Part shown: positions 1-64,000 of the stretch, one piece after another
Position numbering within the stretch: the first letter of the stretch is position 1
Layout: each line of letters starts with the position of its first letter
Source of the DNA: an uncultured Roseovarius sp.
Lineage (GTDB): Bacteria > Pseudomonadota > Alphaproteobacteria > Rhodobacterales > Rhodobacteraceae
Reading direction: 5' to 3'
Assembly: GCA_947497295.1 (NCBI GenBank)
Contig: CANMFU010000001.1
Span: forward strand, 682,001-746,000
Length of the DNA stretch: 64,000 nt
Made by a program: the position numbers and the translations under genes
Notes under the pieces: model-generated
What the model was told of the DNA's origin: nothing
What the model saw: only the letters and a program-made list of their open reading frames with translations
Databases searched by the model: none

Positions 1-371
1 TCCCGGCCTTCGTGGCCTGTCTGCATGGGCTGACGCAGACCCCCGGTCAGGTGCGCGATGTCTTTGCCAGCTATGGGGCAGGGCGCTTGCGGCTGCTTGT
101 TTCGGCGCAGATCCCCGCGATGCTTCCGGCGTTCTTCGCCTCGGCGCGCATGGCAGTGCCTGCCGCCCTTCTGGCGGTGACGACAACCGAATGGCTTGCA
201 ACCGGGCGGGGCATCGGCACGTTGATGGCGCTGACGGCCAGCACGTCCGACTACAACATGCTGTGGAGTGCCGTTGTCGTCGTGGCCCTCGTTGCGGTAA
301 CGGCCTATCTATTGGTCGAGGCGGCCGAACGGTGGGTTCTGAGCCGCTATGCAGCAGAGCAGGTGCGATGA
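1..371 (+). CDS. ABC transporter permease (SsuC/ThiX-like), C-terminal part, truncated by window start
   Basis: Frame open to the window edge; hydrophobic segments and LLAVTTTEWLATGRGIGTLM, typical of BPD-type permeases; ATGA overlap with next gene. Confidence 0.75.
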   Translation, partial: PAFVACLHGLTQTPGQVRDVFASYGAGRLRLLVSAQIPAMLPAFFASARMAVPAALLAVTTTEWLATGRGIGTLMALTASTSDYNMLWSAVVVVALVAVTAYLLVEAAERWVLSRYAAEQVR

Positions 372-1405
372 AGGCCGTTTTTGCAATTCCGGGCGATATG
401 CACCGCAAGACCGGCGGCTTCATCTACGAGGCCGAGCTCTGGGCCGCGTTGAACCGCATCGGCTGCGAGACGATGCATCTGGAACTGCCCGACAGCTTCC
501 CCGACCCGGCGCCACAGGACATGGCTGAAACACTGGCCGCCCTTGGCGCGGTGCCTGCCGGTGCGGCGATCATCCTCGATGGTTTCGTGTCCGCCACCAT
601 TGATCCGCGCGGGTTGTCGCAATTGGCCGCCCCGGTGATTGCCATAACGCACCATCCGCTGGGCCATGAGACGGGCCTGCACCCAGACCGGGCCGCGATG
701 CTGATAGCCAAGGAACGGGCCGCGCTTGCAAAGGTGGCGCATGTGGTGGTGCCCAGCCCGCATACAGCTGCTACCTTGCAATCGCATTTCGGTGTGCAGC
801 GGCATCGGATTTCAGTCGCCCCGCCGGGGTTTGTGAAACCCTGCGGTTTTTCCCCGGCGCCCGAGACGCCGCCGCTGGTCCTGTCGATCGGCCTGCTGGC
901 CCCGCGCAAGGGCCACGACGTGCTGCTTGAGGCGCTGGCGTCCGTGGACGATCTGCCATGGCGCGCAGAAATCATCGGCCGGCAGCACGACGCTGCGACT
1001 GCGAAGGCGCTGCACGCGCAATGCGCGGCGCTGGGCCTTGGCGCGAGGGTCGCCTTTGTGGGAGAGGTCGACGGCGCTGTGCTTGAGGCGCGGCTGGCGG
1101 CTGCGTCGGTCTTTGCGCTCGCCACCCATTACGAGGGGTATGGCATGGTTTTCGGCGAGGCGATGCTGCGCGGCCTGCCGATCGTGTCCTGCGCCGCAGG
1201 TGCAGTGCCCGACACGGTAGGCGATGCCGGTATTCTTGTGCCGCCGGGCAACGCGGCCGCATTCGGGATGGCCTTGCGGCGCATGCTGGCAGAGCCAGAG
1301 ACCCGTGCCGCCTATGCGCAAGCCTCTGCGAGGCGGGGGGCGGCTTTGCCGACATGGGACGACACTGCGCGGATTGTGGCGGGCGTGGTCGACGCGCTGG
1401 CGTGA
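368..1405 (+). CDS. Glycosyltransferase family 4 (GT-B)
   Basis: LSIGLLAPRKGHDVLLEAL, HYEGYGMVFGEAMLRGLPIV and GDAGILVPPGN motifs; start ATGAAGGCC at 368 overlaps upstream stop. Confidence 0.85.
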   Translation: MKAVFAIPGDMHRKTGGFIYEAELWAALNRIGCETMHLELPDSFPDPAPQDMAETLAALGAVPAGAAIILDGFVSATIDPRGLSQLAAPVIAITHHPLGHETGLHPDRAAMLIAKERAALAKVAHVVVPSPHTAATLQSHFGVQRHRISVAPPGFVKPCGFSPAPETPPLVLSIGLLAPRKGHDVLLEALASVDDLPWRAEIIGRQHDAATAKALHAQCAALGLGARVAFVGEVDGAVLEARLAAASVFALATHYEGYGMVFGEAMLRGLPIVSCAAGAVPDTVGDAGILVPPGNAAAFGMALRRMLAEPETRAAYAQASARRGAALPTWDDTARIVAGVVDALA

Positions 1406-1899
1406 GGGGGATACCGTTCAGACCAGCAATGACCCTCTCGATCCAACGGCACGCGCCAAGTGCTCTGGGCGATCCCACTTGGCGACAAGACAGTTCCCAG
1501 CGTTGCCGCAGAAGGCGAAAAATTCTGCGGCAGTTTGAAAAAAACACGACAGCGTGCGCTCAGGAACCGAAGCAGACGCCGTCCTTCGCAGCATGAACAG
1601 CCCCAAGAATTTCGCGATCTCGCATCTGGCGGCATTGCCCAAACCCGCAACGCCAATAGTGCTTTCAGGTCGGCGGCGCCTGCAATGTACTGGTGCGAAT
1701 GCACCAAGATCCGTGGCGATCTTAGCAATTTGTCGGACATCAGCACTCCGGCGGTCGAATACGGTGATTTCTCGCCACAGCAGGAGGTCGGCCAAATGTT
1801 CACGATGATCCGTGCAGTCGAATATGCGCCGCCCTGAAAGGACCAGATTTGAGCGAAATGAGGTACCCGGCCAAAAGGCCGAACAGCGCGGGGATCGTC

Positions 1900-2460
1900 G
1901 CCATCGGCTGGTCCTTCTTCTGATCCTCATAGCGGCGCTCTATGCGGTAATGGACCGCCACTGTGCGAGGCATCGCGCCGACTTGTGTCGTACATATCGC
2001 GCCGCGCGTCTCGGGTACCGTGACGCAGGTCCACGGTGCGGACGACGCCATTTTCGAGGCGCGCGATCGCTGTTTTCCATCGACCCGCATCCTTTCCAGT
2101 TGGCCTTGCAGCAGGCCAGGGCGAACCGTGCCAGCGCGCTGCAGTATGTCGGCGCATCCAGTGCGTCGATCGTCGCGGCGCAGCCGTAGGTTACGCAGGC
2201 CCGGACCGCGCTGGACCCCCCCCGGACCGAGGCCGAGCGCACCTTCAAGCTGGAGGAGCGCGCTTTCGTTCCGCCGCGATCCCGCTGATGGACCCTGCGA
2301 TGCCGATGATCATGGCGGCGCTGCCTGTTGTCCTGATCGCCGACCAGCGCAAGGCGTTTGCGCCGGCCAAGATTATCGCCGCGCCCGTCGTAGTCTGCCT
2401 TCCGGCGACGCTGATGGCGTGGTGCGTCAACGTGTTTCAGCCCTGCCGCTGGTCCATGCG
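1900..2460 (+). pseudogene. Decayed HlyD/EmrA-type membrane fusion protein, followed by a small DUF2955/FUSC-like membrane fragment
   Basis: HlyD-like pieces split over frames (LLLILIAALYAVMD; IAPRVSGTVTQVHGADDAIFEA; LFSIDPHPFQLALQQARANRASALQ), then PMIMAALPVVLIADQRKAFAPAKIIAAP; no single frame spans them. Confidence 0.6.
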
Positions 2461-2830
2461 CTGGTGCCGACCCGCACGCGACAGGTGTATATCGCCGCCA
2501 CCGCCGAAAACCTTCGCAAACTGGCCAGGATATTTCCTGCACCGCAGACATCCTTGAAAGCCCGGCAACGACGGGTGGCCGCAGCACGGTGCTTGTTCAC
2601 GAAATCCGCAGAGAAACGTCCCTTGCCCGGTCGCCAAGCGTACCTACCGAGTGTCCAGTCCGGGACCTTCGCGACCATTCTCAGACAGCTGCGTTGCCTT
2701 TGGCCCGGCAAGGTGGGTGGATTTGCAAAATTGCAATTCGAAACACCCATGAGAGCGCAAGCGTACTCTGACATGGCAAAGAACGTGACAAGGCTTACGC
2801 GAGCCGCATCTGCCAGATCATGGACGGTGG

Positions 2831-3772
2831 CTACCTCCTGCGTTTATCAAAATAAGGAAGCAGCAAAGGCGCAATCAGTGAAAAAAGTAGCGACAACGCG
2901 ATCAGACCAGAGCTTGCAGCAGCCCGCTGAAACCAGCTGGAGCGCACCAAAAGCGGTTCGCTGCGGCCCAGATAGGCGATCTCAAGAAAGCTGTCGGCAT
3001 CGACCCCCAGCACCACGACGTTCATTCCGATCTCGTCATCGTCATCCATGGTGATTGAGCCGAACACCTGATTGGGATGCGGCCCCGGCTGGTTCGCGGT
3101 TTCGGCATCGCCGCAGTCTGAGAACCAGCCGGGCTGGCATAGGATACGGATCTGATCGCCGCGCCTGATCTTGCCCTCGCGCGTGATATCGGGCGACCAT
3201 GGCGGCACGAGGCGGGCCAGAAGGCCTTTTTCATAGATCGCATAGGTACCTTCCAGTACATAGCCCGTGGCCCCGGCACCGATTTCCTGACCCAGGGTCA
3301 TATGTCCAACAAAGGCCAGCGCGCCGTTACGTCTGGCATCTTCATGGGACAGCAAAAAATAGGTATCGGCGGGAAAACCTTTGCCTTCGGTCAACGCGGT
3401 AATGCGCAACGCGTCCGGGCTCCAGTCGACCAAAAGGTGTTGGCCACGCAACCATTCGTAATCCGAACGGCCTGGGTCATGCTCGACCGCCATCTCACCG
3501 CAGGTGTCATCTTTGGCGTTGCGATCGAGCGAGGGCACGCACACCACAGCACCGTCCAAGTTCCATTCCAGCGGTTCACTCATGACCTGGACCTGTGCTG
3601 ACAAGGTGCGTGCCTGTAACTGGATGGTGCGGGTCGGGGTGGTCAGGATCAGGACGGTCAGCACCACCATAATGCTCAGCATCAGATGCGCTGCAAGATT
3701 GCCACCGGCCATGCGACGGACGATGCGCCGGATTGGGCCAAGCGGCGGCCGGGGGGCGGTATCTTCGGTCAT
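2831..3772 (-). CDS. Uncharacterised protein with N- and C-terminal TM segments and a Cys-containing extracytoplasmic region
   Basis: ORF with start MTEDTAPRP at 3772; TM segments LMLSIMVVLTVLILTT and SSGLIALSLLFSLIAPLLLPYF; ATGA overlap with upstream gene. Confidence 0.65.
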   Translation of the reverse strand: MTEDTAPRPPLGPIRRIVRRMAGGNLAAHLMLSIMVVLTVLILTTPTRTIQLQARTLSAQVQVMSEPLEWNLDGAVVCVPSLDRNAKDDTCGEMAVEHDPGRSDYEWLRGQHLLVDWSPDALRITALTEGKGFPADTYFLLSHEDARRNGALAFVGHMTLGQEIGAGATGYVLEGTYAIYEKGLLARLVPPWSPDITREGKIRRGDQIRILCQPGWFSDCGDAETANQPGPHPNQVFGSITMDDDDEIGMNVVVLGVDADSFLEIAYLGRSEPLLVRSSWFQRAAASSGLIALSLLFSLIAPLLLPYFDKRRR

Positions 3773-4494
3773 CTGACCTCGATTATAATCGTTTCGATGC
3801 GGCCCTTGCGGCGGTTCTTGACCGGCTGAAGCTCCACTTTGAACCGACTTACATTCGCAGGCAGGGTCAGCTCGCACCGTTTGTCAAAGGCTACAGAGAT
3901 TTCGGCGCGGATAGGTTCACATTCCACACCCGGCCCTACTGGAGGATAAGCGACAAGGCGGTCGGCATCGAAGCTGTTGACAAATATCGCAAAATTTCCA
4001 TCCGGTGCGGCGTCGCGCCAGCGCGCCAGCACATTCAGATTATCGGAGCCTTCGGAGCCACACTCGTCCCGGGTGATCCGAATGCCAAGCGCCTCGGGGT
4101 GAAGCTGTATGATCCGATCAGTATGCAGTGATTTGTCAATATGCGGCACAGCCACGGGTTCTGACAAGTCGTCGGGAACGATATAGGTGTTTTCGCTGTC
4201 ATAAAGCCCATCCGACGAGTTTGTCCTCACACAGATGGTCGCTTGTTCTCCATCCTGCCTTTTCCAGCTTTGCGGGATCATTGCAAACAGGTCGGCGGCT
4301 GCCGTACCACCCAGAAATTGCAGTCCGACGACGCGCGCGCCACCAGTATTGGCTTCTGTTCGCAGCGACTCCTTGAAGGGTTCTGACTTTAACTTTGCCT
4401 CCTCGGCGATGGACACCGCAGGCAAAGTGGTCAAAAATAAGCTGCAAACTGCCGTGAAGGTGCCGAGCATGCGAGATTTCATTCTGTCGTTCAT
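3769..4494 (-). CDS. Uncharacterised exported protein with signal peptide
   Basis: MNDRMKSRMLGTFTAVCSLFLTTLPAVSIAEE signal peptide; GGTGA upstream of ATG 4494; four Cys in mature part. Confidence 0.65.
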   Translation of the reverse strand: MNDRMKSRMLGTFTAVCSLFLTTLPAVSIAEEAKLKSEPFKESLRTEANTGGARVVGLQFLGGTAAADLFAMIPQSWKRQDGEQATICVRTNSSDGLYDSENTYIVPDDLSEPVAVPHIDKSLHTDRIIQLHPEALGIRITRDECGSEGSDNLNVLARWRDAAPDGNFAIFVNSFDADRLVAYPPVGPGVECEPIRAEISVAFDKRCELTLPANVSRFKVELQPVKNRRKGRIETIIIEVR

Positions 4495-5521
4495 CACGTC
4501 AATCACCATCGCTTCGACCGTAGGCGCGCAATCCATCCGTATCGAGGCGCGGCAGAATGGCCAGGGCTTTATGTTCAAGAACACTGGCATTTGTTGGGTG
4601 CTGATGCCAAGACATTTACTGGACGGCGACCGAAATGCGTTCGAAGCCGAGACATCACCTGCGCCATCGGTCTTTGGCAACGGATCGGCGTTCACGGACT
4701 TCTGGGACGGCATGGATTTCGCCATCGGCAGCCTGCGTCAGGTGGCGGGCGACACTGCTTGCACCGCCTCTTTGGGTGACGTCAGCCAGACACGCGTGGT
4801 GGCTGGCCGGGTCCAGCGAGGCTTCCTGCGTTATGTCGAGGTTGGCGGCAATATAGCCGACTATCCCATGGCGATAGTCGATACCGGAGATCACAAGACT
4901 TTTGATGCCGAATTTACCCGCGCGGGGGACGCGGCGTTTCAGGGCATGTCGGGTGGGTTTTTCTTTGCGCAGGGCCAGCCGGTGGGCATGGTTACCAAAA
5001 GCCCCGATGGCGCACGCCGGATGACATTTATCCGAATTGAGGAGATTGCATTTGCCACTCGGCAGTGGCTGGCAGGGCGGGCGCGCAATGTGGTGCTTGT
5101 ACCGAAAACTCAGGCGGCTGATCTGGGGCAACTGCCTTTGCGCTTGTTGAGCTATGACACGCCATCCGTATCGCCCGAGACGTCCGCCGAGGGGCTGGCA
5201 AATACTACGGGTGCGTATCATTTCGACTTCACCAGGCCGACGACTCTGACCTTTGGTGTCGGCGACGGCGGGGCGGTGGGTGTCAGCCGGGTGCGCGTCA
5301 TTTCCGAGGGTGAGGGCGCCAAGCCGCTAGGTATCCGAGTGCTCATCGACGCCTCGGCGGCGGGCGGCAATCCGCAGCGTTTCGCGCGGGGCGAGATGAC
5401 ACCCGATGGCGAATTTGACACCGCGCGCCGCGCCGAACGATTTGCACGCCGTGTGATCATCGCTGTCGACAGTGTGCAGGGCAGCGGACCTGTCCGCATC
5501 GACCGGGTCGAGGTTTACTGA
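4469..5521 (+). CDS. Exported divergent trypsin-like (S1 fold) protein with C-terminal beta-sandwich-like region
   Basis: Signal peptide MRDFILSFITSITIASTVGAQS; ordered motifs CWVLMPRHLL (His49), GMDFAIGSL (Asp83), QGMSGGFFFAQGQPVGMVT (Ser161); SD AAGGTG before ATG 4469; C-terminus GPVRIDRVEVY. Confidence 0.65.
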   Translation: MRDFILSFITSITIASTVGAQSIRIEARQNGQGFMFKNTGICWVLMPRHLLDGDRNAFEAETSPAPSVFGNGSAFTDFWDGMDFAIGSLRQVAGDTACTASLGDVSQTRVVAGRVQRGFLRYVEVGGNIADYPMAIVDTGDHKTFDAEFTRAGDAAFQGMSGGFFFAQGQPVGMVTKSPDGARRMTFIRIEEIAFATRQWLAGRARNVVLVPKTQAADLGQLPLRLLSYDTPSVSPETSAEGLANTTGAYHFDFTRPTTLTFGVGDGGAVGVSRVRVISEGEGAKPLGIRVLIDASAAGGNPQRFARGEMTPDGEFDTARRAERFARRVIIAVDSVQGSGPVRIDRVEVY

Positions 5522-6141
5522 AGCTGGCCCAGCAGCGGAATTTTCAGGCTGACCGGGCCGGTAAAGCGATTTGCATCGAAGCGATGACTGATCGAGCCGA
5601 TCAACTCGCCTTCGTCGTTCAGTCGCGCGGTGCCCCAAGCCGAGCCGACATAGAAACTGAATTCAGTTCCCCCCAAACGGCTGTGGCATCCGCGTAAAGT
5701 GGTCGAGCCGAAACAGTTTTCGTCGTCCAGGTAAGGTCCTACCACGATGGGAAAGCTGCCTGTCTTGGCCGATGACAGCGATCCGTTCGCGTCAATCCAC
5801 TGCTCGAATCCTACATTGACCTCGCCTTCGGTGTCAGCAGTGGCAAATGCCATCAGGGTCGGTTGCGTGTTCATGAACGCGTCCAACGCAACACCGCGCG
5901 CCACGCCGCTCGTGCTTGTCAGCCCGGCTCGCAATGCCATGCGTTCCATCGTGGCGTCACCCGATTTCAGCATCAACCGCATCGCAGTCAACGCCTTTTC
6001 CTCGTTAGGGCCGCCCAGCACTTCCATCAGCTGCTCCAGCTCGGATGTAGGAGCTTCAATTGCGGACAGGATATCGGCGGCGGTCGATTGTGCCACAGCC
6101 GGCAGTGGCATCAGGGCAGCAAAGGCCAGCGCGCGGATCAT
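5515..6141 (-). CDS. Uncharacterised exported protein, tandem paralog A
   Basis: Signal peptide MIRALAFAALMPLPAVAQS; shares AMRLM..(D)..RMAL..GLTSTS..(VAR/VRR) with the neighbouring ORF; ATGA coupling at 6138-6141. Confidence 0.7.
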   Translation of the reverse strand: MIRALAFAALMPLPAVAQSTAADILSAIEAPTSELEQLMEVLGGPNEEKALTAMRLMLKSGDATMERMALRAGLTSTSGVARGVALDAFMNTQPTLMAFATADTEGEVNVGFEQWIDANGSLSSAKTGSFPIVVGPYLDDENCFGSTTLRGCHSRLGGTEFSFYVGSAWGTARLNDEGELIGSISHRFDANRFTGPVSLKIPLLGQLQ

Positions 6142-6749
6142 GGCCGTACCGGGATCGAGATCGGCACCGATGGCGTCAGCCGGTCTACCTGCACCATGCC
6201 GGTCAACGTGCCTTCGGCATTCAGCGTCAGCGGAGTCCAGCGGCTCCACAGACCGATTCCGACGCTGGTCTCACTGAGGGTAATCAGGCAGTAACTGGCA
6301 TTGGACTGAAAGTCATAGCACCCGTTGGCGTCGTCGAATGGACCCACCTTGTAGGACAGAAATGCGGTTCCATCGCCGTTCACCGTGCCGCTGCGCTGAT
6401 TGATATAGCTGGTCAGGCTCTTGCGATCCAGTGACGAGCCGTCGATGAAAATATCCAGCACCGGACCGCTATCGAAATAGGCCTTGAGCGCCGCACGCCG
6501 CACGGGAGGGCTGGTGCTGGTCAGACCATGTTGCAGGGCCATTCGCCTGACTTGAGGGTCTTCAAGACCGATCATGAGTCGCATGGCGACAAGCGACCGT
6601 TCGGGATCGGGATCGTTCAGCAAGGCGGCATATTCATCGACCGCGTCCATTTTCTGGTCGACGAGTGCGGCGATGTCTGCTGCGGAGGTTTGGGCCGATG
6701 CAGATCCGCAAAAGGCTGCCAGAACTGTCGCTGCTAATAAAAGCCTCAT
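6138..6749 (-). CDS. Uncharacterised exported protein, tandem paralog B
   Basis: Signal peptide MRLLLAATVLAAFCGSASAQT; TSAADIAALVDQ...LVAMRLMIGLEDPQVRRMALQHGLTSTSPPVRRAALKAYF matches paralog A in order and spacing. Confidence 0.7.
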   Translation of the reverse strand: MRLLLAATVLAAFCGSASAQTSAADIAALVDQKMDAVDEYAALLNDPDPERSLVAMRLMIGLEDPQVRRMALQHGLTSTSPPVRRAALKAYFDSGPVLDIFIDGSSLDRKSLTSYINQRSGTVNGDGTAFLSYKVGPFDDANGCYDFQSNASYCLITLSETSVGIGLWSRWTPLTLNAEGTLTGMVQVDRLTPSVPISIPVRP

Positions 6750-7154
6750 CCAAACATTCCCATAATACAGATTTACCAATTACCTTAACGCTGCGCCAAC
6801 AAGCGTCAAGTCACCGAGCGTCCAAAACATGTGGGAGGCCCGAGCGGCAGCAATGCGAAATCCGCGATGCAGAACTCATACTTTAAGTGTGATGTTCGGC
6901 AGGGGCCGTTCGCATTGACCAGGCGAACGGGTGCCCAGGATGCGTGCCGCGCCGCCGCAACTCGGCTTAACGCTCAAATTGGCCTTTTTCACTTGCAGTA
7001 AAACCTCTCGCTTTGATCTCCCGTACTGCGCGGCGACGATACGTATGCGCAATGCGCAGAAGAATGCACTCTCAAGGATTGAGCGAAGTGTCCCATCAAT
7101 TCGAATTCCGAGCCTGAGCACAGTTTTCTGTCCTGACGCGTTCTGTTGCGCCAT

Positions 7155-7412
7155 GGGGAAGCGCTCTTTCAGCATGATGGCGAGCTGGCTCTTGGCTGCA
7201 TGCCATTCGCGCACCGAGCGCTTCCGCCCAATCGGGGCATCATTGAGAGCCAGATAAATCAAATTCGCCGCCGCGTAGTCGCTGGGGAAGCGGCCGCGGG
7301 TTCGAACCGCACGCCGGATTTTTGAGTTCAGCGCTGTGGTGGCGCTTGCCATGTAGATCACTCGACACACCGCAGGACGGTAGTCAAGGAACGAGACCGC
7401 CTCGTTCCAGGC
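7155..7412 (-). pseudogene. IS256-family transposase C-terminal remnant
   Basis: VIYMASATTALNSKIRRAVRTRGRFPSDYAAANLIYLAL...REWHAAKSQLAIMLKERF resembles the IS256 (Mutator-like) C-terminus; no N-terminal part. Confidence 0.75.
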
Positions 7413-7620
7413 GCGCCGCCCACTCGGCGTGATCGCCGGGCAAGGGGCGGCCAGTATCGACCTCGACCTTTTCGCCCCAATCATTCAGCGTTTGCGGCGC
7501 ACAGCCGATCTTCGACGCGATCGCAGGACCGCGGCTCTTATCCTCTCTCCGAGTGTCCAAAACCATGCGCACGGCTCGGTCGCGCATTTCCGGTGTATAC
7601 TTGTTCGTTGTTACGTTCAT
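7384..7620 (-). pseudogene. Truncated IS3-family transposase OrfA
   Basis: KYTPEMRDRAVRMVLDTRRE...AIASKIGCAPQTLNDWGEKVEVDTG resembles the IS3 OrfA HTH; runs into unrelated IS256-derived sequence. Confidence 0.75.
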
Positions 7621-7838
7621 GGTGCCTTATCCCACTCGTGGGCTGGAGCCTCCGGCAAACTCGGAGCGGTTCGGGGATGACAGGTGTCCATCGCCAGCAA
7701 ATCCGCAATCCCTATTGTCAGATCGCTGCCTAGAACTGCGTGTTTATCAAAGGAATGCATTGACATGCAGGCCGAAGCCCGACCTTCTAACATTGTGAAA
7801 GCGGAGTTCCCACTACACTGCACGGCGGAGGCGATCGG

Positions 7839-8780
7839 ATGCTACCATTCATATTCAAACGGCTCGGCTTTGCCGCGATAACGCTCTTTTGCGTCCTCAC
7901 CTTGGTGTTTCTGATGGTACGGATCCTGCCGGGCGATCCGGTGCTTGTGATCCTCGGCGATCAGGCAAGCCCGGCTAGTATTGTGGCATTGCGCGCGCGG
8001 CTCGGTCTGGATCAGCCGCTGTTGGTGCAATATGGGCAGTTCCTTCTGCAGGCTGTTCAGGGTGATCTGGGGCGCTCTATGGTGACTGGGCGTCCCGTGT
8101 CCGAAGAAATACTCAACGTCTTGCCATACACGATGGAATTGACGATCGGTGCCTTGATTCTGGGAGTGTTCATGGGGGTGCCTGCCGGCGTCTGGGCGGC
8201 TGTGAAACGAAACCGGGTTCCCGATTATCTGCTACGCTTCATTTCGCTTTTGGGATTGTCGCTACCGGCATTTGTTGCGGCGATCCTGCTGCTGATGGTC
8301 TTTGCCATCCATCTTAGGTGGTTCCCGGTCATCAGCGCAGGAACGGGCGACACTATAGTCGACCGATTGCGTCAAATGGCTCTGCCTACTCTGGCATTGG
8401 CATTGATCATGATGGCGTACATCACGCGTGTCACCCGATCCGCAATGCTGGAGGTTTTGAACCAGGATTTCGTACGGATGGCGCGTGCGAAAGGGGCATC
8501 GCAATTTGCGGTGATCTGGCGGCACGCTCTTGGAAATTGCCTTATTCCAATCACCACAGTTGTCGGTCTGTATCTCGGGATACTGATCGGTAATTCCGTG
8601 CTGACAGAAATCGTGTTTTCCAGGCCCGGTCTTGGCAAGCTGATCCTCACGGCCCTGACCCAACGTGATTACACACTGCTGCAGGGGATGATCGTCGTCT
8701 ACACACTGCTGGTGGTGATCGTGAATCTTCTGACCGATCTGACTTATGGCTTTCTTGATCCAAGGGTGCAGTACAAATGA
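7839..8780 (+). CDS. Dipeptide/oligopeptide ABC transporter permease (DppB-like)
   Basis: MLPFIFKRLGFAAITLFCVLTLVFLMVRILPGDPV N-terminus and BPD permease loop. Confidence 0.9.
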   Translation: MLPFIFKRLGFAAITLFCVLTLVFLMVRILPGDPVLVILGDQASPASIVALRARLGLDQPLLVQYGQFLLQAVQGDLGRSMVTGRPVSEEILNVLPYTMELTIGALILGVFMGVPAGVWAAVKRNRVPDYLLRFISLLGLSLPAFVAAILLLMVFAIHLRWFPVISAGTGDTIVDRLRQMALPTLALALIMMAYITRVTRSAMLEVLNQDFVRMARAKGASQFAVIWRHALGNCLIPITTVVGLYLGILIGNSVLTEIVFSRPGLGKLILTALTQRDYTLLQGMIVVYTLLVVIVNLLTDLTYGFLDPRVQYK

Positions 8781-9658
8781 GTGAAAGAAGCACAGCTACT
8801 GTCGAGATCCGAGAGCGGAAAAGCGGGTTCCGCAGCTTCGTATCAAAGCTCAATATCTCGACATGGGCCGGACTGATCATCGTTCTGGCATTACTGGCTG
8901 CCGCAATCTTTGCGCCGCAATTGGCAACGCATAGCCCGTCCAAGCAGAATATCATGGACCAACTGGCCGAGCCGGGCAGTCAGTATCTTCTGGGTGCGGA
9001 TCAATTCGGACGTGATATTTGGACGCGGCTGCTTTATGGCGCACGCTATTCGCTGACGATCGGTTTCTTTGCGATTGTCGTAGCCCTGTTTGCCGGCACA
9101 TTCATCGGGATGATTGCGGGCTACAGGGGCGGGCGCATTGATATCATTTTTATGCAGGTGATGGACGTCGTCCTTGCTTTTCCGTCCCTTATTCTGGGTC
9201 TTGCGCTGGTCGCTTTGATGGGGGCGACGCTGACAAATATCATTATCGCAATCGCCTTTACTGCGACACCGGCCTTTGCGCGGATCGCGCGGGCGGGGGT
9301 GATAACCCAGAGAGACAGGGAGTATGTCCAGGCCTGTCAGGCAATGGGTTTTTCAGGGCCGCGCATTCTGTTTCGCCACATCATGCCCGCGATACTGCCC
9401 GAGGTCATGGTTATGGCATCCTTGTGGATGGCAACCGCCGTTCGCACCGAAGCGTCGCTAGCCTTTATCGGGCTGGGGCTGGCGCCGCCGACTCCAACCT
9501 GGGGTGGCATGGTGCGTGATGGTTTTGACAACATACTCAGCGCATTCCACCTTGCCATCGTTCCCAGCCTTGCCATTCTGCTGCTGGTTCTTGCTTTCAA
9601 TCTGATCGGTGACGGATTGCGAGATGTGATTGACCCCCGCCTCAAGGATGCGTCGTGA
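8777..9658 (+). CDS. Dipeptide/oligopeptide ABC transporter permease (DppC-like)
   Basis: HLLGADQFGRD-type motif (YLLGADQFGRDIWTRLLYGARYSL); LAFIGLGLAPPTPTWGGM; ATGA overlap with dppB-like gene. Confidence 0.9.
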   Translation: MSERSTATVEIRERKSGFRSFVSKLNISTWAGLIIVLALLAAAIFAPQLATHSPSKQNIMDQLAEPGSQYLLGADQFGRDIWTRLLYGARYSLTIGFFAIVVALFAGTFIGMIAGYRGGRIDIIFMQVMDVVLAFPSLILGLALVALMGATLTNIIIAIAFTATPAFARIARAGVITQRDREYVQACQAMGFSGPRILFRHIMPAILPEVMVMASLWMATAVRTEASLAFIGLGLAPPTPTWGGMVRDGFDNILSAFHLAIVPSLAILLLVLAFNLIGDGLRDVIDPRLKDAS

Positions 9659-11430
9659 TGAGCGATAAACCCGTCATTTCGGTCAAAGACTTGACCATAT
9701 CATTTGGTAAAACCACCGTTGTGCATGACCTCAGCTTTGAGATTGCGGCGGGCAGTACGCTGGCGCTGGTCGGAGAATCCGGATCGGGCAAAAGTGTGAC
9801 GTCGCTGGCTATCATGGGACTTTTGCCAGATCGGATTGGCCACGCCAAAGGCTCTGTCAATCTGGAGGGCCGCGAGCTGTTGTCTCTCAGCGAGCGCGAA
9901 ATGCGCTCAGTGCGCGGCGGGCGCGTCAGCATGATCTTTCAGGAGCCGATGACCTCGATGAACCCGGTGCAGCGCATTGGTGATCAGTTGGCCGAAGTGA
10001 TCCGTATTCACCGAGGCCTCAGGGGCGAGGACCTCAGGGCAGCAGCAATCGAGCTGCTTCGGACAGTGCGCATTCCTGACCCTGAGACGCGGATGGCGCA
10101 ATATCCGCATACATTTTCCGGCGGAATGCGACAGCGTGTCATGATTGCGATGGCGCTTGCCTGCGATCCGGCGCTGATAATCGCGGATGAACCGACGACC
10201 GCGCTCGACGTTACGGTGCAGGCTCAAACCCTCGCATTGCTAAAGGATCTTCAGCAAAAAACCGGTACGGCGGTGTTGTTTATTACCCATGACATGGGCG
10301 TGGTGGCCGAGGTTGCCGACCATGTGTTGGTCATGCGTCACGGGCGGGAAATCGAAAGCGGAACTGTCCACGAGCTGTTTTCGAACCCGCGCGATCCATA
10401 TACCCGCAGCCTGATCGAGGCGGTCCCGAGCCTTGTTGGTAAGTTGGCTGACGACACGATTCCCGCAAAGCCAATTGAACATCTTCCTGTAACCTTTCCG
10501 GGGGACCAACCGGTACTAGAGGTCAACGACTTGTCTGTGCGCTTTCCTGTTCAGTCAGGTTTTTTAAGCCGTACGACCGGAATGGTACATGCCGTCGATC
10601 AGGTGTCATTCGCCATCGGCAAAGCAGAAACCCTAGGCCTTGTGGGCGAGTCCGGTTCAGGTAAGTCCACCATCGGAAAGGCTATAATCAACCTCGCACC
10701 AATGCACTCCGGCGACATCAAAGTGTCCGGCGAGACAATCAATTACAGTGATCCGCAAAGCCTTGCGCGAATGCGGCGTGACGTTCAGATGATTTTTCAG
10801 GACCCGTTCGGCTCACTGGATTCAAGGCAATCCATTGGCTCAGCCATTATAGAGCCAATGAAGGTCCATGGACTGGCCAAGGGTCGTGAGGCTGTCGAGA
10901 AGATGGAATGGTTGATGGATCGCGTCGGGCTATCTCCTGCGCGGTCCTCCAGCCTGCCGCATGAGTTTTCAGGTGGCCAGCGCCAGCGAATTTGCATCGC
11001 ACGTGCTCTTGCAATGTCACCCAAGCTCATCATCGCAGACGAGGCTGTCTCTGCTCTGGATGTAACGATCAAAGGCCAGATCATTGAACTGATGATCGAC
11101 CTTCAAGCCGAACTCGGTGTCTCATATCTGTTCATCAGCCACGATATGGGCGCGGTCGAGCGGATCTGTGACCGCGTTGCGGTCATGTACTTCGGCGAAA
11201 TTGTCGAAATAGGGCAGCGGGAGGATGTGATTGGCCGGCCAGGGCATGACTATACCCAGCGGTTGCTGTCTGCCATTCCGATAACGCACCCCAATCTGCG
11301 CGGTCAGCGCCCGCTCCCCTCAGGGGCCGTTGCAGCACCGCGCAGCCCGATCAAGCCGCTGGATTTTCAATCCCCTCCATCAAGCTGGAGCATGGCAGCC
11401 GAAGGGCATTTCATACGCCGCGCCGTTTGA
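9655..11430 (+). CDS. Fused dual-ATPase peptide ABC transporter ATP-binding protein (DppD-DppF fusion)
   Basis: Two Walker A (GESGSGKSVTS, GESGSGKSTIGK), two signature motifs (FSGGMRQR, FSGGQRQR), two Walker B. Confidence 0.93.
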   Translation: MMSDKPVISVKDLTISFGKTTVVHDLSFEIAAGSTLALVGESGSGKSVTSLAIMGLLPDRIGHAKGSVNLEGRELLSLSEREMRSVRGGRVSMIFQEPMTSMNPVQRIGDQLAEVIRIHRGLRGEDLRAAAIELLRTVRIPDPETRMAQYPHTFSGGMRQRVMIAMALACDPALIIADEPTTALDVTVQAQTLALLKDLQQKTGTAVLFITHDMGVVAEVADHVLVMRHGREIESGTVHELFSNPRDPYTRSLIEAVPSLVGKLADDTIPAKPIEHLPVTFPGDQPVLEVNDLSVRFPVQSGFLSRTTGMVHAVDQVSFAIGKAETLGLVGESGSGKSTIGKAIINLAPMHSGDIKVSGETINYSDPQSLARMRRDVQMIFQDPFGSLDSRQSIGSAIIEPMKVHGLAKGREAVEKMEWLMDRVGLSPARSSSLPHEFSGGQRQRICIARALAMSPKLIIADEAVSALDVTIKGQIIELMIDLQAELGVSYLFISHDMGAVERICDRVAVMYFGEIVEIGQREDVIGRPGHDYTQRLLSAIPITHPNLRGQRPLPSGAVAAPRSPIKPLDFQSPPSSWSMAAEGHFIRRAV

Positions 11431-11456
11431 CGGCTGCATGAGAGGACCAGAATAAA

Positions 11457-12779
11457 ATGCATGCTATCGAGGAGCTTGCGAACTTTGTTGCAGGATGTCC
11501 AAGTGGGGAATTGCCATCGGGCACCCGCGAGCGTGCCGCGCTTCTGGTGGCCGACCTGATTGCAGCAACGGCGGCGGGGCTGCACTCCAACCTTGCCAAA
11601 TCTGCGCGAACGGCAGCAGCGGACATCTACGGCAAAGGTTCGGCGCAGGTCTGGCTTACGGGGCATTCACTGTCCGTCGCTGGTGCAGCCATGGCCAATG
11701 CTGCAGCAGCCAGTGCGCTTGACATAGACGACGGTCATCGCGGGGCTGCGGGACATGCGGGGGCAGGGGTCATTCCAGCCGCCTTGGCAGTGGGACAGGC
11801 TGTCGGGGCATCGGATGCTGATATTTTTGATGCGATTGCGCTTGGTTATGACGTGGCGCTACGGGTCGCAACATCGCGGCCCGCCGCGTCAATTGTAACG
11901 TATACCAGTGGCCGGTGGGTCGGATATGGTGTCGCCGCCGCAGCGTGCCGTCTGCTTGGCCTGAATGCCGTGCAAATCGCTCATGCCTTGGCAATTGCCG
12001 GTGCGGAGTCGCCAATCATTTTTCCCACAGGCAGTTCGAAATATCAGGGCAGCGCGGTAAAGGAAGCTATTCCTCCCGCGGTTACTGTTGGATTGACCGC
12101 GGCCTTTCGTGCGCGCGCCGGGGCAACCGGACCAATCGACCTTCTGGACAATCCAGATCTTTTTCGCCGTGATATTTTGACGGGCGGTTTCGGTGATGTC
12201 TGGTGGCTGGAACAGTGCTATCTAAAGCCTTATGCGTGCTGCCGCTACATGCACGCGGCAATTGATGCGATTGCCGAGATGCGCGATTCCGACAAGCCTA
12301 TATACAGCTTGCGGATTGAGGTGTTCCCGCAGGGTCTACGGCTGGCAAATTCCCGTACACCTGAAACGCTTGAGGCCGGTCAATACAGCTATTATTTCAG
12401 TTGCGCGCTGGCTGCTGTGCATGGTGTCCAGGCCTTGCAGCCAGTTGATCCGGTACACTTGAGTGATCCGGCCGTGCTGGACCTTGCCAGTCGGATCGAA
12501 CTGGAAGCTCATGATGACTTTGCTGACGCGTTCCCCAAAGCCACACCGTCCCGCGTCTACATGGACCAGGGAGACGGGCTGAAAACCCGAACCGTGCAGC
12601 ACGCACTGGGTGACGTCGGCAATCCTATGAGCCGCGCGGAGGTCATGGAAAAGTTTCGGCGTATCTCCAGGGGCAGTGTGGACATCGCGTGGGGCGGTGA
12701 AATTATGACAGCGCTGAATAATCTGGCCGATCAAGGTTTCTCACCGCTTTTCGCCGCGCTGAAAGACCGCGCTGCGTGA
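11457..12779 (+). CDS. MmgE/PrpD family protein
   Basis: AAASALDIDDGHRGAAGHAGAGVIPAALAVG, KPYACCRYMHAAIDA typical of MmgE/PrpD. Confidence 0.85.
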   Translation: MHAIEELANFVAGCPSGELPSGTRERAALLVADLIAATAAGLHSNLAKSARTAAADIYGKGSAQVWLTGHSLSVAGAAMANAAAASALDIDDGHRGAAGHAGAGVIPAALAVGQAVGASDADIFDAIALGYDVALRVATSRPAASIVTYTSGRWVGYGVAAAACRLLGLNAVQIAHALAIAGAESPIIFPTGSSKYQGSAVKEAIPPAVTVGLTAAFRARAGATGPIDLLDNPDLFRRDILTGGFGDVWWLEQCYLKPYACCRYMHAAIDAIAEMRDSDKPIYSLRIEVFPQGLRLANSRTPETLEAGQYSYYFSCALAAVHGVQALQPVDPVHLSDPAVLDLASRIELEAHDDFADAFPKATPSRVYMDQGDGLKTRTVQHALGDVGNPMSRAEVMEKFRRISRGSVDIAWGGEIMTALNNLADQGFSPLFAALKDRAA

Positions 12780-12822
12780 TCCACAAACCACAATAACATT
12801 CGTCAACAAGGAGGATATACAG

Positions 12823-14385
12823 ATGAATATCAAGTTTCCCAAAAGCTGCCTGATGGCCGCCATGCTGGGTGCGACAGCACTCGCGCCGCTGCCGGCTCTT
12901 GCCGCCAAGACGGAATTGTCTTTGGGGGCCGGTGCTGAAGACATCGGACGTCTGGACCCGCACTATGCAGCCAGCACGATCGACCGCACGCTCGTCGCCT
13001 GGATTTTCGGCGGGCTCGTGCGCTTCGCGCCAGGCACCACCGACCCTGCCCAGATTGAGCCTGACCTGGCGGAAAGCTGGGACGTCAGCGACGATGGTTT
13101 GGTCTGGACATTCAAGCTGCGCGAGGGCGTGCAGTGGCAGCACGGATATGGCGAAGTAACGGCAGAAGATGTCGTTTTCAGCCTTGAGAAATCGGCAGAC
13201 CCGGAACGCTCGGCTTACGCCAGCGAGTATTCCGCTTTTGAAAAAGTTGAGGCAGTCGATCCGTATACCGTTCGCATCACGCTAAGCCAGGTTATCCCCA
13301 ACGTCCTTGGGCCGTTGGCAAACTATGCTGGCGGGTTCATTATCAGCAAAAAGGCTTACGAAGAGCGCGGCGATGCCTTTTCTCGCCAGCCGGTAGGCTT
13401 TGGGCCATTCCAGCTCGATACAGTCGAATCCGGGGTGGCCGCGCATTTCACGGCACACCAGGATTATTTCCGCGGTGAGCCTGAACTATCCAAAGTCACC
13501 TACCGGTTTTTGAACTCTGCCTCTGCCCGTGATCTGGCTTTTCTCGCGGGCGAGGTGGATGCGATTACTGGTCTTGCTGATCAAAAGTGGTTGGAACGGA
13601 CGCTCGCAATCGACGGGGTGACGGTCGATGTGTTTGATCCCGCAGAATTGACAATTCTGCATATCAATTCCCAGCAACCACCCTTTGACGATCTTCGCGT
13701 TCGTCAGGCGTTGGCCTATGCGGTCGATGCCAGCCGGATCGCACAGTATCGCGGTCCGGAATTCACCCGCGTGGCAAAGTCGGTCGTTCCGTCCAACAAC
13801 CTCGGCTACACCGAAGATAACGGGTACATGGCTTTCGATGCAGAAAAAGCTCAGGAGCTTCTGGCCGAGGCAGGTTATCCGGACGGGTTGACTGTCAAAA
13901 TGATCTCCAGCCAGTTGCCCAGCTACGAATCCTCGAACCAGATCCTGCAAGCGCAGCTGGAAGAGGTCGGTATCACGTTGGAATTGGAGCCGGTTGAACA
14001 TGCGACGTGGCACCAGATGATCCGTCAGGATTTAAGCCCATTGGTCAGCTATGGCGCTGCACGCTTTCCTGTGGCTGACGTCTATCTGACGCAATTTTTC
14101 CACTCGGACAGCATTGTCGGGACGGACACTGCTGTGACCAACTTCAGCCACTGTGATGTGGCCGACGAACAGATCGAGGCAGCCCGCGTCGAAACAGATC
14201 CGCAAAAGCAGATCGCGCTCTGGGAGGAGGCACAAAAGCTGATCATCGAGGCGGTTTGCGGCGTTCCCACAACGGAAACCGCAGGTGTCTGGGCACGGCA
14301 CGGGAATCTTGATTGGGGTTTTGACTTTAAAGGGTCAATGTCGCTGGGGCCCTTGTTGACCGAGAAAACGCGCTTTACCGACTAA
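12823..14385 (+). CDS. Peptide-type ABC transporter substrate-binding protein (SBP family 5)
   Basis: Signal peptide; RLDPHYAAS, DLAESWDVSDDGLVWTFKLREGVQWQHG..VTAEDVVFSLEK; SD AAGGAGG. Confidence 0.93.
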   Translation: MNIKFPKSCLMAAMLGATALAPLPALAAKTELSLGAGAEDIGRLDPHYAASTIDRTLVAWIFGGLVRFAPGTTDPAQIEPDLAESWDVSDDGLVWTFKLREGVQWQHGYGEVTAEDVVFSLEKSADPERSAYASEYSAFEKVEAVDPYTVRITLSQVIPNVLGPLANYAGGFIISKKAYEERGDAFSRQPVGFGPFQLDTVESGVAAHFTAHQDYFRGEPELSKVTYRFLNSASARDLAFLAGEVDAITGLADQKWLERTLAIDGVTVDVFDPAELTILHINSQQPPFDDLRVRQALAYAVDASRIAQYRGPEFTRVAKSVVPSNNLGYTEDNGYMAFDAEKAQELLAEAGYPDGLTVKMISSQLPSYESSNQILQAQLEEVGITLELEPVEHATWHQMIRQDLSPLVSYGAARFPVADVYLTQFFHSDSIVGTDTAVTNFSHCDVADEQIEAARVETDPQKQIALWEEAQKLIIEAVCGVPTTETAGVWARHGNLDWGFDFKGSMSLGPLLTEKTRFTD

Positions 14386-14390
14386 CGACC

Positions 14391-14416
14391 AAGGGCTGCG
14401 GTTGGCCGCAGCCCTT
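14391..14416 (+). terminator. Perfect 11-bp hairpin AAGGGCTGCGG-TTGG-CCGCAGCCCTT
   Basis: Between SBP stop and FAD oxidoreductase start; no strong T-tract, so attenuator or terminator-like. Confidence 0.55.
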
Positions 14417-14441
14417 CATCTGTCTATATGCGGTGCTCAGG

Positions 14442-15737
14442 ATGTCCAAACATACGTACCCGATCTATTCCAGCGCCTGTGGCTGGAATGAGATGCTACC
14501 GGCGAGGTCTGTACACGCCCCGCTGGCAAAGGATGAAACTGTTGATTATGCAATTGTCGGCGCCGGCTATACGGGGCTGGCCGCCGCGCGACGTATGCAG
14601 GAACTTGATCCGCAAGCGAGGATTGCGATCGTTGAGGCAACGCAGGTCGGCGAGGGATCTTCGGCACGCAATTCGGGCTTCACCGGGGCCGAGGTTCTTC
14701 CGCGCAGCGAGACAATGGAAGGTGCCGACAAAGCAATGCGCCAGACCTTGCTGGTGCGCGAAGCCTTCAAGTGGCTGATGGATATTGTCCAAGAGCATGA
14801 GATTGATTGCGACGTGCAAAAGGTCGGCGCCATACGTGCGGCTGCGACCCAGGCAGGCGAGGCGTCGTTGCGCAAGGTGGTCGAGGTGGCCGAGGCAAAC
14901 AAGATCGCTCATACAGTTCTGGACCGCTCGGACATTCAGGACCGCATCGGCTCTGATTACTATCGTTTCGGCATTTATCTGAACGACACCTATCTTTTGC
15001 AGCCGGCTGCACTGATCCGGGGGCTGGCCGACGCTCTGCCTGAGAGTATCAAGCTTTACGAAAATACTCCCGTCGAGGCGCTTGAACGCGACGGAAATGG
15101 CTGGATATTAAAGACACGCAGCGCGCTGATGCGTGCGCGCTGTGTTGTTCTTGCCAACAACGGGTTTATCCCGAAACTTGGCTACCTCAAGTTGCGGATG
15201 ACGTCGATCTATACCTATGCTGCCGTGACAAATTCTCTGGCCGAGGCTGATCGCGCCCATTTGGGAGCGTCACCGGCATGGGGCTTGTTACCTTCACACC
15301 GGTTAGGCACCACATTGCGTAGGATCGGGCCTGACCGCGTGATGGTCCGCTCACTCTATGCGCACGGCGCCGAGATCAGGCAATCTGAAGTCGCCGCAAA
15401 ACTGCGCGACCGGTTTATTCGCCGATGGCCTGCGCTTGAGCATATCGATTTCGAATATGTCTGGGGCGGCGCAACGGCCTTGACGATGAACGGGTCGCCT
15501 TGGTGGGGAAAACTGGACGAGGGACTGTATGCCTCCGGCGGCTGTAACGGCAGCGGCATCGCCAAAGGCACGATGCTGGGCCGACATCTGGCCGACTTGA
15601 TCCAAGGGGTCGGGAACCCGAATGAAGTCCCTTCAATCATGGGAACAGCCAGCCTTATCGCTCCTGAACCGTTTCGCAGTATTGGATTCCAGATCATTTC
15701 AGCACTTGAAGGGCGCAAGGCTGGGCGCGAAGCATGA
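14442..15737 (+). CDS. FAD-dependent oxidoreductase (DAO/gamma-glutamylputrescine oxidase-like)
   Basis: DYAIVGAGYTGLAAARRMQELDPQARIAIVEA Rossmann motif; EGSSARNSGF; C-terminal NGSGIAKGTMLGRHLADLI. Confidence 0.88.
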   Translation: MSKHTYPIYSSACGWNEMLPARSVHAPLAKDETVDYAIVGAGYTGLAAARRMQELDPQARIAIVEATQVGEGSSARNSGFTGAEVLPRSETMEGADKAMRQTLLVREAFKWLMDIVQEHEIDCDVQKVGAIRAAATQAGEASLRKVVEVAEANKIAHTVLDRSDIQDRIGSDYYRFGIYLNDTYLLQPAALIRGLADALPESIKLYENTPVEALERDGNGWILKTRSALMRARCVVLANNGFIPKLGYLKLRMTSIYTYAAVTNSLAEADRAHLGASPAWGLLPSHRLGTTLRRIGPDRVMVRSLYAHGAEIRQSEVAAKLRDRFIRRWPALEHIDFEYVWGGATALTMNGSPWWGKLDEGLYASGGCNGSGIAKGTMLGRHLADLIQGVGNPNEVPSIMGTASLIAPEPFRSIGFQIISALEGRKAGREA

Positions 15738-16263
15738 AACTCAGGGCAGGCCGTTGATGGACGTGGCAAAAGACAGCCCATTCGTCATTCCTTTGCGCAA
15801 GTGTCCCACCGGATCAACGCTTTGCTCGACCTGACAATAACGATGTTGAGGCTTCTCAGTTGACCTGCCGCACTGCCCCTTAGTCATAGCGAGAGGCCTT
15901 GGGGGCGATCGTATCAGGTTGCACCATGTGACAAGCGCGTCGGGCGCGACGCTATCAGGTAGGTGTGCATATTGTAGCGCGCCAGGATCGCCCTGAAGCC
16001 GAAGTTGTGTAAAGTGTGAACCGCCGGGCGCTTTGCGGTCTCGAACCCGTGCGCGATCATTTGACGGTTCGGGTTGATCTGTTCCAACTTAACCAGCCGG
16101 GCGGGAATGGCTCGTATCTCTGAGTTCGTTGCACCAAGAGGGAGGCGATGTTGGTGGCATGGATGGCATCGCGGAAAACGGCAATAGCGAGCGGTGCAAA
16201 TACCCGATGCACGCAAGCTAAAGCAGCGGCGCCCGAGCCAGCAAAAGCATTTGGCGAACTGAA

Positions 16264-16347
16264 TATGACAGGCGATGCACTTTGAGCATATAGCGCGTTG
16301 CACCTTGCATCGAGGCTTGCCAGCGCGTCGTTGATGATCTGCCGGAT
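16264..16347 (-). pseudogene. IS5-family transposase N-terminal remnant
   Basis: IRQIINDALASLDARCNALYAQSASPVI resembles the N-terminal DUF772-type region of IS5-family transposases; frame decays after it. Confidence 0.45.
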
Positions 16348-16368
16348 AACGCACCGATGTCGTAATTC

Positions 16369-16404
16369 CGCCCAGCCCTGTCTGACTTTCAACAGGGCTG
16401 GGCG
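16369..16404 (-). terminator. 12-bp perfect inverted repeat downstream of nhaC (CGCCCAGCCCTG / CAGGGCTGGGCG, 12-nt loop)
   Basis: Direct reading; just 3' of nhaC stop on the minus strand. Confidence 0.5.
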
Positions 16405-16427
16405 ATCTAATGTTTCAGCCGCAGACT

Positions 16428-17957
16428 TTATTGCGCTGGTGTCGGCTGAGTCTTTTCGGAATCCAGCGGATGCTCATAGCCATATTCGCTCATATCCGTA
16501 ATCTCACGATCGTTATCCACCCAATCCTTGCGCTCGGCTTCGCCGACCCGCGGCGAGAAAATACCGGTCCACGCATAGATAATTCCGATGATTGGTGTCA
16601 TCCAGCATGCAAACGCCAGCGGAATATAGAGCAGGTTTTCAAAGTTTCCCGACGTAATCCCAAGCCCAAGCGCGGTAATCACAAACGCACCGCCGGCATT
16701 CCATGGGATCAGCGGTGACATCAACGTCCCGCCCTCTTCGGTTGCCCGTGAAAGGTTCAGCGTGGAATAGCCCATGCCACGGTAGACCGGCGAATACATG
16801 CGTCCGGGCAGTGCAATCGACAGGTAGGGATCGCCGGCCACGATGTTCGTGGCAAACGAGGTGCCGATGGCCGCGGTCTGCACGCCTGCAAAGCTCTGAA
16901 CCTTGGTCAGGATTGCCGCGATGATGGTTTGCAAGCAACCGGTGCGTTCCAGCGCGCCGCCAAAGCCAAGCGCGATCAGGATCAGCGAGATCGTCCACAT
17001 CATCGACTGGATGCCGCCACTGTTCAACAGGCTGTCGATCTCGCTGACGCCTGTTTCGATCTTGTAGCCACTATTCGCAAACTCGAAAACGTCATGCAGG
17101 GACGCGCCTTGCGCGATGATCGCGGTGAGACCACCGGCCAGCACACCTGCAAACAGCGACGGGATTGGTGGTTTCTGGGCGATGGCCAATCCGATAACCA
17201 ACAGGGCCGGAATTAACAGCCACGCAGAAATCGCAAAGTTCGCCTGAAGTGCGCTTGTGATCGCATCAATTCGTTCAAACGAGGCGCCGCCAGTGTCGCC
17301 CACCAGACTGAAACCTACCCAGACATAGATGCCCAGTGCGATCAGCATGGCAGGAATGGTTGTCGGCATCATATTGCGAATATGGGCGAAAACGTCCTGC
17401 CCGGTCACGGCAGGGGCAAGGTTCGTCGTATCCGACAGCGGCGAAATCTTGTCACCAAAGAATGCCCCCGAGACAACAGCACCGGCTGTCCAGTACATCG
17501 GAACGCCAAAGCCTGCTCCGATGCCCATCAGCGCAAGCCCCACCGTGCCGACCGTGCCCCAGGATGTGCCCAGCGACACGGAAACCACAGCACACATTAT
17601 CATGGCAGCCGCCAGAAATATCTGCGGTGTCAAAATGGTCAGCCCATAGTAGATGATCGTCGGCACCGTGCCGCTTGCGATCCAGACACCGATGATCATA
17701 CCAACGACGATCAGCACCGAAACTGATGGCAGCGAAACATTGATAACGCGGAAGACGCCGTCCTCCATACTTCCCCAATCATGGCCCAGATAGATGCCCA
17801 GCAGGCCGGTGATTCCCAGTCCGATGGCGAGTGGAATTTGCGGAGTGAAATCGCCGAAATAGAATAGTTGCAGCCCTAGCAGAAACAGGGTCAGGACGAC
17901 CGGTACGAGGGCCAGCATCAGCGATGGCTGACGTGGGTCTATGGCTTCGGTGGACAT
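16428..17957 (-). CDS. nhaC: Na+/H+ antiporter, NhaC family
   Basis: Multiple TM segments; GTSWGTVGTVGLALMGIG, GAVVSGAFFGDKISPLSDTTNLAPAV typical of NhaC. Confidence 0.88.
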   Translation of the reverse strand: MSTEAIDPRQPSLMLALVPVVLTLFLLGLQLFYFGDFTPQIPLAIGLGITGLLGIYLGHDWGSMEDGVFRVINVSLPSVSVLIVVGMIIGVWIASGTVPTIIYYGLTILTPQIFLAAAMIMCAVVSVSLGTSWGTVGTVGLALMGIGAGFGVPMYWTAGAVVSGAFFGDKISPLSDTTNLAPAVTGQDVFAHIRNMMPTTIPAMLIALGIYVWVGFSLVGDTGGASFERIDAITSALQANFAISAWLLIPALLVIGLAIAQKPPIPSLFAGVLAGGLTAIIAQGASLHDVFEFANSGYKIETGVSEIDSLLNSGGIQSMMWTISLILIALGFGGALERTGCLQTIIAAILTKVQSFAGVQTAAIGTSFATNIVAGDPYLSIALPGRMYSPVYRGMGYSTLNLSRATEEGGTLMSPLIPWNAGGAFVITALGLGITSGNFENLLYIPLAFACWMTPIIGIIYAWTGIFSPRVGEAERKDWVDNDREITDMSEYGYEHPLDSEKTQPTPAQ

Positions 17958-18404
17958 GGGGTTCTCCTCCTATGGGACATTCAAAGCAACTGTGTCGGCA
18001 GTTTTCTGCGTTCTGGCAGCCGTTATTGTTGGACCATTCTGTGCAGCATTCCTCCTGAATTTAGCGCCGTACCCTAAAACTCCAAAAATCAATCTGCGTT
18101 GCCAGGCTTCAAATAATGTACAGCGGCAAGGGTTAGCGGTGTTTCAAATTTGTTTGATACTGATCCCAAAGGCAAGCCATTCCACCAATTCAAAAATGCG
18201 GTATTCTTGTTAGACTGGAGTGTCTGGCCTCGAAGGATGCCGTTTTTGGGAGACGAGTACCCTGCACGTATCCCGCATTCGTGCCGTTTTCGGTGCTCGT
18301 TGAAGCACCGTCCGTTCGACTGCGACCGGGCTTTTCCAGCCCAGCGGCCAACTGCATTGAAGCTCCTGTCTCCGCCAAGTGGCGATTTAGACTGGTTCTG
18401 GGAC

Positions 18405-19411
18405 TCAAAGCTGGCTGTAGATGTCGCGAACGATGTCGCGTTTCGGGCAACGAATGATCTCGCTTTTACTCTTTGCGTCTTTTGTGCGCTTTCTGACATG
18501 GGCAAGTGTCGGTTCGTGGCTTCGCATTCTGACGATGGCAGCGCGATAAAGAGCAGAGTTGGCTTGCCGGTTGCCGCCTCGTTTCGATCGGAAGCGGTGT
18601 GTTTTGCCACTGGATGCGGAGATTGGGCAGACATAGCAGAGTTTTGCGAATGCCGCTTCGGAACGGATGCGCGTTGGATCGTCGCCAACGAGGATCAGCA
18701 TCTTCTCCACCGTCATCGTCGCTATTGTGTGAGATGTCAGCAGGTCAGGAGCACGCTCGGTGACAAGACGTTCCAATTCTTTGTCGGGTGCTCTGATCTG
18801 GTCATGCAACCCTGACCGACGACGCGCCAATGCTCGCATAGCCGCTTTTGCACGAGCCAACGGGGTGTCGATGTCGCCTGGCCGGAAGGCGGCATATGAC
18901 GGATCAACGCAACTTTCCCTCGGATTTGCTCAATCGCGGCACGCAGATTGGCAGGTGCGTTGATGATCAGCGTCTTCAGGGTCACCATCGCCTGTGACCA
19001 TGATTTTACAGCCGTATCCCGTGCAATCTTCGGATGTCTGATCATTTCTAACGATCCTGACTGTGTTTTCGGTCATGCTGTTGTTTGCCCAAAGAGAACG
19101 GATCGTGCAGCCCTTCCGCATCGAAGATGTCTGTTTTGCCTTGCGTGTATCGCAGCTATCGATTTGGCTGCGTATCCTCGGTGACAGTGTGACCTTGAGC
19201 CAACAAAGACCGAGAAAGGCCCGCGCCACATGATCCGGTCCCTGCAATTCCGAACACCAAGACCTGGCCAAGAGGTTGCGACCACCGTTCCCAGTTCCCA
19301 ACAGCCCTTCTGATTGGTCGGAATGGACAGCGCTGCCAAGCGGGAGCCATGCGTATCAACCGCGACAGCGACATGTATCGCTTTGTGTCTATCGATACCG
19401 ATGATTAGAAG
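18405..19411 (-). pseudogene. Degenerate IS110-family transposase
   Basis: IIGIDRHKAIHVAVAVDTHGSRLA at N-end (DEDD-type start); RIRSEAAFAKLCYVCPISASSGKTHRFRSKRGGNRQANSALYRAAIVRM at C-end; split over several frames. Confidence 0.8.
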
Positions 19412-19804
19412 TCCGGGACCACAGCGCGCGACAACCACCCTTCGCGGGTCCAGACATAGCTGATGTCTCCGGGCTACTTCTGGTTTGTGCGATCCGCCGG
19501 GCCGTAACGGCCCAACAGGGTTGGGGCGCTATCACAGTGTATGGCTGTTCCCTGCTATTCATGGAGACGTATCTGGATCTATGGGTAGCCCCCTGTGGCG
19601 TAACAGTTTTTGCTGGCAAAACAGGTGGGCAGAGGCTCTTTTCGGCGGCGCAGACCCTGACAAACTACCCTTGGGGCCATGCGGGGACGTTTCGCCCGAT
19701 AAGCGGGCAAGGGGTTTGTCTATGGATTGGCGATGAAGTTCCTTCTTGCTTTTTCCGGTGGACAACCGGGCGGCTTCTACATCAAAGGCGCTGAAAAGAC
19801 TGAT

Positions 19805-20551
19805 CTACCTCACGGCCTCTATCGGCCCCTTTGCACGGCCATGGATGAACTGATCCAGATAAGGATCGCCGGAGATATCCATGTCCGCGACCGGCCCGGT
19901 CCATTGAATCACGCCGTCATGCAGCATCGCTACCCGGTCGGCAATGGCGCGTACGGATGTCATGTCATGGGTGATTGTCATCGCGGTCGCCCCCATTTCC
20001 ACCACGATTTCGCGGATCAGATCATTGATGACGCCCGCCATGATCGGATCAAGGCCAGTCGTCGGTTCGTCAAAAAAGATGATCTCAGGCTCGGCGGCAA
20101 TCGCGCGGGCAAGGCCGACACGCTTTTGCATGCCGCCCGACAACTCGGCGGGGAATTTGTCGGCGGCATCCGGGGTCAGCCCGACACGGCGCAGTTTCTC
20201 AATCGCGATCTCCCGCGCCTCATGGGCCGGGCGCTTGGTCGGGCCGCGTTGCAGACGGAAGGCAACGTTTTGCCAGACGGGCAGCGAATCAAACAACGCG
20301 CCGCCCTGAAAGAGCATGCCAAACCGGGCCAGAAACGCATCCCGGTCACCCTGCGTGACATCGGCGCCGTCCAGCGTGATGGTGCCGCTGTCAGGCTTCA
20401 CCAGCCCAAGGATGGATTTCAGCAGGATCGATTTGCCGGTGCCGGACCCGCCGATGATGACCATGGACGATCCACTGCTCAGCGTCAGGTTTACACCGCG
20501 CAGCACGTGGTTGGTGCCAAAGGACTTTCGCACGTCGGTCAGAGTGATCAT
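19805..20551 (-). CDS. MlaF-type ABC transporter ATP-binding protein
   Basis: GGSGTGKSILLKSILGLVKPDSG, LSGGMQKRVGLARAIAAEPEIIFFDEPTTGLDP; ATGA overlap with mlaE-like gene. Confidence 0.9.
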   Translation of the reverse strand: MITLTDVRKSFGTNHVLRGVNLTLSSGSSMVIIGGSGTGKSILLKSILGLVKPDSGTITLDGADVTQGDRDAFLARFGMLFQGGALFDSLPVWQNVAFRLQRGPTKRPAHEAREIAIEKLRRVGLTPDAADKFPAELSGGMQKRVGLARAIAAEPEIIFFDEPTTGLDPIMAGVINDLIREIVVEMGATAMTITHDMTSVRAIADRVAMLHDGVIQWTGPVADMDISGDPYLDQFIHGRAKGPIEAVR

Positions 20552-21333
20552 GCTGAGAAAAACGCCTCTGTCAGGACATAGTTGCTGGCCAGTATCAGGA
20601 CCGATGATGTGACGACCGCCGCCTTGGTCGCGCGGCCCACGCCCTGTGCGCCGCGGCCCGAATTCATGCCGTAATAACAGCCCATCAACGCCACGATAAA
20701 GCCAAAGACCGACCCCTTGATCATGCCACTCAGCACGTCCCAACCTTCAAGAAAATTCAGCGTGTTGTGCATGTATGTTGCGGCATTGAAATCGAGCCGA
20801 CCCACGCCCACCAGAAATCCGCCCATGATGCCAATCACATCGCCCACGCCCACGAGTAACGGCACTGTCAGCGCCCCGGCCAAGACGCGCGGCAGGGTGA
20901 GGTATTTCATCGGGTTGGTGCTGAGGGTCGTCAGCGCGTCGATCTGCTCGGTTACCTTCATCGTGCCGATCTCGGCGGCAATCGAGGAGGCCACGCGCGC
21001 GGCCACCATCAGCCCGCCCAGAACAGGGCCAAGCTCGCGGGTCAGGCCGATGGCGACGATGGAGGGCACCACCGTTTCGGCGTTGAACCGCGCGCCGCCG
21101 GCATAGATTTGCAGTGCCAGCGCGCCGCCGGTGAACAGCGCGGTCAGCCCGACCACCGGCAGCGACAGCCAGCCGATCTGGATCAGTGCCTGACCGAATT
21201 CACGCAGGTAAAACGGAGGGCGGATCAGGTGCGATACTGTCTGTGCGGCAAATAGCGTCACGCGGCCAATACCTGCCAGCGCCGCAAAGACGTGCCGCCC
21301 GATGGCCGCCAGAAACGCTGTGATCACGCTCAT
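20548..21333 (-). CDS. MlaE-type ABC transporter permease
   Basis: [66 protein letters not shown]. Confidence 0.92.
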
Positions 21334-22367
21334 CCGCCCAGGTATCGCCGTGTATAGCGCTCGCTCATTGAGGTGAGGATCTCATAGCCGATCGTGCCGG
21401 CGGCATCTGCCAGCGTGTCGATTCCTTGCTGCGGCCCAAGAAGTGCGACCGATCTGGGATCGCTGGGCGTGTCCGTGACGTCAACGCCGATCAGGTCCAT
21501 CGAAATGCGCCCAACAATGGGGCAGCGCACATCATCTGCCCAGACCGCGGCGCGATCGCCAAGACAGCGCAGGATACCGTCGGCATAGCCAGTGCTGAGC
21601 GTGGCAATCCGGCTGGGACGGCGGGCGACCCACGCGCGACCGTATCCTACCGCGTCGCCAGGCGCGACGTCACGGCATTGGATCACCGGGACATCCAGCG
21701 ACACAACGGGGCGCGCCCGGTCGAAAGGCATACCGCCATACATGCCGATGCCGGGGCGGGTCACGTCGAAATGATAGGCCTGATTCAGTAGGATACCACC
21801 GGTATTGGCCAAACTAAGCGGGCAATCAAGGCCCGAAGTCATCTGGCGGAACGTCGCCAATTGGTCGGTGTTCATCGCTGCATCAGGCTCGTCCGCGCAG
21901 GCCAGGTGGCTGATGATCAATTGCGGGTCTTGGGCCAGCGCGATATCGCGCACGGCGGCCCATTCGCTGGGCTCCATACCCAGCCGGTTCATACCGGTAT
22001 CCAGTTGCAGGCCAAAGGGATGGCCCGGCAGCGATTCCAGATGGCGGATCATCTGGTCCAGCGAATTCAGGATCGGCGTCAGGTCCATATCGCCCAGCAT
22101 GTTGGCATCGCCCGCCATGTGGCCTGACAGGATATAGATCACCGGGCCGGGCCCCAGCGCCTGACGCAGGGCTGCGCCTTCCTCGGCGACGGCGACAAAA
22201 AAAGTGCGCGCGCCCGCCTTGGCCAGCGCCCGGCCTACGCGCGCGGCGCCAAGGCCATAGCCATTGGCCTTGACCACGGCGCCCGGCTCGGCCCGGCCCA
22301 TAGAGCCGAGGGCAGTCCAGTTGGCGGTTAATGCGCCAAGGTCGATGGTTAGGGTGGCTGTACTCAT
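21330..22367 (-). CDS. alr: Alanine racemase
   Basis: [16 protein letters not shown]-lysine motif; [14 protein letters not shown]. Confidence 0.92.
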
Positions 22368-22559
22368 GGCCGGGGTTTTGACACGAGTGCGCGCAGCGTC
22401 AAGGCCAAAGCGTCGGCGCGGTCGCTACCGCAGAATTTGCGCGATATTAAAGCGTCTCGCCTTTAGCCCGAGGCATCCCGTAGAGGCGAAACGCGCGCAA
22501 CGCTCATATGTCCCGCGTGTTTCGCAAAAACCTGTGATTCGGGATTTCTGCGCAACGCT

Positions 22560-24074
22560 TCAGAATTCCTGCTCGCTGCTGCCGCCGCCATTCTGCCACG
22601 GCTGAACAAGGTTGCCAAACCGGGTAAAGCGACCTTCGAAGCTGAGCTCGACCGACCCGATGGGGCCGTGGCGCTGTTTGCCGATGATGACTTCGGCCTT
22701 GCCGTGCAAACGCTCCATCCGCTCCTGCCAGGCGGCCATTTCGTCCAGCCGGTCGTCGGAGGGTTTCTCGCGCTCGACGTAATATTCTTCGCGGAACACG
22801 AACATGACCACATCCGCGTCCTGCTCGATCGAGCCTGATTCGCGCAAGTCCGACAGCTGGGGGCGCTTATCCTCGCGGTTTTCGACCTGACGGCTGAGCT
22901 GCGACAGGGCGATGACGGGAATATCCAGTTCCTTGGCGATGGCCTTGAGGCCCATGGTGATCTCGGAAATCTCGTTCACGCGGTTCTCGCTACGGCCTGT
23001 GCCGCGCACCAGCTGAAGATAGTCCACGATCAGCACGTCAAGGCCATGCGTCCGTTTCAAGCGCCGGGCGCGCGCCGCCAGCTGGCTGATCGGCAGGGCA
23101 GGCGTGTCGTCGATATAAAGCGGGCAGGATTCCAGCTGTTTGGCGGCATCGACAAAGCGGCGGAATTCGCCCTCAGTCAGATCGCCCCGACGGATCTGTT
23201 CAGAAGGCACTTCGGAGGCCTCAGAGAGGACGCGAGCGGCCAGTTGTTCGGCGCTCATCTCAAGGGAGTAAAAGCCGACGACGCCGCCCTCAATGGAGCC
23301 TTCGGTGCCGTCGGGCAGGGTGCCGCGCTTGTAGGCCTTGGCGATGTTGAACGCCAGGTTCGTGGCCAGCGAAGTCTTGCCCATCGACGGCCGCCCGGCA
23401 AGAATCAGCAGGTCGGATTTGTGCAGTCCGCCCAGCTTCTTGTCCATGTCGATCAGGCCGGTCGAGATGCCGGCCATGCCGCCCTCGCGCTGATAGGCGG
23501 CGTTAGCAACATTAACAGCGTCCGTTACCGCCCTGAGAAAGCTCTGAAATCCACTGTCGGTCTGGCCCTGCTCGCTGAGCTTGTAAAGCTGCTGTTCGGC
23601 CTCGACGATCTGATCCTTTGGCTCAGAGTCCACATTCATATGCGCCGCCTTGCCGGCGATGTCGTGGCCCAGCGCAATCAATTGGCGGCGGATGGCCAGA
23701 TCATAGATCATCTGCGCGTAATCGCGCACCGCATAGGTGCTGATCGCGGCGCCGGCCAGATTGACCAGATATGCGGGACCGCCTAATTCCTTCAGCCCCT
23801 CGTCTTCTTCCAGAAAGGCCTTGATCGTGACGGGCGAGGCGAGGTTGTTCTTGGCGATGCGCGCCGAGGAGGTTTCAAAGATGCGGGCGTGGACCGGGTC
23901 GTAGAAATGCTGCGGGCCGATGATGCTGGCGATGCGGTCGAACACGTCGTTGTTGGTCAGGATCGCGCCCAGCAACTGCTGTTCGGCCTCGATCGAGTGG
24001 GGCATGGTATCGGCGGCCTGAATTTCGGTTCCGGCGGCGCTGCCGCTGGCATTGAATTTGATGATCTCGTTCAT
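22560..24074 (-). CDS. dnaB: Replicative DNA helicase DnaB
   Basis: DMPHSIEAEQQLLGAILTNNDVFD; ILAGRPSMGKTSLATNLAFN; DYLQLVRGTGRSENRVNEISEI; LSDLRESGSIEQDADVVMFVFREEYY. Confidence 0.97.
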   Translation of the reverse strand: MNEIIKFNASGSAAGTEIQAADTMPHSIEAEQQLLGAILTNNDVFDRIASIIGPQHFYDPVHARIFETSSARIAKNNLASPVTIKAFLEEDEGLKELGGPAYLVNLAGAAISTYAVRDYAQMIYDLAIRRQLIALGHDIAGKAAHMNVDSEPKDQIVEAEQQLYKLSEQGQTDSGFQSFLRAVTDAVNVANAAYQREGGMAGISTGLIDMDKKLGGLHKSDLLILAGRPSMGKTSLATNLAFNIAKAYKRGTLPDGTEGSIEGGVVGFYSLEMSAEQLAARVLSEASEVPSEQIRRGDLTEGEFRRFVDAAKQLESCPLYIDDTPALPISQLAARARRLKRTHGLDVLIVDYLQLVRGTGRSENRVNEISEITMGLKAIAKELDIPVIALSQLSRQVENREDKRPQLSDLRESGSIEQDADVVMFVFREEYYVEREKPSDDRLDEMAAWQERMERLHGKAEVIIGKQRHGPIGSVELSFEGRFTRFGNLVQPWQNGGGSSEQEF

Positions 24075-24308
24075 GTCGCTCTCCGGCTGCCTCGCGATGC
24101 CGTCATAGACGCAGGCTGGGCGCGGGTGCAAATTGTATAAACCTGTGGGTGGATTTCACAGCGCCCCGCTTGAGCGGTATCTTGCGGTTTTGAAGGTGGG
24201 TTCGTCAACATCTGGTATTTGAGCGCGCGGATTGCCGCGCGCGCGACCCGTGCAGGCTGCAAAAGGATTGAGCCTGTTGCGGGGAAGTGACAGCCTGTTT
24301 GGAGCCGC

Positions 24309-24983
24309 TCAGGCGCGGGCGTCCTGCCATGCGCGGGGCGCCTTGAGAAACGCCTCGACCTCGCGCAGGGTGGCATCGTCGAACGTGCCTTGGGCGCGCG
24401 CTTCGGCCAGAACGTCCCACCATGTGCACAGATGATGCAGCGCGACGCCGTGATTCTCAAGCGTCTGGACCGTGTCCGGGAAGATGCCGTAGTAAAAGAT
24501 GACGGCGGTATGCGCGCAGGTGGCGCCGGTGTCGCGGATCGCATCCACAAAGCCGATTTTCGAGCCGCCATCGGTGGTCAGATCCTCGACCAGCAGCACG
24601 CGCTGGCCCTCGGTCATTGTGCCCTCGATCCGCGCGCCGCGCCCGTGCCCCTTGGGCTTTTTTCGCACATAGGTCATCGGCAGGGCCAACCGCTCGGCTA
24701 TCAGGGCGGCAAACGGGATGCCGGCCGTCTCGCCGCCGGCGATATTGTCGAACGCCTCAAGCCCCGCATTGCGCATGACGGTCACGGCCAGGAAATCCAT
24801 CAGCGTGCTGCGGATGCGCGGATACGAGATCAGCTTGCGGCAGTCGATATAGGTCGGGCCGGGCAGGCCGGAAGAGTAAATGTAGGGCGTTTCTGCGTTG
24901 AAATGGACGGCGCCGATTTCCAGCAGCATACGCGCGGTCAGGCGGGCAATCTCGTCGGCGGGGGGGTAGGAGCTGGGAATCAT
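24309..24983 (-). CDS. pyrE: Orotate phosphoribosyltransferase
   Basis: [57 protein letters not shown] motif. Confidence 0.95.
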
Positions 24984-25030
24984 GCGGGCGGTCCTTGTGG
25001 CGGCAAACTGGGATTATTTCGCCTTCGGCG

Positions 25031-25052
25031 AGGATATTTTTAGCAAGAAGAA
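25031..25052 (+). repeat. Dispersed intergenic repeat copy 1 (AGGATATTTTTAGCAAGAAGAAC)
   Basis: Matches the copies near 36772 and (inverted) 28184. Confidence 0.65.
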
Positions 25053-26086
25053 CGGGCGGTCACGTGCCATCCGGGCGTGAAGCCGGGATCGAAGATGGTG
25101 ACGGGGCCGTCGTCGGTGTTGATACAGCTCGGCAGGTCGGGCGCGCCCCTGGCCAGTGTTATCGTGCCCTCATTCGGCGGCAGGCCGTAGAAAGCCGGAC
25201 CGTTCAGCGAGGTGAAAGCCTCGAGCTTGTCCAGGGCGCCGTCCTCTTCGAACACATGCGCCAGGATGGGCATTGTGTTCGGTGCGGTGAAGCAGCCGGC
25301 GCAGCCGCAGGGCTGGAGTTTGGCCGGATCGGTATGAGGCGCGCTGTCGGTGCCGAGGAAGAAGCGCGCATCCCCGGAGGTGGCGACGGTGCGCAGGGCC
25401 AGGCGGTGCTTTTCACGCTTGGCGACGGGCAGGCAGTAGTAATGCGGGCGGATTCCCCCGGCAAGGATGTGATTTCGATTGATCACCAGATGGTGCGTGG
25501 TGATCGTGCCGCCAAGGCCCGTATCATGCGCCTTGACGTAATCCACGCCCTGAGCCGTCGTGATATGCTCTAGCACCACTTTGAGGCCAGGTACGCGGCG
25601 GCGCAGCGGGTCAAGCACGCGGTCAATGAACACTGCTTCGCGGTCGAAAATATCTACGGCGGGGTCAGTCACCTCGCCATGGACGCACAGCGGCAAGCCG
25701 ATCTGGGCCATCCGCTCCAGCACGCCCTGCACGCGGGAAAAATCGGCGACGCCGCTTGCGGAATTGGTGGTGGCGCCCGCCGGGTAGAGTTTCACGGCGT
25801 GGATCAGGTTTGCGGCATGCGCGGCGGCCACATCGTCGGGGCGCGTGTCCTCGGTCAGGTAGAGGGTCATCAGCGGGGTGAATTGCGCGCCCTCGGGCAG
25901 TGCTGCCATGATGCGGGCGCGGTAGGCGGCGGCATCGGCGCCAGTGACCACGGGTGGCACGAGGTTCGGCATAATGATGGCGCGCGCAAAATGCGCAGCT
26001 GTCCATGGCAGAACGGCGCGCAGCATGGGGCCATCGCGCAGATGCAGGTGCCAGTCATCGGGGGTGCGAAGCGTCAGGTGTGTCAT
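25040..26086 (-). CDS. pyrC: Dihydroorotase
   Basis: [60 protein letters not shown]. Confidence 0.95.
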
Positions 26087-27116
26087 GCGTGCGCTTTACC
26101 TGATCGACGTGCGCCGCGCCAGTGGGATCGGCTTGGTCGTCTGCATCCGTTTGCGTGCGCGCTGGTAGATGCGTGCCATCCGCCTCGGCGCTTTTATAGG
26201 CGGCGTCCAGTGCTTTGCGAAAGGGACGCGCGTTGCGTTGCTCCAAAACACTGCGCGCCAGCAGGACGGTCAGGTAGGGCCGTGCCGCTGCCGTCAGCTT
26301 TTGCAACAGCTTGAATTGATAGCCGCCATCATTGCGCCGCGCCCGGTAAAGAGCGGCCAGAGCGGTGCGGTCCAGTTTGCCCGCGCTAAGCTGCGCGAGA
26401 ATGGGGAACAGGATCTGAAGCCGTATCAGCCCCGCCTCCAGCTGCGGCCCCATATAGCGCATGCGAAACAGCGTGACATTCGGGCGCGTGAACAGCGCGG
26501 CATGCATCGCGTCCAGGTCATTTTCGGGATCGTATAGGATGAACGCCTCGGCCGCGGCATCCAGCATGTCGGGCGCATATCCGTAGCGATCTGAAAACGA
26601 TGTGCGGCGCATATGACGGTAACGGTCGTCCCATTCCGCCACGCGCGGATCCAGGCTTGCCTGCGGCGACAGGGCCAGGACCTTGGCGCCCGGCGCCGCG
26701 ACCGAAAATGCGGCGGCAGCATAACCGCATGGACCTGCACCGTAGAATAACACCTGCTCGAAATTCTCAAAGAACCCATCATCCATCAGCCGGTCAAAAT
26801 AGCCGTAAACCGCCGGATCGCGGAACCAGGTATCGCCGTCCGATACCAGGCACAGATGCGACCAGCCGAGACCGCGCGCCATGTCCCAGCCCAGCGGCCG
26901 GGCATCGTGCGACAGTGCCTCGATCCTCTGATGCGTCTCGAACGTGACCAGAAGTGTTGGCTTGTCCTCAATGAATATGGCCGCGTGGCGCGCGCCCAGA
27001 CGCTCGACATAGCCGTTTTCCCCAGCGACCTCTTCTGCCTGGTCCAACCATGCCTCGCGTCCGGACAGGTTGCAGAGCGGCATGTCAAAGCTTCTGGGGG
27101 CGTCCTGCATGATCAT
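26055..27116 (-). CDS. Conserved hypothetical protein (alpha/beta-hydrolase-like features)
   Basis: Long [37 protein letters not shown]; overlaps pyrC start by 32 nt. Confidence 0.7.
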
Positions 27117-27273
27117 GGTCCTCGAATGAATGCGCGGCACAGATCGGGTCGCGACACGCTATTTGATATCCGGCAATTCAGGCAAAACTTTGGAAAATTC
27201 GTGCAGTTTGCTGGACAGGCTTAGCGAAGCGTCACAGGATGCCCCTAACAGCGCAGACAAACGAGGCGATTTT

Positions 27274-28182
27274 ATGGAGCAACCGGCCAATATAGACGAT
27301 GTGCAACAGATGCTGGCCGGGCAGGGATATGTCTGCGGGCGCGCGTTGGCAACGGCGCTGTTCCTGTCTTTGCGGCTGGGACGCCCCCTGTTTCTGGAGG
27401 GCGAGGCCGGCACCGGCAAGACCGAGATCGCCAAGGCCGTTGCAACCGCCCTTGGCCGCCGTCTGATCCGCCTGCAATGCTACGAGGGGCTGGATGCCTC
27501 GACGGCAGTTTACGAATGGAACTTCGCGGCCCAGATGATCGCGCTGCGTGCCGCCGAGGCTGGCGGTAATACTGATACTGCTGCCCTCACCGACCATCTT
27601 TTTACGGAAAAATTCCTGGTTGAGCGTCCCCTGTTGCAAGCCATGCGCCCGCAGCCCGGCGGCCCGCCGGTCCTGCTGATCGACGAGATGGACCGCACCG
27701 ACGCCCCGTTCGAGGCTTTCCTGCTGGAGGCGCTCAGCGATTTTCAGGTCACCATCCCCGAGTTGGGCACGATCAAGGCCGCTGAGCCGCCCATCGTCAT
27801 CGTGACCTCGAACCGCACCCGCGAAGTGCATGACGCGCTCAAACGCCGTTGCCTTTATGCGTGGGTCGACTACCCCGATTTCGAGCGAGAGGCCGAAATC
27901 CTCGCCGCCCGCGCGCCCGACCTGTCCGAGACGCTCAGCCGCGAGGTCGTTGCCTTCGTGCAGGCGCTGCGTACCGAGGATCTGTTCAAGAAACCCGGCG
28001 TTGCCGAAACCATCGACTGGGCCAAATGCCTGCTGGCGCTGGATGCGGTCGCGCTCAGCCCGCAAGTGGTGGCAGATACGCTGGGCGCCTTACTGAAATA
28101 TCAGGACGATATCGCGAAGCTGCAGGGCAGCGAGTCCGCTCGTATTCTTGATCAGGCCCGCGCGGCCGTGCCGCCGGTATGA
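27274..28182 (+). CDS. MoxR-family AAA+ ATPase (CoxD-like)
   Basis: Walker A EGEAGTGKTEIAK, Walker B VLLIDEMDRTD; LLEALSDFQVTIPELGTIKA. Confidence 0.92.
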   Translation: MEQPANIDDVQQMLAGQGYVCGRALATALFLSLRLGRPLFLEGEAGTGKTEIAKAVATALGRRLIRLQCYEGLDASTAVYEWNFAAQMIALRAAEAGGNTDTAALTDHLFTEKFLVERPLLQAMRPQPGGPPVLLIDEMDRTDAPFEAFLLEALSDFQVTIPELGTIKAAEPPIVIVTSNRTREVHDALKRRCLYAWVDYPDFEREAEILAARAPDLSETLSREVVAFVQALRTEDLFKKPGVAETIDWAKCLLALDAVALSPQVVADTLGALLKYQDDIAKLQGSESARILDQARAAVPPV

Positions 28183-28183
28183 C

Positions 28184-28232
28184 GCTTCATCTTGGCGCAA
28201 ATACTCCGGGGGTCCGGGGGTAGAACCCCCGG
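28184..28232 (-). repeat. Dispersed intergenic repeat copy 3, inverted, with GC-rich palindrome
   Basis: CTTCATCTTGGCGCAAATACTCCGGGGGTCCGGGGGTAGAACCCCCGG, reverse complement contains GGAGTATTTGCGCCAAGATGAAG. Confidence 0.55.
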
Positions 28233-28240
28233 CGCGACAT

Positions 28241-29521
28241 ATGCAAGAATATCCCGACCTCGATCTGCCGGAAAACCCCAAGCTGGCGCAGAACATCACC
28301 CATTTCATCCGCGCCCTGCGCCGGGCCGGTCTGCCCGTGGGGCCGGGCCGGATGCTCGACGCTGTGCGCGCCGTGTCCGCTGTCGGCTTTACCTCCAAGC
28401 GCGACTTTTACTGGACCTTGCATGCGCTTTGCGTCACCCGACCCGAACACCGTGCGGTGTTCGCGCAGATTTTTCGCCTCTACTGGCGGGACCCGCGATT
28501 TCTGGAGCATATGATGGGCATGCTCTTGCCCGCCATGCGCGGCCTGAACGAGACCCCGCAGGCCAAATCTGCCGAGAAACGCGCCGCCGAGGCGCTGCTG
28601 GACGGCGCCCAGACGTCTATGCCCGACCTGCCCGAGTCCAAGGACGAAGACAGTCTTCTTGAGGTCGATGCCAGCGCCACGGCGTCAGCGCGCGAGCGTC
28701 TGCGCAGCCTCGATTTCGAGCAGATGGGCACCGATGAGATCGCTCAGGCCAAACGGATGCTGGCTCGCCTGACGCTGCCGGTGCCGCCGATGCTGTCGCG
28801 GCGGATGACCCCGGATGCGCGAGGCCGACTGATCGACGCGCGCGCAACGATGCGGATCGCCATGCGCCGCGGCGGCGAGATTACGCAACTGGCGCGCCGG
28901 GCGCATCGCCACCGCGCCCCTGATCTGGTGGTGCTGTGCGACATTTCCGGCTCGATGAGCCAATACAGCCGCATGGTCCTGCATTTCGTCCATGCCGTTG
29001 CCAACAGCCGCGGCGCGGATCGCGCGGGGGGCTGGGGCCGGGTGCATGCCTTCACCTTTGGCACGCGGCTGAGCAACATTACCCGGCATCTGGACACGCG
29101 CGACGTCGATGCCGCGTTAGCGGCCGCCGGGCGCGAGGTGCAGGATTGGGAGGGGGGCACGCGCATCGGCGACAGTCTTGCCGTGTTCATTCGCGACTGG
29201 TCGCGCCGGGTGCTGGCGCAGGGCGCGGTCGTGCTGCTGATCACTGACGGTCTGGACCGTGGCGCGCCCGAATATCTGGCGGCGCAGATGCAGCGCCTGC
29301 AGCTGACTGCACGGCGGCTGATCTGGCTCAACCCGCTTCTGCGTTGGGACGGTTTTGAGCCGCGCGCTCAGGGGATCGCCGCGATGCTTCCGCATGTCGA
29401 CAGCCTTCTGGCCTGCCATTCTGTCGCGTCGATCGAGGATCTGGCCACCGCTTTTGCTGCTTCACCGCAGGTCGGCGAAAAAACCCGCCTGATGGCCGCG
29501 CGCGAGATCCCGCCGAGCTAG
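28241..29521 (+). CDS. VWA-domain protein (CoxE-like)
   Basis: MIDAS motif DLVVLCDISGSMSQYSRMVLHF; follows the MoxR-like gene. Confidence 0.9.
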   Translation: MQEYPDLDLPENPKLAQNITHFIRALRRAGLPVGPGRMLDAVRAVSAVGFTSKRDFYWTLHALCVTRPEHRAVFAQIFRLYWRDPRFLEHMMGMLLPAMRGLNETPQAKSAEKRAAEALLDGAQTSMPDLPESKDEDSLLEVDASATASARERLRSLDFEQMGTDEIAQAKRMLARLTLPVPPMLSRRMTPDARGRLIDARATMRIAMRRGGEITQLARRAHRHRAPDLVVLCDISGSMSQYSRMVLHFVHAVANSRGADRAGGWGRVHAFTFGTRLSNITRHLDTRDVDAALAAAGREVQDWEGGTRIGDSLAVFIRDWSRRVLAQGAVVLLITDGLDRGAPEYLAAQMQRLQLTARRLIWLNPLLRWDGFEPRAQGIAAMLPHVDSLLACHSVASIEDLATAFAASPQVGEKTRLMAAREIPPS

Positions 29522-29636
29522 CGCGCTCTGCGGAACAATCCAGGACGGCGCGCGTTGTGGCGGCAATAATCCGGGTATCGCGAGCAGCTGAATGCTTGCT
29601 CTGTGCCCTGATATGGTTTGACACAGGAGAATTTAC

Positions 29637-31712
29637 ATGCGTCGCAATTGGCTTACATCCACCACAGCACTCGCCTTGGTTCTCAATGCTGCTGCGCCCA
29701 TCCCGGGCGCAGCTTACGGATCAATCACGCCTGAGGCCCAGCGCAACGGCGACGCTGAAGCACAGGTGATACGCCTCGCGCAGAATGATACGGACGCCGT
29801 CCAGGAAGACACGGCATCTGGTGGCATCCTGGGCGTGGGGGATGATGCGGCAACTGCCGCAGCCGACGAAGCAGAGGCAGTTCAGGATGCCGCTGACGCC
29901 GCCGCAGAGCAGGCCGCGGCAGAAGCAGAAGCCGAGGCAGCGGAAATCTCCGCTGAAGCAGATGCTGCAGCTGCAGAGGCCGCCGCAGCCGAACAGGCCG
30001 CAGCCGAAGCGGACGCCGCAGCCGCCGAGGCCGCCGCAGCGGCAGAGGCCGGAGCCGCGGCAGATGCCGTAGCTGCAGAAGACGCTGCAGCCGCAGAGGC
30101 CGCAGCGAAAGCAGAGGCCGCAGCCGCCGAGGCCGCCGCAGCCGCCGAAGCCGACGACATGGCAGCAGAGGCTGCCGCCGAAGCAGACGCCGAAGCAGCA
30201 GAGGCCGCCGCAGAAGCGGATGCCGAAGCGGCAGAGGCTGCAGCAGAAGCGGACGCCGAAGCGGCAGAGGCTGCCGAGCAGCAGGCTGCAGACGATGCCG
30301 CCGCTGCCGATCAACAAGCCGCTGATGATGCAGCAGCTGAGGCCGAAGTCGAAGCTGCGCAGAAGGCCGATGATGCCGCAACAGCTGCGGCAGAGGAGCA
30401 GGAAGCACAGGACGCCGTTGCGGCTGATGCCGCGGACCAAGCGTCTGCCGATCGCGCAACCGCCGAGGACGCAACCACTGCAGAGCCTGCAGATCAGACC
30501 GATCTTGGCAATGCAATTTCGGGCATCACCGAGGCGGATGAGAACGTCACTGACGCAGCCTCCAACGACCCGGCAGCACCGACAGACACAGCCGAAGCGC
30601 CTGAAGTGAGCGCCGAGGCGCAGGCCGACGCGCTGGCCGACGAAACTGTCGACGCGCCAGCTGCCGCCGCCGCCAGCGGCGAAGGCGAGGTCATCGATAC
30701 CCAAGAGGGCACAGTGACCGAAGATCAGGCTCGCGCGTCGGACGAAGAGTTTGAGACGACTGCGAGCGGACAACAGACGGTCCTCGCGCCAGCGCCCGCA
30801 GCCGAAAAGAAGAAGGATAACGAACTGCTGAAAACGGTCGGTATCGTCGCTGCAGCCGGGCTGGGCGCCTACGCGATCGGCAAGATGCTGGATAATGGCG
30901 GCGAGGTCGTCTCGAACACCGGCGACCGCGCGGTTGTACGCGATCCCAACGGCCAGTATCGCATCATCAAGGATGACGACACACTACTGCGCCAGCCGGG
31001 CAGCAACGTGGCCACGCAGACCTACAGCGACGGCTCGACCCGGACCGAGGTCGTCGCGCGCGACAACTCCTCGACCGTGACCATTCGTGCCGCCGATGGC
31101 CGTGTGCTGCGCCGCACGCGCATCCTGCCGAACGGGCAGGAAGTGGAGCTGTTCGATGACACGCGCAGTTTCGAGCGGGTCGATGTCAGCAATCTGCGGC
31201 CCGCCAGTCAGAGCGATTATGACTATAGCACCGCGGATGCCGACGGTCTGCGCGCCGCGCTCAGCGCCAAGAACGAGGCGGTGCCGGACCGAAGCTATTC
31301 GCTCAACCAGATCCGCCGGATTGACGCAGTGCGCAAACTGGTGCCGGTGATTGCCCTTGATGCGATCAACTTCCGCACCGGCTCGGCTGTGATCGAAGCG
31401 GGCGAGGCCGAATCGCTGTCGGCGCTGGGCAACGCCATGCTTGCGGCGATCAACGACGACCCGGCGCAGGTGTTCCTGATTGAAGGGCACACCGATACCG
31501 TGGGCGACGCCAGCTACAACCTTGCGCTGTCCGACCGCCGGGCCGAATCTGTCGCCTTGGCGCTGACCGAGTATTTCGACGTACCGCCGTCGAACATGAT
31601 CGTGCAGGGGTATGGCGAGGCCGATCTGCGGATCAAGCAAACCGGCGACATTCGCGGCAACCGCCGCGGCGCGGTGCGCAACATCACCCCGCTGCTGCGC
31701 GGCGGCAGGTAA
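29637..31712 (+). CDS. OmpA-family outer membrane protein with long Ala/Glu-rich repetitive N-terminal region
   Basis: Signal peptide; Ala/Glu/Asp low-complexity region; C-terminal OmpA motif VFLIEGHTDTVGDASYNLALSDRRAESVALAL. Confidence 0.9.
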   Translation: MRRNWLTSTTALALVLNAAAPIPGAAYGSITPEAQRNGDAEAQVIRLAQNDTDAVQEDTASGGILGVGDDAATAAADEAEAVQDAADAAAEQAAAEAEAEAAEISAEADAAAAEAAAAEQAAAEADAAAAEAAAAAEAGAAADAVAAEDAAAAEAAAKAEAAAAEAAAAAEADDMAAEAAAEADAEAAEAAAEADAEAAEAAAEADAEAAEAAEQQAADDAAAADQQAADDAAAEAEVEAAQKADDAATAAAEEQEAQDAVAADAADQASADRATAEDATTAEPADQTDLGNAISGITEADENVTDAASNDPAAPTDTAEAPEVSAEAQADALADETVDAPAAAAASGEGEVIDTQEGTVTEDQARASDEEFETTASGQQTVLAPAPAAEKKKDNELLKTVGIVAAAGLGAYAIGKMLDNGGEVVSNTGDRAVVRDPNGQYRIIKDDDTLLRQPGSNVATQTYSDGSTRTEVVARDNSSTVTIRAADGRVLRRTRILPNGQEVELFDDTRSFERVDVSNLRPASQSDYDYSTADADGLRAALSAKNEAVPDRSYSLNQIRRIDAVRKLVPVIALDAINFRTGSAVIEAGEAESLSALGNAMLAAINDDPAQVFLIEGHTDTVGDASYNLALSDRRAESVALALTEYFDVPPSNMIVQGYGEADLRIKQTGDIRGNRRGAVRNITPLLRGGR
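30162..30278 (+). repeat. 33-bp in-frame tandem repeat (AAEAAAEADAE), 3 full copies plus partial
   Basis: Direct reading of 30162-30194, 30195-30227, 30228-30260 and partial to 30278. Confidence 0.85.
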
Positions 31713-31795
31713 ACCGGGCGCGCCCCGTGCAGGTGGCGTGATTTGGATTGAGTGTTACGGCCCTCCGCCTCATAGTGTTGGCGGAGGGTCTTTGC

Positions 31796-32761
31796 ATGTC
31801 TGAGATCGATGATATTCCGCGCATCGCGCTGGGTTGGCACCGGTCGGGGCAGGGCGCCGCGCTAGCCACGGTGGTGCAGACATGGGGCAGCGCGCCGCGC
31901 CGCGTGGGCGCGATGCTGGCGGTATCCGGCGGCGGCGATATGGCCGGGTCCGTGTCTGGCGGCTGCGTCGAGGGCGCCGTGGTGGCCGAGGCGCAGGAGG
32001 CTATCGCGGATGGCACGCCCCGGATGCTGGAATACGGCGTCAGCGATGGGGATGCCTTTGCCGTCGGGCTGGCTTGCGGCGGCACGATCCGGGTGCTGGT
32101 CCAGCCTGTCGGACCGGCGCTGCCGGAGGAGATTATGACCGCACTTGTCACCGCGCGCGCCGCGCGCCGTCCAGCCGCGTTGGTGACGGCGCCTGGCGCA
32201 GTGCCGGTGCTGGAGATGTCCGGCCATGAGGACCGCTTTCGCATGGACCGCTCGGGGTTCGAGGACGACGGCGAGACCTTCGTTGCCATTCACAACCCGC
32301 CATTGCGTCTGATCGTTGTGGGTGCAGTCCATATCGCGCAGGCGCTGGTGCCGATGGCGCGGATTGCCGGATATGATCCGATCATCATCGACCCGCGCGC
32401 CGCCTTCGCCTCGGACTCGCGGTTTCCTGGGGAAACGCTACTGGAAGACTGGCCCGACGATGCGGTGCGCGCGCTGGGCTTTGATGCCCGCACCGCGCTG
32501 GTGCTGCTGACGCATGACCCCAAGCTGGACGATCCGGCCCTGACCGAAGGCTTGCGCAGCGATGTGTTCTATATCGGCGCGCTGGGTTCGACCCGTACCC
32601 ATGCCAAACGTCTGGAGCGGATGCGCGCGGCGGGCTTTACAAAGACGGATCTGGCGCGAATTCATGGCCCTGTCGGCCTTGATATCGGCGCGGCTGGTCC
32701 GGCCGAGATTGCGGTAAGCATCCTTGCACAGATGACGCAAGTGCTGAGGCGGGGAACATGA
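31796..32761 (+). CDS. XdhC/CoxI family protein (molybdenum cofactor insertion)
   Basis: VVQTWGSAPRRVGAMLAVSGGGDMAGSVSGGCVEGAVVAEA; C-terminal Rossmann region YIGALGSTRTHAKRLERMRAAGF. Confidence 0.92.
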   Translation: MSEIDDIPRIALGWHRSGQGAALATVVQTWGSAPRRVGAMLAVSGGGDMAGSVSGGCVEGAVVAEAQEAIADGTPRMLEYGVSDGDAFAVGLACGGTIRVLVQPVGPALPEEIMTALVTARAARRPAALVTAPGAVPVLEMSGHEDRFRMDRSGFEDDGETFVAIHNPPLRLIVVGAVHIAQALVPMARIAGYDPIIIDPRAAFASDSRFPGETLLEDWPDDAVRALGFDARTALVLLTHDPKLDDPALTEGLRSDVFYIGALGSTRTHAKRLERMRAAGFTKTDLARIHGPVGLDIGAAGPAEIAVSILAQMTQVLRRGT

Positions 32762-33753
32762 GGTTCGGTCCCGTACCGCTGGCCGAGGCGCTGGGCGCGA
32801 TCCTGGCCCATTCCGTCAGTGTGCCGGGCGGGCGCCTGCGCAAGGGGCTGGTGCTGGAGCGCACTCATCTGGATCAGTTGCACGCCGCCGGTCAAGCCGA
32901 GGCCATCGTCGCGCGGCTGGAGCCGGGCGATGTGGGCGAGGATGTCGCCGCGCAGCGCTTGGCCGAAGCGCTGGCCGAGGGGGCCGAGGGGATCCGTCTG
33001 GGCGCGCCGGGCACGGGCCGGGTCAACATTCTGGCCGAGGGGTCGGGCGTGGTCCAACTGGATGTCGCCGCGATCCACGCGGCGAATGCCGTCAACGCAA
33101 TGATAACAGTCGCAACGGTGCCGGACTTGCACCAGATGCGCCCCAATGACATGATCGCCACGGTCAAGATCATCTCCTACGCCGTGCCAGAGGGCGCTAT
33201 CGTCGCCGCCTGTCATGCCGCGCAGGCCGCTGTGCGGCTGGTTGGGCCGAAGCTGCGCCGCGTCAGCCTGATCATCACCGAAACCGACGTCGGCGCCAGT
33301 GACAAGGGCGTGCGCGCCATCGCCGCGCGGCTGGAGGCGCTGGAGGCTCACCTCAGCGAAATCGTGCATGTCCCGCACGAAACGGCCGCTGTTGCCGCGG
33401 CGCTGCGATCTGCGCAGGGCGATCTGGTGCTGATCCTGACCGCGTCGGCGACCTCGGATACCGACGATACCGCGCCCGCGGCGCTGCGGCAGGCGGGGGG
33501 GTATGTCACGCGGTTCGGCATGCCGGTCGATCCGGGCAATCTGCTGTTTCTGGGTGATCTGGACAAACGCCCGGTGATAGGCCTGCCGGGCTGCGCACGC
33601 TCGCCCAGCCTCAATGGCGCCGACTGGGTGCTGGCGCGCATCCTGTGCGGCATGGATGTCAGCGCCGAGGATATAGCCGCGATGGGTGTGGGCGGTCTGC
33701 TGAAAGAGATCCCAAGCCGCCCGATGCCGCGCCGCGGCAAGAAATCATCGTAA
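32758..33753 (+). CDS. Molybdopterin-binding (MoCF-biosynthesis-type) protein
   Basis: [64 protein letters not shown]. Confidence 0.8.
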
Positions 33754-33823
33754 AAACAGGCTTCTCAAGTCACCGATGCCGTGCTTAACTCTGCCAAGAC
33801 AGCGATATTTGAGGGAGGCGCCC

Positions 33824-34321
<498 letters not shown>

Positions 34322-34357
34322 GTCAGCCCACAGATCGCCAAATCAGGGAGACCCAAT

Positions 34358-36739
34358 ATGCCCAAGGATAATGCACCTGGCCGCGGCGGCATCGGCGCCA
34401 GCCCCATGCGACGCGAAGATGTCCGCTTTCTGTCCGGCACCGGAAATTATACCGACGATATCAACCTGCGCGGACAGGCTTACGTTCATTTCCTGCGCTC
34501 GGATATCGCCCATGGTAAAATAAACGGTCTGGACCTGTCTGAGGCTGAAAAAATGCCGGGTGTACTGCGCATTTTTACGGGTGAGGATTTTAAATCGGCC
34601 GGCTCCATCCCCTGCGGCTGGCAGGTGACCGACCGCTTCGGCCAGCCTATGCAGGAACCGCGCCACCCGGTCCTGTGCGAAACCCATGTGCGTCATGTCG
34701 GCGATCCCATCGCCGCCATTGTCGCGGAGACGCTCAATCAGGCGCGCGATGCTGCCGAGGCGATTGTGCTGGATATCGAGGACCTGCCCGCCGTAATCGA
34801 CATGCGCGCGGCGCTGGAGGACGGCGCAACCAAGGTGCATGACGACCTGACGAGCAACCTGTGTTTCGATTGGGGCTTTGTTGAGGAAAACAAGCAGGCC
34901 GTGGATGACGCGATCAAATCTGCGGCTCACGTCACAACCGTCGAATTGATCAACAACCGGATGGTTCCAAACGCGATGGAGCCGCGCGTTGCCATCGGCG
35001 ATTACAACCGGGGTACGGACGATTCCACGCTCTACACCACATCGCAGAACCCGCATGTGATCCGTCTGCTGATGGGGGCGTTCGTGCTGAACATTCCCGA
35101 ACACAAGCTGCGCGTTGTGGCGCCCGATGTGGGCGGCGGGTTCGGATCGAAAATCTTCCACTACGCCGAAGAGGCGTTCTGCACTTTCGCAGCCAAGGCA
35201 CTGAACAGGCCCGTCAAATGGACCTGCACCCGGTCCGAGGCGTTCCTGAGCGATGCGCAGGGCCGCGACCACGTCACCAAGATTGAGCTGGCGTTGGATA
35301 AAGACAACAACTTTACCGCCGTGCGCACCGATACGCTGGCGAATATGGGCGCATATCTGTCCACCTTTGCGCCATCAATCCCGACCTGGTTGCATGGCAC
35401 GCTGATGGCCGGCAATTACAAGACGCCGCTGGTCTATGTAAATGTGCGCGCGGTGTTCACCAACACCATCCCCGTCGATGCCTATCGCGGCGCGGGCCGC
35501 CCCGAGGCGACCTATCAGTTGGAACGCGTCATCGACAAGGCGGCACGCGAGCTAGGCGTGGATCCGATCGCGCTGCGAAAGCAGAATTTTGTTACCGAAT
35601 TCCCCTATCAGACGCCGGTGGCGGTAGAATACGATTCCGGCGATTTCAATCGCCTGGTCGATAAACTTGAAGCAAAAGCCGATCTGGGCGGCTTTGCGGC
35701 GCGCCGCAAGGAAAGCGAAGCGCGCGGCAAGCTGCGCGGGCTTGGCATCAACTGCTTCATCGAGGCCTGCGGCATCGCGCCGTCGAACCTGGTGGGCCAA
35801 CTGGGAGCGCGCGCGGGCTTGTATGAAAGCGCCACGGTGCGCGTCAACGCCACGGGCGGGATCACGGTGATGACCGGCAGTCACAGCCACGGTCAGGGGC
35901 ATGAAACCGTATTCCCGCAGGTCGTGGCCGACATGATCGGCATCGACGCGAACATGATCGAAATCGTGCATGGCGACACTGCCAATACGCCGATGGGCAT
36001 GGGGACGTATGGATCGCGTTCCATCGCCGTCGGCGGCAGCGCCATGGTGCGCGCTACCGAGAAAATCATCGCTAAGGCCAAGAAGATTGCGGCGCATATC
36101 ATGGAGGCGTCGGACGAAGATATCGAGCTGAAGGACGGCAAGTTTACCGTTGCAGGCACCGACAAATCTCTGGCTTGGGGCGATGTGACGCTGGCGGCAT
36201 ACGTGCCACACAACTATCCGCTGGACGAGGTCGAGCCGGGGCTGGAGGAGACAGCATTTTATGACCCGAACAACTTCACCTACCCGGCTGGCGCCTATGC
36301 CTGCGAGGTTGAGGTGGACCCCGAAACCGGCAAGGTGACGATCCAGAAGTTCACCACAGCGGATGATTTTGGCAATGTGGTGAATCCAATGATCGTCGAC
36401 GGGCAAGTGCATGGCGGTCTGGCCCAGGGGATTGGTCAGGCGCTGATGGAGAAGTGCACTTACGACGCGGACGGCCAGCTTTTATCGGCCAGCTACATGG
36501 ATTACTGCATGCCGCGCGCCGATGATATGCCATTCTTTGTTGTGGATCACAGCAATGGCACGCCCTGCACGCACAATCCCCTTGGCGTCAAAGGCTGCGG
36601 TGAGGCGGGCACGATCGGATCGCCAGCGACGGTGGTCAATGCAGTTGTAGATGCACTGCGGTCGGGGGGGCACAAAGTGGACCATGTGGATATGCCGGTG
36701 ACGCCGTTGCGCGTCTGGTCAGCGATGCAGCAGGGCTGA
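34358..36739 (+). CDS. coxL: Molybdenum hydroxylase large subunit (CoxL-type, form II)
   Basis: MRREDVRFLSGTGNYTDDI; AYRGAGRPEA motif at 35480-35500 instead of AYxCSFR; VDGQVHGGLAQGIGQAL; GVKGCGEAG. Confidence 0.92.
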   Translation: MPKDNAPGRGGIGASPMRREDVRFLSGTGNYTDDINLRGQAYVHFLRSDIAHGKINGLDLSEAEKMPGVLRIFTGEDFKSAGSIPCGWQVTDRFGQPMQEPRHPVLCETHVRHVGDPIAAIVAETLNQARDAAEAIVLDIEDLPAVIDMRAALEDGATKVHDDLTSNLCFDWGFVEENKQAVDDAIKSAAHVTTVELINNRMVPNAMEPRVAIGDYNRGTDDSTLYTTSQNPHVIRLLMGAFVLNIPEHKLRVVAPDVGGGFGSKIFHYAEEAFCTFAAKALNRPVKWTCTRSEAFLSDAQGRDHVTKIELALDKDNNFTAVRTDTLANMGAYLSTFAPSIPTWLHGTLMAGNYKTPLVYVNVRAVFTNTIPVDAYRGAGRPEATYQLERVIDKAARELGVDPIALRKQNFVTEFPYQTPVAVEYDSGDFNRLVDKLEAKADLGGFAARRKESEARGKLRGLGINCFIEACGIAPSNLVGQLGARAGLYESATVRVNATGGITVMTGSHSHGQGHETVFPQVVADMIGIDANMIEIVHGDTANTPMGMGTYGSRSIAVGGSAMVRATEKIIAKAKKIAAHIMEASDEDIELKDGKFTVAGTDKSLAWGDVTLAAYVPHNYPLDEVEPGLEETAFYDPNNFTYPAGAYACEVEVDPETGKVTIQKFTTADDFGNVVNPMIVDGQVHGGLAQGIGQALMEKCTYDADGQLLSASYMDYCMPRADDMPFFVVDHSNGTPCTHNPLGVKGCGEAGTIGSPATVVNAVVDALRSGGHKVDHVDMPVTPLRVWSAMQQG

Positions 36740-36749
36740 GGCCGGGGAT

Positions 36750-36794
36750 TTCGGGGCTCTGCCCCGGACCCCGGGATATTTAAAGCAAGAAGAA
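36750..36794 (+). repeat. Dispersed intergenic repeat copy 2 with GC-rich palindrome
   Basis: TCGGGGCTCTGCCCCGGACCCCGGGATATTTAAAGCAAGAAGAAA between coxL and coxM. Confidence 0.65.
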
Positions 36795-36823
36795 ACACTT
36801 GGCGGGATTTGGGAGATTTTGGG

Positions 36824-37612
36824 ATGTATGCATTCGAGATTGAGCGACCTTCTACCGTTGATCAGGCAGTGAAGGCGCTGAGTGCGGACGAGGCGCAGCC
36901 GCTTGGTGGGGGTCAAACGTTGATCCCGACGCTGAAACAGCGGCTGGCGATGCCGTCGGTTTTGGTCAGTTTGACGGGAATTCCGGCGCTCCGCGGAATT
37001 TGCCGGGACGATGCCGGGCGGATGTGCATCGGCGCCGGGACAACCCATTCCGAAGTGGCGGCGGGGGCGGGCGATTTTGCCAGTCTTGCGTCCATGGCGG
37101 GCAGGATCGGGGATCCGGCGGTGCGCAATCGTGGGACTTTGGGCGGGTCGCTGGCCAACAATGATCCTTCTGCCTGCTATCCGGCAGCGGCATTGGGCTC
37201 AGGCGCGACCATAGTGACGGACCGCCGCGAAATTGACGCCGATGATTTTTTTCAGGGTATGTTCGACACAGCGCTGGATGAAGGCGAGATTGTCACCGAG
37301 GTGAAATTTCCCGTTCCGGAGGTATCTGCCTACGCCAAGTTTGAACAGCCCGCATCCCGCTTTGCGCTTGTCGGGGCGTTCGTGGCGAAGTTCCCCGACG
37401 GTGTACGTGTCGCGATCACTGGCGCATCCGAAAGCGGTGTGTTCCGCTGGAACGAGGCCGAAGCGGCGCTCAGCCGCGATTTCGGTGCCTCCGCGCTGGA
37501 GGGCCTCACTGTGGCGTCGGACGGGATGATCGGGGATCTTCACGGAACGCCGGAATACCGGGCACATCTGGTAAAGGTGATGACCCGCCGGGCCGTGGAC
37601 GCCGCGCGCTAA
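36824..37612 (+). CDS. coxM: Molybdenum hydroxylase FAD-binding medium subunit (CoxM-type)
   Basis: PLGGGQTLIPTLKQRLAMP; NRGTLGGSLANNDPSACYPAAALG. Confidence 0.93.
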   Translation: MYAFEIERPSTVDQAVKALSADEAQPLGGGQTLIPTLKQRLAMPSVLVSLTGIPALRGICRDDAGRMCIGAGTTHSEVAAGAGDFASLASMAGRIGDPAVRNRGTLGGSLANNDPSACYPAAALGSGATIVTDRREIDADDFFQGMFDTALDEGEIVTEVKFPVPEVSAYAKFEQPASRFALVGAFVAKFPDGVRVAITGASESGVFRWNEAEAALSRDFGASALEGLTVASDGMIGDLHGTPEYRAHLVKVMTRRAVDAAR

Positions 37613-38202
37613 GACGGTTTGCGCGCGATGAAATCTATGAGCGCTGAGATGCCGGAGTGGCCGCGCCCCTCGTTTATATCGCGCGTATAAGCGCGGTTTT
37701 CAACAATGTCCCATCCGGCGAAGGCACGGCCCAGTTCTGCCTCAGTATACATATTTTCGGCATGGGGCGGCCCGCCCGTTCCGCGCCCAATCTGCTCGGG
37801 TGTGTAACCGTGCAGCATGATCAGCCCTCCGGGGGTAATGCTGCGCTTCATGTCGTGAAACAGACCTTCGCGCGCCTCTGGTCCGAGAAACTGGATGAAG
37901 ATACCCGCGACCAGGTCATAGGTGTCGGGCCAGTCATGTGTGGTGACGTCCACGTGCTGGAAATCGACGGTCACGTCCCGCTCGGCGGCCAGTTTGCGCG
38001 CCTTGACGATCGCGGATGGCGCGAATTCCAGCGCTGTCACCTGCAGCCCGCATTCGGCCATGAAAACAGAGTTGCGGCCCTCGCCATCGGCAACGCTCAA
38101 TGCCCGCTGTCCCTGCTGCAAAAGATCGCGGTGATCTACCAAAAATTGTGCAGGGCTGGTGCCGAAAACGTATTCTTCGGTCTGAAAGCGATCTTCCCAC
38201 AT
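37609..38202 (-). CDS. SAM-dependent methyltransferase (TehB/UbiE-like class I)
   Basis: LSVADGEGRNSVFMAECGLQVTALEFAPSAIVKAR motif I. Confidence 0.85.
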   Translation of the reverse strand: MWEDRFQTEEYVFGTSPAQFLVDHRDLLQQGQRALSVADGEGRNSVFMAECGLQVTALEFAPSAIVKARKLAAERDVTVDFQHVDVTTHDWPDTYDLVAGIFIQFLGPEAREGLFHDMKRSITPGGLIMLHGYTPEQIGRGTGGPPHAENMYTEAELGRAFAGWDIVENRAYTRDINEGRGHSGISALIDFIARKPS

Positions 38203-38223
38203 GGCACGGCTCCTGCAAATGCA

Positions 38224-38249
38224 AACGGCCCGGATCTATTCGGGCCGTT
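38224..38249 (-). terminator. infC terminator hairpin (AACGGCCCG / CGGGCCGTT)
   Basis: 9-bp perfect stem, 8-nt loop, followed on the minus strand by TTTGCATTTGC. Confidence 0.65.
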
Positions 38250-38278
38250 CAATGGTTCGCCATGGCAACACTGGTACT

Positions 38279-38824
38279 TCAGCGCGGCAATGGCCCGATG
38301 ATCATGATCATCTGGCGGCCTTCCATCTTTGGCATGCTTTCAACCTTGCCGTGGCCATCGACGTCTGCTGCGATACGTTGCAGCAATGCCCGGCCCAGAT
38401 CCTGGTGTGCCATTTCGCGGCCGCGGAACCGGAGAGTGATCTTGACCTTGTCGCCGCCATCGAGAAATTTGAACACGTTGCGCATTTTGACATCATAGTC
38501 ATGCGTATCAGTGTTGGGCCTGAATTTGACCTCTTTCACCTCGATGATTTTCTGCTTCTTGCGCGCCTCGGCCTCGCGCTTTTGCGTCTCGTATTTATAC
38601 TTGCCGAAATCCATGATCTTGCACACGGGCGGCTTGGCATTCGGAGAGATTTCGACCAGATCCAGGCCCACGTCGACAGCCATTTCCAAAGCGCGCGCAC
38701 CTGACACGACACCGACGTTTTCGCCATCGGCCCCAATCAGCCGAACTTCGGGATCACGGATGCGGTCGTTTACTCGGGGTCCTGTGTCGCGCGTGGGTGG
38801 CGCGTTGTGCGGTCTGCGGGCTAT
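38279..38824 (-). CDS. infC: Translation initiation factor IF-3, predicted AUA start
   Basis: [35 protein letters not shown]...; in-frame extension to ATA at 38822-38824 gives (M)[39 protein letters not shown]. Confidence 0.93.
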
Positions 38825-39042
38825 GGCTTTGATCCTTTGATTGTTGGGATGTCTTTCGGAACCGCAACCTAGTCGCCCACTTGTGATGTTTCAAGCTGCA
38901 AATTGGGCCGATCTGTGCCGATCCAAGGGGAATTGGCCTTGCGCCTTGTAGGTGTGGCGGGCATGACGTCAGATGGAATGCGGACATGTACCTCGGGCTG
39001 CTGGGGGATGCTGCAATAGCTATGTATTACTGGGGATGAGAA

Positions 39043-39789
39043 ATGAAAAATCTGCTTTGGATTGCGCTTGCTGCGATCGTATTGATCGGTGGCTATGTAC
39101 TGGTGACGGGCAAGACGCCGGCCGACATGATTGACGCTGCCGATAACGCGATCTCCGCACCGGGCGCTTTGGATGATACTGCGGGCGAGCCCGCTGAAAG
39201 CGCAGACGCCGCCGCCGATGAGGTTGACGCTGCTGTCGAGGAGACGGCTGCCGAGGTTGACGCCGCTGCAAGCGAGGCTGGCGATGCCGTCGAAGCGGCG
39301 TCGGATGACGCTCTGGAGAATGCAGACGACGCGATGAACGCTGTCGAGGATACCGCAAACGATGCGGCTGCAAATGCAACTAATGCCGCCAGAACCGCTT
39401 CGGAAGGTGTCGAAGCTGCTGTTGATGCGATGGCCGAAGAAGGCAGCGATGCGATGCAAGTTGTTGACGACGCGGTAGAAAATGCGGTAGAAAATGCCCA
39501 GACCGCCACGGAGCAAGCCGCCGAAGAGGCGGCTGATAGTGCGGCAGATACTGCAACCGATGCAGAAACAGCGACGGACGCTGAAGCCGAAGCCGAAGCC
39601 GGGGCCGAGACAGCCAGCCCGCTGACCGTCGAGAATTTTGATATGCAGGCCGCTGCCGACAGGATCGACAATTCCGATATCGATGAGACGCAGAAAACTG
39701 TTCTCAAGTCGGCTCTCAGGCAAGCACAGGATAATCCCGATCTGCTGAAGGCGGCAATCGAACAGACCCGCGCCGCGCTGGGACTGTAA
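39043..39789 (+). CDS. Ala/Asp/Glu-rich membrane-anchored low-complexity protein
   Basis: N-terminal hydrophobic anchor MKNLLWIALAAIVLIGGYVLV; long Ala/Glu/Asp region; small C-terminal domain; followed by a strong terminator. Confidence 0.75.
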   Translation: MKNLLWIALAAIVLIGGYVLVTGKTPADMIDAADNAISAPGALDDTAGEPAESADAAADEVDAAVEETAAEVDAAASEAGDAVEAASDDALENADDAMNAVEDTANDAAANATNAARTASEGVEAAVDAMAEEGSDAMQVVDDAVENAVENAQTATEQAAEEAADSAADTATDAETATDAEAEAEAGAETASPLTVENFDMQAAADRIDNSDIDETQKTVLKSALRQAQDNPDLLKAAIEQTRAALGL

Positions 39790-39820
39790 GACACTCCAGA
39801 TCGAGGATATGTAATATCCG

Positions 39821-39854
39821 GCCCCGGCGCAGGATGCAGCCGGGGCTTTTTATT
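39821..39854 (+). terminator. Rho-independent terminator GCCCCGGC-loop-GCCGGGGC-TTTTTATT
   Basis: 8-bp GC stem with T-tract 32 nt after the stop of the 39043 ORF. Confidence 0.9.
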
Positions 39855-39917
39855 CGAGAAAGTCTTTTGAGTGGTTTGTGCCGGTGATTGCACTTCAATC
39901 ACGCGGCGCAGGGGGTG

Positions 39918-40832
39918 TCAGTCGGAATCCGGTGTGGTCTCCTTTGCGCCGATCAGCTCGACCCGCTGGCGCGGAGCAACGTTGCCAATCTGGCGGAGCG
40001 CATCATCCAAAAGGCCGTACATCTCGTCGCGGCAATCAACGTCGCGATCAAATCGGGTCAGCCAATATCGCAAAGCGTATGCGATGCCGTGTTCCTCATA
40101 AGAGACGACGCGGACATCGGGCCGTGGTTCTTGTTGAATCAGTTTCGCTTTGCCAGCTGCCGCCAGCATTGTCTTGCGGGCCAGATCAATCGGGATGGAG
40201 TGGTCCAGAACGATGGTAACCTGTGCGCGATATTGCGGCCTTGGGGCTGAATAATTGGTTATGCGCTGGCGTGCGATCTGGCTGTTTGGCAGGATCAGAT
40301 AGGTCGAATCCCGGGTCAGCACGCGTGTGGTGCGCCAGCCGATCTCAATGACCTTGCCCCGCGCCAGCCCGTCAATGTCTATCCAGTCACCGATGCGGAA
40401 CGGACCTTCGACGCCGAGTGCGATACCCGACAGAGTATCGGCCACAACGTTGCGGATTGCAAAACCCAACATCGCCAGCACCAGTCCGGACCCGGCCAGC
40501 GCGCCGACGGCGCCCTGACCCATAAACATCGCGACAGTTGCGGCAAAGGCCAGAAGGAATAGGACCGCTGCGATCATATCCTTGAGCAGGCGTGGGTAGG
40601 GGCGCCGGCGTGTTGTGGCCTTATCCAGCACCAAAGCCAAAAGCCGACTGGCCAGCCATGCAAGCGAGAAATAGATCGCAGCCGTGATGCCCATAGACAG
40701 GGATTCGCTATCACCAATAATGTGGCTTAGATCGTACCGGAGCAGTGCAAAGATCAATCCAACGCTGAGCACGACCGACATGGCGGGCCAGATCAGCCGC
40801 CGGGCGTGCTGTTTGAGGCTCATGGATTGCAC
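39918..40832 (-). CDS. MscS-family mechanosensitive ion channel
   Basis: MLGFAIRNVVADTLSGIALGVEGPFRIGDWIDIDGLARGKVIEIGWRTTRVLTRDSTYLILPNSQIA. Confidence 0.9.
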   Translation of the reverse strand: MQSMSLKQHARRLIWPAMSVVLSVGLIFALLRYDLSHIIGDSESLSMGITAAIYFSLAWLASRLLALVLDKATTRRRPYPRLLKDMIAAVLFLLAFAATVAMFMGQGAVGALAGSGLVLAMLGFAIRNVVADTLSGIALGVEGPFRIGDWIDIDGLARGKVIEIGWRTTRVLTRDSTYLILPNSQIARQRITNYSAPRPQYRAQVTIVLDHSIPIDLARKTMLAAAGKAKLIQQEPRPDVRVVSYEEHGIAYALRYWLTRFDRDVDCRDEMYGLLDDALRQIGNVAPRQRVELIGAKETTPDSD

Positions 40833-41110
40833 CTGTCATGCGCGGTGGTGCGGTGGTGGGCGGCGGGTATGACGGTGCAGGGGCGTTTGCCCCTGGAGGC
40901 GCGCGATATCGGAGTGTCGCATGTGGCATCAGCGTCGCCTGCGCCCCGGTACATCGGAGCACCGCAAAACGGACACCGCTGGGATGCCGCGTGCGGCAAG
41001 CTGTGGTTGCAAGCGGCACAGTTGGTTCTGGCAGGACGCGGCGACATTGAGGGGGCTCCGTGAGGAAACAGAAGTCAGAACGGGGGCGCTACCGGTAAAA
41101 GACCGCCAGA

Positions 41111-41134
41111 TGCCCCGCAAATGATTGCGGGGCA
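41111..41134 (-). terminator. Hairpin downstream of rnk (TGCCCCGCAA-loop-TTGCGGGGCA)
   Basis: 10-bp perfect stem with 4-nt loop; weak T-tract. Confidence 0.55.
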
Positions 41135-41162
41135 GTCATATTTCAGCGCTGTGACAGGCGCC

Positions 41163-41633
41163 CTAAACGGCGCCAGGCGCATCTTGAGCTGGCGCGCGGG
41201 TTGGTGTCACTTCTGGCTGTTTAACGCTGATAACGGTCAGCATCCGGCGCTGATCGTCCCGCGTGTCCCAATAGAATGCAGCCCCTTCGGCCAGCCCCAG
41301 CAGCGATACGCCGATCGGCGTCATCAGCGACACCTGATCACGCGAGATATCGGCGTTCTCCGGATAGACCAGCGTAACCGTCTTTTCCTGCCCTGTGGTT
41401 TCATCGCGGTACACCACGCTGCTGCCAATCGACACGACATTGGCGGGCATCTTGTCTGCTTTGACGATGCGCGCGCGGCCAAGTTCGTCGAGCAGGCGGT
41501 CGGCCAGCACCGGGTTGCGCTGATACGCGCCTTCGGCCAGCGCCTCGATATGGGTCAGTTCGTCTTCGTTGATGACCAGCTTGGGCGCGCGCAGGCGGGG
41601 CTTTTTGACGTTGTCCGTCGTCTGGGCTGTCAT
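41163..41633 (-). CDS. rnk: Rnk/GreA-B family nucleoside diphosphate kinase regulator
   Basis: VINEDELTHIEALAE; VSIGSSVVYRDETTGQEKTVTLVYPENADISRDQVSLMTPIGVSLLGLAEG. Confidence 0.88.
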   Translation of the reverse strand: MTAQTTDNVKKPRLRAPKLVINEDELTHIEALAEGAYQRNPVLADRLLDELGRARIVKADKMPANVVSIGSSVVYRDETTGQEKTVTLVYPENADISRDQVSLMTPIGVSLLGLAEGAAFYWDTRDDQRRMLTVISVKQPEVTPTRAPAQDAPGAV

Positions 41634-42349
41634 GGGTCTGGCTCCTGTCAGAGGCGGTGAAGAATGGGGTCGATGCTTGAGATCGGGACGTCCCGTGTCG
41701 GGACCGTAGGTGAGACTCGTTAGGTTTGTGTTGCGCGCGCCGAAATTCTGCCAAATGTTACGTTAATTTTGCGGGCGGGCATGTGTTTTTTGCAAATTTT
41801 CAAGGACGTATTGCCGCACTGTTCTGGACCATCATACTGCAATTGTATTGAATTTGTGGTAAAATGTGGAAGGTAGTAAAGCCCGGGAGGCTCGCAGATG
41901 CGTGTGCGCCTATGCCGACCGGGGCGGCAGGCGATTCAGCAGGGGAAACCCGAAATGATCTGCGTGTAATGTCATATTGCCAGATGTAGGCATGCGCCCG
42001 CCTTCTGTCAATCGGGGGGCTTGTACAGCGCCATACTGTGGTTCTTTTGGCGCTTTTGCGCCTATATGTTGCGTGCCGCCGTCGCATGGATTGTAACCCG
42101 GCGCGACAAGACCCATCTAAGAGGCATGACGCATTATTTCTTGCATAAGAGGTTACTGCCCGGCGCAGGAATGCTGCTGAACCGCCCCTGAGCCCCGGGC
42201 GGGACAGGCGCTTTTGGTCTGTTCATTCCTTGGGGTTCCACCGATCGCAAAGCGACCGGACACACCGCTACTACATAACCTAATGACCCATATCAGGCAG
42301 GCAGTCCTGCCTTCCACTAAACCTGCGACTTTATGAAAGGGAGCATGAC

Positions 42350-42682
42350 ATGCATCCAGATATCTCCCCCCGCACGCCCCTCTTTCCCGTAACGCCAGCC
42401 ATGATGCCGCGCTTCAGTGGCCTGCGCCGATTGATGAGCGCTGTGATGCGCACTTGGCAACGGCGCAAAATGATCGCCACGTTCGAAGCGATGGACGATT
42501 GGATGCTCAAGGATATCGGGCTGCGCCGCGAAGACATTGTGCGGACCGTCAACAGCTTTGACGAGATGCGAATCGCCCGCCGTACCCCCGAGCGGGCCAT
42601 GTCCCGCTCGGACATTGTGCGGGGCTTGGACGTTTCAGGCAGCTACGCATCCGCAGTACGCGACATGCAAAACGCGGCCTGA
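42350..42682 (+). CDS. DUF1127 domain small protein
   Basis: MRTWQRRKMIATFEAMDDWMLKDIGLRREDI typical DUF1127. Confidence 0.85.
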   Translation: MHPDISPRTPLFPVTPAMMPRFSGLRRLMSAVMRTWQRRKMIATFEAMDDWMLKDIGLRREDIVRTVNSFDEMRIARRTPERAMSRSDIVRGLDVSGSYASAVRDMQNAA

Positions 42683-42714
42683 TAGGCGACCCGCCATCTG
42701 CCCGCCCAGATCCT

Positions 42715-42754
42715 GCGCCTCAATGCGCGTTCCAGGGCTGGCGCATTGAGGCGC
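42715..42754. repeat. 14-bp perfect inverted repeat (GCGCCTCAATGCGC / GCGCATTGAGGCGC), 12-nt loop
   Basis: Direct reading; 3' of the DUF1127 gene, likely hairpin/terminator. Confidence 0.8.
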
Positions 42755-42803
42755 GCCGGATCACACCCGATCCGGCAGCCACCTTTGTAAATGGAGTAGA
42801 CCG

Positions 42804-43025
42804 ATGATGATCTCAGATGCCGATTTCGATGAGCTGTTCTTTGACAAGAATGACGTCAAGCCAGCACAGAAAGACGTCTCAAGCGCAGCGTATGCGTTGC
42901 GTAAAGGCGATGCAGTTCAGCCGCGCCATGACCCATTGCAGGATGCCGCCACATTGGCGATGATGTCCCCCTTTGGGGCTGCGGTCGCGATGATGTCGGC
43001 CTTTGGTGCGCGGGCACGCACCTGA
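42804..43025 (+). CDS. Small hypothetical protein (73 aa) with duplicated MMSxFGA C-terminal motif
   Basis: Good SD (GGAG) and compact ORF; MMSPFGAAVAMMSAFGARA. Confidence 0.5.
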   Translation: MMISDADFDELFFDKNDVKPAQKDVSSAAYALRKGDAVQPRHDPLQDAATLAMMSPFGAAVAMMSAFGARART

Positions 43026-43070
43026 GCCGTGCACAGGCCCGAGACGCGTTTGGCAGCATAAGGCAGTGCG

Positions 43071-43946
43071 ATGACGATCAGAACGATACTTGCTGCAGTC
43101 GACCAATTTCCGGCCAGCGATGACGTCTTGGCGCGCGCGCACGAGATCGCGCGCCTGCACAATGCCTTGCTGCGTGTCGTACATGTGGTCGAGATGGCCG
43201 CCGAGCCCGGCGATCTGGAGAGGCCAGGCACGTTGATCGGGCAGGCGGCTTTGGCCGCGCGCGAGCGGATCGACGCGGCCCTGGCGCGGCTCAGCCCAGA
43301 TCTGAGCGGTACCGAAATTCGCATCACTGCCGGATCACCAGCCTTGGCGTTGATTGATCTGTGCCGTACCGACGCGCCTGACCTGATCGTCATGCGCGCG
43401 CATCAGCGGGATGGACTATCCGATGCGATCCTTGGATCGGTCAGCGACCGGATGGTTTCGGCCGCTGTTGCGCCTGTGCTGATTATTCGCCGGGCCGCCG
43501 AGCGTCCCTATGCGCAGGCGCTGGTGGCAACGAATGGCGAAGACGCCGCCGGTCCTGCGCTGGACTTCGCGGCGCGTTTGCTGCCCGGCGCGGCAATACG
43601 CGCCGTGCAAGTCGTGCAGATCACCCCCCAGCTAAAAGAGGCGATGCTGCGCTCGGGCACGGACCGCGCCGCGCTGGAGGCGCATCGCGCGGACCTGACC
43701 CTCACAGCGCGCGCCCACCTGAGCAAGCTTGCCGCAGCGGCGCCGCGCCCGATCAGAACGACGGTGCTGCACGGCGATCCCGCAGGGTCGCTGACCCGTG
43801 CCGCGCGTATCCGAACGGTTGATCTGATTGCTGTCGGCCCCGGCCAGCCGGGGCTGATCCGTCGCGCCTTTACCGGCAGCGTGACGCGCCGCCTTTTGCG
43901 CGATGCGGCCTGCGATGTGCTGGTTTATCACCCAGCCGCAGCCTAA
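43071..43946 (+). CDS. Universal stress protein, two UspA-like domains
   Basis: TILAAVDQFPASDDVLARAHEIARLHNA; DLIVMRAHQRDGLSDAILGSVSDRMVSAAVAPVLIIR. Confidence 0.85.
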   Translation: MTIRTILAAVDQFPASDDVLARAHEIARLHNALLRVVHVVEMAAEPGDLERPGTLIGQAALAARERIDAALARLSPDLSGTEIRITAGSPALALIDLCRTDAPDLIVMRAHQRDGLSDAILGSVSDRMVSAAVAPVLIIRRAAERPYAQALVATNGEDAAGPALDFAARLLPGAAIRAVQVVQITPQLKEAMLRSGTDRAALEAHRADLTLTARAHLSKLAAAAPRPIRTTVLHGDPAGSLTRAARIRTVDLIAVGPGQPGLIRRAFTGSVTRRLLRDAACDVLVYHPAAA

Positions 43947-43958
43947 CCTGTTGAGATA

Positions 43959-45302
43959 TCATAATTTTAGGATGAGTGTCGCGATTGTGAAATAGACGAT
44001 CACGCCGACTCCGTCCGATATCGTCGTCACCAATGGCCCGCTGGCGGTGGCGGGGTCCAGCTTCAGGCGGCTAAGCAGGAAGGGCAGGGACATTCCCACC
44101 AGCGATCCGACCATGACCACCAGAAACATCGTCAGTCCAACCACCATTGCGATGTCCGGGCCGCCGCGCCACGCACCCAAGGGCAACACCACCAGCGCCA
44201 TCGTCCCTCCCAAAGCTGCAGCAATCGCCACTTCCCGCACGATCAGCTTGCCCCAATCCTTCAGCGCCACATCACCCGTTGCCAGCGCGCGCACCATCAG
44301 CGTGGCCGATTGCGATCCGGCGTTGCCGCTGCTGTCGATCAAAAGCGGCAGGAAAAACACCAGCGACACATAGGCCAGGATCGTCTCCTCGAAATAGGCA
44401 ATCCCGGCGCCCGAGAATAGGTTGCCGACGATCAAGAGCGCCAGCCAGACGATGCGCCGGGAATACAGTACGCCAATCCCCGCCTCGCGCATGTTCTGGG
44501 TAAATGGCAGCACGGTCGAGATTCGCTGGAAATCCTCGGTCATCTCGGCCTTCATGGCATCGGCGGCATCGTCATGGGTGATGATGCCCACCAGCACGCC
44601 ATCCGCGTCGATCACAGGCAGCGCCAGCAGGTCATAGCGCTCGATCATGCGGGCGACATCCTCCTGATCGGTGTCTGGCGCGGCAAAAATCAGCGCTCGG
44701 TCCATGAAGTCAGCAATCAACGCAGCCTCATCTGCCAGAATCAGATCGTTCAGCCGCACTGAGCCGATCAGATGGTTCGCGCCGTCCAGTACATAAGACC
44801 GATAGATCGTCTCGCTCTGCGGCGCGGCACGGCGCAGCGCGTCAATCGCCTGCTGCGCGGTCATCTGCGGCGCCAAGGTGGCAAAATCCGAGGTCATTAT
44901 CGCCCCCGCCGTGCCTTCGACGTAGGCGGCAAGGCGACTGATGTCGTCGCGGTCTTCGGCGCCGAGGCCCTGCATCAAACGTTTTTGCTGGTCGGCGTCC
45001 ATATGATTGAACAAATCCGCCCGGTCATCGCCGCGCATCAGGCTGATAATACTGGTCACATCGGCCTCCGGCACGGCACCGGCCAGATCGGTCTGTGCGT
45101 CCAGCGACATATTCGCAAAGACCTGCGCGCGGCGTTCGGGCGCAAGCGTGGCCAGATGAGTCCACGCCTGATGATGCGGAAATTGCTCCAGCCACGCAGC
45201 CAGATCGACGGCATGAGCCGTGTCGATGAACGCGGCAATCACATCCGGTGACGCGCCCGCAATCGGCCAGTCCCGGTTTGATCCTGTGTCGATTGAGTTC
45301 AT
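43959..45302 (-). CDS. mgtE: Magnesium transporter MgtE
   Basis: Two CBS-like domains; FFLPLLIDSSGNAGSQSATLMVRALATGDV; five TM segments. Confidence 0.92.
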   Translation of the reverse strand: MNSIDTGSNRDWPIAGASPDVIAAFIDTAHAVDLAAWLEQFPHHQAWTHLATLAPERRAQVFANMSLDAQTDLAGAVPEADVTSIISLMRGDDRADLFNHMDADQQKRLMQGLGAEDRDDISRLAAYVEGTAGAIMTSDFATLAPQMTAQQAIDALRRAAPQSETIYRSYVLDGANHLIGSVRLNDLILADEAALIADFMDRALIFAAPDTDQEDVARMIERYDLLALPVIDADGVLVGIITHDDAADAMKAEMTEDFQRISTVLPFTQNMREAGIGVLYSRRIVWLALLIVGNLFSGAGIAYFEETILAYVSLVFFLPLLIDSSGNAGSQSATLMVRALATGDVALKDWGKLIVREVAIAAALGGTMALVVLPLGAWRGGPDIAMVVGLTMFLVVMVGSLVGMSLPFLLSRLKLDPATASGPLVTTISDGVGVIVYFTIATLILKL

Positions 45303-45411
45303 CGGATTTACCTTTCAGGCAGATATGCGCTGTGACTGACGCTTAGCGGCCAGTGCGCCACTATGCCAGACAAGGGGCGCATTCGGGTGTGTTTTTACTC
45401 AGAATCGCAAA

Positions 45412-45436
45412 AGGGCGGGCCACTCTGGCCCGCCCT
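45412..45436 (-). terminator. katG terminator (AGGGCGGGCCA / TGGCCCGCCCT)
   Basis: 11-bp perfect stem, 3-nt loop, followed on the minus strand by TTTT. Confidence 0.85.
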
Positions 45437-45458
45437 GTGCTGTGTCATATGTCTTGGA

Positions 45459-47765
<2,307 letters not shown>

Positions 47766-47780
47766 CTATAATGTAAGGTT

Positions 47781-48734
47781 ATGACGCTTACGTTCCGCCA
47801 ACTGACATATTTCCGCGCGCTGGCCGAGCATCGCCATTTTGGCCGTGCCGCTGCGGCTGTGTCCGTGTCGCAACCAGCGCTATCGGTGCAGATCCGGGAC
47901 ATGGAGACGACATTGGGCCAGCCACTGGTTGAACGGCGCGCGCGCGATGTAGTGCTAACGCCGTTTGGCCGTCTGATGTTGGGTCATGCCGCCGAGGTCA
48001 ATACTGCGATGCGCAATCTGGAAGAGGCCGCGCGCTGGCATGGCGGGCTATCGGGGCTTTTGCGCATCGGATTGATCCCCACACTGGCGCCGTACCTCTT
48101 GCCCGGCGCGCTTGAGGCATTGCGCAGCGGCGACATTTCCATGGACGTGCAGGTGCAGGAGGCCAAGACCGACCGTCTGACCGCCGATCTTCTGGCCGGG
48201 CGGCTGGATGCGGTCGTCATGGCGCTGCCGCTCACGGCAGAGGGGCTGATTGCCCAGCCGCTTTTCCAAGACCGGTTCCTTCTGGCCGGCAGCGCCGCCC
48301 GTCTGGCGGCGGTAGGCGCAAGCGCCGAGGCGCTGCGCCCCGATGGTCTGGGCGCGCAGCAGTTGCTGCTGCTGGAGGACGGGCATTGCCTTACCGATCA
48401 GGCGCTGGAGGCGTGCCGCAGGGGCAGGGGCCATGCGCAGATTGATATGGGCGCGTCGTCGCTGGCCACGCTCACACAGCTGGTTGCGGCGGGATTTGGC
48501 CTGACATTGATGCCGGAAATCGCGGCCGCCGCCGAGGTGCGCGGCGCGCCCGGCGTGCATCTGCAGCGGTTCGCCGCGCCGGAACCTGCGCGCACCATCT
48601 GCCTGGTGCGGCGCGCCTCAACACTGGGCGAGGGCTGGTTTTCACAGTTGGCGGACGTCCTGACCGGCGTCGGGGCAGAGCTGACGCAAGCGGCGCGAGG
48701 CGGCGGGCACAAGGCCGGGGTGGGGGGACACTGA
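47781..48734 (+). CDS. oxyR: LysR-family regulator, OxyR-like, divergent from katG
   Basis: MTLTFRQLTYFRALAEHRHFGRAAAAVSVSQPALSVQIRDMETTLGQPLVER HTH; LLLLEDGHCLTDQALEAC with the OxyR-type Cys; divergent from katG. Confidence 0.85.
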   Translation: MTLTFRQLTYFRALAEHRHFGRAAAAVSVSQPALSVQIRDMETTLGQPLVERRARDVVLTPFGRLMLGHAAEVNTAMRNLEEAARWHGGLSGLLRIGLIPTLAPYLLPGALEALRSGDISMDVQVQEAKTDRLTADLLAGRLDAVVMALPLTAEGLIAQPLFQDRFLLAGSAARLAAVGASAEALRPDGLGAQQLLLLEDGHCLTDQALEACRRGRGHAQIDMGASSLATLTQLVAAGFGLTLMPEIAAAAEVRGAPGVHLQRFAAPEPARTICLVRRASTLGEGWFSQLADVLTGVGAELTQAARGGGHKAGVGGH

Positions 48735-48839
48735 TTAAACGTCGCACCCGGCGCCCGACCGGACGGTTGCACTGGCAACTCCCCCCGGGAATCCGTATAC
48801 TTGGAGAAAGTTACCAAAACATTCGCGGGGACATAATTC

Positions 48840-49793
48840 GTGCGTGATCTGAAAATACCGGCGCAGCGCCACCCTGAAAAGGCACGGCGCCCCGACAATG
48901 CTCAGCCCAAGAAACCCAGCTGGATCCGCGTCAAGGCGCCCGGCGGCGATGGCTATGCCGAAACTGCCCGCATCATGCGCGACAACAAACTGACCACTGT
49001 CTGCGAAGAGGCAAGCTGTCCCAATGTCGGTGAATGCTGGTCGCAGGGCCACGCCACCATGATGATCATGGGCGATATCTGCACCCGCGCCTGCACCTTC
49101 TGCAATATCGCCACCGGCAAACCGACCGAAGATCTGGACCCGTTCGAGCCGGGCCGCGTGGCCGAGGCCGTCAGGAAGCTGGGCCTGAACCATGTCGTGA
49201 TCACCTCCGTGGACCGCGACGATGTCGCCGATGGCGGTGCCGAGCATTTTTCCCAAACGATCCGCGCCATTCGCCACCGCAGCCCCGGTACGACCATCGA
49301 AATCCTGACGCCCGACTTTCTGAACTGCGATCCATCGGTTCTGGAAGTGGTCGTCGCCGCCAAACCGGACGTCTTTAACCACAATCTGGAAACTGTACCC
49401 GGCCTCTACCCTTCGGTGCGCCCCGGCGCGCGTTATTTCCACTCTCTGCGTCTTTTGCAGCGCGTCAAGGAAATGGACCCGACGATTTTCACCAAATCGG
49501 GCATCATGGTCGGACTGGGAGAAGAGCGCGCGGCAGTCCATCAGGTGATGGACGACATGCGCGCGGCCGACATAGATTTCCTGACCATTGGGCAGTACCT
49601 TCAGCCGACGCCGAAGCATCATGTGCTGGACCGGTTTGTCACACCCGAGGAATTTGCAGCCTATGAAAAGGCCGCCTTCGGCAAGGGCTTCCTCATGGTC
49701 TCGGCCACGCCGCTGACGCGGTCCTCCTACCACGCTGGCGATGATTTCGCCCGTCTGCGCGCGGCCCGTCTGGCGCGTCTTGCCACGGCATAG
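48840..49793 (+). CDS. lipA: Lipoyl synthase
   Basis: [29 protein letters not shown] radical SAM motif; [14 protein letters not shown] start. Confidence 0.97.
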
Positions 49794-49810
49794 GCAACGC
49801 CCGAAGCCTG

Positions 49811-49842
49811 TGATGCCCCCGGTTTGCGCCGGGGGTGCATCA
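49811..49842 (+). terminator. lipA downstream hairpin (TGATGCCCCCGG...CCGGGGGTGCATCA)
   Basis: GC-rich near-perfect stem just after the lipA stop. Confidence 0.6.
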
Positions 49843-49942
49843 TCATGTATTGAGGCGGCCTCTCTCTTGCCCTAACACTTTCCCATCGAAGGTAATTTCC
49901 CATCTTAGGCTGGGGTTATAAATCCGGCTGGGAGGGGATCGA

Positions 49943-50263
49943 ATGGCGTGGGCGTTCTTATTCATTGCAGGATTGCTCGAAGTCGTCTGGGCGCTGCTGA
50001 TGAAACAATCGCTGGGCTTCACGCGGCTTTGGCCCAGCGTCGGGACGATTGTTTTCATGTTCGGCAGTTTTGGCCTGCTGTCGATTGCCATGCGCTCGCT
50101 GCCGCTGGGCACATCTTATGCAATCTGGACCGGCATCGGCGCGGTCGGCGCTTTTGTCGTCGGTATCGCTGTTCTGGGCGAGCAACTCAGCGCCACGCGC
50201 CTGATTGCGGCGGCGATGATCGTCGGCGGAATCGTCCTGATGACGCTGTCCTCAGACGCCTGA
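49943..50263 (+). CDS. SMR family multidrug/quaternary ammonium efflux protein (SugE-like)
   Basis: MAWAFLFIAGLLEVVWALLMKQSLGFTRLWPS...LPLGTSYAIWTGIGAVGAFVVGI. Confidence 0.92.
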   Translation: MAWAFLFIAGLLEVVWALLMKQSLGFTRLWPSVGTIVFMFGSFGLLSIAMRSLPLGTSYAIWTGIGAVGAFVVGIAVLGEQLSATRLIAAAMIVGGIVLMTLSSDA

Positions 50264-50276
50264 CAGCGTGCTGGTT

Positions 50277-51185
50277 TCAGGCGGCTGTGATCGCCTCCAG
50301 CACGGCACCGTCAAAGGCGGCAAGGCAGGCTTTGATGTCGGACTCGCTCTGAAACAGGCAGGCTGCGGTCGATAGCGCATCTGCCAGCGCGGCAGAGGGT
50401 GCCGATACGGAGATTTCGCGCCATTTGGACGGGGCCGGAGTGCCGGTAACCGGGTCGAGGATATGGCCCACTTGCGCGCCTTCATCAAAGGTCGTGCCCA
50501 GCGGCGCAGAGGTGGCCAGCGCGCGCGCGCTCAGCGATACCTTGCCACCAGCCGCCAGTTTGACCGGCCATGCGCCGCCACCGGGATGCCCGCCAAGCGC
50601 GCGGAATTCGCCGGTGTCGATCAGGATGTTCGTCAGCCCCTCATCGGCCAGCAGCGCGGCCACGCGGTCTGCAATGAAGCCCTGAGCAATACCGTTCAGC
50701 GTCAGTGCCATCCCGGAAGCCATGGAAATGTTTGTTGTATCCAGCGTCACACGATCCCAGCCGACGCGCGCGCGGGCGTCATTCAGGCTTGCCGCGTCGG
50801 GCATCATCCCAAGCGCCGACGCCTCGGCATAGCTGGCCCAAAGCGGCTGGATCGTCGGATCGAACCGGCCCCCGGTCGCGCTGTACACGGCACCTGCCAG
50901 TGACAGACATTCCAGTAATTCGAACGGCGGCGCCTGCAAGCGGCCGGTGCGGTTCAACCGGGACAGCGCGCTGTCTGGCCGATACAGGCTGAACACATCC
51001 TCCAGCCGCGAGATTTCGGACGCGACCCGCGCGCTGATCGCCTTGGCATCGGGATGGGCCAGACGCAGCGTGGCGTGGGTGCCAAGGGCGGTGCCCTGCC
51101 ATGTATACACGGGCTGTGCCGATAAGGCGCCGGGCAGGACGAAGGCGGCGGCGCTGATGGCCAGAAAACGGCGGCGATTGGTCAT
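50277..51185 (-). CDS. nosX: ApbE-type FAD:protein FMN transferase (NosX)
   Basis: ApbE motifs (ALTLNGIAQGFIADRVAALL, HILDPVTGTPAP); Tat-like signal; last gene of the nos operon. Confidence 0.88.
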   Translation of the reverse strand: MTNRRRFLAISAAAFVLPGALSAQPVYTWQGTALGTHATLRLAHPDAKAISARVASEISRLEDVFSLYRPDSALSRLNRTGRLQAPPFELLECLSLAGAVYSATGGRFDPTIQPLWASYAEASALGMMPDAASLNDARARVGWDRVTLDTTNISMASGMALTLNGIAQGFIADRVAALLADEGLTNILIDTGEFRALGGHPGGGAWPVKLAAGGKVSLSARALATSAPLGTTFDEGAQVGHILDPVTGTPAPSKWREISVSAPSAALADALSTAACLFQSESDIKACLAAFDGAVLEAITAA

Positions 51186-51189
51186 GATA

Positions 51190-51759
51190 TTATTCTCCCA
51201 CTGTGCGCGACAGATTGCGCAGGCGATCTTGAAATTCCGTGTCGTCCGTATCCCCGTCCAGTTCGACAGGGGCCAGAACGGCGGAATCAGGAATGTCGTT
51301 CAGCCGCATCACCCGCCCGCCATTGGCAGCGGCAAATGCGGCAGCGTCATCGAGGTCCGAAAACGGCACGATCTCGGGCGCGCCCATGCCGCCGATGGCG
51401 CGACCTCCCACGACGAAATGCGCCATGTCGGCATCTATCCAGTTCTCCTCGCCCGGCGCGTCCCAGCTGGCACCCGGCGCCCCCATGTCGTTGACCCAGA
51501 CAGCCAGCACTGCATGGCTCTGCTCGGGCATGCGCAGATAGGCGATGACGTCCCGCACCTGGCTGAAGAATAGCGGCGCGCCGGGCAGTCCGGCCAGATG
51601 AGCCTGCGCCTTGGGGCCGTCATGCTCCAAGAGGTTCATCTGGCAATAATGCCCGACGGCAGCGGGGGTTAGCGGCAGGGGGGCGGTGTTCTGCGCGGTT
51701 TCCTCCTTGCAGCCGGTGAGGGCCAGCAGGGCGGCGGTGGCGATCAGCAGCGCTCTCAT
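51190..51759 (-). CDS. nosL: NosL copper lipoprotein chaperone
   Basis: Lipobox LLALTGCKEE; HYCQMNLLEHDGPKAQAHL; position in nos operon. Confidence 0.92.
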   Translation of the reverse strand: MRALLIATAALLALTGCKEETAQNTAPLPLTPAAVGHYCQMNLLEHDGPKAQAHLAGLPGAPLFFSQVRDVIAYLRMPEQSHAVLAVWVNDMGAPGASWDAPGEENWIDADMAHFVVGGRAIGGMGAPEIVPFSDLDDAAAFAAANGGRVMRLNDIPDSAVLAPVELDGDTDDTEFQDRLRNLSRTVGE

Positions 51760-52580
51760 GGCTCGACCTTTCGAAAGGCCAGCGCGGCCAGCATCAGCGA
51801 CAGCAGTGGCCAGAGGGCGATGGACAGCAGAGATTGCCACACTGGAATGGCAGTTGCAGCGCCGCCCACACCTGCGGCGGCGGCGGTGGCCTGCGCGGCG
51901 CTCAGATTGAACAGGCGGAACGCATCGGCGGGATTGGCCAGCAGAAGACCGGGAAAAATGCTGGTGGTGAAGGTGCCGCCGTCATCGGCCACGACCGCCG
52001 CCAGAAGTCCGAGGTCGTAAAGCACGACCAGTCCCAGCCACAGCCCGATGGCCAGCCCCGCGGCGCCCGACACGCGCCGCGCCATCGACGAGAGCGCATA
52101 ACCGATCCCGAGGAAGGTTGCGCCCAAAAGCACGGAGGTCCACGTGAGCCGCCACAGCGCGGCAAGGCCCGACAGCGCCGCCGGATCGGCGATGATCGTG
52201 ACAGCCGCCGCCGCGCCGTAGCCTGCGACAATGGCGACGATCAGGATGGCCGTATGGGCCACCAGCTTGCCTGCCAGCACCTCCCAGCGGGCGACGGGGT
52301 AGGTCAGCAGCAGGGGCAGCGTGCCGCGCTCGACCTCGCCGGCCACGGCGTCAAATGACATCAGCAGCGCCACCAGCGGCACCAGATAGACCGACAGCGA
52401 GGTCAGCGAGGCAACGACAACCGACAGGCGGTCCGCCCCCAGCGCGCCGGTCGGCGCAGATCCGGCCGCCGACAGCACCAGCGAGAAGACCACCATCAGC
52501 AGAACCGCGATCAGCACCCAGCGGTTGCGGCGGGCGATGTGGATTTCGGTGGTGGCGGTGGCGAGGATGCGGGCGATCAT
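51756..52580 (-). CDS. nosY: NosY ABC permease
   Basis: ABC-2-type permease; FDAVAGEVERGTLPLLLTYPVARWEVLAGKL. Confidence 0.93.
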   Translation of the reverse strand: MIARILATATTEIHIARRNRWVLIAVLLMVVFSLVLSAAGSAPTGALGADRLSVVVASLTSLSVYLVPLVALLMSFDAVAGEVERGTLPLLLTYPVARWEVLAGKLVAHTAILIVAIVAGYGAAAAVTIIADPAALSGLAALWRLTWTSVLLGATFLGIGYALSSMARRVSGAAGLAIGLWLGLVVLYDLGLLAAVVADDGGTFTTSIFPGLLLANPADAFRLFNLSAAQATAAAAGVGGAATAIPVWQSLLSIALWPLLSLMLAALAFRKVEP

Positions 52581-53473
52581 TGGCCGTCCCTCCGGCTGAA
52601 GTGGCTGTAGATATCCTCAAGGCTGGGCGGAATCACCTCCAGATCCGCAACCTTGTCTTCCAGCGCGGTGATGCGCCCGAGCGTGGCCAGCTTATCCTCC
52701 TGCGTGCAGTTCAGATGCAGCGCGCCGTGGACGCGGATGGCGCCGGGCAGGGCAGCCAGAATGTCGCTGTCATAGCCATTATGCGCGGTGACATGCATCG
52801 CTACGGGTAGGGCGGCCTCGCGCCTCAGATCGCTCAGCGTGCCCGTCGCCACCATGCGCCCGCCTGACAGGATCAGCAGTCGGTCGGTGCGCGCCTCAAC
52901 CTCGGTCAGGGCGTGGCTGGACAGAAGGATTGACGCGCCATCGGCGGCCAGCCCGTCCAGCAATTCATAGAAATCACGGCGCGAGACGGGGTCCAGCCCG
53001 CTGGTCGGCTCGTCCAGCACCAGAAGGCTGGGCCGCCCGATCAGCGCCTGCGCCAGCCCGACGCGCTGGCGCATCCCCTTTGAATAGGTGCCGATCCGCC
53101 GCTTGGCGGCAAAGGCCAGCCCGACACGGCCCAGAAGGTCCATCGCGCCGGACGTATCCTCGCCGCGCAAGCGCATGTAATGCGTGATCTGCTCCAACCC
53201 GGTCAGGGCTGGATGGAAGGTGGCGTTTTCGGGCAGATAGGCCACCTTGGCGCGGGCGCTGGCATGACCGGGCGCGGCGCCGCAGACGGAAATCTGGCCG
53301 GAATCGGGTGCAATCAGGCCCAAGATGATCTTCATCAGCGTGGATTTGCCCGCGCCGTTATGGCCCAGCAGTGCCACACGCTCGCCCGGCGCAACGCTCA
53401 GCGAGACATCGGTCAGCGCCTTGGTGCCGCCGAACGCCTTAGTGAGTTGCGAGATCGTTAACGTCGAAGTCAT
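52577..53473 (-). CDS. nosF: NosF ABC ATPase
   Basis: ALLGHNGAGKSTLMKIILGLIAPDSG; SKGMRQRVGLAQALIGRPSLLVLDEPTSGLDP. Confidence 0.94.
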   Translation of the reverse strand: MTSTLTISQLTKAFGGTKALTDVSLSVAPGERVALLGHNGAGKSTLMKIILGLIAPDSGQISVCGAAPGHASARAKVAYLPENATFHPALTGLEQITHYMRLRGEDTSGAMDLLGRVGLAFAAKRRIGTYSKGMRQRVGLAQALIGRPSLLVLDEPTSGLDPVSRRDFYELLDGLAADGASILLSSHALTEVEARTDRLLILSGGRMVATGTLSDLRREAALPVAMHVTAHNGYDSDILAALPGAIRVHGALHLNCTQEDKLATLGRITALEDKVADLEVIPPSLEDIYSHFSRRDGQ

Positions 53474-54770
53474 AGGTGTCACTTTCATCCCGGTTGGCGA
53501 CCGCTTCGGCCTCCATCTGGGTGTATTCGGGGGAAACTGCAAATTCGGGCGCGTGCATCAGCGGATGGCTGTCGACCACCCCGCCCGGCAGCGTCGCGGG
53601 AAAGCTGGACTGCGCCCAGCGGATCAGCTGCACGGCGGGGGCGCCGGTCAGCAGGGCGGCGGCGGGCTGCGACCACAGGATATGGTCCATCAGATCATTG
53701 GGGCGAAAAACGCTGTCGGCAATACCGTCCCCGCCCAGATCGAAACCGGGGTGATCGGACCAGTAATTGCCGCGGCCCTCGAAGCTCCATTCGATATCGC
53801 GGGTGCCGACATATTTCACCTGTGTGCGGTTGCCGATAAAGGCGTTGCCCGTCAGCACGTTACGCTCGGACCCGGCGGTGAAGTGGATGCCAATGTTGCA
53901 GCCCTCGAACCGGTTGTCATAGATCAGATTTTTGTGGGCGTTATAGATAAAGGTGCAGCGGTCGGGACCGCCGCGCACCAGATTGCCGGATACATCGGCG
54001 TTGTTGGCGTAGTTCAGCATCACGCCATGGCTGATGTCGGACAGGCTCAGATTGTCCTTCACGATCACCTTGTTCGAGAACATGATGGCATAGCCCAGAT
54101 GGTTGCCGATCGACACGTTGCCCGACACTTCGGAATCGTTGGTGTACATGTAGTGTACCGCAAAGCGCAGATCGCGGAACAGATTATTGCGGTAGGTCCC
54201 GGTGCGTGACGCGTTCGAGAAAATACCGTCGCGGCCCCAGCGGACCGAATTCCCCTCGACCAGCGTGCCGGGCGAGTTCCAGACGTAGATGCCATTTCCG
54301 CGATCGTTCAGGCGCCTTTGCTGCGTGCCTTCGATGGTGTTGCCGCGTACCTGCGCGTCAAGCCCGCCATGCACGTCGATGCCGTGCAGGTTGCCCAGCA
54401 CGCGGTTGCCCTCGATAATGGCGCGGTCGGCCTTTTTCAGGATCTTTATGCCGGCATCCAGATCCTTGCTGCTTAGCCCGGATCCGGTCACGGTGACGTC
54501 CGATATCGTGACATCGGCGGCGTCGATGGTGACGGTGGTGCCATTGCCCATACCGTCGATGATGGCTTCTGCGCTGCCCGTCACGGTCAGCGGGCGGTCG
54601 ATCACCACGGCGCCCTCGTGACGGCCCGGTTCAAGGATCAGCACATCGCCGGGACTGGCCCCGGCGATGGCGTTGGCAAGGCTCCCCGGCCCCGGCGGCA
54701 CGCGAATATCGGCTGCCCAAAGGGGCAGGGAAACCGTGAGTGACAGCGCAAGGATCAGGGAGCGGATCAT
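53439..54770 (-). CDS. nosD: NosD periplasmic copper-processing protein
   Basis: Right-handed beta-helix repeats (ILEPGRHEGAVVIDRPLTV...GNYWSDHPGFDLGGDGIAD). Confidence 0.94.
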   Translation of the reverse strand: MIRSLILALSLTVSLPLWAADIRVPPGPGSLANAIAGASPGDVLILEPGRHEGAVVIDRPLTVTGSAEAIIDGMGNGTTVTIDAADVTISDVTVTGSGLSSKDLDAGIKILKKADRAIIEGNRVLGNLHGIDVHGGLDAQVRGNTIEGTQQRRLNDRGNGIYVWNSPGTLVEGNSVRWGRDGIFSNASRTGTYRNNLFRDLRFAVHYMYTNDSEVSGNVSIGNHLGYAIMFSNKVIVKDNLSLSDISHGVMLNYANNADVSGNLVRGGPDRCTFIYNAHKNLIYDNRFEGCNIGIHFTAGSERNVLTGNAFIGNRTQVKYVGTRDIEWSFEGRGNYWSDHPGFDLGGDGIADSVFRPNDLMDHILWSQPAAALLTGAPAVQLIRWAQSSFPATLPGGVVDSHPLMHAPEFAVSPEYTQMEAEAVANRDESDTYDFDVNDLATH

Positions 54771-54773
54771 GGC

Positions 54774-56729
54774 TCAGGCAGACTTCGGTTCGACGAACAT
54801 CCGGCCGCGCATCTCCATGTGGAGCGCGTGGCAGAACCACTGGCAGTAGTACCAGTAGACACCCGGCTGGGCAGCAATAAACGTCGCCGATGATGTGGCC
54901 TGCGGCGCAAGCTCCATCGCGATGCCGTGGTTGCCCATCGTAAAGCCGTGCGTCAGATCGTCGATGTCATCGAGGTTGGTGACAATCACGGTGACTTCGT
55001 CGCCCTGCTGCACGGTGAACTTCTCGATCGAGAAGCTGGGCGCGACGCTGCTCATGTAGACGCGCACCTTGTTGCCGTCACGGATGATCGTTTCCTGCCA
55101 GTCGTCCAGATCTACGCCATCGGCCTCGGCCTGCGCGCGGGCATCGGCCCACATCGGATCATTGCGATCCCAGGCCGATTTCGGGTTCACCTTGGAGGGG
55201 TCGACCAGGATCGCGTCATGCGGCTCGGCGAAGGTCGGGCCGTCATGGATCAGGGTGAGCTTGTCCCCGTCGATCGCAAAGAGCTGCTCGTTTTCGGGCT
55301 TGAGCGGTCCGACATTCAGGAACCGGTCCTTGGAGAACTTGTTCATCGTCAGATAGTACTTGTCGCTCGCTTCCAGCGTTTCGCCCATGACGGTCGAGTT
55401 GTGACCGGGCTGGTAATGCACATCCTCCTTGGTGACGATCGGATCGACGTCCTCGCCATTATAAAGCTGAACCGCCTTTTCGATATCCCAGACCACAACC
55501 TGGCTGTCCAGGAACAGCGTGGTATAGGCGCGGCCCTTGCCGTCAAAGCAGGTGTGAAGCGGCCCAAGGCCCAGCTGGGGTTCGGCCACGACAACGCTGC
55601 GCGGATCTGCATCTTCGTCGAATACCGCGTCCAGCTTGCGCACGTCGATCACCGACACGGTCGGCGACAGCTTGCCCGCAACGCAAAGGTGGATCTTGTC
55701 GGGGGCCATGTTGCAGCCATGCGGGTTGTTGGGGATCGGGATGTAGCGGGTGTATTTCTTGTTCTGCCCTTTACGCCCGTCGATCACCTTGACGCCGTTC
55801 AGTTCCTGATAGTCGCCCGCTTCGATGCCTGCCTCGATCTCCTTGATGTTGAAGACAACGACATGGTCCATGTCGGCCTCGGTCATCTCGGGCAGGGTCA
55901 TGCCCATTTCCGAATTGTAGGAGGTCGAGAAGGCGTATTTGCCATCGTAGTCGCAATCGGTGTTATCCAGGTTGCCGGTGACCATCACCTGCCATGCGAC
56001 GGTCATCTCGTCGGCATTCACGGCGGTGTAGAAGTTCACGTACTTTTCCGGCTCGTCCAGGATCTTGCCGTCATTGACCATCGGCACTTCGTCTTCGCCG
56101 TTGCAGAAGATATAGTCGGTCCGGGGCCAGCGCTGCGGACGCAGGCCGTGGATTGCCTTGGCGTTGGGGATCTCGATGATCTTGTCGCACTTCATCACGT
56201 CGCAGCGCACGCGGGCGACGCGGGTGTTGGCCTTGTCGTTCATGAACAGGTAGCGGCCATCGTATTTGCCCTCGGTGAAGGACATGTGCGGGTGGTGCAA
56301 ATCGCCGTTGGGCGGGAATTCATGGCCGTTGGCTTTCAGGTATTCCTTGGTTTTAGGCAGCAGACCCTCGGTCAGGATCTTCTTGGATTCGTTGGTGATG
56401 CCCCAGCCGGTGGCCGAGCAGGTGTTGAACACCGGAATCCGCATCAGCTCGCGCATGGACGGAATGCCCAGAATGCGCATCTCGCCGCACTGGCCCGACG
56501 ACCAGAAGCCGTAGAATTCGTCCAGTTGGCCGGGTGCCACTTCGGCGCCGGCCGCTGCGCGCGCGCTGGTGGTGCCGGCCAGTGTTGCGGCGCCCACGAC
56601 GGCACCGCCGGTCAGCATCGCGCGCGTTCCGAATGCACCGGCAAGCGCGGCACCCCCGGCGGTCGCACCCAGCAGGCTGCGGCGCGAGATTGGCAGTTTT
56701 TTCCCCTCAGACATTTTAAGTCCCTTCAT
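54774..56729 (-). CDS. nosZ: Nitrous-oxide reductase (Tat-dependent)
   Basis: Tat signal [17 protein letters not shown]; CuA site [32 protein letters not shown]. Confidence 0.98.
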
Positions 56730-58942
56730 GTTGTAGGTTGGGTTTTGGGTTGGTTCGGATGCCCGGAAATGTCGCGGCCAGGGTTTGGCCCAAGGTTCGG
56801 CACGGCGCCTGTTGTGGCGCGGCGCTTCATCTTCTTGATGACGACGGGGCAGGTGGTGGTCGACTGGTAGAGAACCTGGCAATGCAGACAGTTGATGCAT
56901 TCGTTCGGGTTGATTTCCCCGGTCGGGTGGATTGCCTGCACCGGGCATTGATTGGCGCAGGTCTGGCACGGGTTGCCACATTCGCGGTAGCGCTTGAGCC
57001 AGTCAAACATGCGCATCCGTGCCGGAATGGCCAGCGCCGCGCCCAGCGGGCACAGGTAACGGCAGAAGAACCGCTCCACGAACAGGCCCGCAGCCAGCAG
57101 CGCGACGGCATAGGCGACAAAGGGCCATGCGCGCACGAAATTCAGGATGATCGCGGTCTTGAACGGCTCGACCTCGGCCAGGCGCTCGGCCTGCTCGATG
57201 CTGGTCAGCGACACGCCAAAAAGGCCGAGAAAGATCATGTATTTCACCGGCCACAGGCGTTCATTCAGCCCCCAGGGCAGCGTCCATTGCGGGATACGCA
57301 GTGCCTTGGCAACGCGGTTCAGCAATTCCTGCAAGGCGCCAAACGGGCACAGCCAGCCGCAATAGGCGCCGCGGCCCCAGAATAGCAGCGCAGCGGCCAC
57401 AGCGAACCAAAGGATGAAGGTCATCGGATCCAGAAGGAACGCTTGCCAGCTGAAGCCTGTCATCAGCGAGCCGAAAAGCGCCATCAGGTTGACGACCGAC
57501 AATTGCGCGTTGGCGTACCACCCAAGGTAAACCAGCACGACGGACAGGAACGCGATGCGGAACCAGAAAAACGCGCGCTCGTTGCGGGTGGCGAAGGATT
57601 GAAAGAAGAACACGCCAGTCAGGATGGTCAGCAGCACGCCCAGTACGACAATCTCGGTGGTCTTGCCGGCCCAGATTCGTTTCCACAGCGCCTGATGCGC
57701 GTCGCGCTCGGTTTGCGTGGTCACTTCGGCAACACCGGCCGGTACATCGGCAGAGGGCGGGGGCGCGACAGAGCGCAGATATTGTTCGGGCAGCTGATAA
57801 CCCAGATCGAAGGTGGTAAAGACCCTCTCGATCGCCGCAACATCACGCTGCACCAGCAGCTGGATGCGGAATGGCTGGGACGGGTCGAACCCGCTGTCAG
57901 CCGGGATCTTGAACATATCGGCTTCGTTGAACACAGGCGCGCCATCTGCGGCGATGGTGTTGATCCGCTTGTGCATCCGGTCGCGGAACCGCACCGAAAC
58001 ATCGTCCTGAATCAGCACGATCCGGTCAAAGATTCCGCCGCGCACATAGCCCGACCCCTTGAAGGAATAAAGGCCGCGGCCAAAAATCGCCACCGCGTGA
58101 TCGCCCTCGTCCAGCCATGTGGCCAGATTGGCCGCCTCGGCCTCGCCCAGCAGCGCCTGTGCGATGGCGGGATGCGATACCAGCGCGGCCTGCATTTCGA
58201 TGAAGGTTGTCTCGGGCGCTTCGGTCAGCGCGCGCTTGGCGGCGCGGGCGTCTTCCATTGCCGCAAAGGCGGCGTTGACCTGGCCCACGTCCAATGACAG
58301 GCGGCGCAGGGTGCCGTCGCCCTCCAGCGTCATCCAGTCGTCCGGCGCGGTGGCGTCGGGGTCGATCTCGAATTGAGGGCCGGTGCCCTTTTCCTCGACC
58401 GCCAGACCGCCAAGACCCAGCTCGCGGGCGACCTTCAGACCGGCGCGGATGATCGAATCGTCGATCACCATGATTGTGACCGTGGTGCCCGAAATGATCT
58501 CCAGCTCGTGCGAGGTGCCGCCGGATTCGGCCTCTGCCACCAGATCGAGGCCGCGATAGCCGCTGACCAACGCCTTGATCTTGGATTCGGGGATGCCGAT
58601 CAGAACGATCGGTTCGGAATGTTTGACCAGTTCGACCCCGATTACCTGCGCCGCGTCATCGACGGCGACCATGGTATGAATGGGTTTTCCGGAATAGCCG
58701 GTGGTCGAGACGTAGTCGGAGGTAATGAACGCCCAGCCAATCTGCTGCCCGTCCTTCAGGACCTGAACCGCCGGCATGTCCTGATGAACCGCGCCGAACG
58801 CATCGGCGCCTTCGACCAGCTGGCCTACCTCAACATCGTCGATGAGGGTGGACAGGATGGATTGCGCCATGGCCGGAAGCCCGAAAAGGGACATCAGGCT
58901 GACAATGGCCAAATTTTGAAGGAGGGAGCAGAGGGTCTTCAT
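56726..58942 (-). CDS. nosR: NosR membrane flavoprotein/ferredoxin regulator
   Basis: FMN-binding domain, [40 protein letters not shown] Fe-S motifs; upstream of nosZ. Confidence 0.96.
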
Positions 58943-59400
58943 GCGTCGGCGTCCTTTGAAAGAGGTCGCCCGTTGCTATGCATGTATTGACCGGGGCCGG
59001 AATGATCACACGTGATCACATCGTGAAAGGTCAGTTTTGCAATGCGCGTCAGCGGCGGCGCGCGCGGCATGGGGCGAATGTTGGAAATTCGGTTGAGGTG
59101 CGTCCCGCTAAGGTTGGCGCTCAGAGGCATGTCATAGACGCGCAGGAGTTGCGCCGCGCCCGCCACCGGCGGTTCGTTCGCAGCGACGAGGCCGCAGCCC
59201 ATGCATTCGCAGCACTCATTCGGTCCGTCAACTGGCGCGCCGCCGATGTCGACACGGACGGTTTCGGCCACGCCATTGGCGCAAATTTCCATTGTCAGCA
59301 TACCATTGGCATAGCCTGTTCCGGCCATAGCAATGGGGCTGTACCACGCAAGGCACAGCGCAAGTATAAGGTGACAGAAATGGGCGTATGCGGACTTCAT
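58939..59400 (-). CDS. nosC: Exported Cys-rich protein upstream of nosR (NosC-like)
   Basis: Signal peptide; CxxCxxC (CCECMGC); ATGA coupling to nosR; position matches nosC of the Paracoccus nosCRZDFYLX cluster. Confidence 0.6.
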   Translation of the reverse strand: MKSAYAHFCHLILALCLAWYSPIAMAGTGYANGMLTMEICANGVAETVRVDIGGAPVDGPNECCECMGCGLVAANEPPVAGAAQLLRVYDMPLSANLSGTHLNRISNIRPMPRAPPLTRIAKLTFHDVITCDHSGPGQYMHSNGRPLSKDADA

Positions 59401-59434
59401 GCTGCCTGTTAACAAAATCTGGGGGCGCAAGTCT

Positions 59435-59448
59435 TTGCGCTACATCAA
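59435..59448. promoter_or_regulatory. FNR/NNR-type box TTGCGCTACATCAA
   Basis: TTG-N8-CAA with TTGCG/ATCAA half-sites, about 35 nt upstream of the nosC-like start. Confidence 0.45.
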
Positions 59449-60079
59449 TTACGGGTGGCGGTTTCGGTCGGCGCTGGCTGCTGCGGGTTACGGGCGGGGT
59501 GCGGTGATTTCGCGTTGTCCGAAATGGCGCGGGATTCCGGCGTTTCCGGCGCGCCGATATCCAGGTTACGCGCTTTATAGCAGGCTACCCTGCACCGCAT
59601 CTGGAAGTTGTCGCGCGCCTCCGCGCCGCTTTTGCCAAATGCGTTTTAAAAGGTCCGGTATTCAAACCAGGTCTGTGGCCTTGTTGATGGTAAAACGGTT
59701 TACGGTTGCACACGACTGCGGTTCTCCGCGTCGCCAAAAGCATAGGCCATTCGGTGTTTGAGTTTCAACCACTGGATGCTGCTGGTTGGGAATTGAGGGA
59801 GGTAGCGTGCGGCCGGCCTGGTCATAATTCGGTTTCTTTAATATTTAAAATCAGATGCTTGATGTATGTTTTTCATGTGGTACATCAACTGCACAAGCGC
59901 ACAGGTCAACGTCGCCTGTGCGGCCGTCATCACTTCAGTAGTCTTGTGTGTGATGTGACTTAGCGGTCAAACGAGCAATCAGAGCTTGCATCGTTTTATT
60001 GCCCGCCCATAATGAGCATCGCAAATGCTGGATATCATATCGATGCTCAACTTTAGTGTCTTAACAAGAGAGATCTGAA

Positions 60080-60313
60080 ATGGAAAACTGGCTTCCCAGC
60101 CTGATTACGGCGACACCGACCGAAGGCTATGATCTTGCGATCAAATTGGCACGCATGACGATCAAGAAAACCCAAGGCGATGCGGATGTGCGCGATCGAC
60201 TGCGTCCCGAATACGCTGAAAACGCCGATTCTCTGATCGCTGTCAGTGCCGTCGTTGCCACGCATTTTGCTACTGTTGCTGCGGCCAACGGATACTGGCA
60301 AAGCGCCGAGTAA
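60080..60313 (+). CDS. Small hypothetical protein (77 aa)
   Basis: Compact ORF with SD-like AGAGA; not overlapped by a better ORF. Confidence 0.55.
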   Translation: MENWLPSLITATPTEGYDLAIKLARMTIKKTQGDADVRDRLRPEYAENADSLIAVSAVVATHFATVAAANGYWQSAE

Positions 60314-60336
60314 TTCAGACATTTGCGGGCGCCGGA

Positions 60337-61029
60337 TCAGCCCATCAGGCGCGCTGTCCAGTCTTCTATCTGGCCCGATTCCAGTCGCCGTGCGGCCAGT
60401 TTCTGCCACGATGCTGACAGCCCCTCAAGCGCGCCAAACGCTTGCAATGCAACCGGATCTGGCGCCTCGCGGTAGAGAAGACGCCAGACGCGGTCCAGCG
60501 GCCAGTGGGGATTTGGCCGGTGGGACAGCCTCAGTGTGTCCTGCGCAGTGATCTCGCCTGGTTCCAGCACCCGGAAATACCACCCGGTGCGACCGGAGTC
60601 CTGAACCAGACGCGACATGTCCGGGCGATCAAACCGGATATTCAGTTTCCAGCACGGCTGGCGTGCCTGACTGACCTGCAAACGCACTTCGCCGCAGGCA
60701 AAGACGTCCCCAATGCAGATGTCCCGCTCTGTTAGCTGATCCAGTGTCAGGTTCTCGCCAAAGGAGCCATCCGCCAGCAGCGCGGCCGTGTCTGGCAGAT
60801 CGCGCCGCCAGGCGGCGTAATGCGCAAGAGGATAGGCGTGAACGGCTTTGTCCGGGCCGCCATGATACACCGGGTCTCCGACGCGGTCGCCGTCCAGACC
60901 CAAAGCGTTGGCCGATACAGGCCCGGACACCTTCGAGCGATAAAAGCTGCTGGGCACGCCATCAGGGCCAAACGGGCGGGGCGTTCCGATTTGAAGAAAA
61001 GCCACATGGCCTGAAACGGTCTGTTCCAT
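60337..61029 (-). CDS. MOSC domain protein (YiiM-like)
   Basis: LGLDGDRVGDPVYHGGPDKAVHAYPLAHYAAWR; GSFGENLTLDQLTERDICIGDVF. Confidence 0.92.
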   Translation of the reverse strand: MEQTVSGHVAFLQIGTPRPFGPDGVPSSFYRSKVSGPVSANALGLDGDRVGDPVYHGGPDKAVHAYPLAHYAAWRRDLPDTAALLADGSFGENLTLDQLTERDICIGDVFACGEVRLQVSQARQPCWKLNIRFDRPDMSRLVQDSGRTGWYFRVLEPGEITAQDTLRLSHRPNPHWPLDRVWRLLYREAPDPVALQAFGALEGLSASWQKLAARRLESGQIEDWTARLMG

Positions 61030-61230
61030 CTGCGTCTCCCTTTGATGCCACTACAGCGCGAAGCTGATCAAAGTGCAACAGATTGCGCCTTGGGCGAGAG
61101 GGGGGGGCATCTGAGGCCGATCGAATCGCAGGAAGCGCGTGCCAAGAGGAGGCAAGCATTCAAACGTACCTTGGAATTGAAAAACCCGCCATCAGGCGGG
61201 TTTGTCAGGCGTCGTGATGCGTGTCGCGAT

Positions 61231-61800
61231 CTAGCCGCCCCAGCTGCGCACCACACCGCAATCCATATGGACAAAATCTGAGCGGGAGTATCTGCCAACA
61301 CCGCCGGCGCGACAAGCAATAGCCGCCTTGCTCATCTGGTTGACCGAGCGCGAACCCATCCGCAGATCGGCGGCCTGACCGTTCAGGTGCAGCGAGTGTT
61401 TTGCCACGCCCGAAGACCTGCTGCGCAGCATCGCGTTGGTCTGCGGCGAGCGGTAGCCGGACAGCAGCGTATAAGGCTCTGTCGTATTCATCAGGTTATG
61501 CGCCGCGGCCATGATGTCGATGGTGCGCGTGTCGATCGCCTTGGTCTCATTGCGCCGCCAGTCGCGCATGAAAGTCGAGATTTCCTGAACAGCCTCGGCG
61601 ATATAATCGCCTTCGATCCAGTAGATCGTATCCATTTTTTCGCCCGTTCGGGGCGAGATCATGCGCAGGCGGCGTACATCGCCGGCACCGCGCAAAAGAC
61701 TGAATGCGTTAGCGTATGAGGGGGCCGCTACTACAGCGGTTGCCGCGAATGCGCCGAGCAGCGCACGCCGCGACAGGCTTGCCGATTTCGAATGGGTCAT
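61231..61800 (-). CDS. YcbK/DUF882 family peptidase-like protein (Tat signal)
   Basis: SRRALLGAFAATA; LLSGYRSPQTNAMLR..SLHLNGQAADLRM...FVHMDCG. Confidence 0.9.
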   Translation of the reverse strand: MTHSKSASLSRRALLGAFAATAVVAAPSYANAFSLLRGAGDVRRLRMISPRTGEKMDTIYWIEGDYIAEAVQEISTFMRDWRRNETKAIDTRTIDIMAAAHNLMNTTEPYTLLSGYRSPQTNAMLRSRSSGVAKHSLHLNGQAADLRMGSRSVNQMSKAAIACRAGGVGRYSRSDFVHMDCGVVRSWGG

Positions 61801-62128
61801 AGGTTTTTTGCCTGTCCGTCGCTTCGTTTTTCCCCGCTCTACGCGGGCGTTCGTTTCATCCCCGGATGCAGGTGTACCTATGACATATTAAGAATCGCTA
61901 ACCAAGATAGCGGTTCCCTAAATTCGCCATGATCAACGCATTTCGGCATTAATCCGCGCAAGAGGCCCTTTTTGTGACATTTATGCCAAAAACCGATGCG
62001 AAAACACCGCAGTAGGATCCCTGGCCGGAATCTCGCGGAAAATTCAATAGACAAAGGGGTGTGTGCCGGGCTGTTAGGAAAAAAAAGAGATATGCTGGGT
62101 CACGTTGGTTGTGTTGCGTGATCAGATT

Positions 62129-63784
62129 ATGGGGAATCCGATGAATTTTGCGGCTACTTTGACGTCCGCGCTGTGTGGGCGGACCGCCTTTGGGCTTACC
62201 AGACGTATGATGTTTCCGGCGGCCATCGCGGTGTTGGCGCTTGGCGCTCCGCAGGGCGTGACGGCCGGGGTGACGGCGTTCAAGCAGGCCGTCGCCGAAG
62301 GGGCCGGGCGCGATGATGGTCTTGCAGCGCATTATCGCGCAAATGGCTACGCGGCCCTCTGGACCGGCACGGGCGATGCGGACAGGGCGCGCCGTCAGGC
62401 ATTGCTTCAGGCGATTGATGCCGCAGGCGCACATGGGCTGCCAACCGAACGCTATGATGCAAGCGGCCTGATTCAGATGATGCAAAACGCACGCACCCCG
62501 CGCGATCTGGGCGCTGTCGAGATTGCGCTGTCGCGCGTTTTCCTGCGGCTGGCGCAGGATATGCAGACCGGCATGCTGACCCCCGCCAAGATCGACGCTG
62601 GCATGGTGCGCAGCGTTCCCGTCAGGTCTGCCGAGGATCTGCTAAACAGTTTTGCCGCCGCCAACCCGCAGGGGTTTTTCCGCAATCTTGCGCCCAAATC
62701 CGGCGAATACGCCCGCTTGATGCGCGAAAAGACCCGGCTGGAAGGGCTACTGGAGACCGGCGGCTGGGGGCCTGCCGTGCCGGCGGCCTCGCTGGCGCCG
62801 GGGCAATCGGGGGCAGATGTCGTCGCCCTGCGTAACCGTTTGATACGCATGGGATACCTGGAGCGGACGGCGTCCGGAAGCTATGATATAGCGATGCAGC
62901 AAGCGGTTCAGCAGTTTCAGCAGGCGCATGGGCTGGTCCCCGATGGAACCGCCGGAGCATCGACCATAGCGGCGATCAACACACCGATCTCGCAGCGTCT
63001 GCCGATGATTCTGGTCGCGATGGAGCGCGAACGCTGGCTGAGCGGGCCGCGTGGCAAACGGCACATCCTGGTCAACCTGACCGATTTCAACGCCCGTATC
63101 ATCGATGACGACCGCCTGACCTTTGAAACGCGCGCCGTGATCGGCAAGAACCTCCGCTCCCATCAAAGCCCGGAGTTCTCGGATGAGATGGAGTATCTGG
63201 AGATCAACCCGGTCTGGAACGTCCCGCGCTCGATCACTGTCAGCGAATATCTGCCGCAGATGCAGCGCAATCGCGGTGCGGCGGGGCATCTGAAGCTGTA
63301 TAATTCGCGCGGCCAGCAGGTGAACCGCGCCAATGTCAATTTCAGGGCCTATAACGCGCGCACCTTTCCGTTCGCCTTGAAACAGCCGCCATCGTCGCGC
63401 AATGCGCTGGGGCTGGTGAAATTCATGTTCCCCAACAAATACAACATCTATCTGCACGACACCCCATCCAAAAGCCTGTTTGATCGCAACGTGCGCGCCT
63501 TCAGCCATGGCTGTATCCGGCTGCAACAGCCCTTCGATTTCGCCTATGAGATTCTGTCGCGGCAGCAAGATAACCCCAAGGCATATTTCCACCGTATTCT
63601 GGACTCCGGTCGGCAGACACGTGTCAATCTGGAGCAGAAGATTCCGGTGCATATCATCTATCGGACGGCAACAGTTCCGGCCAAGGGGCCAGTACAGTAT
63701 CGCGATGACGTTTATGGCCGGGATGCGAAGGTCTGGGATGCATTGCAAAAGGCAGGGGTTTCACTGCCCGCGCATCAAGGCTAG
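62129..63784 (+). CDS. L,D-transpeptidase (YcbB/LdtD-like)
   Basis: PG-binding region ALRNRLIRMGYL; YkuD catalytic motif RAFSHGCIRLQQP. Confidence 0.92.
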   Translation: MGNPMNFAATLTSALCGRTAFGLTRRMMFPAAIAVLALGAPQGVTAGVTAFKQAVAEGAGRDDGLAAHYRANGYAALWTGTGDADRARRQALLQAIDAAGAHGLPTERYDASGLIQMMQNARTPRDLGAVEIALSRVFLRLAQDMQTGMLTPAKIDAGMVRSVPVRSAEDLLNSFAAANPQGFFRNLAPKSGEYARLMREKTRLEGLLETGGWGPAVPAASLAPGQSGADVVALRNRLIRMGYLERTASGSYDIAMQQAVQQFQQAHGLVPDGTAGASTIAAINTPISQRLPMILVAMERERWLSGPRGKRHILVNLTDFNARIIDDDRLTFETRAVIGKNLRSHQSPEFSDEMEYLEINPVWNVPRSITVSEYLPQMQRNRGAAGHLKLYNSRGQQVNRANVNFRAYNARTFPFALKQPPSSRNALGLVKFMFPNKYNIYLHDTPSKSLFDRNVRAFSHGCIRLQQPFDFAYEILSRQQDNPKAYFHRILDSGRQTRVNLEQKIPVHIIYRTATVPAKGPVQYRDDVYGRDAKVWDALQKAGVSLPAHQG

Positions 63785-63811
63785 ATATCGCCCCGTCAGA
63801 AGGGGGTAGCC

Positions 63812-64000
63812 ATGTCCTACACGATTGATCAGATTGCCAAGGCATTGGGTGCTGTGGCGGTCGGCGCGGCAGATATTCAGGTTACGGCACTGGCCGAACC
63901 GGCAGATGCCGGCCCCGAACATCTGGCGCTGGCGACCAAGCCCGAATATGCCGCCGCTTTGCCGCAGGGCCGCGCCCGCGCTGCCTTGCTATGGGAAGGT
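63812..64000 (+). CDS. lpxD: UDP-3-O-acylglucosamine N-acyltransferase LpxD, N-terminal part truncated by window end
   Basis: Manual translation MSYTIDQIAKALGAVAVGAADIQVTALAEPADAGPEHLALATKPEYAAALPQGRARAALLWEG; GGGGG-like SD. Confidence 0.75.
   Translation, partial: MSYTIDQIAKALGAVAVGAADIQVTALAEPADAGPEHLALATKPEYAAALPQGRARAALLWEG

Follow-up and report, generated by a model that had tools for sequence, protein, structure and literature searches.

Do five small genes, four on one strand and one opposed to them, belong to a single system, and what might that system do? The question is raised by positions 2,831 to 6,749 of the window, i.e., the whole 64,000-nucleotide stretch of uncultured Roseovarius sp. 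DNA that was analysed. According to the original prediction, the products of these genes work together in the periplasm or at the cell surface, perhaps as a protease with partner or regulatory proteins.

Five genes, four families

The five ORFs all lie where predicted, on the predicted strands. Four lie on the minus strand: B (6138..6749, 203 aa), A (5515..6141, 208 aa), D (3769..4494, about 233–241 aa) and E (2831..3772). The fifth, C (4469..5521, 350 aa), is on the plus strand, antisense to the other four. The 4-nt ATGA overlaps expected at the B/A and D/E junctions were both found, and C and A overlap tail to tail by 7 nt. D also has an in-frame start at 4470, which shares a CATG (4468..4471, assigned to neither strand) with the C start at 4469, so that the same four bases supply an ATG to C on the plus strand and to D on the minus strand. 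The true start of D may therefore be 4470, 24 nt downstream of the 4494 originally chosen.

Compared with its counterpart in L043, the closest homologous cluster (63–81% protein identity), each of the five genes had a dN/dS of 0.10–0.13 (0.12 for A and B, 0.13 for D and E). Such low values (about 0.1–0.3 overall) indicate purifying selection, so all five ORFs are real genes rather than chance ORFs. A and B are 31% identical across 191 aa (E=5e-24) and by this sequence measure are paralogs, which reduces the five genes to four families: AB, C, D and E.

The locus was also predicted to be bracketed by decayed genes and IS fragments. A fragment of a Mutator-family transposase does adjoin the cluster (6879-7484; PF00872, Transposase_mut, E=2e-10), confirming an IS remnant at 6.9–7.5 kb of the window. 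On the other side, the ORFs tested at 1.9–2.5 kb had no Pfam match, which is consistent with gene decay.

Co-occurrence and layout

A co-occurrence check had been proposed along with the original prediction. Family profiles were searched against genome samples, and the DNA surrounding the matches was then scanned with profiles of AB, C, D and E. The four families were found side by side at 44 loci, arranged in three layouts: 43 loci (two in one genome) plus L102. Their hosts are more than 40 genomes, from Rhodobacteraceae and further Alphaproteobacteria and, beyond that class, from one pseudomonadote (L102). By profile search, C was found in 18 of 397 genomes of the family Rhodobacteraceae (18 of 396 sampled genera), in 15/296 genomes of the order sample, in 6/387 of the class sample and, outside the class, at a strong E-value in 1/399 genomes of the phylum sample. 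Further copies are carried on plasmids of Cereibacter sphaeroides, Paracoccus aminovorans and Tistrella mobilis, where the products are hypothetical proteins if annotated at all; in C. sphaeroides 2.4.1 the copy sits on plasmid pC and has the locus tags DQL45_RS22020 to RS22035 together with RS23585. The cluster was not found in the phage records searched.

Of 150 family genomes searched for each of these families, six carried C, and all of these had AB and D (6/6). D was present without C in one genome of this sample (L135, which has an E-like gene), while AB was present without C in two at a strong E-value, plus one weak match. Solitary pieces are thus rare; they include a D–E pair with neither C nor AB (L135:6607-8539) and AB-like genes standing alone (L133:2586-3401 and L134:6070-6717). 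The E homolog is diverged in L051–L053: the HMM matches were weak at L052 and L053, and the L051 gene could be assigned only by its position and terminal hydrophobic segments. A search of genome contigs with E alone found nothing, because E is too diverged. The distances within each of the four proteins are correlated with one another (Mantel r 0.75–0.87), in part because a linked cluster shares its ancestry. One further candidate, L054, was rejected as a protease cluster since it matches only the C-terminal domain of C.

An all-against-all comparison of the flanks revealed no recurrent cluster-specific neighbour. The flanks share only common transporter and regulator families, so an extra conserved partner was rejected. 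Two isolated neighbours were noted. Contractile-injection or phage-tail-like genes (sheath, tube and spike-like, judged by eye) lie about 3–7 kb off the E end of the cluster at L084:1-4252 and L016:16539-19994. On the C. sphaeroides plasmid, an exported caspase-family gene is located three genes past E on the same strand (L124:3470-4918); it was not found at other loci.

The patchy distribution, the plasmids and the nearby IS remnants would suit an anti-phage or other envelope-acting defence system. We consider this highly unlikely, since no part matches PADLOC models, phage records lack the cluster, and 95 flanking proteins gave only scattered defence matches among mostly metabolic genes. A defence island was likewise rejected, as scanning the flanks with PADLOC and Pfam showed no enrichment.

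By far the commonest, with 38 loci, is layout I (AB> <C D> E>), which has C antisense between AB and D-E; L046 is a variant of it with AB relocated to the opposite end. Four loci (L051, L052, L053 and L094) have layout II (D> E> C> <AB). The remaining layout, III (C> AB> D> E>), was seen only at L102, outside Alphaproteobacteria, where the genes form a co-directional operon with short AB/D and D/E overlaps. The L102 cluster lies between a helicase gene and a partial duplicate of that gene (5090-6292, 10760-11284), as if the cluster had been inserted with a duplication.

Because the four families are kept while their order and strand change, the evidence for a functional unit is stronger than simple synteny would provide. 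AB, C, D and E are very probably one working unit, so the core of the original prediction is supported by the 44 loci, with the correction that there are four families rather than five. If five unrelated genes had become neighbours by chance, the opposite strand of C would be easily understood; that explanation is refuted by co-occurrence at 44 loci in three layouts with no other conserved neighbours, and we regard it as vanishingly improbable.

The junctions bear on how the unit might be regulated. In layout I the starts of C and D overlap or nearly meet, and at 25 of 39 loci with head-to-head C and D, one CATG provides in-frame ATG starts for both. At their other ends, the stop codons of C and AB usually overlap or are 0–20 nt apart. 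This closeness leaves hardly any space, if any, for promoters or terminators of their own. Together with the shared CATG, it suggests regulation of the noncontiguous-operon type, and layout I has the defining arrangement of such operons, i.e., an opposite-strand gene inside a gene set on the other strand. Promoters embedded in the genes were unsupported: promoter and terminator scans gave results at chance level, and synonymous-site conservation against L043 had no clear peak at the C/D junction.

The protease-like protein and its partners

C was originally described as trypsin-like, which agrees with its predicted structure. Its AlphaFold model (pLDDT 88) has a chymotrypsin double beta-barrel fold (Foldseek prob 1.00, target TM about 0.6), with matches to trypsin/chymase at E about 1e-6. 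There were 378 PDB matches to the model at E<=0.001, the top ones mostly trypsin-like, and DegS was among the matches. The His-Asp-Ser triad (H49, D83, S161) is in order and accompanied by a GxSG motif; these three residues and G162 are invariant in 43/43 C sequences, whose identity to the window protein goes down to 15%, and two Cys are likewise invariant across the 43. No Pfam protease family matched C. With hhalign, it aligned to the HtrA protease domain (E=1.7e-4, probability 49%), triad on triad. Model and sequence together point to C being a putative exported chymotrypsin-type serine protease with an intact triad, although triad-bearing chymotrypsin-fold proteins can be non-proteolytic.

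Beyond the protease-like part, C has a C-terminal CBM32/F5-8C-like domain. In the predicted model, Foldseek placed this tail on CBM32 with a target TM of 0.74–0.75 and an rmsd of 2.6–2.7 over about 140 columns, consistent with a discoidin jelly-roll fold, which by itself does not imply glycan binding. In L102, C ends instead in a bacterial SH3-like domain (a match with E=6e-5, short of the curated cut-off), which suggests that the tail can be exchanged. In L041, a second partial copy of the C-terminal domain directly follows C (G118:C14:8623-8772).

The partners are less easily classified. When the window proteins were compared with Pfam and NCBIfam, both as single proteins and as profiles (and also with PDB sequences), no family scored above cut-off: D and E match no family, and AB and C pass no family threshold. 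The prediction that only C would suggest a known family therefore stands for D and E. It needs qualifying for AB, which weakly resembles HEAT: the score against Pfam HEAT was 20.5 bits (below the cut-off of 23.5), and 6/13 AB members had sub-threshold HEAT_2 matches, the best with an E-value of 1e-4.

AB is exported, with a HEAT-like N-terminal part and a C-terminal part that contains two nearly invariant Cys (the pair C144 and C154 in B). D is also exported and has four conserved Cys. E is a membrane protein whose AlphaFold model (pLDDT 90) has two terminal TM helices (residues 25-44 and 288-312), as the original prediction had anticipated, and between them a beta-rich domain with one conserved Cys pair. 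The E model had no match at E<=0.001 among PDB and viral structures. Several apparent similarities were set aside: antibody matches of D were not meaningful, MHC matches of E were rejected (prob below 0.2, TM about 0.1), and relatedness of D to E or to AB was rejected beyond the signal peptide. A, B, C and D all have the signal-peptide-like N termini expected of them, so the sequences, and for E also the model, support a location of all parts outside the cytoplasm or in the membrane.

These features also allow two other readings. The cluster could be a protease-inhibitor or toxin-immunity set in which C is a harmful exported protease that AB (and D and E) neutralise, with AB duplication reflecting an arms race. 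AB does occur in 1–3 diverged copies per locus, the distribution is patchy and partly plasmid-borne, and in layouts I and II the AB and C genes converge on each other side by side. We nevertheless consider this unlikely, because C has no delivery domain, no secretion locus is linked to the cluster (except for contractile-injection genes near 2/44 loci), and three partner families exceed what immunity requires.

Alternatively, the cluster could be an envelope-stress or surface-signal pathway with E as the sensor and C as the protease that cuts a periplasmic regulator in a DegS-like manner. The relatedness of the C catalytic domain to HtrA/DegS-type domains and the two-TM arrangement of E, with its large domain between the helices, would suit such a role. 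However, C has no PDZ domain, the neighbouring genes include no recurrent sigma factor, anti-sigma factor or other regulator, and an accessory distribution (C in 18 of 396 sampled genera) is unlike that of a core stress pathway. We think this reading quite unlikely.

Proposed function and known systems

The reading we prefer, to which we give about an even chance, is that the genes form a self-contained module for proteolysis in the cell envelope; its proteolytic activity, complex, division of roles and periplasmic site are what we infer. C would be the exported putative protease, positioned in the envelope by its glycan/wall-binding-type tail. E would sit in the inner membrane with its beta-rich domain in the periplasm and anchor or control C. 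AB may be a periplasmic HEAT-like adaptor or inhibitor that delivers substrates to C or restrains it, and D may be an additional exported partner or accessory factor. The adaptor role of AB and the anchor role of E are proposed by analogy. In the common layout, the C and AB/D-E transcripts would regulate each other in the style of a noncontiguous operon.

A broader claim, which we put forward tentatively and rate somewhat below an even chance, is that these genes encode an envelope machine not described before: a protease of trypsin fold whose wall/glycan-binding tail can be swapped, working with three new families (one with a new membrane-protein fold) and controlled by a conserved noncontiguous operon in which opposed genes share a CATG start. 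A few searches of open-licence PMC papers found no description of the cluster; an earlier description elsewhere is possible. D and E fall into no database family, and nothing in the PDB matches the E model, so solving a structure might reveal a fold not seen before. What were five hypothetical genes are now a module of four defined families, with a catalytic residue that can be tested. Moreover, because a copy is carried on pC of the genetically tractable C. sphaeroides 2.4.1, its function, partners and antisense-layout regulation can be tested directly.

Three known systems offer comparisons. The first is the E. coli pair Prc, a PDZ tail-specific protease, and NlpI, its lipoprotein adaptor (PMC5686067). 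The likeness is an envelope protease with a repeat-type adaptor, the role proposed for AB; AB is HEAT-like with no lipobox by eye, and we claim no homology. The second is the noncontiguous operon, e.g., menE-menC-MW1733-ytkD-MW1731 of S. aureus (PMC7154746), which likewise has an opposite-strand gene within a co-directional set. Unlike that example, the arrangement described here is known from DNA layout alone, and it is kept in 38 loci with co-directional forms elsewhere.

The third comparison, for C, is the HtrA family (DegP/DegS; Pfam Trypsin_2). C resembles these proteases in being exported, in its predicted chymotrypsin fold, in the alignment of its triad with theirs and in having DegS as a Foldseek match. 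It differs in passing no Pfam threshold, in its two invariant Cys and in lacking the Trypsin_2 plus PDZ architecture of HtrA (Do-like) proteins: where HtrA has PDZ, C has a CBM32/discoidin-like (or SH3-like) C-terminal domain. C also differs from the HtrA family in the company it keeps, coming with three conserved partner families.
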